In this document: piece after piece, positions 1 through 64,000 of the stretch
Layout: each line of letters begins with the position of its first letter
Position numbering within the stretch: position 1 is the stretch's first letter
The notes under the pieces: model-generated
Databases searched by the model: none
Told to the model about the DNA's origin: nothing
Seen by the model: the letters and a program-made list of their open reading frames with translations, nothing else
Assembly (NCBI RefSeq): GCF_000426485.1
Contig: NZ_AUFL01000008.1
Span: forward strand, 1 to 64,000
Source: Indolivaga capnocytophagoides DSM 22835
Lineage (GTDB): Bacteria > Bacteroidota > Bacteroidia > Bacteroidales > Dysgonomonadaceae
Direction of reading: 5' to 3'
DNA: 64,000 nt
Translations under genes and position numbers: made by a program

Positions 1-39
<39 letters not shown>

Positions 40-250
40 GCACCTTGCGTAACTAATCATTTTTTTAACAAAACAAAATTTCTATTGTGTCAAAACGACG
101 GAGTAGTTTTTCTTGCATCTAAACTTCAGCTAATATATACCAATTTATTTATAAACCGACGGGACCAACTGTGTAAAGCAGTCTTGTTGTTTTTTTGTTG
201 TCGTTCTGGATCTGCTTTTTGCATATACCTGTCCAATAGTCGGTTTCATT

Positions 251-290
251 ATGCAGTAGAGTGCAGTGAATGCACTTTACTGCATTTTTC
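251..290 (+). terminator. Rho-independent terminator
   Basis: A 15-bp stem (251-265 with 271-285, one G-T pair) with a 5-base loop is followed by TTTTT. It would end a transcript that begins upstream of, or early in, this window. Confidence 0.65.
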
Positions 291-479
291 AGCTAATAGT
301 CTGCAGTCAATAGTTTTCAATAATTATTTAAAAATAAAAAATAGGCATTGGAGCATATTGCATATGCCCAATGGTTATCATTACAACATATTTATAGACG
401 GGTGTATGCAATACACCTCTGCAAGATGTACAACAAATGGGGCTGCAACCCTAGCAACTCGAAATATAAACAACAATAA

Positions 480-490
480 GGTCTCTGACC
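480..490 (+). promoter_or_regulatory. 5'-UTR palindrome, copy 1
   Basis: GGTCTCTGACC (stem GGTC/GACC around TCT) sits 24 bases before the start of the first surface-protein gene. It belongs to the GGTCTGAGACC family seen before many genes of this window. Confidence 0.45.
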
Positions 491-514
491 TCAAAAACAA
501 CAATCTACAAAAGA

Positions 515-1384
515 ATGATGAGAAAAATTTTTATCTTGCTCTTGAGCATACTATCTCAAGAGATATGTCATGCACAAGTAGGAATCAATACCCAAAATCC
601 GCAGGGAATATTCCACATCGACTACCTCGACAACTCCACGAGCAATACAAACTTATTAGACGATTTCATTGTAATAAACGATGGATCGGGAGGTGTTAGT
701 GCTGCATTAGGAGCACAACCATCAACAAATGCGTCTTTATCCTTGAATGACCCCAACCAAGGTTTTTTACCCAATAGAGTAAACCTCACATCTATAACGG
801 ATCAAACCACAGTACCAAACCCTCAGGGAGGTATGATGGTTTATAATACGGGGAGAAACGGGATATTTCCAAACAATGTCATTCCCGGTATTTATACCTA
901 TAATGGATCTAAATGGGTGCGAATGCAAACCAACAGCTACACGGGATTAAGAGAAAAGATTCTGTTAAAGACGGATTTGGCTCTTCAAGCAGCAAATGCA
1001 GCCAGTGCATCAGAATCTTCAACTTTGGATTTTGGAGATATTATCATCAAAGAAGATGGCGGATATGCATTCTCATTAAATCTCGATATAACGGCAACTT
1101 CGGGCACAGAATTGGGGGGGAATGCGTCTAACACGATTCTAAGGCCTCAAATATACCTGTTTATATATAAGAAGTCTGATGGTGAAACTTCTTTTACAAA
1201 AGTGGATGTTGCGGAATTAAATACTCCGATCTACAGAGGTACTACACGGATAACAGCCAGTATCATATTGGGATGTACAGCTTACGCCGGAGACCAGATA
1301 CAAATACGTGTAGGGTGTACAACAAGTTATACCACAGGTAAGCTAAACAAAACATATACATTTACCAGCTACTGGAAAGTATAA
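515..1384 (+). CDS. Secreted surface protein, tandem paralogue 1
   Basis: This 289-residue protein of unknown function begins with a signal peptide ending in CHAQ; ATG codons at 515 and 518 are both possible. The mature N-terminus reads VGINTQNPQG, and the middle has the run GFLPNRVNLTSITD, a GGMMVYNTG segment and IPGIYTYNGSKW. This pattern (a stalk-like N-terminal part, then a beta-rich C-terminal domain) is common among large surface-protein families of Bacteroidetes. The C-terminus ends FTSYWKV, close to the YWKN ends of the next two genes. The three genes form a tandem array on one strand with small gaps, so cotranscription is likely. Surface location is inferred from the signal peptide; the ligand is unknown. 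Confidence 0.75.
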   Translation: MMRKIFILLLSILSQEICHAQVGINTQNPQGIFHIDYLDNSTSNTNLLDDFIVINDGSGGVSAALGAQPSTNASLSLNDPNQGFLPNRVNLTSITDQTTVPNPQGGMMVYNTGRNGIFPNNVIPGIYTYNGSKWVRMQTNSYTGLREKILLKTDLALQAANAASASESSTLDFGDIIIKEDGGYAFSLNLDITATSGTELGGNASNTILRPQIYLFIYKKSDGETSFTKVDVAELNTPIYRGTTRITASIILGCTAYAGDQIQIRVGCTTSYTTGKLNKTYTFTSYWKV

Positions 1385-1432
1385 TATCACAGATAGCAAA
1401 ATAGTTGTAATATTTACTAATGATCGTGAACA

Positions 1433-2275
1433 ATGAAAATATATATAATTCTAATAATTCTGGTTTTTACATCTATCGCAAAAGCTCAGATTATCATAAA
1501 TAAAGATACAAGTAAATCTCAGTTTATTATAAATTCGGTCAATCAATTCGAAATCAGCAGCAATAATAATAACCAGACAGTATGGAATATCGGAAAGGCG
1601 GTATCAACAACGTCATCGGCCCAGATAGAACTGGCTGCCACAAATAAAGCCTTTCTTATAAACAGGGTAAAACTGACTTCTGTCCAAGACAGAGTAACCA
1701 TTCCTGATCCTAAAGAAGGGATGATGACTTATAATACTAATACAGCAGGTACATACCCCGATAATGTAGTACCCGGATTATTTTATATGAGTGAAAACAT
1801 CTGGTGGCGTATATCCGATATAGACCCACAGACCTCGCAAGAAGTACGTTTGTTAGACCTACAATCAAACACAATATCCAATGCGGTAGCAGCATCCAGT
1901 GCTCAGGCACAATGGAGCAATGCAAAAATACTACCTATCGGATCCATCTCAATAGATAAAGCAGGAACATACACTTTTTCTATTCGATTGTATGGTACAT
2001 CATCAAATACTACCAGTACATATATCCGGGGAGTCGGCTACCTGTATCTTGTTAAAAACAATTCGAGTTTGATCGATTTTCAAGAAGTAATAATACCGTT
2101 TGCTCCCAGTCAGGCGGTTATTACTTATACCATTGTACTGATGTCCCCTATATTATCGGCAGGCGATCAGATTACGTTAAGATTAGCAACCCCTTCGGGA
2201 TCCCCAACGATAACTCTTATTTCTCATCTGGGATTAAGAGCCGACAAAACATCGTTGATTTATTGGAAAAATTAA
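1433..2275 (+). CDS. Secreted surface protein, tandem paralogue 2
   Basis: This 280-residue protein has a signal peptide ending AKAQ and shares the paralogue plan: AFLINRVKLTSVQD, then KEGMMTYNTN, then VVPGLFY, and a beta-rich C-terminal half ending SLIYWKN. It starts 48 bases after the previous stop. The N-terminal GINT-like motif has diverged to IIINKD. Its function is not known. The shared architecture indicates gene duplication followed by strong divergence of the C-terminal domain, as expected for exposed proteins. Confidence 0.75.
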   Translation: MKIYIILIILVFTSIAKAQIIINKDTSKSQFIINSVNQFEISSNNNNQTVWNIGKAVSTTSSAQIELAATNKAFLINRVKLTSVQDRVTIPDPKEGMMTYNTNTAGTYPDNVVPGLFYMSENIWWRISDIDPQTSQEVRLLDLQSNTISNAVAASSAQAQWSNAKILPIGSISIDKAGTYTFSIRLYGTSSNTTSTYIRGVGYLYLVKNNSSLIDFQEVIIPFAPSQAVITYTIVLMSPILSAGDQITLRLATPSGSPTITLISHLGLRADKTSLIYWKN

Positions 2276-2299
2276 ATGATTGATTCAAAAAAAGCTATT

Positions 2300-3181
2300 A
2301 TGAAAAAGAAATATATATTAATACTGGTTCATGCAATATACCTGATGATTCCAACACGTGCCCAAATTGGTGTTTTTACCGATTCCCCTCAATCATTTTT
2401 TCATATCAACGGTCAGGGAGATAATCTTCTGAGTAACGATTGGACTTTATCCGGGTCTAACGGACATATAAAAGTTGCATTAGGAAAATTACCCGATACA
2501 ACAACAGGAGCCCAACTAGAATTGGGAGGTACACAATCGGCATTTTTGCCTAATAAAGTTGCATTAACATCGGTATATGATGCAGTAACAGTAGCAACAC
2601 CTGTTGCTGGTATGATAGTATACAATACAGCCACAACATCAGGAGTTAATATGGTTATACCCGGCTTATATGTACATGATGGAGTGAAATGGAACTATCT
2701 GTACAATTCGGGATTTTCAAATATGTCTTTGACGTACCGCGATTTGCAAACCTCCGTTACAACTGTTACGGCAAATGCTATTCAACCGGAAAATACAATA
2801 CTCATGAATTTCGGAGGACCAATAGATATTCCGGAAACAGGAGGATATAACTTTTCTTTCCGAATGTATGGATCAACATCCAATACAACTACGAGCATTT
2901 TTGTAGGGATATACTATCTTTGGTGTATGACCTACAATTCAGCTACCAATACATATACTCCCAAAGATGTAGTAGAACTAGACCTGCCTGTATATTCAAC
3001 AGGTGTACCGATCACTGCAACGGCAACTTTAGGTGCAAATTTCACAGCAGGAGACAAAGTTGTATTTAAAATTTCGCACTTGCCTACAGCCAATGAAGTA
3101 AATGTAAGGTGGACGCTTAGAGCTACTCCCGGATTAAATGCGAATAAAACATCTGTAATTTATTGGAAGAATTACAACTGA
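2300..3181 (+). CDS. Secreted surface protein, tandem paralogue 3
   Basis: Third member of the array, 293 residues from the ATG at 2300. An in-frame ATG at 2276, directly after the previous stop, would add eight residues (MIDSKKAI); the start at 2300 gives a textbook signal peptide beginning MKKKYIL and ending TRAQ. Shared motifs are AFLPNKVALTSVYD, VAGMIVYNT and VIPGLYVHDG, with a C-terminus SVIYWKNYN. It is followed by a terminator at 3209-3248, so the operon ends here. Function unknown. Confidence 0.75.
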   Translation: MKKKYILILVHAIYLMIPTRAQIGVFTDSPQSFFHINGQGDNLLSNDWTLSGSNGHIKVALGKLPDTTTGAQLELGGTQSAFLPNKVALTSVYDAVTVATPVAGMIVYNTATTSGVNMVIPGLYVHDGVKWNYLYNSGFSNMSLTYRDLQTSVTTVTANAIQPENTILMNFGGPIDIPETGGYNFSFRMYGSTSNTTTSIFVGIYYLWCMTYNSATNTYTPKDVVELDLPVYSTGVPITATATLGANFTAGDKVVFKISHLPTANEVNVRWTLRATPGLNANKTSVIYWKNYN

Positions 3182-3208
3182 TAAAAAAAATTGTAATTAA
3201 AAAAACAA

Positions 3209-3248
3209 ACGCATATACCTGAACGAAAGCAGTTATATGCGTTTTTTA
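3209..3248 (+). terminator. Rho-independent terminator after the surface-protein operon
   Basis: A 9-bp stem ACGCATATA/TATATGCGT (3209-3217 with 3234-3242) encloses a 16-base loop and runs into a T tract. It lies 28 bases after the stop of the third paralogue. Confidence 0.7.
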
Positions 3249-3662
3249 TATAAAAATACCAAACCCTAATATTTGCGGGACATGAACATAGGCAGGCTGT
3301 TGAAGATACGTATGTGGTTCGTGATGAGCGGTTGTTTCATCGGTCTGGAAAATCTATAATGTCCAGAGAGGGTGGATATATGCAGATCGAAACTAAAACC
3401 ACTTATACTAAATCTGAAGATGATAGTTTTGAAATAATTGATAATCAATATGTTGTGTGAAAATCGACTTTTGGCACCCGAATCATCAGATACAAGTCGT
3501 CTGGATAGGGCTATAGTTGGAAATACCGACACATATAAAACGTAAGAGATTAAATTAAACATTCAGTGGTACTTTTGTTACTTTTTGAGTATCTATTTAT
3601 TGTATTTTAAGATATTATCAGGGTGACAGTTTTGTTACAAAACAATACATGAGCATTCTCTT
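3249..3662. other. Intergenic region with possible decayed coding sequence
   Basis: A plus-strand frame stays open from about 3260 to 3460 (including EDTYVVRDERLFHRSGKS) but has no good start and no family I recognise. The minus-strand frame over 3266-3562 also resembles nothing. The stretch ends with one copy of a GGTnACAAA element (3561-3586). Confidence 0.4.
3561..3586 (-). repeat. GGTnACAAA direct-repeat element, copy 1
   Basis: Read on the minus strand this is AAAAAGTAACAAAAGTACC followed by ACTGAA. It matches three other copies at 16712-16740, 37432-37455 and 37556-37583, all in long intergenic regions. Confidence 0.4.
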
Positions 3663-3695
3663 TTTGTATAATTATGTCACTTTTATGTATATTTG
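3663..3695 (+). promoter_or_regulatory. aroC promoter (Bacteroidetes type)
   Basis: TTTG at 3663-3666 and TATATTTG at 3688-3695 match the -33 TTTG and -7 TAnnTTTG boxes, 21 bases apart. Transcription would begin near 3701, about 23 bases before the aroC ATG at 3724. This excludes the earlier in-frame ATG at 3649. Confidence 0.75.
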
Positions 3696-3723
3696 TGAAA
3701 CAAACAAGAATTCAAATCAGAAT

Positions 3724-4794
3724 ATGAATACATTTGGCAATATATTTAAGCTGACATCTTTCGGTGAATCTCATGGTTTGGCAATCGGTGGAGTAATAGA
3801 CGGATGTCCGGCAGGAATAGAGGTAGATATGGATTTCATTCAATCGGAACTGGATCGCCGCCGTCCCGGACAGTCGAAAATAACTACTCCCCGAAAGGAA
3901 GCAGACAAGGTAGAATTCTTGTCGGGAATATATGATGGCAAAACCACTGGTACATCTATTGGTTTTGTTGTCTGGAATGCAAATCAGCATTCTTCGGATT
4001 ATGATAATATGAAAGACCTTTTTCGTCCGTCACATGCCGATTATACTTATCAAGAGAAATATGGTATCAGAGACCATAGGGGAGGAGGACGTTCTTCGGC
4101 TCGGGAGACCATTGCCCGTTGTGTCGGAGGAGCTGTTGCAAAACTGGCATTGAAGCAATTGAGCATTGATGTTACGGCTTATACTTCACAGGTTGGTCAT
4201 ATCAAACTCGAAAAATTATATACGGGGTATGATCTTACTAAGATCGAAGAAACGGCTGTGCGTTGTCCTGATTTAGATAAAGCCGAACAAATGATTGATC
4301 TGATCAGCGAAGTGAAAGCGAAAGGAGATACCATCGGAGGAATTATTTCATGTGTAATAAAAGGTGCACCGATAGGATTAGGTGAGCCCGTTTTCGGAAA
4401 ACTGCATGCCGCTTTGGGTGCCGCCATGCTTGGAATCAATGCCGTGAAGGGTTTTGAATATGGAGACGGTTTTGATGTTAATCACAGAGGATCGGAAGTA
4501 AATGATGTTTTCTATAATAAAGGCGGTGCTATCGGTGTACATACTAATCATTCAGGAGGAATTCAGGGTGGCATCTCAAATGGTCAGGATATTTATTTCA
4601 GGGTGGCATTCAAACCTGTAGCAACTATTTTAATGGAACAGGAAACGATAGACAAAGATGGTAATGATACTCATCTGAAAGCCAGAGGGCGTCATGATGC
4701 CTGTGTTTTACCTCGTGCGGTTCCTATTGTTGAAGCTATGGCGGCAATGACTATATTCGATTATTATTTATTGAATAAAGCGAGTAAACTGTAA
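3724..4794 (+). CDS. aroC: Chorismate synthase
   Basis: The enzyme converts 5-enolpyruvylshikimate-3-phosphate to chorismate, the last shikimate-pathway step, using reduced FMN. The protein of 356 residues starts [18 protein letters not shown], the family signature with the first active-site His in GESHG; RPGQSK, the [11 protein letters not shown] region and [10 protein letters not shown] near the end are also present. The ATG at 3724 fits the family start and lies after the promoter at 3663-3695. It is probably a single-gene transcript; glyA follows 89 bases later with its own promoter. Confidence 0.95.
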
Positions 4795-4812
4795 AAATGA
4801 CAGATAATAGTC

Positions 4813-4842
4813 TTTGAAACTAACAATATTGTACTAAATTTG
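4813..4842 (+). promoter_or_regulatory. glyA promoter
   Basis: TTTG (4813-4816) and TAAATTTG (4835-4842) are 18 bases apart, close to the Bacteroidetes promoter consensus. The GGTCTGTGACC palindrome begins 16 bases after the -7 box, so it should lie at the very 5' end of the glyA mRNA. Confidence 0.65.
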
Positions 4843-4858
4843 CCAATATTAAATAATA

Positions 4859-4869
4859 GGTCTGTGACC
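4859..4869 (+). promoter_or_regulatory. 5'-UTR palindrome, copy 2 (glyA)
   Basis: GGTCTGTGACC can form a GGUC/GACC stem with a UGU loop. It ends 14 bases before the glyA ATG and follows the promoter directly. Confidence 0.55.
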
Positions 4870-4883
4870 TTCAAAATCTTCAT

Positions 4884-6164
4884 ATGAAAAGAGATACTGC
4901 AATTTTTGATATTATTGAAAAAGAATATCAGCGTCAATTAAAAGGAATTGAACTGATTGCGTCAGAAAACTTTGTTAGCCAGCAGGTAATGGATGCTATG
5001 GGCTCTTGCCTTACTAACAAATATGCCGAAGGGTATCCCGGGAAACGTTATTATGGAGGGTGCGAAGTTGTGGATTTGAGCGAAAGTCTGGCAATCAATC
5101 GTTTGAAAGAAATATTTGGAGCCGAATGGGCCAACGTTCAACCTCACTCGGGAGCACAAGCCAATGCTGCTGTCTTCTTGGCTTGCTTAGAAGCAGGCGA
5201 TAAGTTTTTAGGTTTGAATCTTTCACACGGAGGTCACTTATCTCATGGTTCACCCGTGAATTCATCAGGGCTTTTGTATAAAGCATTAGAATACAATGTA
5301 ACTCAAGATACTGAAACTGTAGATTACGATCAGATGGAATCTGTTGCTAAGAGCGAAAAACCAAAATTGATTATAGCCGGAGCATCAGCGTATTCTCGTG
5401 AGTGGGATTATGCCCGTATCCGTAAAATTGCCGATTCGATAGGTGCTATCTTTATGGTTGATATGGCTCACACTGCAGGTCTGATTGCCGGAGGACAATT
5501 GAATAATCCGCTGCCTCATGCACATATTGTAACTACTACTACACATAAAACATTGCGTGGCCCTCGTGGGGGTGTTATCATGCTAGGTAAAGATTTTGAA
5601 AATCCTTGGGGAAAAGCTACTCCAAAAGGTGAGATCAAAATGATGTCGGCATTGCTCGATTCAGCTGTGTTCCCAGGAATACAGGGCGGGCCCCTGGAAC
5701 ATGTAATTGCTGCTAAAGCAGTTTCGTTTGCAGAGGCTCTTGATCCGTCATATAAAGTGTATCAGGCTCAGGTAAAGAAAAATGCAGCAGTCATGGCTCA
5801 AGCATTTATCGACAAAGGATATAAAATTGTGTCGGGAGGAACAGATAATCACTTGATGTTGGTTGATCTTCGTACCAAATTCCCTGAACTTACAGGTAAG
5901 GTTGCTGAAAAAGTATTGGTGGAGGCTGATATTACTACAAACAAAAATATGGTTCCATTTGATAGCCGCAGTCCTTTCCAAACATCTGGATTGCGTTTTG
6001 GTACACCTGCGATTACAACCCGTGGTGTAAAAGAAGAACTTCTGGGTGATATTGTCGAGATGATTGATACCGTATTGGCAAATCATGAAGATGAGAAAAC
6101 GATTAAAGCTGTCCGAGAGAAAGTGAACGGTATAATGAAAGATTATCCGTTGTTTGCCTGGTAA
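4884..6164 (+). CDS. glyA: Serine hydroxymethyltransferase
   Basis: This PLP enzyme interconverts serine and glycine while charging tetrahydrofolate with a one-carbon unit. The 426-residue length is normal. Visible signatures are the N-terminal [13 protein letters not shown], the [15 protein letters not shown] substrate-binding loop, and [14 protein letters not shown], which carries the PLP-binding lysine. A promoter and a palindromic leader precede it and a terminator hairpin follows at 6194-6227. folP, another folate gene, lies about 18 kb downstream in this window. Confidence 0.96.
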
Positions 6165-6193
6165 AGGAGAATTCTAATGTGATAATATATTGA

Positions 6194-6234
6194 TGTGCCA
6201 ATGAGATTACCAAGGCTTATTGGCACATTCTTTA
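6194..6234 (+). terminator. glyA terminator
   Basis: A 12-bp stem (6194-6205 with 6216-6227, one G-T pair) encloses a 10-base loop and is followed by TTCTTTA. It lies 29 bases after the glyA stop. It overlaps a possible TTG start at 6220, which argues against that start for the next gene. Confidence 0.7.
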
Positions 6235-6258
6235 ATTATCTCGGTACATTGTAAGTTA

Positions 6259-7233
6259 GTGGCTAAAAGAAGAAAAAAAAGGTCGAAGAAGGGTAGTGGT
6301 ATTAAGAGGAAGTTGCTGTTGCTTCTGTTTGTGGTGTGTGCAGTTTCTTTCTTCTTTGTAAAGGACATTCAGATCGATTATTATAAAGATCAGGAGGGGT
6401 TGAACGGTTCTGCTCTCAAAACAGCAATGCACGACCTTATCCGTAAGCATAAATATCTTAATTTTGATCAGAATACAACCGCACGTTATTGGTGGGATAA
6501 TTACTTCCCAAAAACCGACTGGCATTCCGATGGTTATTTCTGGGATATGTATTCGTCGGAAAAGCATGATAAGTATATAGATGGTTCGGTGCAAAGCCGA
6601 GAACATTGTATGCCCCGCAGCTGGTGGGGTAAGAGAGAGCAGTATTCTTCATATGATGCAAATGGTGATCTCATAAATCTTTTCCCTGCAGACTATAAAG
6701 CCAATCAGGCAAAGAGTAATCTGCCTTTAGGCGAAGTCGGAATCACTAAGTTTGATAATGGTATGTCGAGAGTGGGTATGAATACTTATTCTGATGGATA
6801 TAGAGGAATGGTTTTTGAACCGGCGGATGAATACAAAGGTGATTTTGCCCGTGTTTATTTTTATATGATTACCTGTTACGAAGATTATGCATACGATTGG
6901 CGTTCCGAAGGGTTGAAAAGTATGCTGACTAAAGGAACTTATCCGGGATTTCAACCTTGGGCATTGGATATGTTGCTGAAATGGCATCGGGATGATCCTG
7001 TGAGCGAAAAAGAAAGAGCCCGTAATGATGAGGTATATATATTGCAGGAAAATAGGAACCCTTTTGTCGATTATCCTGATCTTGCAGAGTATATTTGGGG
7101 TAATAAGACAGATGAGTCTTTTGCCCTATCTGAAAACGGAAAAATAAAGTATCAGCCGACTGTATCGGATCTTATTCATATATATTGGAATGAAGGAGTT
7201 AATTATGTGCTAAACCATATTCCGAAAAAATGA
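6259..7233 (+). CDS. Membrane-anchored endonuclease I family nuclease
   Basis: From the GTG at 6259 the protein has 324 residues: a very basic start (AKRRKKRSKKGSGIKRK), one hydrophobic segment (LLLLLFVVCAVSFFFV) and a large C-terminal domain. That domain carries the endonuclease I pattern (Vvn/NucM/EndA type): REHCMPRSWWG with the catalytic His, then DLINLFPADYKANQAKSNLP, equivalent to the family's DLHHLxPxDxxxNxxRxNxP. Members cut RNA and DNA without sequence preference, usually outside the cytoplasm. The single anchor suggests the domain faces the periplasm. A TTG at 6220 is also in frame but lies inside the glyA terminator, so GTG 6259 is preferred. Confidence 0.75.
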   Translation: MAKRRKKRSKKGSGIKRKLLLLLFVVCAVSFFFVKDIQIDYYKDQEGLNGSALKTAMHDLIRKHKYLNFDQNTTARYWWDNYFPKTDWHSDGYFWDMYSSEKHDKYIDGSVQSREHCMPRSWWGKREQYSSYDANGDLINLFPADYKANQAKSNLPLGEVGITKFDNGMSRVGMNTYSDGYRGMVFEPADEYKGDFARVYFYMITCYEDYAYDWRSEGLKSMLTKGTYPGFQPWALDMLLKWHRDDPVSEKERARNDEVYILQENRNPFVDYPDLAEYIWGNKTDESFALSENGKIKYQPTVSDLIHIYWNEGVNYVLNHIPKK

Positions 7234-8618
<1,385 letters not shown>

Positions 8619-8643
8619 TTTAGAATCCCTGAATTATATACGA

Positions 8644-8676
8644 AAGTCCTGTTTCCTTTGGAAGCAGGACTTTTTC
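8644..8676 (+). terminator. gapA terminator
   Basis: Stem AAGTCCTG/CAGGACTT (8644-8651 with 8665-8672) with a 13-base loop is followed by a T run, 26 bases after the gapA stop. Confidence 0.8.
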
Positions 8677-8709
8677 TATATTATATTTTTTGATCAAACT
8701 AAAGATAAG

Positions 8710-8743
8710 AAATAAGGCTAACCTGAAAAGGTTAGCCTTATTT
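8710..8743 (-). terminator. ATP synthase operon terminator
   Basis: A perfect 14-bp stem (8710-8723 with 8730-8743) with loop TGAAAA lies 22 bases beyond the atpG stop. On the minus strand the stem ends in a U-rich arm. It may act in both directions between convergent gapA and atpG. Confidence 0.8.
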
Positions 8744-8764
8744 CTATATTATAGGATATTGAAA

Positions 8765-9673
8765 TTACTGATTTAAAGCAGATGCTCCACCGATAATATC
8801 CAATAGCTCATTAGTAATAGCAGCCTGACGGCTCTTATTGTATTCGATAGTCAAATCTGCTACAAGCTGTTCTGCATTATCTGTTGCAATCTGCATGGCT
8901 AGACTTCGTGCTGCATTTTCGGAAGCATTGGAGTCAAGTAATGCAGCAAACAGATTCGATGCTAGGACCTTAGGTATAAGATGTGACAGGAGTATCTCTT
9001 TAGATGGTTCCAAAATATAATCAGTTGCAGTTGATATCTTTTCTGAAACAGCATCTTGCTGAGCTTTATCTTGTGCTCCTTGTAGATCGAATGGTAAGTA
9101 GATCTTATTCGTAACTTCTTGTACACCCATCGATTTGAAATGCGTATAAATAAGTACTATCTGATCTAATTCTCCGGAAAGAAATTTACTTATCAGCTCT
9201 CTCGATAATTCTAAAATTAGTGCAAAAGCCGGTTTATCGGCCATTTCCAGAAATGTTGGATTATGTACAGGTTGTAATCCCGATTTATTTGCAAAATCAA
9301 GAACCTTTTTGCCTATAGGATAGATGGACACATTCTCTTTTCCTACCGATTTTGAGTATGAGGCAACTGTCGCTGAAAGCTCCTTTATGATATTAGCATT
9401 GAATCCTCCACAAAGACTAGAATTAGAAGAAAAAGCAACAATAGCAATCTTCTTATGTTCTCTTTGCTGTGCATACGGTGAGTCAAAGCTTGTATCAGAA
9501 GCTAAGAGATTAGTCAGAATCTCATTCAACTTTGTTGAGTAAGGCAAAAAAGCAGCGATAGCTTGCTGAGACTTACGTACCTTGGCCGAAGCAATCATCT
9601 TCATCGCAGAAGTGATCTTTTTCGTACTTTTTACTGAGTCTATCCTGTCCTTAACTTCTTTCAAAGATGCCAT
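8765..9673 (-). CDS. atpG: ATP synthase F1 subunit gamma
   Basis: The rotor shaft of F1 that couples ring rotation to catalysis. The 302 residues start ASLKEVKDRIDSVKSTKKIT, the usual N-terminal coiled-coil helix beginning, and end with the conserved C-terminal helix (YNKSRQAAITNELLDIIGGA). It is the last gene of the ATP synthase operon, 7 bases after atpA, and a strong terminator follows. Confidence 0.95.
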   Translation of the reverse strand: MASLKEVKDRIDSVKSTKKITSAMKMIASAKVRKSQQAIAAFLPYSTKLNEILTNLLASDTSFDSPYAQQREHKKIAIVAFSSNSSLCGGFNANIIKELSATVASYSKSVGKENVSIYPIGKKVLDFANKSGLQPVHNPTFLEMADKPAFALILELSRELISKFLSGELDQIVLIYTHFKSMGVQEVTNKIYLPFDLQGAQDKAQQDAVSEKISTATDYILEPSKEILLSHLIPKVLASNLFAALLDSNASENAARSLAMQIATDNAEQLVADLTIEYNKSRQAAITNELLDIIGGASALNQ

Positions 9674-9680
9674 ATCTCAA

Positions 9681-11267
9681 TTAGTTTTTATACCTGCCGG
9701 AAATTTCTTCTGCAACTTTCCGTAAGATATTGGTTACATCATCGTTAATAATACCTTTTCTCAATTGATCCAGTACTGAATCATTGTATTGAGTTTCGAG
9801 TATTTGTAAAAAGTCAGATTCAAATTCGTGTACTTGATTGATCGGTACATTTTTCAACAAGCCGTTTGTTCCGCAATAAAGTATTGCAATCTGTTTTTCA
9901 ACAGGTACAGGAGAGTATTGAGGTTGAACTAGCAATGCTGCGTTTTTCTGCCCTTTATCGATAGTCAGTGCTGTTACCGGATCCATATCTCCACCAAATT
10001 TGGTAAATGCTTCCAATTCACGGAACTGAGCTTGATCTATTTTCAGAGTGCCAGCCACTTTCTTCATTGCTTTGGTCTGCGCACTACCACCTACACGAGA
10101 TACAGAAATACCCACATCAATCGCAGGACGGGATCCCGAGTTGAATAAGTCGATATCCAAGAATATCTGACCATCGGTAATTGAAATCACATTGGTCGGA
10201 ATATATGCGGAAACGTCTCCAGCTTGAGTTTCGATAATTGGCAAAGCTGTTAAAGAACCTCCGCCTTTAACTTTACCTTTAAGGCTTTCGGGTAGGTCAT
10301 TCATCTGCTCTGCAATTTCCTGCTGATTAATAACCTTTGCTGCACGTTCTAATAAACGTGAGTGAAGATAGAATATATCACCGGGATACGCTTCACGACC
10401 CGGAGGACGTTTAAGCAACAAAGACACTTCACGGTATGCAACAGCTTGCTTCGATAAGTCATCGTAAACAACCAATGCATGACGACCTGTGTCACGGAAA
10501 TATTCACCGATAGCAGCTCCCGCAAAAGCACCGAAGTATTGAAGGGCTGCCGGTTCTGCAGCTGTAGCAGATACGATTATAGTATAATCGAGAGCTCCTT
10601 TGTCTTTCAGCGTATCAACGATATTTGCGACCGAAGATGCCTTTTGACCGATTGCTACATAGATACAATATACAGGGTCTCCAGCTAAATAGTTAGCTCG
10701 CTGGCTGATAATAGTATCAATGGCAATCGCTGTTTTTCCGGTCTGACGGTCTCCGATGATCAACTCACGTTGTCCTCTACCGATAGGAATCATGGCATCA
10801 ATAGCCTTCAAACCTGTCTGCAGTGGTTGAGTTACAGGCTGACGGTAAATAACACCCGGAGCTTTTCTCTCTAAGGGCATTTCTAATAGTTCACCGGCAA
10901 TATCTCCTTTACCGTCAATAGGTTCGCCCAAAGGAGTGATCACACGTCCCAACAAACCTTCTCCGACATTGATAGAAGCTATCTTTCCTGTGCGTTTTAC
11001 ATTATAACCTTCTTTAATAAGGTTACTCGGTCCAAGAAGTACGGCTCCTACATTGTCTTCTTCCAAGTTCATTACAACAGCTCTCACGCCGTTGTCGAAC
11101 TCCAATAATTCATTTGCTTCTGCGTTGTTCAGACCATAGATACGGGCTACACCATCACCAACGGAAAGTACAACCCCGACCTCGTCGAATTGAACACGGT
11201 TGTCAATACCGCTCAATTGCATCTGTAACACGTCAGAAACTTCGCTTGCTTTTATATTTTCAGACAT
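9681..11267 (-). CDS. atpA: ATP synthase F1 subunit alpha
   Basis: Non-catalytic nucleotide-binding subunit of F1; 528 residues. The Walker A motif [13 protein letters not shown] and the family block [18 protein letters not shown] followed by [11 protein letters not shown] are intact. It lies between atpH (42-base gap) and atpG (7-base gap), the standard order. Confidence 0.97.
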
Positions 11268-11309
11268 ATATATTTTTCCTTGTTTAAAAAAGGGTTTCCG
11301 TTGTGGAAA

Positions 11310-11864
11310 CTATGCTACTTTTTTATTTCTGCTTAACAATTGATTCTTTATGCGTTTCAATTGTGAAGCAACACTCGCGTCTAAACGATAAGTATCGATA
11401 TACAAGACAAAGCCTCCCTCAATAGTTGGATCTACTTCTGTTACAAAATCTACGACTCCGGTTTTCTTTAGCAAAACCAGTTGTTTGATTTTATCTACAG
11501 TCGCTTGATCTATAGGACATGCTGTGATCAGTTTGCCGACACTTATGTTTTTATAGTTTCTGTATAAGTCTAAGTATCCAAGACTAATCGTTTGCAGATG
11601 TTTTTCTCTTTTCTGATGCAATACTAATTCTATAAACCGAATATACTCTTGGCTAACCGTATTTCCTCCGGCAGCTTTGATAAGTTCGAATTTATCTTTT
11701 GTCCTCAGAACAGGATTATCTAGTGTAGCCCGAAGGTTTCGCTGTTTAACAAAACTTTCCGAAAGAGTTTTCATTTCGGCATAAACTGCATCCTCTACTT
11801 TATTCTTTAAAGCATAGTTAAAGAGAGCCCGCGCATAACGCATAGATACCATTCCTGAATTCAT
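11310..11864 (-). CDS. atpH: ATP synthase subunit delta
   Basis: The 184-residue stator subunit joins the top of F1 to the b-subunit stalk. The N-terminal six-helix domain starts SMRYARALFNYA, and the C-terminal part contains DPTIEGGFVLYIDTYRLDAS, matching the conserved end of OSCP/delta. It starts 5 bases after atpF. Confidence 0.92.
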   Translation of the reverse strand: MNSGMVSMRYARALFNYALKNKVEDAVYAEMKTLSESFVKQRNLRATLDNPVLRTKDKFELIKAAGGNTVSQEYIRFIELVLHQKREKHLQTISLGYLDLYRNYKNISVGKLITACPIDQATVDKIKQLVLLKKTGVVDFVTEVDPTIEGGFVLYIDTYRLDASVASQLKRIKNQLLSRNKKVA

Positions 11865-11869
11865 ATTCG

Positions 11870-12367
11870 TTAAGATTTAGATACCATAGTTTCGTCAATC
11901 AAACGGTCTATCATTGCCATTTGCTCTTGAGGATTAGTCAGATTGTTGCGGATTACTTTTTCTGCAATATCAACCGAAAGTAGTGCAACCTGACGACGAA
12001 TGTCTTTGATCGCATCTTCTTTTTCACGTTGAATTTGCTTTCTAAGCTCATCCAATTCTTTTTGTCCTTCGGCTCTGGCCTGATCTTTAGCCTCGCTGAT
12101 TATACGGTTTCTGGTGCTTTCAGCATCTTTTAAGATTTTCACCTGCTCATTACGAGCTGAAGCTAAAATAGCTTCGCTCTCTTCTTTTATATGAGCCAAT
12201 TGATTATTGGCTTCTTTGGCTGCATCCAAAGACTTCTCGATATACGCATTGCGGTTTTCGACCATCTTTGTAATCACCGGAAATCCGAATTTCGCAAGCA
12301 CGAAAAACACGATGCCGAATGATAGAAGCATCCAAAATAAAAGACCAGCTTCAGGTTGTAAAAGCAT
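11870..12367 (-). CDS. atpF: ATP synthase Fo subunit b
   Basis: 165-residue stator subunit: one N-terminal membrane helix (LLFWMLLSFGIVFFVLAKFG) followed by a long charged coiled coil rich in E, A, K and R (about residues 35-140). It anchors the F1 head to Fo. It lies between atpE (19-base gap) and atpH. Confidence 0.94.
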   Translation of the reverse strand: MLLQPEAGLLFWMLLSFGIVFFVLAKFGFPVITKMVENRNAYIEKSLDAAKEANNQLAHIKEESEAILASARNEQVKILKDAESTRNRIISEAKDQARAEGQKELDELRKQIQREKEDAIKDIRRQVALLSVDIAEKVIRNNLTNPQEQMAMIDRLIDETMVSKS

Positions 12368-12386
12368 AATTGTTTAATTTAAATTT

Positions 12387-12665
<279 letters not shown>

Positions 12666-12716
12666 TTATTTATTCTTGTTTGATTTTCTGATGATATGAA
12701 CGAAAGTCGGGAGACC

Positions 12717-13805
12717 TTAATGTTTTGCATGATGAGGTTCTACTTGTGCCAAGCCGATAAATACAGCCGATAACATCGTAAATACGTATGCCTGAATATA
12801 AGCTACAAGTATTTCTACCAAATCAATAAATATGGTAAGTACTACAGATACCACAGTCATAGATGTATTGATTGCTGTGCCTAGCTGAACGGTAACGAAG
12901 ATCAGGCACACAAGCCCCAATACTATAGAGTGGCCGGCAAGGATATTTGCAAAAAGACGAATCATCAATGCGAATGGCTTAGTCAATATACCTACAAACT
13001 CGATAGCGGGCATAATGGGTATAGGCACTTTCAACCAGGTTGGAACTTCAGGCCAAAAAATTTCTTTCCAGTATTCTTTTGTGCCGAAGATGTTTACAAT
13101 TACCATTGTAAATAATGCCAAAACCAGAGTGACCGATATATTACCCGTAACATTTGCTCCGAACGGGAATATAGGAATCAATCCCATTATGTTATTTATA
13201 AAGATAAAAAAGAACGCTGTTAATAAATAAGGAGCGAATTTTTTATAATTCTTACCCACACAAGGTTTGATGATGTCGTCATTGACATTCATAATGAAGA
13301 GTTCCATGAACCCGAAAAACCCTTTGGGTACTTTAGGATCGTCTTCCTTCGAATGTCTTTTATACCAGTTGGCAGCAGAAAGGATGATAACGACTAATAT
13401 TACACTGCTCAATAACAGTCCGAATGCATTTTTTGTAATAGAAAAATCCCAGGGGCGGATTTCCGCTCCCGAAGCGTCCTTTTCTACGACTTTTCCTCTG
13501 TATTCACCTGATTGAGCGATATAAAAGCCATTGTGTTCTGCCGTTCCGTGGTGAAAATTAGAAGACGAAAATACATGCCATCCACTGTTTTCACCCTTAA
13601 CGATTACCGGAAGAGGTATCGATACATTCAATCCGAATATACTGATATGCCCTTCGTATGCATCTGCTATGTGATCAAGTATCAGCTCTTTCACGTTGAC
13701 TTCTTCACCGCCCCCTTCGGACGATTCTGCTGCTGCAACAGTTGGAGCAGCACCCAGAACAAATATGCATATAAATGCAAGTATGTATTTTAGTCGACTA
13801 TTCAT
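12717..13805 (-). CDS. atpB: ATP synthase Fo subunit a
   Basis: Stator channel subunit that conducts protons past the c ring; 362 residues, longer than the E. coli protein because of an N-terminal part with a signal-like segment (YILAFICIFVLGAAPTVAAA) and a periplasmic stretch, as is usual in Bacteroidetes. The essential arginine lies in FALMIRLFANILAGH. The C-terminal helix contains VAYIQAYVFTMLSAVFIGLA. Its first 8 bases overlap the preceding atpI-like gene, suggesting translational coupling. Confidence 0.94.
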   Translation of the reverse strand: MNSRLKYILAFICIFVLGAAPTVAAAESSEGGGEEVNVKELILDHIADAYEGHISIFGLNVSIPLPVIVKGENSGWHVFSSSNFHHGTAEHNGFYIAQSGEYRGKVVEKDASGAEIRPWDFSITKNAFGLLLSSVILVVIILSAANWYKRHSKEDDPKVPKGFFGFMELFIMNVNDDIIKPCVGKNYKKFAPYLLTAFFFIFINNIMGLIPIFPFGANVTGNISVTLVLALFTMVIVNIFGTKEYWKEIFWPEVPTWLKVPIPIMPAIEFVGILTKPFALMIRLFANILAGHSIVLGLVCLIFVTVQLGTAINTSMTVVSVVLTIFIDLVEILVAYIQAYVFTMLSAVFIGLAQVEPHHAKH

Positions 13806-14211
13806 CTTTACTTTTTTTTTCTTTGATATGCTTCTCTATTTTTACAAAAAGAGATGTTTCAACAGCCAGATACAATAAATAGAATAATATAAAAACAGCA
13901 ATAAATCCTTTGAGATGTTCTTTGTCGTTGAATGCAAAAATACCAATTACTACCAATGATATCAGCATTTTCACCACTTTGGTAAGCATGTACACATTTA
14001 CCATCTGTTTTTTTTCCTTAGTTTGGCTGGCACTGTTGACATACAACATAATACCTGTTTCGATGATAAGGAAAAATAAAACGATACCTGTATACCAGTC
14101 CCAATCAATAAGAGTAGGAAAGAAATAATACAATCCTAAACCGATACATCCACTAATTAAAAGACCTGATGCTACAGTATACGTGATTAATTTGGTTTTA
14201 AAAACATCCAT
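13798..14211 (-). CDS. AtpI-like small membrane protein of the ATP synthase operon
   Basis: 137 residues with four predicted membrane helices and a lysine-rich tail. It sits between atpC (3-base gap) and atpB (8-base overlap), where Bacteroidetes operons carry a small AtpI-like or unnamed membrane protein. Proteins at this position are thought to help assemble the c ring or supply magnesium; nothing in the sequence proves either. Clear homology to AtpI cannot be shown by eye. Confidence 0.6.
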   Translation of the reverse strand: MDVFKTKLITYTVASGLLISGCIGLGLYYFFPTLIDWDWYTGIVLFFLIIETGIMLYVNSASQTKEKKQMVNVYMLTKVVKMLISLVVIGIFAFNDKEHLKGFIAVFILFYLLYLAVETSLFVKIEKHIKEKKSKDE

Positions 14212-14214
14212 AAA

Positions 14215-14463
14215 TTATTCAGCGCAAACTGTTACATTGTTTTTATTTACTTCGATAAATCCACCTCCGATAGGAACTTTTACGGCATCAATACCCCTCT
14301 GTACCTCATATACAACTTCGCCTTTGGAAAGTGAAGATACAAGAGGTGCATGATCGGGCAAAAGACTGAATTCGCCTTCTGTTCCGGGCAGTTTCACAAA
14401 TTGGACACTGCCTTCGAATAAGATTTTCTCGGGAGATACTATTTTTAAATGTAATTCTTTCAT
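14215..14463 (-). CDS. atpC: ATP synthase F1 subunit epsilon, short form
   Basis: 82 residues that cover only the N-terminal beta-sandwich (KIVSPEKILFEGSVQFVKLP, then GEFSLLPDHAPLVSSL). The C-terminal helical hairpin that inhibits ATP hydrolysis in many bacteria (E. coli epsilon is about 139 residues) is absent. The short form is usual in Bacteroidetes. It follows atpD by 8 bases. Confidence 0.92.
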   Translation of the reverse strand: MKELHLKIVSPEKILFEGSVQFVKLPGTEGEFSLLPDHAPLVSSLSKGEVVYEVQRGIDAVKVPIGGGFIEVNKNNVTVCAE

Positions 14464-14471
14464 TATCTGAC

Positions 14472-15998
<1,527 letters not shown>

Positions 15999-16060
15999 TT
16001 ATATAATTTTTTATTTTCCTGTTTTTATTACTGTGCAGGGATATTCCGGTACAAAAGCAA

Positions 16061-16072
16061 GGGCTCAGACCC
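16061..16072 (-). promoter_or_regulatory. 5'-UTR palindrome, copy 3 (atpD)
   Basis: Read on the minus strand: GGGTCTGAGCCC, 66 bases before the atpD start. A promoter-like TACGCTTG (minus strand) precedes it by about 14 bases, matching the layout at other copies. It is oriented with its minus-strand gene. Confidence 0.45.
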
Positions 16073-16711
16073 ATTTGCTGACCAACCAAGCGTAACAACT
16101 ATAGATAGTTATTGCTTTGAAACGTCATTAAATATGTTGTCTTACTTATGACGGAGACTCGATGTTCGCAGTAAAATACTCTTTAAATTTTTTACTTATT
16201 CACAGTTATATTAATAATTCCTACTTTAAGGAATATTGATTGTCTAGATAACTATCCTAATACAACAATCACAGCGGAGAAAGGTTTATAATGCAAATGC
16301 TCAATAGAGAAATATGCGTTCTTAAATTATTACAGATATGATAACTCTCTTATGATTGTAAAGCAAATGTAATATATTATTTTAGTTGGAAAATTTTATT
16401 TGGAGAAAAAAATAAGTGCACTTACTATATTTTAAATATTAATTAACAATCATAATTTTATCTGTAAATATTGGTCGTTACAGATGTCGTTCTATTTTAG
16501 ATTGTTAAATCTGTTTTCGCACACAGTATGATAATTGGATATTAAACTGAAAAAAAGAAGCATTTTATGATATATTTAAATTGTAGTTGTATCGTTTACA
16601 AGACTTCCGTCTTTCCTGTTGTCAATTTTTATCTGTAGGAAAGGAGACAGATACTCCTATTTGTAAAGTTTTATTTGGGTGGTGAAGAGAAAAGTGTTGT
16701 TGCAGAAATGT

Positions 16712-16740
16712 AATTCAGTTGTAACTTTTGTCACCTTTTT
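16712..16740 (-). repeat. GGTnACAAA direct-repeat element, copy 2
   Basis: Minus strand reads AAAAAGGTGACAAAAGTTAC followed by AACTGAA, closely matching the copies at 3561, 37432 and 37556. Confidence 0.45.
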
Positions 16741-16967
16741 ATTTAAGACTCAAAATATTTCTAATTATACGATGTTGACTCTCGAAAAAAACGGCAGATA
16801 ATTGAATTGCAGCCTTAACAAAGATTTAGTAGGTCTGACTGCTTAATTATGTGGGAATGTTATTTTAATGTATTATTTTTGTAAGCGTAGTCAGTTTATA
16901 AATAACAGTAAGCACTTAATTAGCGTGTTTTTATAGATAACGAACTATTCACATTAGATAATAAATA

Positions 16968-16978
16968 GGTCTGAGGCC
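16968..16978 (+). promoter_or_regulatory. 5'-UTR palindrome, copy 4
   Basis: GGTCTGAGGCC, preceded by AATAAATA and followed by TTAAA, ends 24 bases before the dehydrogenase ATG at 17003. Confidence 0.55.
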
Positions 16979-17002
16979 TTAAATATAAAAATTAGATATA
17001 CA

Positions 17003-18196
17003 ATGAGTAGAGTTTTGATCATAGGAGCCGGAGGGGTAGGCACTGTAGTCGCACATAAAGTGGCTCAGAATTCAGATGTCTTCACAGATATAATGCTTGC
17101 GAGCCGCACAAAATCGAAGTGTGATGCAATAGCTGAAGCTATAGGCGGTAATAAGATAAAGACAGCTAAGGTTGATGCAGATAATGTAGATGATCTGGTT
17201 AAACTTTTTAATGAGTTCAAACCCGAGTTAGTTATCAATGTTGCATTGCCTTATCAGGATCTTACAATAATGGATGCCTGTCTTATTGCCGGAGTTAATT
17301 ATCTGGATACTGCAAATTACGAGCCTAAAGACGAAGCTAAATATGAATATAGCTGGCAATGGGCATATCAGGATAAATTTAAAGAAGCAGGATTGACTGC
17401 AATTTTAGGCTGTGGTTTCGATCCGGGTGTAACAAGTGTGTTCACCGCTTATGCAGCAAAGCATCATTTTGATGAGATGCATGAACTCGATATCGTAGAC
17501 TGCAATGCCGGAGATCACGGTAAAGCATTTGCTACTAATTTCAATCCTGAGATTAATATACGTGAGGTTACTCAAAAAGGTAAATATTGGCAGAACGGAG
17601 AATGGGTGGAAACCGAGCCACACGAAATACATAAGCCTTTGAATTATCCGAATATCGGAGCCAAAGAATCGTATGTGATTTATCATGAAGAATTGGAGTC
17701 TCTTGTTAAGAACTTTCCATCGTTAAATCGCGCCCGTTTCTGGATGACCTTCGGGCAGGAATATCTGACTCACCTGAGAGTTATTCAGAACATCGGTATG
17801 GCACGTATCGATCCCATTATATATAATGGAGTAGAAATCGTTCCCATTCAATTTTTGAAAGCAGTGTTGCCTGATCCGGGCGAACTGGGAGAAAACTATA
17901 CCGGAGAAACATCTATCGGTTGTCGCATAAAAGGTATTAAAGACGGAAAAGAAAGAACATATTATGTATATAACAACTGTTCGCATGAGGCCGCTTATAA
18001 AGAAACCGGAGCTCAAGGGGTAAGTTATACAACAGGTGTACCTGCTACTATAGGAGCTATTATGTTTATGAAAGGGCTCTGGAGAAAGCCCGGAGTATAT
18101 AATGTCGAAGAATTTAATCCCGATCCGTTTATGGATGAATTAAACAAGCAAGGATTACCTTGGCATGAATTGTTCGATATTGATCTGGAAATGTGA
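17003..18196 (+). CDS. Saccharopine dehydrogenase family protein (probable carboxynorspermidine dehydrogenase)
   Basis: 397 residues with an N-terminal Rossmann fold (VLIIGAGGVGTVVAHKVA) and a family-typical middle, YLDTANYEPKDEAKY and ILGCGFDPGVTSVF. In gut Bacteroidetes, proteins of this length and pattern make carboxynorspermidine or carboxyspermidine from aspartate semialdehyde and a diamine, the first step of the alternative spermidine pathway. Lysine-pathway saccharopine dehydrogenases share the fold, so the exact substrate is inferred. No other polyamine gene is in the window. A bidirectional terminator follows. Confidence 0.8.
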   Translation: MSRVLIIGAGGVGTVVAHKVAQNSDVFTDIMLASRTKSKCDAIAEAIGGNKIKTAKVDADNVDDLVKLFNEFKPELVINVALPYQDLTIMDACLIAGVNYLDTANYEPKDEAKYEYSWQWAYQDKFKEAGLTAILGCGFDPGVTSVFTAYAAKHHFDEMHELDIVDCNAGDHGKAFATNFNPEINIREVTQKGKYWQNGEWVETEPHEIHKPLNYPNIGAKESYVIYHEELESLVKNFPSLNRARFWMTFGQEYLTHLRVIQNIGMARIDPIIYNGVEIVPIQFLKAVLPDPGELGENYTGETSIGCRIKGIKDGKERTYYVYNNCSHEAAYKETGAQGVSYTTGVPATIGAIMFMKGLWRKPGVYNVEEFNPDPFMDELNKQGLPWHELFDIDLEM

Positions 18197-18223
18197 GATT
18201 TTGTCAATCTTTGATCATTATAA

Positions 18224-18254
18224 AAAGAAGTCCGGCTAATTTCCGGACTTCTTT
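18224..18254. terminator. Bidirectional terminator
   Basis: A 12-bp perfect stem AAAGAAGTCCGG/CCGGACTTCTTT with a 7-base loop lies between two convergent genes and has an A-rich left and T-rich right arm, so it can serve both. Confidence 0.85.
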
Positions 18255-18282
18255 AGTTTATAGTACAGGATATTTTTCTTGT

Positions 18283-19719
18283 TTATCCTTTTGTTTCGAG
18301 ATATACAACATGTGTTTGTAAGTACTCTTCTAATCCGTGTTTTCCATCAGCGCCACCGATACCCGATTTACGGCATCCTGCATGGAATCCTTGCATCGCT
18401 TCGAAATTTTCACGATTGATGTAAGTCTCTCCGAATTTCAGAGCTCTCACTAACTTGAAAGCTGTATTCAGGTTTTGAGTATAAACGGATGATGTCAATC
18501 CGAATTCCGAATCGTTAGCCATTGCAATAGCATCATCTATATCTGTAAATTCAACAATCGGCAATACCGGTCCGAATGTTTCTTCCTGAATAATGTCCAT
18601 TTTATTAGTGACATTATCCAAGACAGTAGGTTCGAAGAAGTACCCTTTTGTACCGATACGTTTTCCTCCGCATACAAGGCGTGCTCCTTGTTTTACGGCT
18701 TTGTCTACTTTTTCCTGAACGGATCTTAGAGCATTAGCCTCAACCAGGGGTCCCATATCAAGGTCTGCTACCTGATTAGGATCACCTACTTTAACGGCTT
18801 TCATTCCCGCAACAAGTTTGTCCATGAATTTATCTTTGATGGATGAATGTACATATACACGTTCTGCGCAGTTACATACCTGACCTGTGTTAATGACTCT
18901 TGAGGCGATAATGCACTTAACTGCAAGGTCGATATCTGCATCGGGCATCACTATCGCAGGAGCTTTTCCTCCTAATTCCAAAGATACTTTGGTGACATTC
19001 GCCGCCGCCGCTGCCATTGTTTGTTGTCCGGCAGATACACTTCCGGTAAGGCTTACCATCGCTACCTTGGGATTGGCTGCTAATTCGTTTCCAATTACAG
19101 AACCACGCCCGTTCACAAGGTTAAATACTCCTTTCGGTAAACCAACCTCTTCTACTATCTGAGCAAAAATATAAGCGTTGATAGGAGTTTGTTGGCTTGG
19201 TTTGACAACGATCGTATTTCCAGTAACTAATGCAGGTGCCGCTTTGCGGGCAATCAGGAAAAATGGAAAATTCCAGGGGAGTATTCCGGTTGTAACACCC
19301 AGCGGTTTTTTGAATAAAAAGATGTTTTCATTAGGACGGTCGCTCTGTATGATTTCTCCTTCGTATCGGCGAGCCCATCCAGCCATATATTCAAGATAGT
19401 CGGCGGTGAAAAGTGTTTCTACATTTGCCAAAGCTTGAGTCTTACCTCCTTCTTTTACTATTGTATCGGTTATTTCTTTTTCTCTTTTTCTTATTCCGGC
19501 TGCTATCTTTATGAGATACGAGGCTCGTTCTACAGCAGGGATTTTCTCCCATGCATTTTGTGCAGTCTCTGCTGAATCAATCGCTTTTTTTGCATCTTCT
19601 ACAGTACCGTCGGGCATTTTGGCGATCACTTCTTCGGTAGAGGGGTTAAGGACATCTATCCATTTTCCGGAAGTATTATCGATGAATTTTCCATCGATGA
19701 ACATTTTTAATTCTTTCAT
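18283..19719 (-). CDS. aldA: Lactaldehyde/glycolaldehyde dehydrogenase (AldA-type)
   Basis: NAD-dependent aldehyde dehydrogenase of 478 residues. The catalytic Cys lies in NTGQVCNCAERVYVH and the general-base Glu in VSLELGGKAPAIV. The C-terminus, with FGETYINRENFEAMQGFHAG and RKSGIGGADGKHGLEEYLQT, is nearly the same as E. coli AldA, which oxidises L-lactaldehyde made from fucose and rhamnose, and glycolaldehyde. That fits an organism degrading plant or host glycans, though no fucose or rhamnose genes are adjacent. A degenerate palindrome lies 53 bases upstream. Confidence 0.85.
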   Translation of the reverse strand: MKELKMFIDGKFIDNTSGKWIDVLNPSTEEVIAKMPDGTVEDAKKAIDSAETAQNAWEKIPAVERASYLIKIAAGIRKREKEITDTIVKEGGKTQALANVETLFTADYLEYMAGWARRYEGEIIQSDRPNENIFLFKKPLGVTTGILPWNFPFFLIARKAAPALVTGNTIVVKPSQQTPINAYIFAQIVEEVGLPKGVFNLVNGRGSVIGNELAANPKVAMVSLTGSVSAGQQTMAAAAANVTKVSLELGGKAPAIVMPDADIDLAVKCIIASRVINTGQVCNCAERVYVHSSIKDKFMDKLVAGMKAVKVGDPNQVADLDMGPLVEANALRSVQEKVDKAVKQGARLVCGGKRIGTKGYFFEPTVLDNVTNKMDIIQEETFGPVLPIVEFTDIDDAIAMANDSEFGLTSSVYTQNLNTAFKLVRALKFGETYINRENFEAMQGFHAGCRKSGIGGADGKHGLEEYLQTHVVYLETKG

Positions 19720-19771
19720 GGCGTTTTTCTTATTTAAAGATTATAGTTCTATATAAAGTTCTTAATTTTAA

Positions 19772-19781
19772 GGTGTCAGAC
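19772..19781 (-). promoter_or_regulatory. Degenerate 5'-UTR palindrome (aldA)
   Basis: Minus strand reads AAGTCTGACACCTTAAAA, similar to GGTCTGAGACCTTAAAA, with TAAAGCTAAA upstream resembling the flank of the other copies. It lies 53 bases before the aldA start. The stem is poor, so this may be a decayed copy. Confidence 0.25.
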
Positions 19782-19883
19782 TTGCTGTTTAGCTTTAGGT
19801 GCTGTATATTTGACCTTTCTCAAAATTAAGAAAAAATACCGGTATCTATAATCTTTATGAAAGCCTGAAAGGTATAAATAAAA

Positions 19884-20381
19884 TTAAAAAGTCAGTTTGT
19901 CCCCTGTTAATACCGGAACATCCTCTTTTTTTGCTTTACGGGAATACATGATTATGTACAAAATTCCTGTTAGTGATATAGCTAATAATAAGTGTACACC
20001 TGCTCCGGCATTGGATAATTTGAATATTTTGGAAGATAGGAAGTAGTAATACATATACAAAGAAACTACTATGCCGAAAGTACACGTAAGGAATAGAAAG
20101 ATACGGGCAATTCGTTTTTTTAGATTGTAGAAAAATAGTATCGAGATAATACCAAGTAAGGGAACGATGTATATGAATTTTGCCAAATGAGGAGAATCTT
20201 TTTTGGCGAAGAATAAGATCGCATTTGATACATTAGTTGACTTACGGTATAAATCGGGCAAGCCCCATCCTGAAATGTTCAGTACTTTTCCCAGATGAAT
20301 CCAGTTAAGGGAAAAAGCAATCAGTATAACTAAAATAACAACGGTTTCGAAACGGAAAAGAGCGTATAATTTGGGCTTCAT
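19884..20381 (-). CDS. Conserved membrane protein of unknown function, four helices
   Basis: 165 residues with four predicted membrane segments (around residues 10-28, 70-84, 90-115 and 130-148) and a short charged C-terminal tail. No enzyme motif is visible and I do not recognise the family. It has no close partner: aldA ends its unit downstream and yicC starts divergently 211 bases away. Confidence 0.55.
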   Translation of the reverse strand: MKPKLYALFRFETVVILVILIAFSLNWIHLGKVLNISGWGLPDLYRKSTNVSNAILFFAKKDSPHLAKFIYIVPLLGIISILFFYNLKKRIARIFLFLTCTFGIVVSLYMYYYFLSSKIFKLSNAGAGVHLLLAISLTGILYIIMYSRKAKKEDVPVLTGDKLTF

Positions 20382-20541
20382 TTTGACTAAATTTTATCTA
20401 TGCAAATGTAGAGAACGTATTGAGATTCCCAAAGAAAAAAATCAGTAGTTTTTAATAATTTTTCTAGGCCGATTTGAGGGGGGTAGTATTCGTTATAAAA
20501 ATGAAAATAAATCTACGGACTATTACGATTCTGATACAAGG

Positions 20542-20573
20542 TTTATATATTCGTGTAAAAAAGTGTACTTTTG
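20542..20573 (+). promoter_or_regulatory. yicC-gmk-nadD promoter
   Basis: TACTTTTG (20566-20573) matches the -7 TAnnTTTG box, with TTTA (20542-20545) at 20-base spacing as a near -33 box. Transcription would start near 20580, just before the yicC ATG at 20593, which rules out the earlier in-frame ATG at 20563. Confidence 0.6.
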
Positions 20574-20592
20574 TAAAAATGAAAGAAATATT

Positions 20593-21465
20593 ATGATACA
20601 ATCAATGACCGGGTTCGGTAAGGCAACATTGGAGTTGTCGACAAAGAAGATAACCATCGAAGTAAAATCGTTGAATAGTAAGCAGATGGATTTATCTGCA
20701 CGTATTCCTAGCGTTTATAAAGAGCAGGAATTAAATATACGCGGCTTGATTGGTCGTCGTCTGGAAAGAGGGAAAGTTGATTTCGCAATCTATGTCGAAA
20801 ATACAGGAAAAGAGACTACTTCTCAGATAAACCAGAATGTATTGGAATCGTATTATAACCAAATAAAAGAATCTTCTGAAAAATTAGGTGTTGATGTGCC
20901 TGCAGATTGGTTTCAGGTACTTCTTCGTATGCCAGATGTTTTGAAATATGAGGCTCAGGAAGCTGATGAGGAAGAATGGAGTAAAGTCTTGGAAACTATA
21001 AATAAGGCAATAGATCAATTAATAGAATTCAGAAGGCAGGAAGGAGCTATGCTCGAAAAGCTTTTTACTGAAAAGATATCTAATATTACGACTTTGCAGT
21101 CAGATGTAGAGCCTTATGAAACTGAGCGCGTAGAAAAAGTAAAGAGTCGTATTATAGAAGCTCTCGAAAAAATAGAGAAGTTTGATTATGATAAAAATCG
21201 TTTCGAACAGGAAATGATCTATTATATTGAAAAGCTAGATATCAACGAAGAAAAGAATCGATTGACAAATCACCTGAAATATTTTCTTGAAACAATGAAA
21301 AGCGCAAGCGGACAAGGAAAGAAACTTGGTTTCATAGCTCAGGAAATGGGACGGGAGATTAATACTATGGGTTCGAAGTCTAATCATGCCCAGATGCAGC
21401 AGATTGTTGTACAGATGAAAGACGAATTGGAACAGATTAAAGAGCAGGTATTAAACGTGTTATGA
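20593..21465 (+). CDS. YicC family endoribonuclease
   Basis: 290 residues starting MIQSMTGFGKA, the invariant YicC start, and ending with the GREINTMGSKSNHAQMQQIV block that carries conserved Arg, Glu, Ser and His residues. YicC proteins are metal-dependent endoribonucleases; E. coli YicC acts on a small regulatory RNA. The gene is followed by gmk after 50 bases, a pairing kept in many bacteria. Confidence 0.9.
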   Translation: MIQSMTGFGKATLELSTKKITIEVKSLNSKQMDLSARIPSVYKEQELNIRGLIGRRLERGKVDFAIYVENTGKETTSQINQNVLESYYNQIKESSEKLGVDVPADWFQVLLRMPDVLKYEAQEADEEEWSKVLETINKAIDQLIEFRRQEGAMLEKLFTEKISNITTLQSDVEPYETERVEKVKSRIIEALEKIEKFDYDKNRFEQEMIYYIEKLDINEEKNRLTNHLKYFLETMKSASGQGKKLGFIAQEMGREINTMGSKSNHAQMQQIVVQMKDELEQIKEQVLNVL

Positions 21466-21515
21466 TCTGACTGATCGTTTTCGTTTGTTAACTATATAGA
21501 TTAAGGTAATAAAGA

Positions 21516-22079
21516 ATGGGGAAACTCGTCATATTTTCTGCTCCGTCGGGAGCAGGAAAATCCACAATAGTAAATTATTTGTTAGATCAGCATCTAGATC
21601 TTAAATTTTCCATATCTGCAACAAGCCGTCCTCCGAGAGGAACGGAACGGAATGGGGTAGAGTATTATTTTTTGGCTCCCGATGAGTTCAGACAAAAAGT
21701 AGATAATGGAGAATTTCTAGAATATGAGGAGGTTTATAAAGACCGGTATTATGGAACGCTGAAAAGTGAAGTTCAACGTATTCTGGATAATGGGAATAAT
21801 GTGATTTTCGATGTTGATGTTGTTGGAGGATGTAATATTAAGGATTATTACGGAAAGCAGGCTTTGGCTGTATTTATAAAGCCGCCCTCGATAGAAGAAT
21901 TAAGGCAACGGCTGATAAAACGAGGCACAGACAGCGATGAGGTGATTAATGACCGGGTATCTAAAGCTGAATATGAGCTTACTTTTGCCTCTAAGTTTGA
22001 TGTTGTTATTCATAATGAGGATTTAGAGAAAGCAAAGGCCGAAGCATTATCTGTAATTCAAGAATTTTTAAGCCAATGA
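21516..22079 (+). CDS. gmk: Guanylate kinase
   Basis: Phosphorylates GMP to GDP with ATP. The 187 residues include the P-loop FSAPSGAGKSTIV, the GMP-binding SATSRPPRGTERNGVEYYF and the lid region RLIKRGTDSDEVINDR. It overlaps nadD by 4 bases (ATGA), so translation is coupled. Confidence 0.96.
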   Translation: MGKLVIFSAPSGAGKSTIVNYLLDQHLDLKFSISATSRPPRGTERNGVEYYFLAPDEFRQKVDNGEFLEYEEVYKDRYYGTLKSEVQRILDNGNNVIFDVDVVGGCNIKDYYGKQALAVFIKPPSIEELRQRLIKRGTDSDEVINDRVSKAEYELTFASKFDVVIHNEDLEKAKAEALSVIQEFLSQ

Positions 22080-22651
22080 AGATAGGCATCTTTTCCGGAT
22101 CTTTTAATCCTATTCATGTAGGACATTTAATTCTGGCAAACTATATAACAGAGTTTACGGAAATTGATGAAATTTGGTTCTTGGTAACACCGCAGAATCC
22201 ATTGAAGGAGAATGCTGAATTGATCAATGAGGATTTAAGGCTTGAAATGACTCGATTGGCATTAGAATCTTATCCGCAGTTTAAGTGTTCAGACTTCGAA
22301 TTTAAATTGCCGCGTCCTTCGTATACAGTAAATACTTTGGACGCTCTGAATGAAAAATATCCGGAACATCAATTCTCTCTGATAATAGGAGCTGATAACT
22401 GGGATACATTTCATCAATGGAAAGATTATAAATTGATACTCGACAAGTATCATATATATGTATATCCCCGGCTGGATGCCAAATTAACTATTGCTAAGGG
22501 GTTGAGAAGCAGTGTCGAGGCTCTCGAATCACCGATTATTGAAATATCGTCTACGTTTATCAGGGATAGTATTGCCGAAGGTAAAAATATGAAAGCTTTT
22601 CTTTCCGAATCGGTCTATAATTATATCGAAGAAAAGAATTTGTATCGATAA
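22076..22651 (+). CDS. nadD: Nicotinate-nucleotide adenylyltransferase
   Basis: Makes deamido-NAD from nicotinate mononucleotide and ATP. The 191 residues carry the nucleotidyltransferase motif GSFNPIHVGHLILAN and the C-terminal ISSTFIRDSI (ISST.IR) motif. The 4-base overlap with gmk indicates cotranscription. Confidence 0.95.
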   Translation: MKIGIFSGSFNPIHVGHLILANYITEFTEIDEIWFLVTPQNPLKENAELINEDLRLEMTRLALESYPQFKCSDFEFKLPRPSYTVNTLDALNEKYPEHQFSLIIGADNWDTFHQWKDYKLILDKYHIYVYPRLDAKLTIAKGLRSSVEALESPIIEISSTFIRDSIAEGKNMKAFLSESVYNYIEEKNLYR

Positions 22652-22696
22652 ATTGGGTAGTGAACAATTGTTTGTTGCATAAAATATAAAAATACA

Positions 22697-23881
22697 ATGG
22701 ACTATAATACAGCTTTGTCTGACGACTTGGTTGTCCGTCGCAGACGTTTGCAAAAAGAGATGCAGAAGAGTGGTATTGATGCTTGTATATTGACTACAAG
22801 CGTCAATGTCTTTTATATGGTGGGAGGTGTTTATAACGGATATTATTATCTTCCTGCATCAGGTGAGCCCACTCACTTTATTAAAAGGACGATTGATTTT
22901 CATCTGGACAATGTTATACATATTCGTAAGCCCGAGCAAATTGTCGAAGAATTACGAAAGGCGCGAATAAATGTTCCGTCTAAAATTTTGCTCGAAGTGG
23001 ATGCTTTGTCACTTACGGATGCCAACAGATTGATCTCTTCTTTGAATTTAAACCTTCCGGATATTTCTAATGCATCTGTGTTGCTTAGAAAATTACGGTC
23101 TGTTAAATCGGAATTTGAATTACAGCAGGTGCGTCTTTGTGCTGCCCGCCATGTGGAAGTTTATGAGCAAATCCCTTCGATATATAAAGAAGGAATGACA
23201 GACTTGGATTTACAGTTCGCAATAGAATTTCTCATGCGCAAGCATGGGTCTTTAGGTATTTTCCGCAGCTATGGTGCTAATATGGATATCTATATGGGAA
23301 GTTTGCTGGTCGGAGAAAATGCAGAAAGCCCTTCGCCTTTCGATTTTGCTTTAGGAGGAAAAGGCGGTAGTCCTATATTACCATTAGGGGCATGTGGCGA
23401 AAAAATAAAACACGGAGATACAATTATGGTAGACATGGCGGGAAACTATTCGCCTTGGATGACGGATATGACTCGTGTTTTTTCTGTCGGAAAAATTTCT
23501 GATCTGGCATATAAAGCACATGCGGTATCCGGTGAAATACATCAGCATATAATATCCGTGGCAAAAAACGGAACGGCATGTGCCGATTTGTACAATATGG
23601 CTCTTGAAATCGTTTCAAGAAATGGATTAAGTGATTATTTCATGGGTACAAAACAGCAGGCCAAATTTATAGGTCATGGGGTCGGTTTGGAAATAAATGA
23701 ACCGCCTGTGTTAGCTCCACGTTCAAAAGAACTCTTGCTGACTAATACTGTTTTTGCTTTGGAACCCAAATTTGTGATTCCCGAAGTTGGGGCTGTTGGG
23801 TATGAGAACACATATCTGGTAAAAGACGAAGGGTTGGAAAACCTGACTGTTTTTGACGAAAATATTATAGACTTATGCTGA
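22697..23881 (+). CDS. M24 family metallopeptidase (Xaa-Pro aminopeptidase-like)
   Basis: 394 residues: an N-terminal creatinase-like domain and a C-terminal pita-bread domain. Metal ligands fit MVDMAGNYSPWMTDMTRVF (two Asp), GHGVGLEINEPP (His) and the final Glu residues in FALEPKF and GAVGYENTYLV. Such enzymes remove N-terminal residues before proline, or process related small molecules. The stop overlaps folP by 7 bases; the pairing is probably organisational. Confidence 0.82.
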   Translation: MDYNTALSDDLVVRRRRLQKEMQKSGIDACILTTSVNVFYMVGGVYNGYYYLPASGEPTHFIKRTIDFHLDNVIHIRKPEQIVEELRKARINVPSKILLEVDALSLTDANRLISSLNLNLPDISNASVLLRKLRSVKSEFELQQVRLCAARHVEVYEQIPSIYKEGMTDLDLQFAIEFLMRKHGSLGIFRSYGANMDIYMGSLLVGENAESPSPFDFALGGKGGSPILPLGACGEKIKHGDTIMVDMAGNYSPWMTDMTRVFSVGKISDLAYKAHAVSGEIHQHIISVAKNGTACADLYNMALEIVSRNGLSDYFMGTKQQAKFIGHGVGLEINEPPVLAPRSKELLLTNTVFALEPKFVIPEVGAVGYENTYLVKDEGLENLTVFDENIIDLC

Positions 23882-24723
23882 ACCGTGCTGTATCAAAAAC
23901 AATTAATATAAAAGGAGAGTTATTCAATTTATCTCATCCTGTAGTGATGGGTATTCTGAATGTAACTCCCGACTCTTTTTATTCGGGTAGCCGTAAAACT
24001 GAAGTATCTGATGCCCTAAAACGAGTGGAGGAGTGTGTTTCGCAAGGTGCCGATATTATAGATATTGGGGCTCAATCGACTCGTCCTACTTCTGAATTTT
24101 TGTCGGCGGAAGAGGAAATCAGGCGGCTGAAACCGGTATTGTCGGCAATTAATAAAGAATTTCCGGATGTGATTCTTTCCATAGATACTTTTTATGCCGA
24201 TGTTGCCCGCTTTTCAGTACAGGAGCATGGCATAGATATTATAAATGATATATCTGGCGGAGAATTGGATTCCCGGATGTTCGAGACTGTTGCAGACCTC
24301 AATGTGCCTTATATTTTGATGCATATGAAGGGTACGCCCCAAAATATGCAACAACAGACCGATTACGGCGATCTGCTGGAAGATATCGTTTTATATCTTT
24401 CAGAAAAGGTGCGTAGATTACACCTTTTGGGAGTGAACGACATTATACTCGATCCTGGTTTTGGATTTGCTAAAGATGTAAAACAAAACTATGAATTGAT
24501 GCGTAGTTTGAGCTTCTTCAAAAATTTTGAATTACCTTTGTTAGTAGGCATATCCCGCAAATCGATGATTACCCGATTGTTTGATATTCCTGCATCAGAG
24601 GCTCTTAATGGTACAACTGTATTGAATACCTATGCTCTGTTGAACGGTGCGGATATTTTGAGAGTGCATGATGTGAAAGAAGCGGTTGAGGCGGTAAAGA
24701 TCGTTGCGGCATTAACTGAATAA
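23875..24723 (+). CDS. folP: Dihydropteroate synthase
   Basis: Condenses p-aminobenzoate with the pterin pyrophosphate, the sulfonamide-sensitive step of folate synthesis. The 282 residues contain HPVVMGILNVTPDSFYSGSR, DIIDIGAQSTRP, ILMHMKGTPQNM and DPGFGFAKDVKQNYELMR. It overlaps the upstream peptidase by 7 bases and is followed by dacA after 25 bases; folP-dacA pairs are common in Bacteroidetes. Confidence 0.95.
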   Translation: MLNRAVSKTINIKGELFNLSHPVVMGILNVTPDSFYSGSRKTEVSDALKRVEECVSQGADIIDIGAQSTRPTSEFLSAEEEIRRLKPVLSAINKEFPDVILSIDTFYADVARFSVQEHGIDIINDISGGELDSRMFETVADLNVPYILMHMKGTPQNMQQQTDYGDLLEDIVLYLSEKVRRLHLLGVNDIILDPGFGFAKDVKQNYELMRSLSFFKNFELPLLVGISRKSMITRLFDIPASEALNGTTVLNTYALLNGADILRVHDVKEAVEAVKIVAALTE

Positions 24724-24748
24724 GGCTGAACCCTAAAAATCTTCTGTT

Positions 24749-25546
24749 TTGGAAAATTTCGGAATAAAAGACATAATTGACATTCTGCTGGTTGCATCTA
24801 TTATGTATCAGCTGTATTATCTGGTGAAAAAATCAGGTACCACAACTATATTCAAAGGAATATTCGCTTTTCTGATATTATGGATTGTAGTTACCCATGT
24901 ATTTCAGATGAGACTGTTAGGTGCTATTCTCAGTCAGTTTGTGAGTATTGGTATGTTTGTTATCATTATTCTGTTTCAGGATGAGATACGGCGTTTCCTA
25001 ATGTCTCTGGGTTCTAATAACACATTCAGGGTGTTGGCTAAATTCTTTGGCGCAAAAAGCGAAAACAATGTGACCAATACGGTGATAACTCCTATGGTGC
25101 TGGCCTGTATGAATATGGCGAAAACTTATACCGGAGCTCTTATTGTAATTGAAGGTGAAATGTCGTTGGGGCATTATGTTCAAACCGGAGAAGTATTGAA
25201 TGCTGATGTAAGTACACGGCTTATCGAGAATATTTTCTTTAAAAACAGTCCGTTGCATGACGGTGCTATGATCATTTCGAATGAAAAGATAAAAGCTGCG
25301 GGATGTATTTTGCCTGTATCGCAAAATCCGAATATACCGAAACAGTTTGGATTGAGACATCGTGCCGGATTGGGTATAAGTCAGGAAACTGATGCCCATG
25401 TGATTATTGTTTCAGAGGAACGGGGGCGTATATCTTATATGAGCGGAGGTCATATCCATCCGAATATTACAGCCGAAAAGTTACAGGAGCTGCTTAGTGA
25501 ACCATTAATAAAAAAGAATGAAAAAACCGATAAAAAGCGTAAATGA
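24749..25546 (+). CDS. dacA: Diadenylate cyclase (c-di-AMP synthase, CdaA-type)
   Basis: Makes cyclic di-AMP, an essential signal linked to osmotic and cell-wall control in many bacteria. The 265 residues begin with three membrane helices (about residues 10-75), then the DAC domain with its two signature motifs, HDGAMII (around 170) and RHRA (around 204). Translation appears to start at TTG 24749, since no ATG or GTG is suitably placed upstream. The lysine-rich C-terminus is typical. It is cotranscribed with folP. Confidence 0.92.
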   Translation: MENFGIKDIIDILLVASIMYQLYYLVKKSGTTTIFKGIFAFLILWIVVTHVFQMRLLGAILSQFVSIGMFVIIILFQDEIRRFLMSLGSNNTFRVLAKFFGAKSENNVTNTVITPMVLACMNMAKTYTGALIVIEGEMSLGHYVQTGEVLNADVSTRLIENIFFKNSPLHDGAMIISNEKIKAAGCILPVSQNPNIPKQFGLRHRAGLGISQETDAHVIIVSEERGRISYMSGGHIHPNITAEKLQELLSEPLIKKNEKTDKKRK

Positions 25547-25629
25547 TATATGTATGCTTATTAAGGTTGCTTCCTGTGAATGAAATAAATGATAAATTTG
25601 TAATTATACATGTGCTAACATATAAATAA

Positions 25630-25642
25630 GGGTCTGCGACCC
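25630..25642 (+). promoter_or_regulatory. 5'-UTR palindrome, copy 5
   Basis: GGGTCTGCGACCC, stem GGGTC/GACCC around TGC, preceded by ATAAATAA. It ends 26 bases before the ATG at 25669. The extra G-C pair, changed on both arms, supports selection on pairing. Confidence 0.55.
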
Positions 25643-25668
25643 CGGAATATAAACTAAAGGTGAAGAGT

Positions 25669-26643
25669 ATGAAAAAATATATTGTCTTATCATGTTCGTT
25701 TGTTTTAATCTGTTTTATGGGATTCTTTTTCTTGTCAACATCTGAAAAAAGCGTTGAGGAACAGAAAAATCCCAAGGTATTATCAATGACAACCTCGATA
25801 GAAATTCCTGATAAAGTAAAATTTGCAGGAGAAGATATACAATTGGAAAGATATGATCTTTACGAACGTTTCGATCGTGAACTGAATAGCTTTGCATATC
25901 TTCATTCTACAACAATGTTATTGATAAAAAGAGCAAACCGCTTATTTCCGATAATAGTTCCGATACTCAAAGAAAATGGTATTCCAGAAGATTTTAAGTA
26001 TCTGGCAGTGATAGAAAGTATGCTTGATACCAGAGCTATATCATCGGCGAAAGCGGCCGGTTTATGGCAATTGATGCCTGCTACCGGTACTCAGTTCGGG
26101 TTGGAGGTGACCCCTGAAGTAGACGAGCGTTATTCGGTCGAAAAGGCTACAAGAGCCGCCTGTAAATACTTGAAGAGTGCTTATAATAAATACAATAGCT
26201 GGTCTAGCGTAGCTATATCATATAATGCGGGTATGGGACGTGTAAGCGGAGAATTGGAAAAGCAACAGGCAGAGGACGGTGTTGACTTGTGGCTGGTCGA
26301 AGAATCTTCTCGTTATTATTTCAGGATGCTCGCAATTAAAACGATTTTCGAAGCTCCTTATAAGTACGGATTTGTAATTACTTCCGATCAATTGTATAAA
26401 CCATTTAACTTTAAGACTATAGAGGTTTCGGAAAGTATTCCCGATCTGGCATCTTTCGCAAAAGAAAACGGAATTAGTTATGCTCAATTAAAGGATTTCA
26501 ATTTGTGGTTAAGAGATCGTAAATTAACTATTACAGCAAAAAGTCAGAGTTCATATACTATTCTGATTCCGACACAGGAATCGTTGTATTACAAAAAAGG
26601 TGAAAAGATTGAAGTGTATGATAAAAAATGGATTGCCGACTAA
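25669..26643 (+). CDS. Membrane-anchored lytic transglycosylase (SLT domain, MltD-like)
   Basis: 324 residues from ATG 25669 (a GTG at 25660 is also in frame). After an N-terminal hydrophobic anchor (about residues 4-24) comes an SLT/GH23 domain with the catalytic Glu in YLAVIESMLDTRAISSAKAAG, then LWQLMPATG and AISYNAGMGRV. The final 80 residues (ASFAKENGISYAQLKDFNLW) look like a degenerate LysM-type region. The enzyme should cleave peptidoglycan glycan strands in the periplasm. It has a palindromic leader and its own transcript. Confidence 0.85.
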   Translation: MKKYIVLSCSFVLICFMGFFFLSTSEKSVEEQKNPKVLSMTTSIEIPDKVKFAGEDIQLERYDLYERFDRELNSFAYLHSTTMLLIKRANRLFPIIVPILKENGIPEDFKYLAVIESMLDTRAISSAKAAGLWQLMPATGTQFGLEVTPEVDERYSVEKATRAACKYLKSAYNKYNSWSSVAISYNAGMGRVSGELEKQQAEDGVDLWLVEESSRYYFRMLAIKTIFEAPYKYGFVITSDQLYKPFNFKTIEVSESIPDLASFAKENGISYAQLKDFNLWLRDRKLTITAKSQSSYTILIPTQESLYYKKGEKIEVYDKKWIAD

Positions 26644-26697
26644 AAGACAATCGCAAAAATAAGTAGAAGTAAGTGTTTACTTACAGAATAATAAACA

Positions 26698-26708
26698 GGT
26701 CTGAGACC
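26698..26708 (+). promoter_or_regulatory. 5'-UTR palindrome, copy 6 (uvrA)
   Basis: A perfect GGTCTGAGACC, preceded by ATAATAAACA and followed by TTGAT. It ends 31 bases before the uvrA ATG. A TTTACTTAC promoter-like box lies about 14 bases upstream. Confidence 0.6.
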
Positions 26709-26739
26709 TTGATCAAAAAAAGTTAGGTTAAAATATAGA

Positions 26740-29574
26740 ATGGACCAGAAGGTTGAAGAAACTGAAAAAATTGAAGTGTACGGAGCTCGTGTACACAATT
26801 TGAAAGATATAGATGTAGAAATACCTCGTAATTCGTTGGTGGTGATTACGGGATTGAGCGGAAGCGGAAAGTCTTCTTTGGCATTTGATACTATCTTTGC
26901 CGAAGGACAGAGGCGTTATATAGAAACGTTTTCAGCATATGCCCGTAACTTTTTGGGAGGAATGGAGCGTCCTGATGTAGATAAAATAACGGGGTTAAGT
27001 CCTGTTATTTCTATTGAACAGAAGACCGTAAACCGTAACCCTCGCTCGACTGTTGGAACTACAACCGAGATATATGACTTTCTTCGTTTGCTGTATGCAC
27101 GCGCAGGAGATGCTTATTCGTATCTTACCGGAGAGAAAATGGTAAAGTACACCGAACAGCAGATTCTCGATCTGATTCTGACTCGTTATCTGGGTAAAAA
27201 GATATATATATTAGCACCTGTTGTACGTAATCGTAAAGGGCATTATAAAGAGTTATTCGAGCAGATACGAAAAAAGGGATACCTTAATGTACGGGTAGAC
27301 GGCGAAATAAGGGAAATACTTCCCGGTATGAGGGTCGATCGTTACAAAAACCACAGCATAGAAATCCTTGTGGATAAAATGGCTGTTTCCAACAAATTTG
27401 CTGATCAGTTGAGAAACAGTGTTAAAGTGGGAATGAAACAAGGTGACGGGCTCATTATGATACAAGATGTCGAAAGTGGTGATGTGCGGCATTACAGCAG
27501 CCAGCTGATGTGTCCGAGTACAGGACTTTCGTATGGAGAACCTGCTCCTCATAATTTTTCCTTTAATTCCCCTTATGGTGCTTGTCCTAAATGTAAGGGT
27601 TTGGGAGAAGTCAACCAAATCGATATGGATAAGATTGTGCCGAAACCCGAAGTCAGCATTTATTCGGGAGGAATAGCCCCTTTAGGCAAATATAAAAATT
27701 CGCTGTTCTTCTGGCAGATAGAAGCCATTTGCCAAAAGTATGATGTGACAATCAAAACCCCTATAAAAGATATTCCGCAGGATGCTCTGGACGAAATTAT
27801 GTTCGGAACAGACGAAAAACTACAGATTAAAAATGATACTTTAGGTACATCCTCTTATACAGTAGCATTCGAAGGTGTAGCCAAATATATTACCATGCAG
27901 CAGGATAGTGATGCCTCTGCAACAGCTCAGAAATGGGCAAACCAATTTATAAAGACATCGCTTTGCCCCGAGTGTAAAGGACAGCGGTTGAATATCGAAG
28001 CTCTTAACTACCGCATAAATGACAAAAATATAGCGGAACTGGCAGCAATGGATATTCAGCAGCTATACGATTGGGTTCAGACTATGGATGAACACATTTC
28101 TGAGAAACAGCGTCATATAGCAGCAGAGGTTAAGAAAGAAATCTTATCCAGATTATCGTTCCTTCTTGATGTAGGATTGAGCTATCTGTCACTAAACAGG
28201 GCTTCGGCTACACTCTCGGGAGGAGAGAGTCAGCGTATACGTCTTGCCACTCAGATAGGTTCTCAGTTGGTTAATGTGTTGTATATTCTAGATGAGCCCA
28301 GTATAGGGCTGCATCAGAGAGATAATGTTCGGTTAATCAATTCATTGAAAAAATTACGCGATACAGGCAACTCTGTTGTTGTGGTAGAGCATGATAAAGA
28401 TATGATGCTCGAAGCCGACTATGTTGTTGATATGGGCCCTTTTGCCGGTAGGAGAGGCGGAGAGATTGTTTTTGCGGGAACCCCAGCCGCAATGCTAAAG
28501 GCGAACACCCTTACTTCGGATTATCTGAATGGTCGAAAAGAGATAGAGATTCCAACGGTTAGAAGAGAAAGTAATGGTCATCTCCTTGAATTGAAGGGAG
28601 CAACCGGAAATAACTTGAAATCGGTTGATGTTTCAATACCTTTAGGTACTCTTACGTGCATCACGGGGGTATCGGGCAGTGGTAAATCCAGTTTAATAAA
28701 CGGAACATTATTGCCGATACTAAGTCAGCATTTTTACAGATCGTTAAAAGATCCACTTCCTTACAAATCGATTGATGGAATAGAGCATGTTGATAAAGTA
28801 ATCAGTGTCGATCAGTCGCCTATCGGCCGTACTCCACGATCCAATCCAGCAACATATACGGGCGTATTTTCTGATATTCGCAATTTATTTGTGAATCTGC
28901 CTGAAGCGAAAATCCGAGGTTACAAGCCGGGACGTTTTTCTTTCAATCTGAAGGGCGGACGATGTGAAACTTGTGGTGGAAACGGTTATAAAACTATAGA
29001 GATGAATTTTCTGCCCGATGTATTTGTTCCTTGCGAAGATTGTCATGGTAAACGATATAATCGAGAGACTTTGGAAGTACGTTTCAAAGGTAAGTCTATA
29101 GCGGATGTTCTCGATATGACAATTAATGCTGCTGTAGAGTTTTTTGAAAATACACCTAACATTCTGCATAAGATAAAAGTCTTGCAGGAAGTAGGGCTCG
29201 GCTATATTAAGTTGGGGCAGCCTTCGACCACATTATCCGGAGGAGAGTCACAGCGTATAAAACTGGCTACTGAACTTGCCCGTACTGAGACCGGTAATAC
29301 CATGTATATTTTGGATGAACCGACAACAGGGCTGCACTTCGAAGATATAAGAGTATTGTTGGGGGTGCTTAATCAGTTGGTAGAGAGAGGTAATACCGTG
29401 ATTGTTATCGAACACAATCTGGATATTATAAAGTGTGCAGATTATATAATAGATATGGGACCCGAAGGTGGTTCTGGTGGAGGTCAGTTGTTGATACAAG
29501 GGAAACCTGAAGAAATTATTACTAAAAATATAGGAATAACGTCAGAGTTTCTAAAAAGTGAGTTAAAAAAGTGA
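26740..29574 (+). CDS. uvrA: Excinuclease ABC subunit A
   Basis: Damage-recognition ATPase of nucleotide excision repair, 944 residues. It has two ABC ATPase halves: Walker A GLSGSGKSSLAFDT and GVSGSGKSSLINGT, and signatures LSGGESQRIRLA and LSGGESQRIKLA. Zinc-binding CxxC pairs are seen in CPKCKGLG, CPECKGQR, CETCGGNG and CEDCHGKRY. The length and motif set are complete. No SOS-type box was recognised upstream; instead there is a GGTCTGAGACC leader. Confidence 0.97.
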   Translation: MDQKVEETEKIEVYGARVHNLKDIDVEIPRNSLVVITGLSGSGKSSLAFDTIFAEGQRRYIETFSAYARNFLGGMERPDVDKITGLSPVISIEQKTVNRNPRSTVGTTTEIYDFLRLLYARAGDAYSYLTGEKMVKYTEQQILDLILTRYLGKKIYILAPVVRNRKGHYKELFEQIRKKGYLNVRVDGEIREILPGMRVDRYKNHSIEILVDKMAVSNKFADQLRNSVKVGMKQGDGLIMIQDVESGDVRHYSSQLMCPSTGLSYGEPAPHNFSFNSPYGACPKCKGLGEVNQIDMDKIVPKPEVSIYSGGIAPLGKYKNSLFFWQIEAICQKYDVTIKTPIKDIPQDALDEIMFGTDEKLQIKNDTLGTSSYTVAFEGVAKYITMQQDSDASATAQKWANQFIKTSLCPECKGQRLNIEALNYRINDKNIAELAAMDIQQLYDWVQTMDEHISEKQRHIAAEVKKEILSRLSFLLDVGLSYLSLNRASATLSGGESQRIRLATQIGSQLVNVLYILDEPSIGLHQRDNVRLINSLKKLRDTGNSVVVVEHDKDMMLEADYVVDMGPFAGRRGGEIVFAGTPAAMLKANTLTSDYLNGRKEIEIPTVRRESNGHLLELKGATGNNLKSVDVSIPLGTLTCITGVSGSGKSSLINGTLLPILSQHFYRSLKDPLPYKSIDGIEHVDKVISVDQSPIGRTPRSNPATYTGVFSDIRNLFVNLPEAKIRGYKPGRFSFNLKGGRCETCGGNGYKTIEMNFLPDVFVPCEDCHGKRYNRETLEVRFKGKSIADVLDMTINAAVEFFENTPNILHKIKVLQEVGLGYIKLGQPSTTLSGGESQRIKLATELARTETGNTMYILDEPTTGLHFEDIRVLLGVLNQLVERGNTVIVIEHNLDIIKCADYIIDMGPEGGSGGGQLLIQGKPEEIITKNIGITSEFLKSELKK

Positions 29575-29589
29575 AAAAAGAGAGATTTT

Positions 29590-29621
29590 CTTGATGAATT
29601 AAAAAAACAGTATTAAATTTG
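29590..29621 (+). promoter_or_regulatory. Promoter downstream of uvrA
   Basis: CTTG (29590-29593) and TAAATTTG (29614-29621) are 20 bases apart, close to the -33/-7 consensus. Transcription would start near 29628, into the candidate RNA that ends at the terminator at 29783-29807. Confidence 0.5.
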
Positions 29622-29627
29622 CCCGTA

Positions 29628-29815
29628 TAAAAAAAGAGAAAACATTGATATAATAATTAGACTTTAAAATAATTGTTATTCAATTTAAAGATATATAAGA
29701 AACACTGAGTTGGTTCCTGATTTTATATCAGACCACAATCAACTCTATTGTGTAGTTTTGTAAAGTTTGTGTTAAGAAGGAGAGTCTGCGAAGTGATTTC
29801 GCGGACTTTCTATTT
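29628..29815 (+). ncRNA. Candidate structured small RNA between uvrA and malic enzyme
   Basis: This 190-base stretch has its own promoter-like boxes and a strong terminator but no open reading frame. Inside it, GAGTTG (29707-29712) pairs with CAACTC (29740-29745) around an inner CTGAT/ATCAG hairpin, and CTTTAAA/TTTAAAG can pair near 29662-29690. I do not recognise the RNA family. It could also be an attenuated leader of the malic enzyme gene, although that gene has its own palindrome and probably its own promoter. Confidence 0.35.
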
Positions 29816-29820
29816 TTTTG
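29783..29820 (+). terminator. Rho-independent terminator
   Basis: A 10-bp stem (29783-29792 with 29798-29807, one T-G pair) and 5-base loop lead into TTCTATTTTTTT. It lies 209 bases beyond uvrA and ends either a uvrA read-through transcript or the candidate small RNA. Confidence 0.8.
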
Positions 29821-29947
29821 ATTTTATCTATATTTAAGAGACTGGAAATGGGGTAGGGTGCTCCTATTTTTTCTATCTTCGTACTTAGTAACCGTCAGGA
29901 ATTTATTCGTTTCCTCAGTTGCATTCGAGCTTTCCAAAATAACAAAA

Positions 29948-29958
29948 GGTCTGAGACC
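29948..29958 (+). promoter_or_regulatory. 5'-UTR palindrome, copy 7 (malic enzyme)
   Basis: A perfect GGTCTGAGACC, preceded by AATAACAAAA and followed by TTAAAA. It ends 27 bases before the ATG at 29986. Confidence 0.6.
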
Positions 29959-29985
29959 TTAAAACTCAATTTCAAATAACGGATT

Positions 29986-32277
29986 ATGAGAAAAGTAACA
30001 AAAGAAGAGGCTTTGATTTATCATTCGAAAGGTAAACCCGGAAAAATAGAGGTGGTTCCGACCAAACCATACAGTACACAAACAGATCTGGCTCTGGCAT
30101 ATTCTCCCGGAGTAGCTGAACCTTGTCTCGAGATAGAGAAGAATCCCGAAACAGCATACGATTATACAGTTAAAGGCAACTTGGTTGCTGTGATCTCCAA
30201 TGGTACAGCCGTGTTAGGTTTAGGAGACATTGGTGCTTTAGCCGGAAAACCTGTAATGGAAGGAAAGGGTCTCCTGTTTAAGATTTTTGCCGGAATTGAT
30301 GTTTTTGATATTGAAGTTGATGAGAAAGATCCTGATAAGTTTATTCAAACCATAAAAGCTATATCTCCCACATTTGGAGGAATAAATCTGGAGGATATAA
30401 AAGCTCCTGAATGTTTCGAAATAGAACGCCGCCTGAAAGAGGAACTGGATATTCCTGTTATGCACGACGATCAGCATGGTACAGCAATTATATCGTCAGC
30501 AGCTTTGTTAAATGCTTTGTGTATAGTTGGTAAAAATATAGAAGAAGTACAAGTTGTTGTAAATGGTGCAGGGGCTTCAGCTGTAGCTTGTACTAAGTTG
30601 TATATGAGCTTGGGGGTAAGGAAAGAAAATGTAGTGATGTGCGATAGTAAAGGTGTTATCTCTACAAAAAGATCAGACCTGAATGAACAGAAAAAGTTTT
30701 TTGCGACGGATAAACCCCTTGCGACTCTTGCTGATGCTCTGAAAAATGCTGATGTCTTTTTAGGGCTTTCGGTAAAAGGTGTTGTTACTCCTGATATGCT
30801 GAAATCTATGAACAGCAACCCGATTGTATTTGCTTTGGCTAACCCCGATCCCGAAATCAGTTATGAGGATGCAATGCAGGCTCGTGAAGATGTTATTTTT
30901 GCAACCGGACGTTCCGATTATCCCAATCAGGTGAATAATGTACTAGGTTTTCCTTATATATTCAGAGGTGCTTTAGATGTAAGAGCTAAAGGTATTAATG
31001 AAGAAATGAAACTGGCCGCTGTACGTGCGCTCGCTGATCTGGCGAAAGAGCCGGTATTGGATGTCGTGAATGCAGCTTATGGCTTACAACGGACAACTTT
31101 CGGGCGGGACTATATTATACCAAAACCTCTTGATCCGAGATTGCTGACAAGTGTTTCTATGGCTGTGGCTAAGGCTGCGATAGATTCCGGAGTGGCTCGC
31201 AGACCTATAACCGATTGGGCTGTTTATGAAAATCGGTTGACAGAGATGATGGGTTACAGTAATAAGATGGTACGGCAACTTACATCTTTGGCTAAGAAGC
31301 ATGTAAAACGTATTGTTTTTTGCGAGGGCAACCATATCAACATGATAAAATCGGCAGTTATTTGTGCTCATGACGGAATTTGTCATCCAATATTGATCGG
31401 TAACCCCGAACGTATTCTGAATATAGCAAAAGAACATGATCTGAATCTGGAGGGTATTGAAATTGTGAACCACAGAGCGATAAGTGAAGATAAGAGACGA
31501 GAGGATTATGCTGCTATATTGTCTCATAAGCGCGAAAGACAGGGTGTTACTCATCTCGAAGCATTTGAGAAGATGAATGATCGTAACTATTTTGGAATGA
31601 TGATGGTAGAAACCGGGGATGCAGATTCTCTTATAACCGGAGTTTACAGTCATTATCAGGATTTTGCTCAGAAAGCAATTGAAGTAATTGGTTTACGTCC
31701 TGGAACAAAACACTTTGGAGCCATGCACATTGTGCAAACAAAAAAGGGGACTTTCTTTCTGGCAGATACTCTCATTAATAGATGGCCGGATACAGATGCA
31801 TTGATTGATATTGCTAAATTAACCAATTATGCAGTGAAGTTTTTTAATCACGATCCTGTCATGGCAATGCTGTCTTTCTCTAATTTTGGTGCAGATAACA
31901 ATGGAAGCCCCCAGAGTATTGCGGATGCTGTTCGTTATATACATGCAAATCATCCCGAAATTGCGATTGATGGAGAAATGCAAGTGAATTTTGCTCTAAG
32001 AAAAGAACTTAGAGACGAGATGTTCCCATTCAATAAGATAAAAGGCAAAGATGTGAATACTCTCATTTTTCCGAATTTGAGTTCTGCTAATATAATAAGC
32101 CGTTTGTTAGTTGATCTGGGAATTTCCGGAGAAACAATAGGCCCTATTCAAATGGGGTTGAACAAACCGTTGCATTTTACCGATATTGAGAGCTCTGTGC
32201 GTGATATTGTAAACTTGGCTACGGTTGCGGCTGTGGATGCTATTGTCTATGAAAGTAAAATGAAAAAGCAGCAATGA
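29986..32277 (+). CDS. maeB: NADP-dependent malic enzyme fused to phosphotransacetylase-like domain
   Basis: 763 residues. The N-terminal half (about 1-430) is the malic enzyme: [39 protein letters not shown] and [11 protein letters not shown]. The C-terminal half (about 430-760) resembles phosphate acetyltransferase and is thought to sense acetyl-CoA without catalysis. The enzyme decarboxylates malate to pyruvate and makes NADPH. It lies alone behind a palindromic leader. Confidence 0.93.
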
Positions 32278-32337
32278 TAATAGTAAGTATTATCTTTGTC
32301 GCTTTAATCGGAGAAATTACTCTTTAATAACTATAAA

Positions 32338-32679
32338 ATGAAAAAACTATTTATTCTATTATTACCGTTTGTATTTGTGGCATGTAGTAAAGGGCCTGAA
32401 AGTGCAGCCAAAGGATTTACTGAAGGAATGGCTAAAGGAGACTTTACTGAAGCTAAGAAATATACGACACCTCAGACCGGAGCATTACTAGATATGGTTA
32501 GCAGTATGGGAGGAGCCGATAAAATGCCGACAACTCCTGATTACAAGTTCGAAATGGTAAAAGACTCTATCGAAGGAGACAGCATCGCCTGGGTTACTTA
32601 TAAAACACCTAAAGGTGATGAAGATGTCCTAAACTTAGTGAAACAAGATGGTGAGTGGAAAGTATCGATGGGTAAATAA
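32338..32679 (+). CDS. Small lipoprotein, DUF4878-like
   Basis: 113 residues with a lipoprotein signal (FVFVACSKG, lipobox VACS) and a compact domain of the NTF2-like type: SAAKGFTEGMAKGDFTEAKK, then a strand-rich end VLNLVKQDGEWKVSMGK. Proteins of this kind in Bacteroidetes have no assigned function. Its last 32 bases overlap the next gene in another frame. Confidence 0.65.
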   Translation: MKKLFILLLPFVFVACSKGPESAAKGFTEGMAKGDFTEAKKYTTPQTGALLDMVSSMGGADKMPTTPDYKFEMVKDSIEGDSIAWVTYKTPKGDEDVLNLVKQDGEWKVSMGK

Positions 32680-33283
32680 CCTGTTTGTTGTACTTTTTTT
32701 AATCTGTATATCGAGCTGCACTTCTTCTCCAACTCAAAAAAACGGAGTTGAAGAACGTAAGGTGTTACTGCTCGAAAACGGAGATATAATATACCGGCAT
32801 GGAAATGGTTTCTTCTCGGGGTATTTCAAGAATACATCTCAGAAAGAACAGCTATATTCTCATGCCGGTATAGTTTCTGTTTCCGGTGATAGTATATTTG
32901 TCATTCATTCTGAGGCTAGTGAATTCACCGGTATAGGCGGGGTGAAAAAGGAAAGTTTACAGTTCTTTCTGAAAGATATTACTACTTGGGGTGTATATCG
33001 CCTCGATACAATTAAAGAGGTCAGAGACAGTATTGTTATTACAGCACTAAAATATTTGTCAGATAACAGACAGTTTGACTTTGATTTCAATAGTGATGAT
33101 GATTCTAAAATCTACTGTACGGAATTAATCGCCTTGTCTATAAATAAGGTTATGCACAGAAATCTTATTGAAGCGAATGGACATTTGGGGAAGAAAGTCT
33201 ATTTTGCTGTAGATGATACTTATATGATTCCTCAAATGAGGAATATTATCCAGCATCACGAAGATAATTTAAACAGCAGGTAA
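32648..33283 (+). CDS. YiiX-like permuted papain-fold lipoprotein
   Basis: 211 residues with a lipobox (CISSCTS) and a permuted NlpC/P60-type domain: SHAGIVSV gives the His and IYCTELIALSI the Cys, with LLENGDIIYRHGNGFFS near the start, as in YiiX/YebB proteins. Such enzymes are proposed amidases or peptidases of the envelope. The ATG at 32648 lies inside the previous gene; it gives a normal lipoprotein signal, though a slightly later start cannot be excluded. Its 3' end overlaps dgt on the other strand by 15 bases. Confidence 0.7.
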   Translation: MVSGKYRWVNNLFVVLFLICISSCTSSPTQKNGVEERKVLLLENGDIIYRHGNGFFSGYFKNTSQKEQLYSHAGIVSVSGDSIFVIHSEASEFTGIGGVKKESLQFFLKDITTWGVYRLDTIKEVRDSIVITALKYLSDNRQFDFDFNSDDDSKIYCTELIALSINKVMHRNLIEANGHLGKKVYFAVDDTYMIPQMRNIIQHHEDNLNSR

Positions 33284-34597
33284 ACTCATGCCTGTTATTT
33301 TTCGGTATAAATCCAGCGCATAAACATCAGTCATACCCGAAATATAGTCTAGTATAGCGAGTGTTTTGATATATAGTGATTTATCGTGAACCTCATATTG
33401 TTCGGGAACACGTCTGAGGAGTAATTGAGAATATGCCTTATCCGGATTCAGGATAGCATCCATCAGAGCGTCTAAAAGTATTCCTATGATGCGATGTCCG
33501 GCAAGTTCTATATCCAAAACATCCTTAGCCCGGTATATATATTTGATGCTGTATTCTGTGCAGGTTTTATAAGCCGTAGAGGGTAAATCTGAAATATACT
33601 TGATTAAAGAACCGCTAAAACGACCTTCCAATATTGCTTCTTCATTGTTGATAAAGACCTGTGCACATTCGTTAACAAGTAGTCCTATGACATTTGATCT
33701 TAGGTATGCCAATTGCTCATTTACATCATTTACGTGCTCCATAACCTTCTTCATCTTCTCCTGTTTTTCAGAAGGGAAGAAGTTCATGAATAGTTCAATG
33801 GTTTTTTCGGTTGTAAGTATATGCAGTTTATGAGCATCCTCTATATCCATGATTTTATAGCAGATATCATCGGCGGCTTCGACCAGATATACCAATGGAT
33901 AACGAGCCAGTTTCAGCGGCTGTTCCTGCAAAATCGGAATTCCCAATTCTTTGGCAATCTGTTTTACTGCATTTTCTTCAGACTGGAAGAAGCCGAATTT
34001 ACCTTTGTTATGAGCTAATTCCGATGAGAACGGATATTTGATGATGGATGCCAGCATGGAGTACGTCATAGCAAAGCCTCCTTTTCGCCTGCCTACAAAC
34101 TGATGAATCAGTAACCGTATGGAATTGGCGTTACCATCGAAGTTTGTAAAATCTTCCCAACGTCCTTCTTCTTTGATTATATCATGATATAAAGGACGTC
34201 CTTTTCCTTCAGAGAAATACGTCGCAATGGCTTTTTCTCCGGAATGACCAAATGGAGGATTACCTAAATCATGAGCAAGACATGCTGCGGCAACGATGGA
34301 TCCTAATTCGTCAAAAGCAGCATCCGATTCGGGATACTTTTTGTTGAGTGCTTTGGATACGATTAAACTGATTGATCGTCCGACAGTCGAAACCTCGAGA
34401 CTATGTGTGAGTCTATTGTGTACAAATACACTTCCCGGAAGGGGAAATACCTGAGTTTTATTTTGTAGTCGTCTGAATGGAGATGAAAAGATAAGCCTGT
34501 CATAATCTCTCTGAAAATCAGAACGATCGTGCTGCCTGTCGTCATGGTATTCTTCCATGCCGAATCTCTTTGAAGATAATAGTTTATGCCACTCCAT
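33269..34597 (-). CDS. dgt: Deoxyguanosinetriphosphate triphosphohydrolase-like protein
   Basis: 442-residue HD-domain hydrolase that removes triphosphate from dNTPs. The start (DRSDFQRDYDRLIFSSPFRRLQNKTQVFPL) and RLTHSLEVSTVGR are family hallmarks; the metal-binding HD lies in ACLAHDLGNPPFGHSGEKAI. It is convergent and overlapping with the YiiX-like gene. Substrate preference cannot be read from sequence. Confidence 0.9.
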   Translation of the reverse strand: MEWHKLLSSKRFGMEEYHDDRQHDRSDFQRDYDRLIFSSPFRRLQNKTQVFPLPGSVFVHNRLTHSLEVSTVGRSISLIVSKALNKKYPESDAAFDELGSIVAAACLAHDLGNPPFGHSGEKAIATYFSEGKGRPLYHDIIKEEGRWEDFTNFDGNANSIRLLIHQFVGRRKGGFAMTYSMLASIIKYPFSSELAHNKGKFGFFQSEENAVKQIAKELGIPILQEQPLKLARYPLVYLVEAADDICYKIMDIEDAHKLHILTTEKTIELFMNFFPSEKQEKMKKVMEHVNDVNEQLAYLRSNVIGLLVNECAQVFINNEEAILEGRFSGSLIKYISDLPSTAYKTCTEYSIKYIYRAKDVLDIELAGHRIIGILLDALMDAILNPDKAYSQLLLRRVPEQYEVHDKSLYIKTLAILDYISGMTDVYALDLYRKITGMSLPAV

Positions 34598-34668
34598 ATT
34601 TTAGACTGTCTGTTTTGTATATCAAAGATAATCTTTATAATACAGAAAAGATTCAGTTCTTTCAGAAA

Positions 34669-34699
34669 ATAAGGTCAAAGAATATCGCTTTGACCTTAT
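34669..34699 (-). terminator. Flavodiiron gene terminator
   Basis: A perfect 12-bp stem ATAAGGTCAAAG/CTTTGACCTTAT with a 7-base loop lies 23 bases beyond the stop at 34722; on the minus strand it is followed by TTTTC. Confidence 0.75.
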
Positions 34700-34721
34700 C
34701 ATATATAACTGATTTATCTCT

Positions 34722-35924
34722 TTATCTGTCTTGTTTCAGTCTGTCTGCCATTGCTTTACCGAGCTTGATACAGCCTTCATATGTTGGAATATTCATGGCT
34801 TGTTTCATTTCAACCGGTTCGCCTATAATTTCGAAATTCGTTGTTTCCGCAAATTTAGCAATGCGTTTAACTGCTGCTCCTGCCCACGTAAATGAACCAA
34901 AATAAGAAAGGTAACGGTTTTTCATATCCCGTTCTTCTATCTTTTCCAGTATAGCACTTATTTCCGGGAACAGGCGGTTGTTGTATGTAGGTGATCCGAT
35001 AATTAAACCCTTGTATTTGAATATATCACGGATGATATAAGAATGAGCGCGCTTGGATGCATTATGCATTACAATCTCTTTAATGCCTTGCTGAGCAAGT
35101 TCGTGAGCTATTGTTTCGGCCATCTGCTCTGTATTTCCGTACATACTGCCATATACAATAACAACACCTTCGTCTCCTTCGTATTTACTTAGTTTGTCAT
35201 AAATAGAAATAACCTTTTGTATTTGCTCCGGCATTGTCCATACAGGACCGTGTGTAGAACAGATGTAATCTATTTGCAAACCACTCAGTTTTTCAAGGGC
35301 TTTCTGAACGGGAGATCCGAATTTACCAACAACATTTGAATAGTAGCGAATCATTTCATCATAATAGCGTTCAGCATGTAATTGTTGGTCAACAACGCCT
35401 CCGTCTAATGTACCGAAAGTACCGAAAGCATCCCCCGAAAAGATGATCTTATCAGTCGAGTCGTAAGTCATCATGGTTTCAGGCCAGTGAACCATCGGAG
35501 TAAGGTAAAATACCAGATTATGTTTGCCTAAAGCAAGTTCTTCTTTGTCGGCTATGATTTTAATACCTTCTGTAATACCGTAAAATCCGGTAATCATATC
35601 GGCTGTTCTTTTATTGCCGACAATCTCTACATTCGGATATTTAGATCTGAGTAAGCCTAACGATCCCGAATGGTCGGGTTCCATATGGTTTATAATCAGA
35701 TAATCTAAAGCTCTCCCGTTCAGTGCAGATTCTAATTTCTGAAAAAATACATCAGAATAACAGATATCCACAGTATCAAACAGAGCGGTCTTTTCATCTA
35801 CTATTAAGTATGAATTGTAAGATACTCCTTTAGGAAGAGGCCATAGGTTTTCAAATAATGCTTTTGTCCTGTCATTTACACCAATATAGTAAAGATCTTC
35901 TTTTATTTGAATAGGTTTTAACAT
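34722..35924 (-). CDS. Flavodiiron protein (oxygen/NO reductase)
   Basis: 400 residues: a metallo-beta-lactamase-like diiron domain (1-250) with the iron ligands in NHMEPDHSGSL, PMVHWPETMM, FSGDAFG and CSTHGPVW, then a C-terminal flavodoxin domain with VVIVYGSMYGNTEQMAE. These enzymes reduce O2 or NO to protect anaerobes; which of the two cannot be told from sequence. Confidence 0.93.
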   Translation of the reverse strand: MLKPIQIKEDLYYIGVNDRTKALFENLWPLPKGVSYNSYLIVDEKTALFDTVDICYSDVFFQKLESALNGRALDYLIINHMEPDHSGSLGLLRSKYPNVEIVGNKRTADMITGFYGITEGIKIIADKEELALGKHNLVFYLTPMVHWPETMMTYDSTDKIIFSGDAFGTFGTLDGGVVDQQLHAERYYDEMIRYYSNVVGKFGSPVQKALEKLSGLQIDYICSTHGPVWTMPEQIQKVISIYDKLSKYEGDEGVVIVYGSMYGNTEQMAETIAHELAQQGIKEIVMHNASKRAHSYIIRDIFKYKGLIIGSPTYNNRLFPEISAILEKIEERDMKNRYLSYFGSFTWAGAAVKRIAKFAETTNFEIIGEPVEMKQAMNIPTYEGCIKLGKAMADRLKQDR

Positions 35925-36011
35925 AATACTGTTATATGTAAAAGTAAGAATTTATAATGTATTCTAAAGTTATAGCGATCAAATTGTATATGAATTTACC
36001 ATAGCGGTAAA

Positions 36012-36026
36012 CGGATCTGAGATCCG
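36012..36026 (+). repeat. Palindrome copy 8, at the 3' end of lgt
   Basis: CGGATCTGAGATCCG, a perfect 7-bp-arm palindrome with a central G. Relative to GGTC/GACC both arms have changed together (GGATC/GATCC). Its left flank (AATTTACCATAGCGGTAAAC) aligns with the plus-oriented copies. It ends 3 bases before the lgt stop codon (lgt is on the minus strand) and lies 88 bases upstream of the flavodiiron start. Confidence 0.5.
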
Positions 36027-36029
36027 GTG

Positions 36030-37088
36030 TTATTTTTGAGTGCTTTGTTTATTCGTCTTCAAAGAGTTGTATATGAGGCATACTCCCCAGATTATAAACG
36101 GTAAGCTAAGCAGCTGTCCCATATTCATCCCGATTGTATCTCTCATTTGTATTTCGAAAGGTTCTTGTACATATTTAATGTATTCGATCAGGAAACGCGA
36201 AAAGAAAATTCCTATCAGGGAAATGCCTAGTATCAGCCCTCGTTTTTCTTTGGCATTGGTTTTATAAAACAAGTACATAGTGGCTCCGAATATAATAAGA
36301 TAGATAAGGGCTTCGTAGAGTTGGGTCGGATGACAAGGTAATTCTCCTGCTCCTCCCATCTCCAGAGGTAAATGCCAATTTCTATCCCTTACGAAATTGA
36401 ATCCCCATGGCATAGAGGTTGGTCCACCGTAAATTTCCGAATTCATAAGATTACCGATACGTATAAAAGCTGCCCCGATAGCAACACCTACGACTAAGCG
36501 ATCCAAAACACTTATAGTCATTTCGCGGGTGAGGTATACCATATACACACATAATCCGAGAAGTAGTCCTAAGAATGCGCCTATTGTACTATATCCGCCA
36601 TCCCATAACATAAATATCTTCAGTGGATTTTGCAGATACACTTCAGGTGCATCGAAGAAACAATAACCCAATCGGACACCTAATAAAAGACCTATAAGAC
36701 CAAAAATTGAAAACTGCTTCCAGTTGATCTTTTGTCTACTAATAGACTGTGCGTAAAAGCAAACGGCCAAAGTCATTCCGATAGCTCCTCCGTGGCTGGC
36801 AAGTCCGCCTTCCCATATTTTAAATAACTCCAAAGGATGAGACAGGTAGTGTACTGGGTCGTAAAATAAACAATGTCCGAGACGAGCCCCGACAATAAGT
36901 CCGATAACTACGTATAAGAACAGCCGGTCGAATAATTTTTCCGGTTGTTTTTCATACTCATACATTTTTCGGATGAAATACGATGTACAGAGAATACCTA
37001 CAGCCCAGCAAAGGCCATACCAACGGATTTCTCGGCCAAATAGATTCACTAGTTCAGGATTAACATCCCAATTGACAAATGCAAGCAT
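36030..37088 (-). CDS. lgt: Prolipoprotein diacylglyceryl transferase with internal duplication
   Basis: Transfers diacylglycerol to the lipobox cysteine of prelipoproteins in the inner membrane. Key parts are present: SHGGAIG (98-104), the IRIGNLMNSEIYGG signature (about 209-222), HPTQLYEA and SRFLIEY near the end. At 352 residues it is about 70 longer than usual. Residues 63-118 (with VGARLGHC and WEGG) repeat without gaps at 133-188 (LGVRLGYC and WDGG), exactly 70 residues later; the second copy lacks the HGG motif. The protein thus seems to have gained two membrane segments. Confidence 0.93.
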   Translation of the reverse strand: MLAFVNWDVNPELVNLFGREIRWYGLCWAVGILCTSYFIRKMYEYEKQPEKLFDRLFLYVVIGLIVGARLGHCLFYDPVHYLSHPLELFKIWEGGLASHGGAIGMTLAVCFYAQSISRQKINWKQFSIFGLIGLLLGVRLGYCFFDAPEVYLQNPLKIFMLWDGGYSTIGAFLGLLLGLCVYMVYLTREMTISVLDRLVVGVAIGAAFIRIGNLMNSEIYGGPTSMPWGFNFVRDRNWHLPLEMGGAGELPCHPTQLYEALIYLIIFGATMYLFYKTNAKEKRGLILGISLIGIFFSRFLIEYIKYVQEPFEIQMRDTIGMNMGQLLSLPFIIWGVCLIYNSLKTNKQSTQK

Positions 37089-37431
37089 ATTTTCTTTTCA
37101 GTTAATCATTACTACTATTGTTACTCAAATACCAGTGTCGTTTTAAGGGTTGAATCCATCAATAGCTAAAGTTGATTGTTGAAACCTATTCGACCTATTA
37201 TCAAAAAGCCCTCAATGTTAGGCAAAGATAGCAAAATTATGTAGAATCATTCTGATTAAGAATGATAAATATAGCATTATTGTATTATCCGAAAAGCAGA
37301 ATAGATTATAAAATAATCAGTAGGTTATGGCTGGAGGGGAACAAAAGGTTACAATCAGAAATGGGAAATGAATTTCGATGGTTCTCCTTGTAATTTGTTT
37401 TTTATTAAATGTTTATAGGATATTTTCTTTT

Positions 37432-37455
37432 GAAAAGGTAACAAAGGTCACATCT
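37432..37455 (+). repeat. GGTnACAAA direct-repeat element, copy 3
   Basis: GAAAAGGTAACAAAGGTCAC followed by ATC: two GGTnACA units nine bases apart. Similar to copies at 3561, 16712 and 37556. Confidence 0.45.
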
Positions 37456-37555
37456 TTTATGTTCACTCTTCGAATGGTACTTTTACCTGTTAGATAAGAT
37501 AGCCTGCTATGTTTTTATTTCTGGCGTATAATTTACGCCTCTACAAAAAGATTCC

Positions 37556-37583
37556 GAAAAAGGTTACAAAGGTTACAGTGAAA
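37556..37583 (+). repeat. GGTnACAAA direct-repeat element, copy 4
   Basis: GAAAAAGGTTACAAAGGTTA followed by CAGTGAA: two GGTTACA units nine bases apart, the most regular copy. Confidence 0.5.
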
Positions 37584-37677
37584 TTGCATTTTTTCGGATA
37601 ATACCTTTTTTTTAAAATTTTCCAGCTATTTAAAGATCGTTTTTCTATAGATAAAATAGAAAGAAAAATATCCGCTT

Positions 37678-37724
37678 AAATAACAACAAAAGCAATCATA
37701 TAAAGATTGCTTTTGTTGTTATTT
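37678..37724 (-). terminator. uxuA-region terminator
   Basis: A perfect 20-bp stem (37678-37697 with 37705-37724) with loop ATATAAA lies about 90 bases beyond the uxuA stop. It is unusually long and could work in both directions. Confidence 0.75.
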
Positions 37725-37727
37725 AGA

Positions 37728-37813
37728 TAAATGAAAGTATTTAATGATATATTTTCAAGTTATAATAAGTTTAGGATACTATACTTGTCAAAGCCATAAA
37801 TAACTCTGAGACC
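37728..37813 (+). repeat. 86-bp repeat copy A, ending in a palindrome-like motif
   Basis: Aligns without gaps to 40096-40181; about 66 of 86 positions agree by eye. It includes TATACTTG, then CAAAGCCATAAATA and the decayed palindrome ACTCTGAGACC (37803-37813). It ends exactly at the uxuA stop codon (minus strand). Confidence 0.6.
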
Positions 37814-38986
37814 TTATTTATACAAACTATTGGCTATACCTAACTCAAGCCCTCTCAGTTCGGCAAGTCCGCGTAAGCGTCCGATGCACGAGTATCCGGG
37901 ATTTGTTTTTTTGTTTAGATCATCTATCATTTGATGACCATGATCAGGCCGGAATGGGATCGAAATATGTCTTTTTTGCTGAATCTCAAGAAAGCCTTTC
38001 ATTACATTGTACATATCAACATTTCCTTCGAGATGATTGGCTTCATAAAAGTTACCTTCTTCATCCCTTTGTGTCGATCTAAGATGTACAAAATTGATGC
38101 GGTCTCCGAACTGTAATATCATTTTAGGCAGATCGTTATCAGCTCTTACTCCGAATGATCCCGTACAAAAACATAGACCGTTTGAATCATTGGGTACTGC
38201 CTGAACTAATTTGAAAAAATCGCTGGCTGTACTGAGTATGCGTGGCAGTCCTAGTATCGCAAACGGAGGGTCATCAGGATGGATGGCAAGTTTAGCGTTT
38301 ACTTCATCAGCAACAGGTGCTATTTCGCTAAGGAAGTATATAAGGTTGGAGCGAAGCTTTTCAGCATCTATACCGTTGTATCTGTCCAACTGTCTCTGGA
38401 ATTCTTCAAGGGTAAAGCTTTCTTCCGCTCCGGGTAATCCTGCTATCATATTACGAACAAGCAGATCCTTTTCGGCTTCGTCCATATTTTCAAATCTAGC
38501 TTTCGCCTTAGCTATGTCCTCCTGCGAATAATCTTTTTCGGCATTTGGTCGTTTAAGGATAAATAAGTCGAAAGCTAGAAAAGCTGCTCTTTCGAATCGT
38601 AAAGCTTTCGAACCATCCGGCATGGTATACGCCAGATCGGTACGAGTCCAATCCAACACCGGCATGAAGTTATAGGTTATAATCATTATACCGCATCGAG
38701 CCAGATTGCGGATACTTTGCTTGTAATTTTCGATGAACTCTTTGTAGTTTCCTTCTTGTGTTTTAATATATTCATGTACAGGAATACTTTCGACAACCGA
38801 CCATGTAAGTCCGGCTGCTTCTATTTCAACTTTTCTCTTTTGAATTTCTTCAATAGTCCATACTTCTCCGTTTTTTATATGATGCAGGGCGGTAACAATA
38901 CCTGTTGCTCCTGCTTGTTTTATATCAAGCAGGCTTACCGGATCGTTAGGCCCGTACCATCTCCATGTTTGTTCGCTTAGTATCAT
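37814..38986 (-). CDS. uxuA: Mannonate dehydratase
   Basis: Dehydrates D-mannonate to 2-keto-3-deoxygluconate in hexuronate breakdown. The 390 residues match UxuA throughout: [51 protein letters not shown] and [12 protein letters not shown] (metal and substrate His). The adjacent SDR gene should supply mannonate from fructuronate, and the LacI gene beyond it probably regulates both. Confidence 0.95.
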
Positions 38987-39085
38987 GATTTATTGTTTAT
39001 TATAGATAAGTTACAGAGCGTATTTAAAGACATGTTCTGAAGCAATACTCTGCTCCTGCTGTTATGCTTACAAAGTCAATAAACA

Positions 39086-39096
39086 GGTCTGAGACC
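39086..39096 (+). repeat. Palindrome copy 9, between uxuA and the oxidoreductase gene
   Basis: A perfect GGTCTGAGACC with plus-strand flanks CAATAAACA and TTAAAA. It lies 100 bases upstream of uxuA and 57 bases beyond the oxidoreductase stop. By its flanks it is oriented against both minus-strand genes. Confidence 0.5.
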
Positions 39097-39152
39097 TTAA
39101 AAGTGTTTAGTGATTACAGTGTTTATATTAGTCAATTGTTGATAATACAAGT

Positions 39153-39968
39153 TTAGATAGAGAATGAATCGAATCCTCCGTCAACAACAACAATGGATCC
39201 GTTGACGAATGTTGAAGCCTCACTAACCAAATAATGAATAGATCCTAGCAGTTCGTTAGCTTCACCGAAGCGCTTGAATGGAGTATGGGCTACAACCGAT
39301 TTTGCACGGTCGGTATAAGATCCATCGGGATTTAGCATCAGATTTTTGTTTTGTTCTGTAATAAAGAATCCCGGAGCTACTGCATTTACCCTGAATTTGT
39401 CTCCAAACTTCAGAGAAAGTTCGCCTGCCATATATTTAGTGAAATTTGCTACTGCTGATTTGGCTACGCCATATCCCATAACCCTTGTCAGAGGTCGGAA
39501 TGAAGACATTGAGGCTATGTTGATAATATTGCCTTTGCCTTGTTTAACCATTGCTTTGGCAAATACCAGAGTAGGGATTACTGTTCCGAAAAGATTGAGA
39601 TCGACAACTTTACGGAAATCATTGATATCTATATCGAAGATTGTTTTATCGGGAGGAATTGTTGCTCCTGGCATATTACCTCCGGCTGCATTGATCAGTA
39701 CATCTACCTTGTTGTATTTTTTGATTATCTGTTCTTTGCAGCATTCAAGGTTTGCCTGATCCATGACATCCGATTTGAAAAATGTAACGTCATATCCTTT
39801 TTCTCTGATGTTTTTAGCTAATGCTTCACCTTTGTCCAGAGAGCGTCCCAGTATTGCTACTTTGGCTCCGTTCGATGCCAGGTATTCAGCCATGCTGGAT
39901 CCTAATACACCATATCCTCCGGTGATAACTACTACTTTTCCTTTGATGTCAAATAAATTGTTTTCCAT
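39153..39968 (-). CDS. SDR-family D-mannonate oxidoreductase (fructuronate reductase)
   Basis: 271-residue short-chain dehydrogenase: cofactor motif GGYGVLGSSMAEYLA, NAAGGNMPGA, and the catalytic Ser/Tyr/Lys in NIASMSSFRPLTRVMGYGVAKSA. Its place beside uxuA suggests it reduces D-fructuronate to D-mannonate, replacing the unrelated classical UxuB. A KduD-like 2-keto-3-deoxygluconate dehydrogenase role is the main alternative. Function is inferred from context. Confidence 0.8.
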   Translation of the reverse strand: MENNLFDIKGKVVVITGGYGVLGSSMAEYLASNGAKVAILGRSLDKGEALAKNIREKGYDVTFFKSDVMDQANLECCKEQIIKKYNKVDVLINAAGGNMPGATIPPDKTIFDIDINDFRKVVDLNLFGTVIPTLVFAKAMVKQGKGNIINIASMSSFRPLTRVMGYGVAKSAVANFTKYMAGELSLKFGDKFRVNAVAPGFFITEQNKNLMLNPDGSYTDRAKSVVAHTPFKRFGEANELLGSIHYLVSEASTFVNGSIVVVDGGFDSFSI

Positions 39969-40095
39969 TTGTAGAGAGCTTTTATTGTATGATTTGATAT
40001 TCTATGCAATAGACTTATTAAGTCTTTAACTTGGTAAGTAAAATAAAGGAAGCTTGTTTCTATCATAGAAGACGTTCTGATATTTACCTTATAAG

Positions 40096-40181
40096 TAAAT
40101 GAAAGTATCTAATGATATATTTTTAGTTTATAACAGCCTCAGATCATTACACTTGCCAAAGCTATAAATAGGTATGTGACC
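40096..40181 (+). repeat. 86-bp repeat copy B, ending in a palindrome-like motif
   Basis: Ungapped homologue of 37728-37813. It has TACACTTG followed by CCAAAGCTATAAATA and the imperfect palindrome GGTATGTGACC (40171-40181). It ends 13 bases before the LacI-gene stop codon. Confidence 0.6.
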
Positions 40182-40194
40182 TTAATTATAATAC

Positions 40195-41274
40195 TTATAG
40201 TCTGAAATTATTATAATAATCTATATTCTCTTTTACTAATATATCAAGGGGCATATAGTTTAATTTTTCGGGATACTGTTTGAATAATAAATAATTGCTT
40301 AAAGCTTTGATGCCGTCATAGCCTTGCAAACCTGGTCGTTGAGCAATAAGAAATGAGACAAGATTCTCTTTTAAAGCATTCATGTTTTTTTCAATAGAGT
40401 CATATCCAAGCAGTATGATCTTGTTTTGAGGGTCACTCAGCTTCTTACAAAGAAATGCAAGTTCATATATTCTAGAGTTGAAGACTATGCCTCCTACCGA
40501 AGATGCAGAGCTCTGTGATATTTCTTTTATTATTCTTATTGCCTTTATATAATCTTCCGGATCTATTTCTATATGATGGAATGTACCTGAAAATTGGATT
40601 TTCTTTAAATAATCCATAAATCCCTGTTCTCTCCCCTGCATTTGAGTGGATGTGCCTTTATCCGTATTTTTTATATGGGCGATAATTATATCAGCATTAT
40701 TGCCTATTTCTTTCACCATCAATTTGGCTGCAATGGATCCACTGATAAAAGAGTCTGCCCCGAAATAAGCGAGATTATTCTGCCCCGGTATATTGGAATC
40801 TATAAAAACATATGGTATTTCTTTTTCATCGAGTGATTTCGCTAAATCCGTTACTTTGTCTCCAAATAATGTAGCTATAAGTATTCCGTCGTATCCTTTC
40901 CCCATCATATCTTTCGTTATTTCCATGAAAGATTTGGTGTCCTGCTGATCGAAGAGCAGGTATTCAACTGATACATTAAAACTTTTTAATTCGGAAATGG
41001 CAAGGTTTATACCGCCATATACCTGTTCCCAGTAATCTCCACTGGTATACTTAGGTATAATTACACAGAGATTGTATACCTTTTTAGAAGCGAGAAAGCG
41101 AGCGACCATATTGGGTTCATAATTGATCTCTTTAAGAACCTTCTCTATTTTTTCTCTCTTTTCTTCCGAAACGTAGCCTCTTTTATGTAATACTCTGTCG
41201 ACCGTACCGGCTGATACACCGGCAAGCTTTGCTATATCAACAATTCGTATATTTCCTTTTTGATCTTTTTCCAT
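40195..41274 (-). CDS. LacI family transcriptional regulator
   Basis: 359 residues from ATG 41274: an N-terminal helix-turn-helix (IRIVDIAKLAGVSAGTVDRV, the LacI signature with TVDRV) and a periplasmic-binding-like sensor domain (VYNLCVIIPKYTSGDYWEQV onward). An in-frame ATG at 41319 would add 15 residues but falls inside the -7 promoter box, so it is rejected. It lies upstream of the oxidoreductase and uxuA on the same strand and probably controls them in response to a hexuronate or its product (inference). A dyad just before its start suggests autorepression. Confidence 0.88.
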   Translation of the reverse strand: MEKDQKGNIRIVDIAKLAGVSAGTVDRVLHKRGYVSEEKREKIEKVLKEINYEPNMVARFLASKKVYNLCVIIPKYTSGDYWEQVYGGINLAISELKSFNVSVEYLLFDQQDTKSFMEITKDMMGKGYDGILIATLFGDKVTDLAKSLDEKEIPYVFIDSNIPGQNNLAYFGADSFISGSIAAKLMVKEIGNNADIIIAHIKNTDKGTSTQMQGREQGFMDYLKKIQFSGTFHHIEIDPEDYIKAIRIIKEISQSSASSVGGIVFNSRIYELAFLCKKLSDPQNKIILLGYDSIEKNMNALKENLVSFLIAQRPGLQGYDGIKALSNYLLFKQYPEKLNYMPLDILVKENIDYYNNFRL

Positions 41275-41290
41275 AAAATTATTTAACCAG

Positions 41291-41310
41291 TTATGTGTAC
41301 GCACACATAA
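41291..41310 (-). promoter_or_regulatory. LacI-type operator before the regulator gene
   Basis: TTATGTGTACGCACACATAA is a 20-bp dyad with one mismatch and a central CG, the layout of LacI-family operators. It overlaps the expected transcription start, 17 bases upstream of the ATG at 41274. No second copy was found before uxuA or the oxidoreductase. Confidence 0.6.
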
Positions 41311-41316
41311 GAAGGG

Positions 41317-41324
41317 CAAATATA
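41317..41324 (-). promoter_or_regulatory. -7 promoter box of the LacI-family gene
   Basis: On the minus strand TATATTTG matches TAnnTTTG exactly. Transcription would begin near 41310, inside the operator dyad. Confidence 0.55.
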
Positions 41325-41740
41325 TGTATTATATATAATAAAAGAAGGTAATTTCCCTGAGAATATTTATTACAAATATATTATTTATTTTCGAAAAGAG
41401 ACCTTTATACTGTAAAATCATAAATAATGATCATCTTAAAAACAAACACTTAGGAGAACTGGCTTTGATTTTAAAGCATTAACTCTTCTAAAATAGAAAG
41501 TCAAATAAAATTAAAGAAAGATGTTGAATAGTAGGTGATTATATTTAAATGATATTGTTTCTATAATTTCCTGTTTTTCGTTGTTGAACTCATCTTTTAT
41601 GTTTTCTGTGATGAGTTTCTTAAACTGTATCTCATCAAAAAAAGCTAAAGTTTTGAGACTAGGCTCGATGTTCACTGACTTTATTTTGATATCAAAATCA
41701 GATGTTTTTGAGAATCATCAAAACTCTAATCATAATATTA
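41320..41740. other. Intergenic region with an orphan coding fragment
   Basis: The left half holds no gene. The right half (41511-41711) holds a minus-strand open frame without a normal start, listed separately. Confidence 0.5.
41511..41675 (-). pseudogene. Possible truncated coding fragment after ibrB
   Basis: The minus-strand frame reads KSVNIEPSLKTLAFF, DEIQFKKLITENIKDEF, then ends FNIFL. It is open from about 41711, has only a GTG (41675) as a start, and follows ibrB by 65 bases. Its composition looks coding (charged helices), but I recognise no family. It may be the C-terminal end of a gene cut when the ibr operon arrived, or a small gene of its own. Confidence 0.3.
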
Positions 41741-42397
41741 TTATTTATCGTTAATATTTCTTATTGAGAATTCCCTTGATTTAAACAATTCTGCAATTCC
41801 TGTGAGTTGTTTCAAGCGTAGGATCTCATCTATATCCATGCCTATATGCTTGGAAATCCAGACTGCTGATTTTCCTGAAGTAATTAATTCCCGTACAATT
41901 TCTGACATTAGCGTTATATCATGAGTCCCTCTTGCCCTATTATGGCGTATTGTTGATGCCATCCTTTGACTTAATTCCCGTTTAGATTCGCGTATATAAG
42001 TAACCGGAAGCCGGCCGAGTGTACTCCCGCTTATTTTCTTTGAACTCTGTTCCGCCTTTCTGCGGTGAAATCCGTCCACAATACGGATTGTTCCTTTTTC
42101 GGGACTGCCGACAATAGGCATTGTATAACCGTCTTCTTCTATAGAGGTAATTAATAAGTTCATTTCAGGAGGGGCTACACTATTGGGATTGTAATCATTC
42201 CCTTCCACATCTTCTGATTTTTCCCAAGCGACAAAATCTACAGGGTGATGCTTCATCGGACTAATTTCATGTAGCATAGACCTGACATAATTTAAAGTAT
42301 CGATTTTGTCATTCACATTCTCAATTCTCTCAATATACTGACAAATATTTTCTACTGTCTGTAAAAAAGCTTCTTTAGGATAGTTCTGATGGTTCAT
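41741..42397 (-). CDS. ParB-like nuclease domain protein (IbrB-like)
   Basis: 218 residues with a ParB/sulfiredoxin-fold domain: NDYNPNSVAPPEMNLL, then the motif DGFHRRKA (108-115), followed by a helical part (about 150-200) that may bind DNA. In E. coli, IbrB pairs with the PAPS-reductase-like IbrA, as here, where the genes overlap by 4 bases. IbrAB was described as an activator of immunoglobulin-binding protein genes; the biochemical role is unsettled. It is the last gene of a four-gene operon. Confidence 0.75.
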   Translation of the reverse strand: MNHQNYPKEAFLQTVENICQYIERIENVNDKIDTLNYVRSMLHEISPMKHHPVDFVAWEKSEDVEGNDYNPNSVAPPEMNLLITSIEEDGYTMPIVGSPEKGTIRIVDGFHRRKAEQSSKKISGSTLGRLPVTYIRESKRELSQRMASTIRHNRARGTHDITLMSEIVRELITSGKSAVWISKHIGMDIDEILRLKQLTGIAELFKSREFSIRNINDK

Positions 42398-43698
42398 AAT
42401 ATTTCCTGGTATTTCCTGATTAATTCCTGTTGTTTCAGTATCTGCTTTTTAGTCAAAGAAAATGACAGAGTTCTGCATGTAATATCATTTTTAAGAATGG
42501 CCATACACATCCGTCTCCAGGAAAGGAAATCTGTTTTATTATCCAGCCCGGGCAATACGTCGGGTATCGTTTTGAAACGAACGACATCCTTATCTCCTTT
42601 TCCTCGCTTACTGTATTTATGGGTATTAATAATCATGTCTGGATCAAGTTCAAGAATATCTTCATCGCTAACAGGGGAACCTACTTGGTTCCAGTAACGA
42701 ATAAACTTTATAAACTTGACTGTATATATTTTTCTTGTTTCATCAGGAAGTGTTTTTAACAGAAACTTACAATAACTCTTCCATGTATGTCCTTGGGGGA
42801 GTTTTATTTTCCCCATGCCCAATGCTTTGGTTCCGCAGTAGATATTTCCAAAATTAGCACCACTGACCCGATCGACTACCTTTACCCATGTTTCCGGTTC
42901 GAGTTCTTTGAAAAGATTTAACCCAGCCTTTTGTTCGTCACCATAGGGTTCGCAAATCCGCATTTTAGATAAAGGAACTCCAGCCTTATAGAACAAATCA
43001 TAGATAGTGTTATATAGCTTACGGAATTTACCATTATAAGTCCATATATCTTCTGTGCGCCAATCGCTTATAGGATAAAAATTATAAGTTGTATTTGTTA
43101 TTCTGGTCGAATACCTTTGGCTTTTATAAGATACTTTATCTCTTCTGGATATGGCATGATAACGATTCAGGCTTTCGTCGGCACGTATGCCTATCAGGCA
43201 GGCGGTTCTTTTGCTTCCATGCTTATGAGCATACCAATCCCCAAAATGCAAAGCAAATTCTTCAAAAGTCATATTCTCTTTGTAAAAATCGAAGGAATGG
43301 TTATTACTGTTAATTATAAAATTATGTTCGGGCATCGGACGTACCCATTTAGCTTTTTTGTCTGGATCCCAAAAGATCCAGAAAGGTTCATACATAGAAA
43401 CTGCATTCGTTGTTATCATAGGAAGGCATACCCAATAAGGCTCTATTAAATCAAGGTTGCCGAGAAACATCCGTTCGATAAATTCGACAGTCCTTTTATA
43501 TGAGGCCTCCACGTCCATATATAATACTCCGACTTTCCGCTTTATATCATGCTTGCGCATATAGTCCAGAACTATATTCAGCATTACACCACTATCCTTA
43601 CCTCCGGAAAAAGCCAGGTATATATTTTCAAATTCAGAAAAGATATATTCGATACGATCCAGAGTTATCTCATATACATTTTTCGTATATTCTTTCAT
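42394..43698 (-). CDS. Phosphoadenosine phosphosulfate reductase-like protein (IbrA, DUF3440)
   Basis: 434 residues. The N-terminal ATP-pyrophosphatase domain has the PP-loop AFSGGKDSGVML (31-36 is the SGGKDS core), GIRADESLNR (170-179) and YPISDWRTEDIW (208-219). It lacks the sulfonucleotide-binding C-terminal cysteine motif of true assimilatory PAPS reductases as far as I can see. The fold also occurs in DndC of DNA phosphorothioation, so nucleotide or nucleic-acid modification is possible. It overlaps both neighbours by 4 bases, giving tight translational coupling. Confidence 0.8.
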   Translation of the reverse strand: MKEYTKNVYEITLDRIEYIFSEFENIYLAFSGGKDSGVMLNIVLDYMRKHDIKRKVGVLYMDVEASYKRTVEFIERMFLGNLDLIEPYWVCLPMITTNAVSMYEPFWIFWDPDKKAKWVRPMPEHNFIINSNNHSFDFYKENMTFEEFALHFGDWYAHKHGSKRTACLIGIRADESLNRYHAISRRDKVSYKSQRYSTRITNTTYNFYPISDWRTEDIWTYNGKFRKLYNTIYDLFYKAGVPLSKMRICEPYGDEQKAGLNLFKELEPETWVKVVDRVSGANFGNIYCGTKALGMGKIKLPQGHTWKSYCKFLLKTLPDETRKIYTVKFIKFIRYWNQVGSPVSDEDILELDPDMIINTHKYSKRGKGDKDVVRFKTIPDVLPGLDNKTDFLSWRRMCMAILKNDITCRTLSFSLTKKQILKQQELIRKYQEIL

Positions 43699-44093
43699 AT
43701 AACCTTAGCCATTTTAAAATATTTAGTTCCTTCTTTTTCCATAGAGAATCCCATTTCTTCGAGAAGTCCCATATCAGAGTTGTCTGCTACAAAGGTGATG
43801 AGTGTTCCCTTTTCAATATCATTAAAAACCCGTTCTAAGAGCTGCTTTAATACATCCTTGTCCTGCCATGTAAAATCATTGCATAAACGGTTATTCACAA
43901 TAGAAATAAAACCGGTTACCATATTCTTTCCCTTAATGGAAATATACCAAAGATGGTCTTCCGTGTTCTTGAAAGGATAACCGCCATTTAAGCGAATAAC
44001 TTCCGGATTCATAACAAATGGCGCGATTAATTCATATAAACGGTGATCTGTACCCCAGATTTTTTCTATTCTTGTATCCCCATTCCTATCCAT
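43695..44093 (-). CDS. Small GNAT-like protein of the ibr operon
   Basis: 132 residues. The strand-helix pattern resembles an N-acetyltransferase fold: WYISIKGKNMVTGFISIVN (two strands), a central helix DVLKQLLERVF, ITFVADNSDMGLLEEMGF (typical GNAT end, helix then EEMGF) and a final strand TKYFKMAKV. A clear acetyl-CoA-binding Q/RxxGxG/A loop is not evident, so activity is doubtful. The phage Mu DNA-modification protein Mom has a GNAT-like fold, which makes this partnership interesting, but no direct similarity can be claimed. Confidence 0.5.
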   Translation of the reverse strand: MDRNGDTRIEKIWGTDHRLYELIAPFVMNPEVIRLNGGYPFKNTEDHLWYISIKGKNMVTGFISIVNNRLCNDFTWQDKDVLKQLLERVFNDIEKGTLITFVADNSDMGLLEEMGFSMEKEGTKYFKMAKVI

Positions 44094-44113
44094 CGTATCA
44101 TATTTTTTTGTAT

Positions 44114-45805
44114 CTATAGATCTTCAACAAATTCTTTCAGCATCTGGCGATTTGCGAATAACCGGTTGATTTGATTAACCAGTTTTTCTTTCCTTGCCAG
44201 ATTCTCTATGATGTTTTTGTCAATTCCACTATTCGTTATAAAACGTTTAATCGAGGTGTTACGGGATATTCCGTTATCCCTGATATAAGACAATTCTCTT
44301 TTGTAACCTTTGTATTTAAAGGAAAGTGAAAAGAATATGATTTCACAAGGTTTATTAATTCCTCTCAAACAAAGCTCCCTGACATTCAATGTTGAAATAA
44401 GATATTTTTTATTATTTCGAATGAATTGCATTTTCTCAGCTGCTCTTTCCTTTTTGTTTTTACCACAAAAAACAGCACATTGTTTTCGTCCCCAGAAGTT
44501 GATTAATAAATCAATCTCAAAAAGATATTTACAAAAGACAACAACCTGGGATTTATATGATGTGAATTTTTCAAAAAGCGATAATTTATTTGTCACATAA
44601 TTACCGCCCTTTAATTTAGTGGGAATATAACCACATACAATCCGTTCCATTTCACCCATTATTCGAAAAATATCATATAATCTGATTTCATATCTTTCGA
44701 TAAGTGTTAATAATTCGTTTTTTTTCTTTTTATATAGCTCCTTTTGTATAGCGGTTAACTCACATATATATGTTTTGATTATCAGGTCTGTCTCTATATT
44801 TTCTTCTTCCTGCATAGAGTACGTATAAGGTTCAGCCAGACTGGTCAGGTAAGCCAGGTTCTTATATCCCAGTATTTGACTTCCGCCTATTCCTCCATAG
44901 ATTATGTGCTTTTTAGAAAAATCCTCCCAATGATAATAACCGAGTATATCTTTATTGAGAATACGATACTGCATATAAATATCATGGATATTATTTAAAA
45001 TCAGAGAATCCGTCATCATTAATTTATAATTACACTTGTCTGCTATTTCCATCATCCGCAATGAGCGTACAGCTTCAGGTGATTTGAATAGGTGGCAGTC
45101 ATCAATAATAATCATTGTCTGTGAATCAACAGATTCAAGTAGTGCCTCATGGGTAATGATATCAAAACTCAAACTTTCTACTGATACCAGAAAGACGGGA
45201 AGCTTAATATCAGGCCATTGGGTATTCAGATCCTTCTCAAGATCGGGAATTCGAGCATTAGACAAGAAGATGTATAACTTTTTAATCCTTTTATTCCTAT
45301 AACGTATCAAAGCCAGAGTGATCGACAAGAACCATTTGTCCATCCAGTTTCCGGATAACAATATCGATACTTTCATCTTGCACAGGAACCGAAGTGCACC
45401 AGCCAGGTGAGGTGTTATATTTCTCAAAATAGGAAAAAGATTGTCTTTGAGCCTAATTGCTAAAGGGATATTTCGGTATATCAATTCACAATTGAATATA
45501 ATTTCATGAAACTGATCCTCGATCATTGATCTGATACGATCGGTTTCCTGCCTGCACCACATAGCCGTATAATCATTTGAAGAGACGTTAACATTTAGCC
45601 TTAGGCTGTCATTGACAACTTCAAAATAAAGCTTTGTTCTTACTTTAAAAGGAGCATAGTTAAGTAAAAGGGGTACATATACTCGGCAACCCATATAAGC
45701 GTTATGATAAAGTTTGGCCCCTCTTATTCTGCTTAGCAACTCTATGAGAATCGGTGGTACTATCATTGATTTTATCTTGTGTTCTGTGTTCTGGTAGACA
45801 ATCAA
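44114..45805 (-). CDS. Degenerate SNF2-type helicase-like protein
   Basis: 563 residues, first gene of the ibr operon. Spacing follows SNF2 ATPases: the motif I place reads SGNWMDKWFLS (151-161) instead of GxGKT; motif II is IIIDDCHLFKSPEAVRSL (232-249) instead of DEAH/DECH; motif III is LMMTDSLILNNIHDIYMQYR (262-281) instead of LTGTPxxNN. The second helicase half (about 405-530) keeps VVVFCKYLFEIDLL and SIKRFI but lacks the motif VI arginines. It is therefore probably unable to hydrolyse ATP and may act as a DNA- or nucleosome-like scaffold binder. The fold assignment is inference from motif order. Confidence 0.55.
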   Translation of the reverse strand: MIVYQNTEHKIKSMIVPPILIELLSRIRGAKLYHNAYMGCRVYVPLLLNYAPFKVRTKLYFEVVNDSLRLNVNVSSNDYTAMWCRQETDRIRSMIEDQFHEIIFNCELIYRNIPLAIRLKDNLFPILRNITPHLAGALRFLCKMKVSILLSGNWMDKWFLSITLALIRYRNKRIKKLYIFLSNARIPDLEKDLNTQWPDIKLPVFLVSVESLSFDIITHEALLESVDSQTMIIIDDCHLFKSPEAVRSLRMMEIADKCNYKLMMTDSLILNNIHDIYMQYRILNKDILGYYHWEDFSKKHIIYGGIGGSQILGYKNLAYLTSLAEPYTYSMQEEENIETDLIIKTYICELTAIQKELYKKKKNELLTLIERYEIRLYDIFRIMGEMERIVCGYIPTKLKGGNYVTNKLSLFEKFTSYKSQVVVFCKYLFEIDLLINFWGRKQCAVFCGKNKKERAAEKMQFIRNNKKYLISTLNVRELCLRGINKPCEIIFFSLSFKYKGYKRELSYIRDNGISRNTSIKRFITNSGIDKNIIENLARKEKLVNQINRLFANRQMLKEFVEDL

Positions 45806-46171
45806 ATTTACAGAATTTTTTATTTAAATACAATTTGTTAAAAATAAATATTCAGGTGAAGTTTGATTTTTTTATAATTTATTAGCAATCCTGTAATCCA
45901 TATTGTCTAATCTGGTTGATGTATCCATAGGATCTATTTCTGTTTTTTTCGGAAAGATGTGTCTGTATATTTTCTGCAGGTTTTCTTTAAATTGAATTCC
46001 AAAATTTAGAGATTCTTATTGTCCGGAATTGTTCAAAAAAGCACTTTGATAGTTCTATTATGTGGTCAATTGTATTGTTTTTATCTTTTTATATTATTCT
46101 GAATTGTTCCAAATTTTTATTTTTATACTTTAGTAAGCCGCAAACTGAATATTTAATATTTATAATTGATT
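45806..46171. other. Divergent intergenic region between the ibr operon and the AraC gene
   Basis: Very AT-rich, with no gene. It holds the GTTC direct repeat at 46031-46055. Promoters for both directions should lie here. Confidence 0.5.
46031..46055 (+). promoter_or_regulatory. GTTC-N17-GTTC direct repeat before the AraC gene
   Basis: GTTC at 46031 and 46052 are 21 bases apart (two helical turns) with the spacer AAAAAAGCACTTTGATA. The same spacing and similar spacer occur at 47829-47853 and 48969-48993, suggesting one AraC-type operator. Confidence 0.5.
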
Positions 46172-47047
46172 ATGAATAAAAAAGAAATATGGAAGTCGAA
46201 ACAAACAACTAGGTTAGATTTAAAGAAACTAGGTTATCTGAATAATTTTATTTTATTAAAAAATCCGGACGCGGAATATCGAGTAAATGAACCTTACGTG
46301 TTTGAGGAGATTACTTTTGCTTTGTGCACAAAAGGCTATGCAAGTATCAAAATAAATATGGAGGAATATGCGATAGAAGAAGAGTCTATCCTTATTATCC
46401 CATCTGACCATTTGATAGAATTGATATCAAAAAGTGATGATCTGGAGCTCAAAACTTTATTCTTTTCTTTTGATTTTATATCTGACCTTAATTTACATAA
46501 CCGTTATGGGATTATTGAAAAAACGCTAAGAACCCCTAGTTTAAAAGTTTCACAAAAGGATATGTATATCCTGATAGAATTCCATTCACTGATATTGCAT
46601 TTATATGACAGTGATAGCGATGATGTAACTCTTCGAGAGAGCATGATAAAAGGGGTATTATCCGGATACTTGACTAAGATTAGCAGCCTATATATGTCTA
46701 TCGACTTAAATCAATCTAAAATCCAGGTAGATAAGAACAATGTCATGAAGCAATTTATAGACTTGATTGGAATATACCACAAAGAAGATCGAACGGTTAA
46801 TTTTTATGCAGATAAAATGAATATGACAGCACGTGGTCTTTCTCAAAATGTTTATAAGGCAACAGGGAGGACAGCTTTAGTTTGGATTAATGATTTTGTC
46901 ATAACTAAAATAAAAGTTTTATTAAGAACAACCAACCTGACGGCTACACAAATCTCAGATGAGTATAATTTTCCTACTCCATCTTTATTCGGACGATTCT
47001 TTAAAAAGCATACAGGTTTGACTCCTAATGATTTCAGGCATAGTTGA
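46172..47047 (+). CDS. AraC family transcriptional regulator
   Basis: 291 residues from ATG 46172 (a TTG at 46166 adds two). The N-terminal half resembles a cupin sensor (YVFEEITFALCTKGYASIKI), and the C-terminal ~100 residues hold two helix-turn-helix motifs ending FGRFFKKHTGLTPNDFR, the AraC signature. It faces away from the ibr operon. The 21-bp-period GTTC repeat in its promoter and in those of the two outer-membrane genes downstream suggests that it controls them and itself. Confidence 0.85.
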   Translation: MNKKEIWKSKQTTRLDLKKLGYLNNFILLKNPDAEYRVNEPYVFEEITFALCTKGYASIKINMEEYAIEEESILIIPSDHLIELISKSDDLELKTLFFSFDFISDLNLHNRYGIIEKTLRTPSLKVSQKDMYILIEFHSLILHLYDSDSDDVTLRESMIKGVLSGYLTKISSLYMSIDLNQSKIQVDKNNVMKQFIDLIGIYHKEDRTVNFYADKMNMTARGLSQNVYKATGRTALVWINDFVITKIKVLLRTTNLTATQISDEYNFPTPSLFGRFFKKHTGLTPNDFRHS

Positions 47048-47145
47048 GTTTTATACCACGGTTTTCTAAGAAAAAGAAGACAAAGAGATTAAGTTGCAGA
47101 ACAACTAATCTTTTGTCTTGTCTTATGACTTCTAATTAAATATTC

Positions 47146-47721
47146 TCAGAAAATATAAAATATACTTGCTTGTAATACACTGTTTTTAAAGTCCGGCTTT
47201 ATATTAGAGGAGTCAAATTTTCCAACTTTAGTTAGCCCAGTATAATATCTTGCTCCAATCCCAAGGTTCTTAAATTGATAACCTATACCTCCGGCAATGC
47301 CGGCATCTACCTTATCTGCAAATTCATCAAACCCGGTATCTTTTACATCAGAGACCAGCATATTGAATTGAGGTCCGGCTTCAATATAAATACCGATGCT
47401 GGTTTTATATTTTAATAGAATAGGAACTGAGATATATGACAGTTCCAGCTTATCTTTATCGAAAAGACTATTGTCGCCTTTAATTTCTGCACCTTGTGTT
47501 GAGAAGAGAAACTCCTGCTGAACCGATAAGCCTTTGATCAAATCAAAGCCAACTATAGCTCCTGCATGAAAACCCATCAATGGATCTGTGTCAAAATTTG
47601 CATTGGTAAAATTACTGTAATTACCACCGGCTTTAATTCCGAAATGGAGACGGCTCAAAATACTCTGAGCTGAAGCTCCGGTTGATACTATTACTAAAAG
47701 AATTAAAAGAATTTTTTTCAT
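47146..47721 (-). CDS. PorT-family outer-membrane beta-barrel protein
   Basis: 191 residues: signal peptide ending SAQS, then an 8-strand barrel pattern of alternating hydrophobic and aromatic residues (LHFGIKAGGNYSNFT, GFHAGAIVGFDL, YISVPILLKYKT, GIYIEAGPQFNML) ending in YIF, with the C-terminal Phe usual for outer-membrane barrels. Proteins of this type are named for PorT, but most have no known function. A GTTC direct repeat lies about 110 bases upstream. Confidence 0.75.
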   Translation of the reverse strand: MKKILLILLVIVSTGASAQSILSRLHFGIKAGGNYSNFTNANFDTDPLMGFHAGAIVGFDLIKGLSVQQEFLFSTQGAEIKGDNSLFDKDKLELSYISVPILLKYKTSIGIYIEAGPQFNMLVSDVKDTGFDEFADKVDAGIAGGIGYQFKNLGIGARYYTGLTKVGKFDSSNIKPDFKNSVLQASIFYIF

Positions 47722-47828
47722 AACATCTCTTTTTTATTAATTACTTATTGATATTGGACTCAATCTATTTCAGAAAAATTATATCTTTTCCTGATTACAA
47801 AGATCAACCCTTTTGCCCGATATTTTTC

Positions 47829-47853
47829 GTTCTAAAAATGTCCTTTTTTGTTC
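47829..47853 (-). promoter_or_regulatory. GTTC-N17-GTTC direct repeat before the PorT-like gene
   Basis: Plus strand GTTC at 47829 and 47850, 21 bases apart, spacer TAAAAATGTCCTTTTTT. It closely matches the copy at 48969-48993. Confidence 0.55.
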
Positions 47854-47927
47854 CAAAAAGACATTTTAAATAAATTGAAAATATTCAATAAGTACTATTT
47901 CCTCTAATTCAATTATCCGGATATAAA

Positions 47928-48911
47928 TTAGAACCCGAATCTGTCCAGTTTCTGTTTAGTCTCATTTAATGTTTTATTAACGAACTTATTACCCCAGTTA
48001 AATCGTTTTATAAATGTAAGTTGTATGTTGAACTCATTTACACTCAGGTTATCTTTTCCATCAATAAATAGATACACGCGGTTATAATAAGAAGATAGAC
48101 CGAAAGACCATGAATCCAGATTATAGCCTGCAGCGATACGGCTGTTTAGTGTCGGATAGATCTTCATCTTCTCATTAAATATTTGTTTGGGATTATTATG
48201 TCCCAAATTGACTCCCAGATCGAGAGACCCTGTAACAAACCATGATTTGCCCAATACCCATGAATATGCATATCCTCCGGTGATTCCGAATTGTATATTT
48301 TCATGAAGACTCTCCATATTAGAAAATAATTTCAGGGTGTCAGTGTTAAGCTTTGTGTAATAAACAGCTGCTCCCAGAAGAAAGCTCCCCGCTGACTTTA
48401 GTTGTTGCTCGTTTTGATTGAATGCCGCTTTGTAGGAAAATTTCTTATTATTAAAAACCCATTGAAAAGTCCCTCCATACATATGAAGTTTCATTTTTGG
48501 GTATGTTGTATAAGCTCCATCGGGATTCATTATTTCATTATAAAATCCGGTATGTTGTTGTAAAGATAAAGTGTATGCAAACTTCCGCCTATAACCGTAA
48601 TACTGAAGTTCGAGTGAATTTGTTTTTCCTTTTTCAGGATCCCTTAGAAACCCAATCCTGCGGCTGAAGGCAAATGAATAATTCTTCCATGATGCACCTA
48701 TACCTATTCCTACCGGAGCATTGATCCGGTATATGAGCCCGATGTATTCTTGTTTAGTCATTTTATCGAGACCCGAAATCTTTGTTGTTATATAAGAGCG
48801 GGCAGAGAAATCCTGATTAAAAGAGCTTATGTATGTACTGTCTACCTGAGAATAAACGTTAAGACTGGATAATAAAATTGGAAGAAGAAATAATAAACGG
48901 ATGTTTAACAT
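47928..48911 (-). CDS. Outer-membrane beta-barrel protein, DUF6268-like
   Basis: 327 residues with a signal peptide ending NVYSQ and a run of amphipathic strands with many aromatics (GASWKNYSFAFSRRIGF, LELQYYGYRRKFAYTLSLQQ, WFVTGSLDLGVNLG). The end QKLDRFGF places Phe at the C-terminus. Its role is unknown. It shares the GTTC direct repeat with its two neighbours, so it probably belongs to the same AraC regulon. Confidence 0.6.
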   Translation of the reverse strand: MLNIRLLFLLPILLSSLNVYSQVDSTYISSFNQDFSARSYITTKISGLDKMTKQEYIGLIYRINAPVGIGIGASWKNYSFAFSRRIGFLRDPEKGKTNSLELQYYGYRRKFAYTLSLQQHTGFYNEIMNPDGAYTTYPKMKLHMYGGTFQWVFNNKKFSYKAAFNQNEQQLKSAGSFLLGAAVYYTKLNTDTLKLFSNMESLHENIQFGITGGYAYSWVLGKSWFVTGSLDLGVNLGHNNPKQIFNEKMKIYPTLNSRIAAGYNLDSWSFGLSSYYNRVYLFIDGKDNLSVNEFNIQLTFIKRFNWGNKFVNKTLNETKQKLDRFGF

Positions 48912-48968
48912 TTTTGAGAGAGTTTTTTATAAAACACAAAGATTAATTATTCTTCCTTTTTTTTAACT

Positions 48969-48993
48969 GTTCAATAAGTGTCTTTTTTTGTTC
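48969..48993 (-). promoter_or_regulatory. GTTC-N17-GTTC direct repeat before the DUF6268-like gene
   Basis: Plus strand GTTC at 48969 and 48990, 21 bases apart, spacer AATAAGTGTCTTTTTTT, then CCAAAATG. It lies about 60 bases upstream of the start codon. Confidence 0.55.
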
Positions 48994-49179
48994 CAAAATG
49001 TATTTCTAACTAGCATTTTCTCAAGCTTAAAATGACTTCGTATCGGTAGTCTTCTTGTAAAAGGGTCTTTATCGAACAAAAAATTTCCGGCCTGATATAC
49101 TCTCTTTGTATTAAAATAAAACAAGTTTATGTTTTATTTATAATTTTAATTTTTAACAATAAGGTAGTATAACTATTAA

Positions 49180-49212
49180 AGCTATAAGTAACTTAAATCG
49201 TTACTTATAGCT
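49180..49212 (-). terminator. Terminator of the susC-susD-hydrolase unit
   Basis: A perfect 13-bp stem AGCTATAAGTAAC/GTTACTTATAGCT with a 7-base loop lies 63 bases beyond the hydrolase stop. Confidence 0.65.
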
Positions 49213-49274
49213 GATTATTGATCGTATTTTAATAAGATGAGATTCGAGATATTCAGACAAGATCAAATTGCCTA

Positions 49275-50678
49275 TTAATAAGTTTGACCATCAACACCGA
49301 ATATCGGTTTGGTCGTATTTGGTTTAGTTGAATAGTACTGAATGGCACTATCATTCATCTGAGGAAAAAACTTATTAATGAGATTAATTATTTCTGCACC
49401 AGCCAAAAGTACAGGACCATAACCGTGAGCAGCAAATACATTCACCGGGCGATGATAATAGAATGCAGGATCGAATGCCATACCTGTTCCGACACAAGTA
49501 CCTTCGACCTGACCTTTATCATTGATTGTTGTAGAGACGGCACTCCAACCTAGTTGAGCTACAGGACCATACGATACGGCATCAAGCCACCCTTTATTAA
49601 TTCCGCGAGCAATACAATAAACAAAGATAGCAGTAGCTGATGTTTCCAGATAAGAATCATTTCGATCGAGTAACTGATGCCAGAATCCTGTACCGGACTG
49701 ATAGGATGCAATGCCTTTGACATGAGCTTTGTAAAGGTTCAGTATATTTTGTCTTTCCGGATGATCTTGTGGCAAAACCTCCAATACTTCAGTCATCGTA
49801 AGCAATGCCCAGCCATTAGCGCGTCCCCAATGAAAAGCTGGATGGCTTTCAGCACTCTCTACCCATCCATGCATATACAATCCTTTTTCAGGAACAAACA
49901 TTCGTTTGCTAAACAGACTTATTTGCTGGGCAGCTTCATCGAAGTACCGTTTCTTGCCAGTATATGCTCCCATCTGAGCAAGAGCAGGAATAGCCATATA
50001 CATATCATCCAACCACAGAGTGTTGGCTTGCGGGCGCATACGTGCAAACGTACCATCGGCGAGCCGATGCTCTTTATTTTCGATAAAATCCATATAATTG
50101 TTTATCATATCGTTGCAGTTGAGATCAGGATAAATCCGGTTTAATTTAATCATAGCAGCACACATGGCTCCGGCATCATCTAATGCTCGGGGCTGTATAA
50201 TCTGGCGCATTTGTCCATCAATGACATTGTATTCTTTGATTAATTTAGAGAAGTGAGGAACCATTTCGACTAAAAAACGTAAACGTTTTGTTACATATTC
50301 CTGATAACGCTTGTCACCGGTGGCTCGGGTTGCTTCTATCATCCCCGTATAAGTAACGCCCCATTCGTAACTTGCCAGCCTGAAATCTCCTTGTTCTAAT
50401 TGCGAGTGTTGGTCGATCTGTGTGTAATCCAAAATTTCTTTTCCCGATTCTTTATCTATTACCCGAGTCGGAGTCGATTTATCGAGATAAATATATATTC
50501 GATCCAAAAATTGCTTAATCTCCTCAGTATTCCACTCTTTATATGCAAACTTGTAATCGGGATCAAGTAAGTGCAATGGTGTATTGGAGTCGTTAACCTC
50601 AGGTGTTGATGTTTTTGGTTGTTTACAGGATGTAAGCCCTAATATGGATACGAATCCGATAACTAAAAAAAATTTCAT
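49275..50678 (-). CDS. GH88/GH105-family unsaturated uronyl hydrolase, lipoprotein
   Basis: 467 residues with a lipobox (LGLTSCKQP). The (alpha/alpha)6 barrel motifs include RALDDAGAMCAAMIKL (active-site Asp region), LWLDDMYMAIPALAQMGAY, HGWVESAESHPAFHWGRANG and YLETSATAIFVYCIARGINKG, matching YteR-like unsaturated rhamnogalacturonyl hydrolases. It would remove a 4,5-unsaturated uronic acid from lyase-made oligosaccharides, at the cell surface or in the periplasm. It lies after susC and susD. No lyase gene is in the window, so the oligosaccharide source is unknown; rhamnogalacturonan is the best guess. Confidence 0.82.
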   Translation of the reverse strand: MKFFLVIGFVSILGLTSCKQPKTSTPEVNDSNTPLHLLDPDYKFAYKEWNTEEIKQFLDRIYIYLDKSTPTRVIDKESGKEILDYTQIDQHSQLEQGDFRLASYEWGVTYTGMIEATRATGDKRYQEYVTKRLRFLVEMVPHFSKLIKEYNVIDGQMRQIIQPRALDDAGAMCAAMIKLNRIYPDLNCNDMINNYMDFIENKEHRLADGTFARMRPQANTLWLDDMYMAIPALAQMGAYTGKKRYFDEAAQQISLFSKRMFVPEKGLYMHGWVESAESHPAFHWGRANGWALLTMTEVLEVLPQDHPERQNILNLYKAHVKGIASYQSGTGFWHQLLDRNDSYLETSATAIFVYCIARGINKGWLDAVSYGPVAQLGWSAVSTTINDKGQVEGTCVGTGMAFDPAFYYHRPVNVFAAHGYGPVLLAGAEIINLINKFFPQMNDSAIQYYSTKPNTTKPIFGVDGQTY

Positions 50679-50697
50679 AATCTATAACGGTTTAAGA

Positions 50698-50733
50698 GGA
50701 CTCATTCAACAAATTAGTATATTGAATGAGTCT
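50698..50733 (-). terminator. Hairpin between susD and the hydrolase gene
   Basis: An 11-bp stem GACTCATTCAA/TTGAATGAGTC with a 12-base loop sits between the two genes. It may reduce read-through, giving more susCD than hydrolase mRNA, or protect the susD 3' end. Confidence 0.5.
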
Positions 50734-50777
50734 TCAATTTTTTTTGTTCTATTAAGTATATAAAGGGATCAGAATCA

Positions 50778-52778
50778 TTAATATCCGGGGTTCTGTTCGG
50801 CTTTCTTTTCTTCAGCAGTTAAAGCTTTTCCATTTTTTTGAATGATATCCAAATAAGTTTGAGGGATAGGACGCAGCATATGATAATCCTGTATATTAAG
50901 AGCCGCATCTTTATTGAAGGCTTTAGCTCGGTTAACAAGAGTTTTTGTACGAGCGAGGTCTTCCCATCGTTGAAACTCGCCGCACATTTCGCGCGTTTTC
51001 TCGTTTAGTAAGAAGCACATTGCTACATCGTATGCTGAACTATATCCTAATTTTGAACAAATATCCTGATCTTCTTTAGGCAGATTACCTATAGAAGTAA
51101 TGTCTGTTATTGACAGTTCGGATGCTTGAGCATTTAGTGATCCCATCTGAAGGTTGTTCGATTCGTAATACGAATTTCGGTCGCAGAATGTACCTTTACC
51201 TGCCACAGCCGTATACACTGACCAACCTAATGCATTCTCGTTCCATGCAGCTCCTCCATCAGTATATCCGGCACGATCTTCTCCGGCTTTCCATTGAGCC
51301 CGATTGCGAAGTTGATTAAGGTACGATACAGCCTGTCCATATTCTCCCTTACGGATGTAAGCCTCTGCAATGAAGAGATAATCTTCGGCCGAACGAGCCA
51401 ATATTCCGTCTCTGTAGCCACTTTCCTGAGATACTGTTTTACGCGATCCGTCGGAGTATTTGTTCAACGGAGCGTAGTACTTCACATAAGTATCGGTCTC
51501 CATAGGCTTAGATGTGGCATCAGTTCCTTTCGGATAGATAGCAAAAACCGTTGGTACTAACTTGTCTGTTTCTCCGTCTTTAACAGTTTCTTTATTCCAT
51601 ATTTCTGAGAAACGGGTATCTCCCGGTTTGTTTAATATGTACATTACCCCTCTGTCTCCGGCTATATAAGTGGCATTAGTCCCTTTTACGGATGCTTGAG
51701 TACAGTTTAACTTAGTACGGAACGATTTCCATAAGCGAGAATCAGTCTCATGATTATACACATTATACGTATAATAGGTTGTGCGGAGACGTTGATATTC
51801 ACGGCCTCCTGAAATATCACGAGCCATACCCGGCAAATCTCTATAAATACTCGGAAAATACAAGTGTTGTTGATTGCCATAACTACCCTGAGTAGCATCT
51901 GCTGATGTAAACTGTGCAGCTAATACTATTTCTGAAAGTTTTTCATTTGCACCATCAGGTCCGGTATATGCCCAAAGACTGCTGTAGTTGGCTGTTAGCG
52001 GATGTGCAGAAATCACTTCCGAGGCATATTTAATTACATTGTCCAAATCGGAACTTTTCGTTCCAGAATTCCAGCTGTCGTTGATTTCCGATGCACGCCA
52101 CAAATAGGTCTTAGCCAGAAAATGCGCTGCTGCCGATTTTGTAAGCTTCCCTTCGACCGATTTCGTTGATGGTAATTTAGCATAAGCTTCTAATAAATCA
52201 GCAAGTACCTGCTCTGTTACTTCTTGAGCAGAAGATCGCACAAATTCGCGTTCGACAGTAGTCGATGGTGTTAATTTTAGAGGGACACCTCCGTATTGTC
52301 TTAATAGTTTTAAATAATTGAAACCTCGCATGAAATGAGCTGTTCCTAATATTTCATCTGTCATTGAGCCTGTATACTTGGTCTCACATTTCTGAATCAA
52401 AAGGTTAGCTGATGCAATGCCTGTATACATATTATCCCATATATCATAGGCATGCGTTGTATTTATATTGACTTCGGGTACATCTGAATTCAAACTCGAG
52501 CTGTATGTATTCCACATGGCATTGGCACCATCTCCACCAACAATAAACTCATCAGTTCCGTAATTGGTTGTGGAATATCCCCACTCGAAAGAAAAATGGT
52601 AGCGTAAATTGTAATAAATACCGGTCATTAACGACTCTATACCTTCGTTTGTATCGAAGTAATCGGTATTCTGCTTTGTTGACAGCTCTTCATCAAGAAA
52701 GTCACTGCATGAGGTTATCGAGGCTAATGTCAGAGATCCGGCTACTAGACTGATAAATATATTTTTATGTATTTTCAT
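50778..52778 (-). CDS. SusD-like glycan-binding lipoprotein
   Basis: 666 residues from ATG 52778 (an in-frame ATG at 52814 lies inside susC and is rejected). The lipobox is ASITSCSDFLDEE, the classic SusD start, followed by a TPR-like helical body and the C-terminal RagB/SusD region (NEKTREMCGEFQRWEDLARTK, MLRPIPQTYLD). It sits on the outer surface, captures oligosaccharide and caps the SusC transporter. It follows susC by 22 bases. Confidence 0.94.
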   Translation of the reverse strand: MKIHKNIFISLVAGSLTLASITSCSDFLDEELSTKQNTDYFDTNEGIESLMTGIYYNLRYHFSFEWGYSTTNYGTDEFIVGGDGANAMWNTYSSSLNSDVPEVNINTTHAYDIWDNMYTGIASANLLIQKCETKYTGSMTDEILGTAHFMRGFNYLKLLRQYGGVPLKLTPSTTVEREFVRSSAQEVTEQVLADLLEAYAKLPSTKSVEGKLTKSAAAHFLAKTYLWRASEINDSWNSGTKSSDLDNVIKYASEVISAHPLTANYSSLWAYTGPDGANEKLSEIVLAAQFTSADATQGSYGNQQHLYFPSIYRDLPGMARDISGGREYQRLRTTYYTYNVYNHETDSRLWKSFRTKLNCTQASVKGTNATYIAGDRGVMYILNKPGDTRFSEIWNKETVKDGETDKLVPTVFAIYPKGTDATSKPMETDTYVKYYAPLNKYSDGSRKTVSQESGYRDGILARSAEDYLFIAEAYIRKGEYGQAVSYLNQLRNRAQWKAGEDRAGYTDGGAAWNENALGWSVYTAVAGKGTFCDRNSYYESNNLQMGSLNAQASELSITDITSIGNLPKEDQDICSKLGYSSAYDVAMCFLLNEKTREMCGEFQRWEDLARTKTLVNRAKAFNKDAALNIQDYHMLRPIPQTYLDIIQKNGKALTAEEKKAEQNPGY

Positions 52779-52800
52779 ATTCTTAATGCTTTTATTATTA

Positions 52801-55800
52801 TCAAAACGATACATTTAACCCGAATGTAAAACCTGAATTATAGGTATTCGTATAAGTATCCATATCCAAGAAATCTATATGACTGAAAATCATACCCGGA
52901 TTCTTACATTGAACATACATCTTGAGGTTTGACATACCTGTACTCTTTAATAATTTATTGGGGAGTGTATAACCTAAAGATATATTACGGATTTTCAAAT
53001 AAGAGCCGTTCTTATACCCTAAAATATTATAATAAGTATCTATACCTCCTTCGTCGAATATTGGTTTTTGATACTCTGCATTTTTGTTGTTTTCGTTGTA
53101 ATAATCGTAGTGACGTACATTGTAACGTCCTCCAACCCAAACACCTCCGCTATTATAAGTGTAATCCAAGCGTCCATAAAGTTGTACACCCAAATCCCAC
53201 CCTTTATAGGTGAAATTAGTATTCAGTCCGAGTGTCCAACGCGGATCGGTATGCCCTATGATTTTACGGTCGTTATTCGCATCTATTTTGTAGTCTCCAT
53301 TCTGATCCACCGGTCTGGTCATACCAGCCTGAAAGTTATGTCCGTTGGCATTAAACTTTGCCATTTCTGCAGCATCCTCTTCTTTCCAAAGACCGGCTGA
53401 TTCATACCCATAAATTATTCCTGTTGATTCACCAATAAACCAACCATTGGTTATATCGTCTTCTTTGCCGTTAGACAGTGATACAATTTCATTTTTTGTA
53501 TATGCGGCATTAACACCTATCGACCATTCAAAATCACGAGTTCTGACCGGTACAAGGTTTAGGGTCAGATCATAACCGAAATTTTTAGTCTCACCGATAT
53601 TATTGTAAGTGGTCATATAGCCTGTAAGAGACGGAATATACTGTTGCATCAACAGATCAGTCGTACGTGAAGTATAAATATCAAAAATACCGCTAACACG
53701 TCCGTTTAGGAAATTGAAATCCAAACCGACATTCCATTGCTTTGTTTTTTCCCATCCCAGATTCTGATTAGCCATTGCCACAGCTCCACCTCCGATTAAC
53801 GACTCGTAACCGACATATCCCGGAGTAGCAGAACTGCCATATGGATAGAACAGGCTTACAATACCTCCTTTTGTTTGATAAGGATCAATAGCTGAATTAC
53901 CCGTCACGCCATATCCTAATCGCAGCTTTAATTGGCTGATCCACGAAACATCTTTAATAAAATCTTCCTGATCGATTCGCCAGCCTAAAGCCAGAGACGG
54001 AAATGTAGCCCATTTATGACCTTCTGCTAATTGGGAAGCTCCGTCTCGTCTCACAGATGCTGTAAGCATATAGCGGCTGTTGTATGTGTAGTTTATACGA
54101 GCCATATATGAAAGCAGTTGTTTTTCAGTTAAAGAAGAATCCCAGCTTTTCAAAGAACTGATATTATTTGTATTCAATGCATTCCACAGGGAGCTTGACA
54201 ATGGAATACCTTCTGCTGCCATGTAGTTATATTCGTATTCGTATTTTGTAGCTGTTTGCAAGAATGTAAGACCAAAGTCATGTTTACCAATGCTTTTATT
54301 ATAGTAAATAAGATTATCTAATGTCCACGAAAAGTCAGTACTCTTGGTAAGTGATGCGTAATTTACACCTTCACGGTTTACACTGCTTTCATCATTGAAC
54401 ATACCCCGACGGTAATAACGAAAATCGGGACCAAAATTAACCTTATATGCCAATCCTTCGAGTGGAGACCATATTTTGCCGGCATTAAACTGCGCATAAA
54501 AGCTACCTAATGCTCTGAATACTTTACGCTCATCAGTAGAATATTTCCATTCATCAACTACTGTTTTAATTTTAGAGTCAGCTCCGGGATATTCAATACG
54601 ATTATTGTTATCATCATAAGGAACAGCATAAGGAAGGTTTCTCTGAGCAGCTGCATAAGCACTGTTAGGGCCTGAAGTAGTACCTCCATCATTAGACATT
54701 CCGTAGTTTTGAATACTGTATGTGGTATTTATAGATGATCCTAAAGATAACCAGGGTGTAAGTTGCAGGTCATTACTCAACTTAGCTGTATATCGGTCGT
54801 AATCTTGACCTTTTATTGTGCCTTTATTATTGAGGTATCCGAAAGATACATAAGATCGGCTTTTTTCAGTGCCTCCCGACCCACTGATTGTATGTTCTGT
54901 GGTAATCCCTGTCTGTGTCACAAAATCAGTCCAATCTGTAGTTGCTACTTTCGAACCATCCCAAGTTCCGTTATTCCAACCTTTCGATATATTTGCCCAG
55001 GCATAAGGGTCGTTATTCCCATTGAATATTGCTTTATCATTTTCGATAGTAGGTTGATCTCCTCGGGGATAAATACTCGGATCGCGGTAATAATATGCCC
55101 AACGTCTCCATTCGAGATATTCTCCTGCCGACATCCATGTAGTGCGATCTTTGAGTTCCTCTATTGAAAGAGATCCATTGTAATTGATAACAAAACGTCC
55201 TTCTTTTCCTTTTTTTGTTGTAATAAGAACAACACCATTTGCTCCGCGCGAACCGTATATAGCTGTTGCAGAAGCATCTTTTAGTATTTCGACAGATTCT
55301 ATATCGGAAGGATTTATAGACTCTAAAGCTCCTCCTCTAGGAGATAGATTATCCCGGCTTTCTTCCGGTGTTTTACCTATTGTGCTATTCAATGGTACAC
55401 CATCTACCACATAAAGTGGCGAACTTGAAGCAGTTAAAGACCTTACTCCGCGTATCAATACATCACCCATTTCTCCCGGACGGTCACTGGTTCGGATATC
55501 CACGCCTGCAGCCTTTCCTTGCAAGGCCTCGAATACATTGGTCGTGGGGCGTGCTTTTAACTCATCAGCACCTACGCTTACCATAGCACCTGTAACATCT
55601 GATTTTTTTTGTGTTCCGTAACCAACCACTATTACTTCGTCTAAAGCCTGTGTGTCTTCAATTAATGTAATTCTCAACGTATTATTATTTCCGACTACAA
55701 CTTTTTGGCTGATGTATCCTAAATAACTAAATTGAAGTTTGGAATTAGGGGGAACATTCGATAAAGAGAAATTACCATTGATATCGGTTATTGTTCCATT

Positions 55801-56001
55801 AGTGGTTCCATCAATAGAAACACTTACTCCGATTATCGGCTCGTTCTGGTTATCAATAACAACTCCTGTTATTGATTTGCCTTGTGCAGCAGAATGTATT
55901 GCTATCGTTAATAATAACATTACAAACAATAGGTGAAGTGCTTTACCTTTGAGGTAGTGGTACTTCCGTCTTTTTTTACAGTTTTTCATGCAATAATCCA
56001 T
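52801..56001 (-). CDS. SusC-like TonB-dependent glycan importer
   Basis: 1066 residues; starts at 56001 or 55989 (MKNCKKRRK) are both possible. Order: signal peptide ending SAAQ, a carboxypeptidase-regulatory-like domain (about 42-115, SITGVVIDNQNEPIIGVSV), TonB box region DEVIVVGYGTQKKSDVTGA, plug (GAADVDI-type VDIRTSDRPGE, DASATAIYGSRGANGVVLIT) and a 22-strand barrel ending LNVSF. It imports oligosaccharides bound by SusD using TonB energy. A -7-like box TAGATTTG (minus strand, 56044-56051) lies upstream. Confidence 0.95.
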   Translation of the reverse strand: MDYCMKNCKKRRKYHYLKGKALHLLFVMLLLTIAIHSAAQGKSITGVVIDNQNEPIIGVSVSIDGTTNGTITDINGNFSLSNVPPNSKLQFSYLGYISQKVVVGNNNTLRITLIEDTQALDEVIVVGYGTQKKSDVTGAMVSVGADELKARPTTNVFEALQGKAAGVDIRTSDRPGEMGDVLIRGVRSLTASSSPLYVVDGVPLNSTIGKTPEESRDNLSPRGGALESINPSDIESVEILKDASATAIYGSRGANGVVLITTKKGKEGRFVINYNGSLSIEELKDRTTWMSAGEYLEWRRWAYYYRDPSIYPRGDQPTIENDKAIFNGNNDPYAWANISKGWNNGTWDGSKVATTDWTDFVTQTGITTEHTISGSGGTEKSRSYVSFGYLNNKGTIKGQDYDRYTAKLSNDLQLTPWLSLGSSINTTYSIQNYGMSNDGGTTSGPNSAYAAAQRNLPYAVPYDDNNNRIEYPGADSKIKTVVDEWKYSTDERKVFRALGSFYAQFNAGKIWSPLEGLAYKVNFGPDFRYYRRGMFNDESSVNREGVNYASLTKSTDFSWTLDNLIYYNKSIGKHDFGLTFLQTATKYEYEYNYMAAEGIPLSSSLWNALNTNNISSLKSWDSSLTEKQLLSYMARINYTYNSRYMLTASVRRDGASQLAEGHKWATFPSLALGWRIDQEDFIKDVSWISQLKLRLGYGVTGNSAIDPYQTKGGIVSLFYPYGSSATPGYVGYESLIGGGAVAMANQNLGWEKTKQWNVGLDFNFLNGRVSGIFDIYTSRTTDLLMQQYIPSLTGYMTTYNNIGETKNFGYDLTLNLVPVRTRDFEWSIGVNAAYTKNEIVSLSNGKEDDITNGWFIGESTGIIYGYESAGLWKEEDAAEMAKFNANGHNFQAGMTRPVDQNGDYKIDANNDRKIIGHTDPRWTLGLNTNFTYKGWDLGVQLYGRLDYTYNSGGVWVGGRYNVRHYDYYNENNKNAEYQKPIFDEGGIDTYYNILGYKNGSYLKIRNISLGYTLPNKLLKSTGMSNLKMYVQCKNPGMIFSHIDFLDMDTYTNTYNSGFTFGLNVSF

Positions 56002-56043
56002 TTAACAATGTTTTACAATTTTGTATTATAAAAGTTAACGTAG

Positions 56044-56051
56044 CAAATCTA
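56044..56051 (-). promoter_or_regulatory. Probable susC -7 promoter box
   Basis: TAGATTTG on the minus strand matches TAnnTTTG and lies 43 bases before the susC ATG at 56001. No -33 TTTG has ideal spacing, which fits a promoter that needs activation by the neighbouring hybrid regulator. Confidence 0.45.
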
Positions 56052-56264
56052 TAATCGAGCGATATGGATTAAAATGCAAATCAGTTCAAAATGATGGATT
56101 ACAATACGCGGACTCGATTCTATTGATGTGTATGTATTTTATTATCAATAATATATTATTATTTCGAGTTTCTTGTAGATGCGTCAAGCTAATGTTTGAA
56201 ACGTACTATTTCACAGTAAATATTTATATATTTGTTATATTAATATCCTTAAGAATCTGATTAA

Positions 56265-59200
56265 ATGAAAAAAAAATTACAAATATTATTAATAGTAGTA
56301 TTTGGTTTTGTCGACCTTCCTACACTTGATGCTGATAATATTAACTTTTCTCAAATCAGTACGAAAAACGGTTTATCTCAAAATACGGTTAGAGCCATCA
56401 CTATAGATAAAAATGGATTTATATGGTCGGGAACTCTTGATGGATTGAATAGATATGATGGATACAACATTCGTTCTTATCAGCCGGAAAATGCTTTAAG
56501 CGACCATCGAATCCGAGATTTATATGTGAGTAGTAATGGTAATCTCTGGGTAAAAACGTATAAAAACGAATTTAGTTGTTATAACCCGGTTGCTGATACA
56601 TTTACGCATATAGAGGATGAAACCGGAAAATTATTGACATACACTAATTTCAACGAATCGTCTAAAGGCAAAATATGGTTATGGGGACCAACTGATGGTG
56701 CTATATGTATACAAGAAAAACAAAATAAAAAATTTGATAAAACAGTATATTCTTCACCTTCTGAAGGTTGTAGTTTTTTTAAGGAAGATAGTTCTGGTAA
56801 TATCTGGATTGGAACTCGCAAAGGATTAAAAAAGATTACAAAGCAAGGTGCCGTTCAAATTTATTATAACGACAAATATTCTTTTACTCACGCTATTGAA
56901 ATTGATAAGAAGATTTTCTTTTCGACACTCGAATCGACCTTAATTATCTATAATATGCAACAAAATAGTTTCGAGGAAATAGTTACGACTTTTGGCGATC
57001 CATTGATTAGTCTTTATCGTTTTTCTGCTAAAGAATTACTTGTTTTGACCGAAACTCAGAGACTATGGATCTATAATATACCGGAAAATAAGTTTTATCT
57101 GTCTGATTTGAATAATGACATTGATTATACGAAAGGAGAAATCTGGTTTGTACGGGATAAACAAAATGCAGTTTGGTTTTACAATCAATCAGGAGTATTA
57201 TGGTATTGTAACGGAATAGATTCTAAAATACGTAAGATGAGTCTTTTGACCACAGATGTGGCTGTTTTAATAAAATCAATGCACCACTCATTTGCAATAG
57301 ATAATATCTTTTTAGATTCGAAGGGAATATTCTGGATTGCGACTTATGGTTATGGACTATATTGTTATAATCCAAAATCTGAAAAATTAACTAATTATAC
57401 AAATCAATCGAATCAACATAGCTTACCATCGAACTATCTTCTCTCGATTGCCGAAGATCGATTTGGTAATATCTGGATCGGGAGTGAATATGCAGGGCTT
57501 ATACGTGTTGTGAAAAATCCGGATTATGTTCATATAATGCGTCCCGAGATCAATAATATTGTTGGTAAAACGAATAATGTACGTTCTATTTGCGAAGATT
57601 CGAATGGTAACATTTGGATAGGGCTTAAAAACGGTAGCTTATATGTTTATAATTCAATGATAACAGAAGGAAGGTGTATTGCCGAGAACTTGAATCCTTA
57701 TGCATTGGTCGAGGATGGACAACGGCGAATGTGGGTCGGATCAAAAGGAGGAGGTATTTATTTGTTTGATATAAACACGTTCAAAAAAATAAATTACTTT
57801 ACACATAAAGATAACGACCCTACATCGTTGCATGATAAAGAAATATTCCATTTGATAAAAGACAACAAAGAGAGAATATGGGTTGCATCTTTCAAAGGAG
57901 GAATCAGTGTTATTATCGAAAATGAAAAAGGTAAGAATTTTATATTTAGAAATTTTCTTTCTGATAAAGGAAATCAAAGTATGTTTCGCTATCTCTTGCA
58001 AGACAGAGAAGGTATGATATGGGCTGGCAGTAGCGATGGTTTAATTAAATTTGATCCGGATAAACTTATACAGAATCCAGATGCTTATACATCTTATAAA
58101 ATGAATCCGAACCAATTGAATTCTCTGAGCAGTAATGATATAAAAACAATTTTTCAGGATAGGGAAGGAGTGATATGGATAGGTACAGCGGGTGGAGGAT
58201 TGAACAAATATGTGAAAGCAACTAAAAAAAATCCCGAACATTTTCAGTCATTTGTCATAAATAAAGGAATGCCAGAGAATTATGTTGTAGGGATGTTGGA
58301 GTACAACGGTTATTTATGGCTCAGCAGCGAAGGAGGTTTATCTCGCTTTAATAAAACAGACTATTCTGTGGTCACTTTTCAGTTTGCCCAAAATATATAT
58401 GGTAATATATTTAATGAAGGTGCAGCTTTTAAGCGTAAAAACGGGACTATGCTATGGGGTAGTTTAGATGGATTAATGATGTTTGATCCTCAGAAATTTA
58501 AACCGGATACTCTAACTCCAAAGGCTTTAATAACTGGATTGCAAATAGATAAAATAGATTGGAGAAATATAGATTCATTATCAAAAAATAAGTCTATAAC
58601 CTACACTGATAATATCAAACTCAGCAACAAACAAAATGTCTTTACAATTGAGTTTGCTACATTGGACTTACGGAACCCCGAAAAAAATTGTTATACTTAT
58701 ATTTTAGAAAACTATGACAGAGCATGGAGTACTCCCTCTCATAGCAATATTGCAACATATAAAAATTTACCTCCCGGTAAATATATATTTAAGGTGAAAG
58801 GTACAAACTCTTTCGGAATCTGGAATGAAGAATATACTTCGCTGGAAATAACAATAACTCCTCCGATATGGAAGTCGTCAATAGCATATGTTCTTTATTC
58901 TTTAATGATTCTATTACTATTTTACATTGTATTTCGACTCATAATTAAATTTAACCGTTTAAATAATGCCATTGAAATAGAAAAGCAGCTAACTAACCAT
59001 AAATTACGTTTTTTTACAAATATATCTCACGAATTCAGAACACCTCTCACTCTAATACAAGGTGCTGTAGAGAATATGAGCGAACTACACAGTCTTCCTG
59101 AAGCCGCATACAAACAATTGGCGGTGTTGAATCGCAACTCGCTAAATTTAAGAAGACTAATCGATCAATTGTTAGAGTTTCGAAAATTGCAGAATGATGT

Positions 59201-60569
59201 ACTCAAGCTTGATCTTGAGGAAATTGATATAGTTGACTTTTCATATAATATATATACGGGATTTAGAGAGTTAGCCGAACGAAGAGCAATTAATTATTTA
59301 TTTACTAATGCTGTCGAATCATTATTTTTACTGGTTGATCGAAAAAAACTTGATAAAGTTATTTACAATCTGCTATCAAATGCTTTTAAATATACGCCCA
59401 AAGAAGGAACAATAGAAGTCTTGCTTACTGAAGAACAATCTGCTCAAAAATGTGTAATTGCAATTATAGATAGTGGAATAGGGGTTTCGAAAGATAAACA
59501 ACATTTATTGTTTAGTCGATTTAGTCAGATAAATTATTCTGATTCAGGAACAGGTATTGGTCTTTCTCTAGTAAAAGAGTTTGTAGAAGTACACAAGGGT
59601 AAGGTATATTTTGAGGATAATGTAGGTGGAGGCTCTATTTTTAAAATTGAATTATCTACAGATAAAAATATTTATACCGGAGAAAATCTTCTTACCGATA
59701 AAAAAGACTTAGATATAACTGAATCGCATACTGATGCCGAACATTTCATTTATCAATCGATATTAGAGCTAGAGCCGATAGATACAATAAATAGCAGTAT
59801 TATTGAAAACTATAGATTATTGATTATAGACGATAATGACGATATACGAAACTTTCTAATGGATGGTTTTCGTGACAGACTGAGAGTTGATAGTGCTGTG
59901 GATGGTAAAGACGGCTTACATAAAGCTATTGAAACAAATCCCGATATTATAATTTGTGATGTAATGATGCCCGAAATGGATGGATTTGAAGTGACCCGTC
60001 AACTCAAAGAAGAATTTCAAACATGCCATATCCCAATCATTCTGGTTACTGCACATTCTTCTATCGAACATCAACTCGAAGGAATAGATAGCGGTGCAGA
60101 TGCATATATTACAAAACCTTTTAGCCTGAAGTATGTACAAAAAAGAGTAATAAAATTGATAGAACAACGGGAGTTGCTGAAAAAGCGTTTCTCTAAAGAG
60201 TTTGTTATTGATGAAACTCTTATTAATACTACCGAAGAGGATAAAACTTTTTATGAAAAGATAGAAAAAATATTAGACAATAATTACCATAACAGTCTAT
60301 TCACTATTGAGAAGTTTGTTGAACTGTCTGGCTATGGTAGAACTACTTTCTTTAAAAAGGTAAAAGGTATTACTGGATTTGCCCCAAATGAATTAATCAA
60401 AATAAAACGTTTAACAGAAAGTGCCATATTGCTAAAGAATAGTGGATTCAATGTTTCAGAAATATCTTATAAAGTTGGTTTTGAAGATCCTTTTTACTTT
60501 AGTAAATGTTTTAAGATTCATTTTAATTGTACCCCTTCTCAATATAAAAAAGGAAGAGTAGACATATAA
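56265..60569 (+). CDS. Hybrid two-component system regulator of the polysaccharide utilisation locus
   Basis: 1434 residues joining sensor kinase and regulator. Order: signal sequence (1-22); periplasmic two-propeller region with repeats such as DKNGFIWSGTLDGLNRYD and DREGVIWIGTAGGGLNKY (about 30-770); Y_Y_Y domain (about 790-865); one membrane helix (IAYVLYSLMILLLFYIVFRL, about 873-892); HisKA with the phosphorylated His in SHEFRTPLTLIQG (about 921); HATPase (LLSNAFKYTP, GTGIGLSLVKEF); receiver domain with the Asp in IIICDVMMPEMDG (about 1230); and an AraC-type DNA-binding domain (1340-1432). It should bind an oligosaccharide in the periplasm and activate susC, which lies divergently 263 bases away. 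Confidence 0.95.
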   Translation: MKKKLQILLIVVFGFVDLPTLDADNINFSQISTKNGLSQNTVRAITIDKNGFIWSGTLDGLNRYDGYNIRSYQPENALSDHRIRDLYVSSNGNLWVKTYKNEFSCYNPVADTFTHIEDETGKLLTYTNFNESSKGKIWLWGPTDGAICIQEKQNKKFDKTVYSSPSEGCSFFKEDSSGNIWIGTRKGLKKITKQGAVQIYYNDKYSFTHAIEIDKKIFFSTLESTLIIYNMQQNSFEEIVTTFGDPLISLYRFSAKELLVLTETQRLWIYNIPENKFYLSDLNNDIDYTKGEIWFVRDKQNAVWFYNQSGVLWYCNGIDSKIRKMSLLTTDVAVLIKSMHHSFAIDNIFLDSKGIFWIATYGYGLYCYNPKSEKLTNYTNQSNQHSLPSNYLLSIAEDRFGNIWIGSEYAGLIRVVKNPDYVHIMRPEINNIVGKTNNVRSICEDSNGNIWIGLKNGSLYVYNSMITEGRCIAENLNPYALVEDGQRRMWVGSKGGGIYLFDINTFKKINYFTHKDNDPTSLHDKEIFHLIKDNKERIWVASFKGGISVIIENEKGKNFIFRNFLSDKGNQSMFRYLLQDREGMIWAGSSDGLIKFDPDKLIQNPDAYTSYKMNPNQLNSLSSNDIKTIFQDREGVIWIGTAGGGLNKYVKATKKNPEHFQSFVINKGMPENYVVGMLEYNGYLWLSSEGGLSRFNKTDYSVVTFQFAQNIYGNIFNEGAAFKRKNGTMLWGSLDGLMMFDPQKFKPDTLTPKALITGLQIDKIDWRNIDSLSKNKSITYTDNIKLSNKQNVFTIEFATLDLRNPEKNCYTYILENYDRAWSTPSHSNIATYKNLPPGKYIFKVKGTNSFGIWNEEYTSLEITITPPIWKSSIAYVLYSLMILLLFYIVFRLIIKFNRLNNAIEIEKQLTNHKLRFFTNISHEFRTPLTLIQGAVENMSELHSLPEAAYKQLAVLNRNSLNLRRLIDQLLEFRKLQNDVLKLDLEEIDIVDFSYNIYTGFRELAERRAINYLFTNAVESLFLLVDRKKLDKVIYNLLSNAFKYTPKEGTIEVLLTEEQSAQKCVIAIIDSGIGVSKDKQHLLFSRFSQINYSDSGTGIGLSLVKEFVEVHKGKVYFEDNVGGGSIFKIELSTDKNIYTGENLLTDKKDLDITESHTDAEHFIYQSILELEPIDTINSSIIENYRLLIIDDNDDIRNFLMDGFRDRLRVDSAVDGKDGLHKAIETNPDIIICDVMMPEMDGFEVTRQLKEEFQTCHIPIILVTAHSSIEHQLEGIDSGADAYITKPFSLKYVQKRVIKLIEQRELLKKRFSKEFVIDETLINTTEEDKTFYEKIEKILDNNYHNSLFTIEKFVELSGYGRTTFFKKVKGITGFAPNELIKIKRLTESAILLKNSGFNVSEISYKVGFEDPFYFSKCFKIHFNCTPSQYKKGRVDI

Positions 60570-61074
60570 AAATCTTTTTCTATCAAAGCCTTTATTTTCT
60601 GACGGCAATTATAAGAAGCTAAAATTATTAATCTTTGGTATATACAATGCTATGGTTACATTCCCTAAGGATTCTCCGGGTCATACTTAATTAATGCCTA
60701 AAGTCCTTTACTAATGTCTGAAAGGGGGAATTTTATGCTTATCTCGATGAGTTATATGAAGTTTTCAAAGAAAATAGTAAAGAGAAAAAATAAAGGAGTT
60801 AGTTGAAAAAACAGTAAAAGTATATTAAGATAGGTATGCCGGTCAGATTCTAATGATTGATCGTTTTTTTTTGAGAATCTTATCTTTTATTGTTTAATAT
60901 ATCTGAGTCTTTAATTCGTAACATAGCAATAATCTCTATTGAATTTGGTCGGTATACTAAAAAAGAATTATCTTTGTATTCAGATATTGTTTAGACAAAT
61001 TTTCACCATTTTTTGTTACTCAATATCTATATTTTGATATTAAAGCGTTATATATCAGATGGTAATAAACCCAT
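60570..61074. other. Intergenic region before ssrA with possible coding remnants
   Basis: A short plus-strand frame near 60737-60795 reads AYLDELYEVFKENSKEK before a stop and then seems to continue in another frame; it resembles a decayed gene end but I recognise no family. The right part carries the tmRNA promoter. Confidence 0.4.
60944..60976 (+). promoter_or_regulatory. ssrA promoter
   Basis: TTTG (60944-60947) and TATCTTTG (60969-60976) are 21 bases apart, an excellent match to the -33/-7 consensus. Transcription would start near 60983, giving a precursor with a leader of about 90 bases to be trimmed. Confidence 0.7.
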
Positions 61075-61468
61075 GGGGCTGACTGGTTTTGACAGCGAGA
61101 TGAAGTGGTTTGTAAGCATGCAGTGCATAGTCGGCTGGCACTATAATCTTAGACGTCAAATTTTTAACTGGCGAAGAAAATTACGCTCTTGCTGCTTAAT
61201 CGAATCATAGTAGATATAGCTTAATCCTTGCACAGGTGTGAGGACAAGACATCACCCGGAAGCTGTGGCTTCGAAGCATTCCGAATCGGTGGTGTAGGTA
61301 AATCGGAGATAGGATAGGGGAGGCTTCGGCTCTTGTCTTAAATTAAGAAGCTAAGGTTTGAGTTGGTGGCTTTGGTCTTGCTCATTCCCGACAATCAAAG
61401 CAAAGATAAGCATGTAGAAAGCAAATTAGTTCCTTGTTTGGACGAGGGTTCGACTCCCTCCAGCTCCA
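61075..61468 (+). ncRNA. ssrA: Transfer-messenger RNA (tmRNA)
   Basis: Rescues stalled ribosomes by tagging unfinished proteins. The 5' end GGGGCTGACTGGTTTTGACA and the 3' end GGTTCGACTCCCTCCAGCTC form the tRNA-like domain: GGGGCU pairs with AGCUCC, and GGTTCGACTCC gives the T arm. The discriminator A is at 61468; CCA is not fully encoded. The tag frame, GGC GAA GAA AAT TAC GCT CTT GCT GCT TAA (61171-61200), reads GEENYALAA, close to the GETNYALAA and GENNYALAA tags of related Bacteroidales. The 3' end lies next to an integrase remnant, as expected for a common integration site. Confidence 0.95.
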
Positions 61469-61474
61469 CAGAAT

Positions 61475-61498
61475 AAACCGCTATTTTAGCGGTTTTTC
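61475..61498 (+). terminator. ssrA terminator
   Basis: Stem AAACCGCTA/TAGCGGTTT (61475-61483 with 61487-61495) and T run, 6 bases after the mature 3' end. Confidence 0.8.
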
Positions 61499-61577
61499 TT
61501 ATTCTATACCAATTGTAAAGCACATTACAAAACATCTAAAAACAGACGAAAACAAGAAAAATCAAAAGTATTTCTAC

Positions 61578-61585
61578 TATATTTG
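61578..61585 (+). promoter_or_regulatory. -7 promoter box of the integrase remnant
   Basis: TATATTTG matches TAnnTTTG and lies 26 bases before the ATG at 61612. No good -33 box is present. Confidence 0.4.
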
Positions 61586-61611
61586 CGAAAAGTAGAAAAA
61601 TTGGTAGAAAA

Positions 61612-62145
61612 ATGGATAGCCTAAAATTACGCTTTGTTTTCAATAGGAAAAAGACCGCTAATAAGACTGATAAACAGGCTGCTTTGGAGGTTTATGTATA
61701 TGATAAATTAACCGGAAAGAAAGTATATATTTCTACCGGGATTGATTTGCTATTAAATCAGTTTGAACAAAAAAAGGGAGAAATAGGCATTATAAAGAAT
61801 CATCCTAATGCTGTAAGCAAAAACGGACAAGCAAAACGGATAATGCGAGAAATTGAGGCCTTTGCTCTATCAGACAAATGTCAAACAATAGAAGATGTTA
61901 AGAAGTGGAATAAAAAAGAGGAGACTAAAACACACTCCGTTATTTCATTTATTGAGGATGAATTAAAACGCCGTAACCCCTCGTTAACGGTTCTATCACA
62001 AAATAAATCACTAATAAAACGGATGATTGAATTTGGACGCTTTAAGACGTTCAAAGATTTTACTTATGAAAATGTAGTCGATTTTGACGCTTATTTAAAA
62101 AGTGAGGGTATTATTTGTAATCGTTCAGGCTTATTGGTATCGTAA
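61612..62145 (+). pseudogene. Truncated tyrosine recombinase (integrase)
   Basis: 177 residues retain only the N-terminal arm-type DNA-binding domain (LRFVFNRKKTANKTDKQAAL, VYISTGIDL) and the core-binding SAM-like domain (FIEDELKRRNPSLTVLSQNK, FKDFTYENVVDFDAYLKSEG). The catalytic domain with the R-HxxR-Y residues is missing; sequence identity to the family seems to stop near codon 165 (about 62105). Full Bacteroidetes integrases have about 400 residues. Its place 143 bases after ssrA suggests an element that once integrated into the tmRNA 3' end and was later deleted in part. Confidence 0.8.
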
Positions 62146-62408
62146 ATTATTACTCTTTTTTCGAAGGAAATATGTTCAAACTGTATTGAATGAGTTCCAT
62201 TGGGTACGGAAAATTGAAAATATCCGTAATTATCTGTCAAAGTATTTATGTTGGGTATTTTTATTCCAACTTTTACTTCGGATACGGGCAGTCCAAGATT
62301 GTCTGTAACAACTCCTTCGATACGCTGCTTTTGTCCATAGATGACTAAGGGTATTGATAAGAATGCTATAAGCAGTAAATATTTACATATGGTACATAAA
62401 GATGTCAT
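62091..62408 (-). pseudogene. Truncated carboxypeptidase-regulatory-like (TonB receptor N-terminal) protein
   Basis: 105 residues: signal peptide ending VIYGQ and a CarboxypepD_reg-like beta-sandwich (RIEGVVTDNLGLPVSEVKVG, TDNYGYFQFSVPNGTHSIQF). In full proteins this precedes a TonB receptor plug and barrel or another domain, absent here; the frame ends (IIPSLFK) inside the integrase remnant. A TAACTTTG box (minus strand, 62433-62440) could still drive it. It probably lost its remainder in the same deletion that cut the integrase. Confidence 0.65.
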
Positions 62409-62491
62409 TCAACGTCCTGTTCGTTTACATTGCAAAGTTACCCTTGCTTGATGGAATAGGACTGACACAAAACGGACTTTGAATGGGACTT

Positions 62492-63307
62492 TTATTCCTC
62501 TAAGAATTCGTTGAAGTGGATTTTATACTCTTCGGGGGTATATCCGGTTTGTTTTTTGAAGAAACGACTGAAGTAGGTGGGTTCGCTAAAACCTAATTTG
62601 TTTGCGATTTCTTTGAATGAAAGATTGTTGGTGGCAACCTCCCTTTTGATCTCTAAGATTAATCGTTCCTGTATCAGGGATTTTATAGTTTTGCCTGTTG
62701 TCTTTTTTGAAAACTCGTTTGCCGCTTTCTCCGAGAGGGAAAGTTGTTGAGCGTAAAAGCCGCATTCTTTATGGACGGTATAATTTTCCTCAATCATATT
62801 GAGCAAATCCGAAACCCTATTTTTTTCATTTTTAGCACAGTGACATTTTTCGAAGATAGGGCTAAAATGGATAAAGAGAGCTTTGAAATAAGCTTCTAAC
62901 AAAGCATAACGTCTCGACATATCATATTCGTCAATTATCATTTGAATAAGTGTCCGGCACATATTACACTTCTGTTGATTAATAATCGAATTTATAACAT
63001 AAGTAGACCTGGCTTGTATTTCAACAGGAGTTACAGCATAATAAAAACTCTTGGATAAGGATATTACCCATCCTTTTTTATTGGTCCGGTCGATACGATG
63101 CAAATGTCCAGCGGCAACCAAATAGAAACAATTTGCGGAAATAGGAAATTCTCCGAAGTCGATTAGAATTGTATCTTCTCCTTGTACCTCTGTAAACCAG
63201 ATAATTTCAAAATAATCATGTTGATGAATGCTCTGGCGATCATATTCTCGACATTCTTCAATTGGAGTTATCCCTATAAAATCATCATGTATAATCTTTT
63301 TATTCAC
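62492..63307 (-). CDS. AraC family transcriptional regulator
   Basis: 271 residues: N-terminal cupin-like sensor (RQSIHQHDYFEIIWFTEVQG) and C-terminal double helix-turn-helix ending SEPTYFSRFFKKQTGYTPEEYK. It is full length. It lies just upstream of the truncated regulatory-domain protein on the same strand (83-base gap), so it may have controlled the lost receptor gene; its present target is unclear. Confidence 0.85.
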   Translation of the reverse strand: MNKKIIHDDFIGITPIEECREYDRQSIHQHDYFEIIWFTEVQGEDTILIDFGEFPISANCFYLVAAGHLHRIDRTNKKGWVISLSKSFYYAVTPVEIQARSTYVINSIINQQKCNMCRTLIQMIIDEYDMSRRYALLEAYFKALFIHFSPIFEKCHCAKNEKNRVSDLLNMIEENYTVHKECGFYAQQLSLSEKAANEFSKKTTGKTIKSLIQERLILEIKREVATNNLSFKEIANKLGFSEPTYFSRFFKKQTGYTPEEYKIHFNEFLEE

Positions 63308-63540
63308 GTATTTGAGAATTGAATAACGGTACTTGAAAAGAGTCAGATACTTTTGTAATACACGTTAACTTTTGTGAACAAAGGTCACAAAAAAGTAATT
63401 TCTCAACAATCCCTTTTTATAGGTATTTTGACAAAAAAACAAACTATATAGGTACTAATCGATCTGTAGTTAGATACTCATAAGATACGGTTTTAAGAAA
63501 GTCATAACGTTTCCATATAGCTGTCTTTACCTTCATTCAC
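63308..63540. other. Intergenic region before the transposase remnant
   Basis: AT-rich, with a GGTCACAAAA element near 63380. Further decayed transposase sequence (AVFTFIHSNG frame) may begin near 63515. Confidence 0.4.
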
Positions 63541-64000
63541 AGTAATGGTCGCTATGCTTGGCTCTTTTGTCACCAAAACACATAGGCTTTTATGGAGTCG
63601 CATCGTAACTCCTTCCGTGAAGTCACAGGTGTTCTCTCCATGACGGTTTACGATATGCGGTAGCCATCAAAGAGTTTGTAGGAGCCGAGAAAAGGCCTAC
63701 AGAGGCCCTACTTCGTCTGAGCAACTTCTACCAATGTCATTATCGCTTTTGTAATGCTCGTGCAGGTTGGGAAAAAGCGAAATATGTTCGCCGCAAAGCT
63801 TTTAGCGTCCTTCTGCACTTCGACAGTTTAGAGGAAGTTCAAAACCAACTCCCTACTACTTGCAAGCATATCAATACCGAAGAAGGCAGCTTGTCTACCG
63901 TAGGTAAGCAGACTAAATTGGAAGCGGAGTTAGCTGCTCTTAGAGCATGTCATAATGAGATGGGATGCTTTGAGTTAGATACTTACAAGGTAGATAAATG
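63541..64000 (+). pseudogene. IS21-family transposase (IstA-like) remnant
   Basis: Two frames must be joined: SNGRYAWLFCHQNT, a TAG at 63583, then AFMESHRNSFREVTGVLSMT up to about 63660, and, after a frameshift, AIKEFVGAEKRPTEALLRLS (from 63663) to the window end. The pattern resembles IstA of Bacteroidetes IS21 elements, where VYDNMRVAIK and GWEKGHVE.S.EYVRRKAF are expected from memory. Here YDMR lacks a codon and WEKAKYVRRKAF lacks about eight residues, including the region of the last catalytic Glu. It is therefore inactive. The sequence continues beyond the window. The family call is from motif memory; another DDE transposase is possible. Confidence 0.6.

Follow-up and report, generated by a model that had tools for sequence, protein, structure and literature searches.

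IbrA and IbrB form a named pair of proteins known from phages and E. coli, where they are described as 'co-activators of prophage gene expression'. PMC7649339 cites this activity for E. coli IbrAB and states that IbrB raises Eib. The ybdNM genes of E. coli constitute a two-gene operon that is repressed by CitR (PMC9068703), and in Listeria, a published gene list contains an SNF2 gene together with IbrA and IbrB (lmo1309-1311; PMC5736727). No mechanism for IbrA relatives was found in the literature searched. The window, that is, the whole 64,000-nucleotide stretch of DNA analysed here, carries a four-gene operon that includes such a pair, with a DUF3440 PP-loop protein followed at a 4-nt overlap by a ParB-like protein (Table 1). 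The earlier note had proposed an undescribed cassette; this wording is too strong, given the named pair and the Listeria gene list. Since IbrA/IbrB is already named, the cassette is better regarded as a variant of a named, mechanistically unsolved module.

Table 1. Features of the operon and its surroundings in the window
Feature	Position (strand)	Length	Description	Evidence
Pseudo-SNF2	44114..45766 (-)	550 aa from ATG 45766	SWI2/SNF2 fold; ORF reaches TTG 45805; start at ATG probable	phrog_62, Foldseek
GNAT-fold protein	43695..44093 (-)	132 aa	No Pfam match	AlphaFold, Foldseek
IbrA	42394..43698 (-)	434 aa	PP-loop (SGGKDS) and DUF3440	Pfam, phrog_2302
IbrB	41741..42397 (-)	218 aa	ParB/sulfiredoxin fold, DGFHRR (GxxR, box II)	phrog_2159
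Candidate promoter	45803..45833 (-)		TTG-N20-TAAATTTG, 5' of SNF2 ATG	
Orphan ORF	41511-41675	54 aa		Sub-threshold AAA_14 match, E 0.053

When recomputed, the coordinates gave the layout that had been reported, four minus-strand ORFs with junctions of +20 (SNF2/GNAT), -4 (GNAT/IbrA) and -4 nt (IbrA/IbrB). The SNF2 gene probably begins at the ATG rather than at the upstream TTG, because this TTG lies inside a -7-like element of the Bacteroidetes type, TAAATTTG, and because homologues begin near the ATG. The promoter candidate itself is weak, as nine patterns of the TTG-N20-TAAATTTG type occur in the window against 4.5 +/- 1.9 expected under a first-order Markov model. TAAATTTG is also present in loci L019-L021, where either the TTG or its spacing is not conserved. 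A palindrome with AATATT arms, a candidate operator, lies 5' of SNF2 in L019 and L021, where its 7-base arms match exactly; this exact form is absent from L020 and the window. The orphan ORF was rejected as a cassette member, given its sub-threshold AAA_14 match and its single copy in the genome (next best match, E 0.98).

The first gene had been called a degenerate SNF2, and the predicted structure agrees. The protein matches phrog_62 (DNA helicase, E 8e-29), and its AlphaFold model (pLDDT 85.9) has the two-lobe SNF2 fold; the top PDB match in Foldseek is 1z63, a SWI2/SNF2 ATPase core (E 1.8e-17, prob 1.00), with a TMq of 0.35 over both lobes, other PDB matches reaching at most 0.55. Walker A, the Walker B DE and the R..R of motif VI are all missing from the window protein. 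Motor motifs are likewise lost in all nine distinct loci of this kind, namely the window and eight others from Dysgonomonas and other Bacteroidales with differing surroundings, with a Walker B DE surviving only in L022. Elsewhere, L180 and L181 encode full-length SNF2 homologues with all motifs, the SNF2 of L095 retains GKS, DESH and R..R, and G[TSALC]GK[TS] is present in 68 of 72 viral SNF2 ORFs of at least 380 aa (63/66 distinct), the exceptions being L160, L217 (GTAKT), L228 and L229. For both SNF2 and GNAT, comparing the window with its relatives gave saturated dN/dS values; selection was therefore measured among the relatives, where the three measurable pairs gave 0.149, 0.155 and 0.178 for SNF2. 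In this clade, the SNF2 fold is kept, under purifying selection in these three pairs, while the motifs for ATP binding and hydrolysis have been lost. A decaying pseudogene was rejected on the same values and on the ORF being open in all nine loci.

The second protein, previously noted as GNAT-like, is predicted to adopt a GNAT fold (pLDDT 91.6). Foldseek returned a best E of 6.6e-5 and TMq values of up to 0.75, and the 50 PDB matches listed comprise GNAT-type acetyltransferases and the CoA-dependent AHL synthase BjaI. In GNAT acetyltransferases, R/QxxG forms the CoA pyrophosphate loop. The glycine of this loop is absent from the window protein, which has Asp in that alignment column; Gly occupies the column in 1 of 45 chromosomal rows versus 4 of 7 viral rows. 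The GNAT gene gave dN/dS values of 0.10-0.15 in the same three pairs. The first scan of viral loci for GNAT yielded one partial match and was an undercount, since a later profile search recovered divergent GNATs.

IbrA scores 180 bits against DUF3440 (PF11922; cut-off 25) and 49 bits against PAPS_reduct (PF01507), and matches phrog_2302 at 3e-103. Its intact PP-loop, SGGKDS, was confirmed in the window ORF; the motif is present in 184 of 201 IbrA ORFs and missing from 17, and G.R..ES is found in 200. IbrB matches phrog_2159 (7e-63). Its DGFHRR was also confirmed, DG[FYWHQ]HR occurs in 176 of 177 IbrB ORFs (168/169 distinct), and the motif conforms to the box II GxxR defined for ParB CTPases (PMC12704722). 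On our reading, the C-terminal part of IbrB appears to contain a helix-turn-helix. Canonical ParB CTPases additionally carry box III, EN.QR. This box is present in 0 of 177 IbrB ORFs, and NTP binding by IbrB is therefore uncertain. No ParA was found near the window cassette among the matches listed (25 of 77 families); in L021, the mobility region contains a ParA-like ORF some 7.7 kb away from IbrB.

That the genes act as a unit, as had been suggested, is borne out by their distribution. Eight loci besides the window carry all four, and GNAT, IbrA and IbrB are tightly linked in Bacteroidales. By tblastn, IbrA lies within 150 bp of GNAT in 80/80 GNAT-selected genome loci and IbrB comes next in 76. 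These loci are the best 80 among 149; they are not independent, L081 and L095 coming from the same MAG. Among the four loci in which IbrB does not follow, the contigs of L040, L078 and L083 end within the cassette and that of L081 does not. Moreover, in a sample of 198 Bacteroidales genomes, which includes the window's own genome and G001, DUF3440 was found in 17, GNAT in 17 and both in 16 (Fisher p 2e-21, kinship not corrected). The earlier note had proposed a search for co-occurrence, with separate occurrence as the outcome that would count against it; the families were found together in other genomes. An SNF2 match is lacking in 71 of the 80 loci, some of whose contigs begin close upstream. 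Together with the two-gene ybdNM of E. coli, this indicates that SNF2 is not essential to IbrAB.

SNF2-IbrA-IbrB sets with an intact motor are common in viral contigs. Relatives of IbrA were found in 214 phage records (duplicates counted) and in 599 of 72,556 plasmid records. A match was obtained for 130 of the 131 viral loci, and the order SNF2-IbrA-IbrB was seen in 42, with variants in further loci, a count that rests on ORF picking that missed overlapping genes. The triad also occurs in three 'phage' records of human-faecal origin (L016-L018); these appear to us bacterial by gene content and were left out of the phage evidence. Many of the viral neighbours with names are DNA replication and recombination genes, among the matches listed (the first 25 of 47 and the first 25 of 133 families) for 76 proteins scanned from 100 of 216 cluster representatives of at least 130 aa. 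In an IbrA tree built by a short search with SH-aLRT support only, the window clade of 13 rows has a support of 97, rising to 99 with L014 and standing at 97 with viral L101, L105 and L184; the clade thus nests among viral SNF2-IbrA-IbrB loci, and 33 chromosomal rows fall in a separate clade. The pseudoS label of L095 in this tree stems from a strict expression, as its SNF2 retains GKS. The nearest motor-active relative, L014, is a candidate mobile element only; its contig is 8.2 kb long, and one of the neighbours has no Pfam match. G004 carries two cassettes, one motor-dead and chromosomal, the other motor-active; in the latter, SNF2 and IbrA are DNA-identical to the viral-classed contig L212. 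Judged from same-order homologues and the nested IbrA clade, the window operon is best explained as a chromosomal derivative of a phage or mobile-element SNF2-IbrA-IbrB operon.

Horizontal arrival, which the earlier note had suggested, is plausible on these grounds. Flanking genes vary between the genomes compared (431 flank genes in 300 clusters), and the cassette adjoins RteC, a relaxase and MobC in L021 and a tyrosine integrase in L025. However, base composition hardly points to recent arrival, and this reading of it was not supported: GC3 of the four genes is 0.333-0.359 versus 0.335 +/- 0.031 for the 41 other window ORFs. For total GC, SNF2 ranks at the 7th percentile (0.343). No precise empty site was found; in G004, synteny holds on the LacI-SDR-uxuA side, where the cassette is missing, but the other side is different.

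The most likely reading is that the operon encodes an NTP-dependent, DNA-bound complex that would modify or regulate nucleic acid with its pseudo-enzymes as scaffolds. All four proteins would form one complex, in which IbrB may bind an NTP through its GxxR and also DNA, and the PP-loop of IbrA may serve to adenylate a target group, be it on DNA, on RNA or on a nucleotide. The pseudo-SNF2 and the GNAT-fold protein would serve as DNA-binding and adaptor subunits that need no ATP, so that static recruitment takes the place of translocation. Either chemical marking or occupancy would result and would shift how target genes are expressed, which fits the reported activation of prophage eib genes by E. 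coli IbrAB. We know of no DNA mark for any IbrAB. Taken whole, the account of a mobile-derived operon that keeps a dead motor and whose four-protein complex marks or occupies DNA and so alters expression is plausible but short of probable. A bolder version, rather unlikely as it stands, holds that a phage DNA-processing machine settled on chromosomes by motor removal and that the IbrA-IbrB core adenylates or modifies nucleic acid in an undescribed way and so sets a heritable state of expression. Here, SNF2 would be an inactive scaffold in the window lineage and absent in the Bacteroides lineage, and a GNAT without the usual CoA loop would accompany IbrA in both.

Regulation without chemistry is possible, though on balance unlikely: IbrB would be an NTP-switched DNA binder, and IbrA, GNAT and the pseudo-SNF2 would co-regulate nearby or remote genes. 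ParB-fold proteins bind CTP, ATP or GTP (PMC12704722), IbrAB has been described as a co-activator of Eib and of prophage gene expression, and non-catalytic working is conceivable for three of the four proteins. However, the strong conservation of SGGKDS and G.R..ES points to a retained ATP-using reaction in IbrA. Defence against phages or plasmids, in which a captured mobile module would interfere with relatives of its donor by superinfection exclusion or as a decoy, is fairly improbable. The patchy spread (DUF3440 in 10 of 146 genera sampled), many surroundings and mobile ancestry would suit it, as would weak PADLOC similarity to DndC, BrxP, SspD and DrmD. Yet profile searches found no nuclease or toxin domain in any of the four proteins, and no PADLOC system emerged from 53 proteins encoded near the cassette in the window and in 11 related loci (three families with one protein each, best 1.5e-13). 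None of the four has a strong PADLOC 2.0.0 match, the best being DndC (1.5e-9, 35 bits), and IbrB and GNAT have none at all. A toxin-antitoxin pair with accessory genes is very improbable: a published table names Listeria lmo1309 (ParB) a putative antitoxin and lmo1310 (DUF3440) a putative toxin on a guilt-by-association basis, but the listing draws on an antitoxin HMM match plus adjacency (PMC7020466). Moreover, IbrA has 434 residues, an intact PP-loop and conserved partners. Sulfate assimilation with IbrA as PAPS reductase, suggested by the Pfam match and by the same label on many phage copies, is likewise very improbable, since the CysH catalytic motif EC[GA][LIMVF]H is found in 0 of 201 IbrA ORFs and the NCBIfam cysH model scores 21 bits on the window protein against a cut-off of 165. 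Given the missing motif, these phage labels are unsupported.

The preferred complex can be set beside several known systems. DndC/DndB of DNA phosphorothioation likewise pairs a PP-loop enzyme with a ParB-superfamily protein (PMC10853773), but window IbrA falls below the DndC cut-off (TIGR03183 of NCBIfam, 25 versus 290 bits), a rough three-cysteine DndC pattern of our own occurs in 0 of 201 IbrA ORFs, and DndD and DndE were not found among the 53 neighbours (PADLOC, E 1e-5). The inactive SNF2 of DndH is, like the pseudo-SNF2, an ATPase-dead SWI2/SNF2 module and a proposed DNA binder (PMC10853773); as described there, it comprises the second lobe only and is fused to other domains, whereas the window protein is stand-alone and two-lobed. 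E. coli IbrAB (ECOR-9 island) and YbdN-YbdM (K-12) share the adjacent DUF3440 and ParB-like proteins, and the DUF3440 search was positive in an E. coli control genome. These are two-gene systems, with SNF2 and GNAT unmentioned in the accessible parts of the sources, unlike the four genes of the window. In Bacteroides, Phocaeicola and other Bacteroidales, the GNAT-IbrA-IbrB triad is homologous and in the same order, but 33 chromosomal IbrA rows lie in the other clade, and no SNF2 was found alongside them. The SNF2-IbrA-IbrB operon of viruses and Listeria shares homologous proteins, the same order and tight junctions; most viral versions have an intact motor and no GNAT, whereas in the window the motor is dead and GNAT is present. 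As motor-dead, motor-free and motor-active versions all exist among Bacteroidales and their viruses, the role of the motor can be tested by comparing them.

The cassette of the window is a minus-strand operon of SNF2-like, GNAT-like, IbrA (PP-loop and DUF3440) and IbrB (ParB fold) genes, with junctions of +20, -4 and -4 nt. The SNF2-like ORF can be extended to a TTG at 45805, inside TAAATTTG, which we take to be -7-like; homologues begin close to the ATG. Beyond the downstream LacI-type gene lie an SDR-like gene and then a UxuA gene. A 54-aa ORF at 41511-41675, with an AAA_14 match below threshold, is likely chance or a small relic.

Coordinates of cassette genes and their neighbors
Feature	Sequence	Coordinates	Strand	Remark
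SNF2-like gene	window	44114-45766	minus	start at ATG
GNAT-like gene	window	43695-44093	minus	
IbrA gene	window	42394-43698	minus	
IbrB gene	window	41741-42397	minus	
AraC-type gene	window	46166-47047		divergent, upstream of cassette
LacI-type gene	window	40195-41319		downstream of cassette
RteC, HTH_17, relaxase, MobC genes	locus L021	12466-19206		near motor-dead cassette

The SNF2-like protein has a clear fold (AlphaFold model, structure search), and its catalytic motifs are missing. Nine distinct loci share this motor-dead form: the window, L011, L012 (the same as L024), L019, L020, L021, L022, L025 and L027. Walker A GK[ST] and the motif VI arginines are absent from all nine, as is the Walker B DE from all except L022. 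The motor motifs are kept in full-length relatives from viral contigs (L180, L181) and from an Odoribacteraceae MAG (L095, with STGKS instead of GTGKS as Walker A). SNF2 dN/dS values of 0.149, 0.155 and 0.178 for pairs among L019, L020 and L021 show that the pseudo-SNF2 is preserved in these relatives; against the window itself, synonymous sites are saturated. Its distribution in the motor-dead form looks narrow: a sample of 295 other genomes from across the phylum gave nothing at E 1e-15 or better, and within the genus it is present in two of five other genomes, a set that includes one genome of 62% completeness. In the same-genus genome G004, the cassette lies on a 662,975-base contig, and its SNF2 gene has the same DNA sequence as that of Dysgonomonas macrotermitis NZ_FQUC01000002.1. 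Genome G005 has a GNAT-IbrA-IbrB set lacking SNF2 (L023, identified from its contig number and coordinates) and a second triad of the Bacteroides type.

Searching the genome_contigs collection (84,980 species) with GNAT gave 149 relatives. Among the best 80 of these 149, IbrA lies within 150 bp of GNAT at every locus, IbrB comes next in 76, and a SNF2 homologue is directly upstream in nine. Because these loci were picked by GNAT, an order-wide sample of 198 genomes, the window's own among them, is the fairer test. DUF3440 occurs in 17 of the 198, and GNAT in 16 of those 17 plus one other (G065, marginal E 8e-4). For this co-occurrence, Fisher p is 2e-21, ignoring kinship and including the own genome. 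Of the 16 genomes having both, 15 have the two genes adjacent on the same contig, and G204 has them on separate contigs; G126 has IbrA without GNAT. Clustering the 431 flanking genes gives 300 groups, the biggest with 15 members; thus, the cassette occupies many surroundings, and some Bacteroides share sites. One Odoribacteraceae MAG holds two versions: GNAT-IbrA with no IbrB detected (L081) and SNF2-GNAT-IbrA-IbrB with SNF2 motifs largely kept (L095).

IbrA also matches 214 phage records and 599 of 72,556 plasmid records. Proportions within the 131 viral-contig loci (L100-L230) are not natural frequencies, because they were picked through searches with IbrA (from the matches listed) or SNF2 and a few contigs are present twice. 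At least one match was obtained in 130 of the 131, and the gene orders are SNF2-IbrA-IbrB (n = 42), IbrA-IbrB (n = 36) and variants. The first calling method found GNAT in four variants (SGAB 2, AGB 1, SAGB 1); a GNAT profile search recovers more, with nine viral ORFs having E values of 1e-5 or below. Among viral SNF2 ORFs 380 aa or longer, 68 of 72 (63 of 66 distinct) match the Walker A pattern. Nameable neighbors among the matches listed include DnaB, clamp loader, DNA polymerase A, exonuclease and thymidylate synthase, and also integrase, terminase and endolysin. A cupin with a strong match to ectoine synthase (PF06339; the copy at L106:7285-7662 gives E 1.5e-44) adjoins IbrA in 16 viral loci, often between IbrA and IbrB. 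Additionally, a protein of about 142 aa (L106:5327-5755) recurs near IbrA/IbrB in 45 viral loci; the L106 copy has no match in Pfam or PHROG, and the protein is a possible further partner. L250 (NZ_LR134403.1), a Listeria monocytogenes SNF2-DUF3440-ParB locus, lies between the housekeeping genes pyrH/frr and tkt despite its plasmid label. In L016, L017 and L018 (MT835983, MT838936, MT839645; human faeces), labelled Bacteriophage sp., the genes that surround the triad look bacterial, and these records probably represent bacterial contigs.

The window's IbrA scores 180 bits against DUF3440 and 49 bits against PAPS_reduct. "PAPS reductase" is a misleading name, since among the 201 collected IbrA ORFs 184 keep SGGKDS (177 of 193 distinct) and none has the CysH motif. 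IbrB matches phrog_2159 and, weakly by sequence, the PDB entries Noc (E 0.0018) and free serine kinase (E 0.38); GxxR box II is present in 176 of 177 IbrB ORFs, and EN.QR in none of the 177.

In the IbrA tree (99 rows, short search, SH-aLRT as sole support), the window's clade has 13 rows (SH-aLRT 97). It is joined by L014 (99), a possibly mobile contig of 8.2 kb that carries SNF2-IbrA-IbrB with an active motor, and next by viral L101, L105 and L184 (97). The majority of Bacteroides-type triads fall in a separate clade of 34 rows (33 chromosomal, one viral; SH-aLRT 99), and L081 and L095 fall outside both. The tree fits two or more settlements on chromosomes, of which one led to a dead motor and one to no motor.

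The GNAT-like protein of the window has no Pfam match; its GNAT fold is confident (structure model, structure search), and a divergent viral homologue adjoining IbrA in L100 matches Acetyltransf_1 (E 2.7e-7). The window has Asp where the CoA loop usually has glycine; in an alignment of 53 rows from 88 listed ORFs, this column is Gly in one of 45 chromosomal and four of seven viral rows. Bacteroides-type GNATs are 27-39% identical to the window's, and judged by sequence those of both chromosomal clades are homologous. A GNAT is missing from many viral relatives, so the gene either is old and was frequently lost or was exchanged. The viral SNF2 ORF L184:6001-7797 itself matches the GNAT profile (E 7.9e-11), which suggests a fused GNAT-SNF2 protein.

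Mobility genes lie beside two motor-dead cassettes, those of L021 and L025. In L021 (D. hofstadii), an RteC gene (E 1.7e-63) starts 110 bp past IbrB, followed by HTH_17 and, 5-7 kb on, relaxase and MobC genes, pointing to a cassette on or beside a mobilisable element. In L025, a tyrosine integrase is no more than about 1.1 kb away from the last IbrA, and L011 has an integrase-arm fragment 7.6 kb upstream. With four to six neighbors scanned per locus and 25 of 77 families listed, none was recognised among the matches listed beside the window cassette, L019, L020, L022, L024 or L027. Therefore, a mobilisable or conjugative element appears to carry, or to lie next to, at least one copy. L025, a Prevotella-labelled MAG locus with a pseudo-SNF2, also contains two tandem GNAT-IbrA units (6000-11897) and a nearby reverse-transcriptase-like ORF.

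In the accessible portions of the open-licence literature, no mechanism for IbrA/IbrB, no GNAT-IbrA linkage and no motor-dead form of the SNF2-IbrA-IbrB operon was found. What is available there on IbrA/IbrB in phages and bacteria is mainly gene listings; the papers covered include PMC4490671, PMC4541368, PMC5874904, PMC6008420, PMC7020466, PMC5736727, PMC7649339, PMC9068703, PMC8515928, PMC5512222, PMC10853773 and PMC12839542, of which PMC5736727 lists a SNF2 neighbor. The main text of a 2025 ParB-fold survey (PMC12704722) contains no occurrence of IbrB, PAPS or SNF2, and PMC10434257 describes a phage PAPS-reductase-like protein that is shorter and not clearly an IbrA. E. coli IbrB/IbrAB is reported to raise Eib expression (PMC7649339, citing Sandt 2002).

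The operon as a unit, its ancestry, the loss of motor motifs and selection in relatives are established. Beyond this, we propose that NTP-binding, DNA-bound IbrB would recruit IbrA, whose PP-loop may adenylate a nucleic-acid or nucleotide substrate, and that the two pseudo-enzymes could keep the complex together or on DNA. A precedent is DndH, for which PMC10853773 describes an inactive SNF2 lobe with a proposed role in DNA binding.
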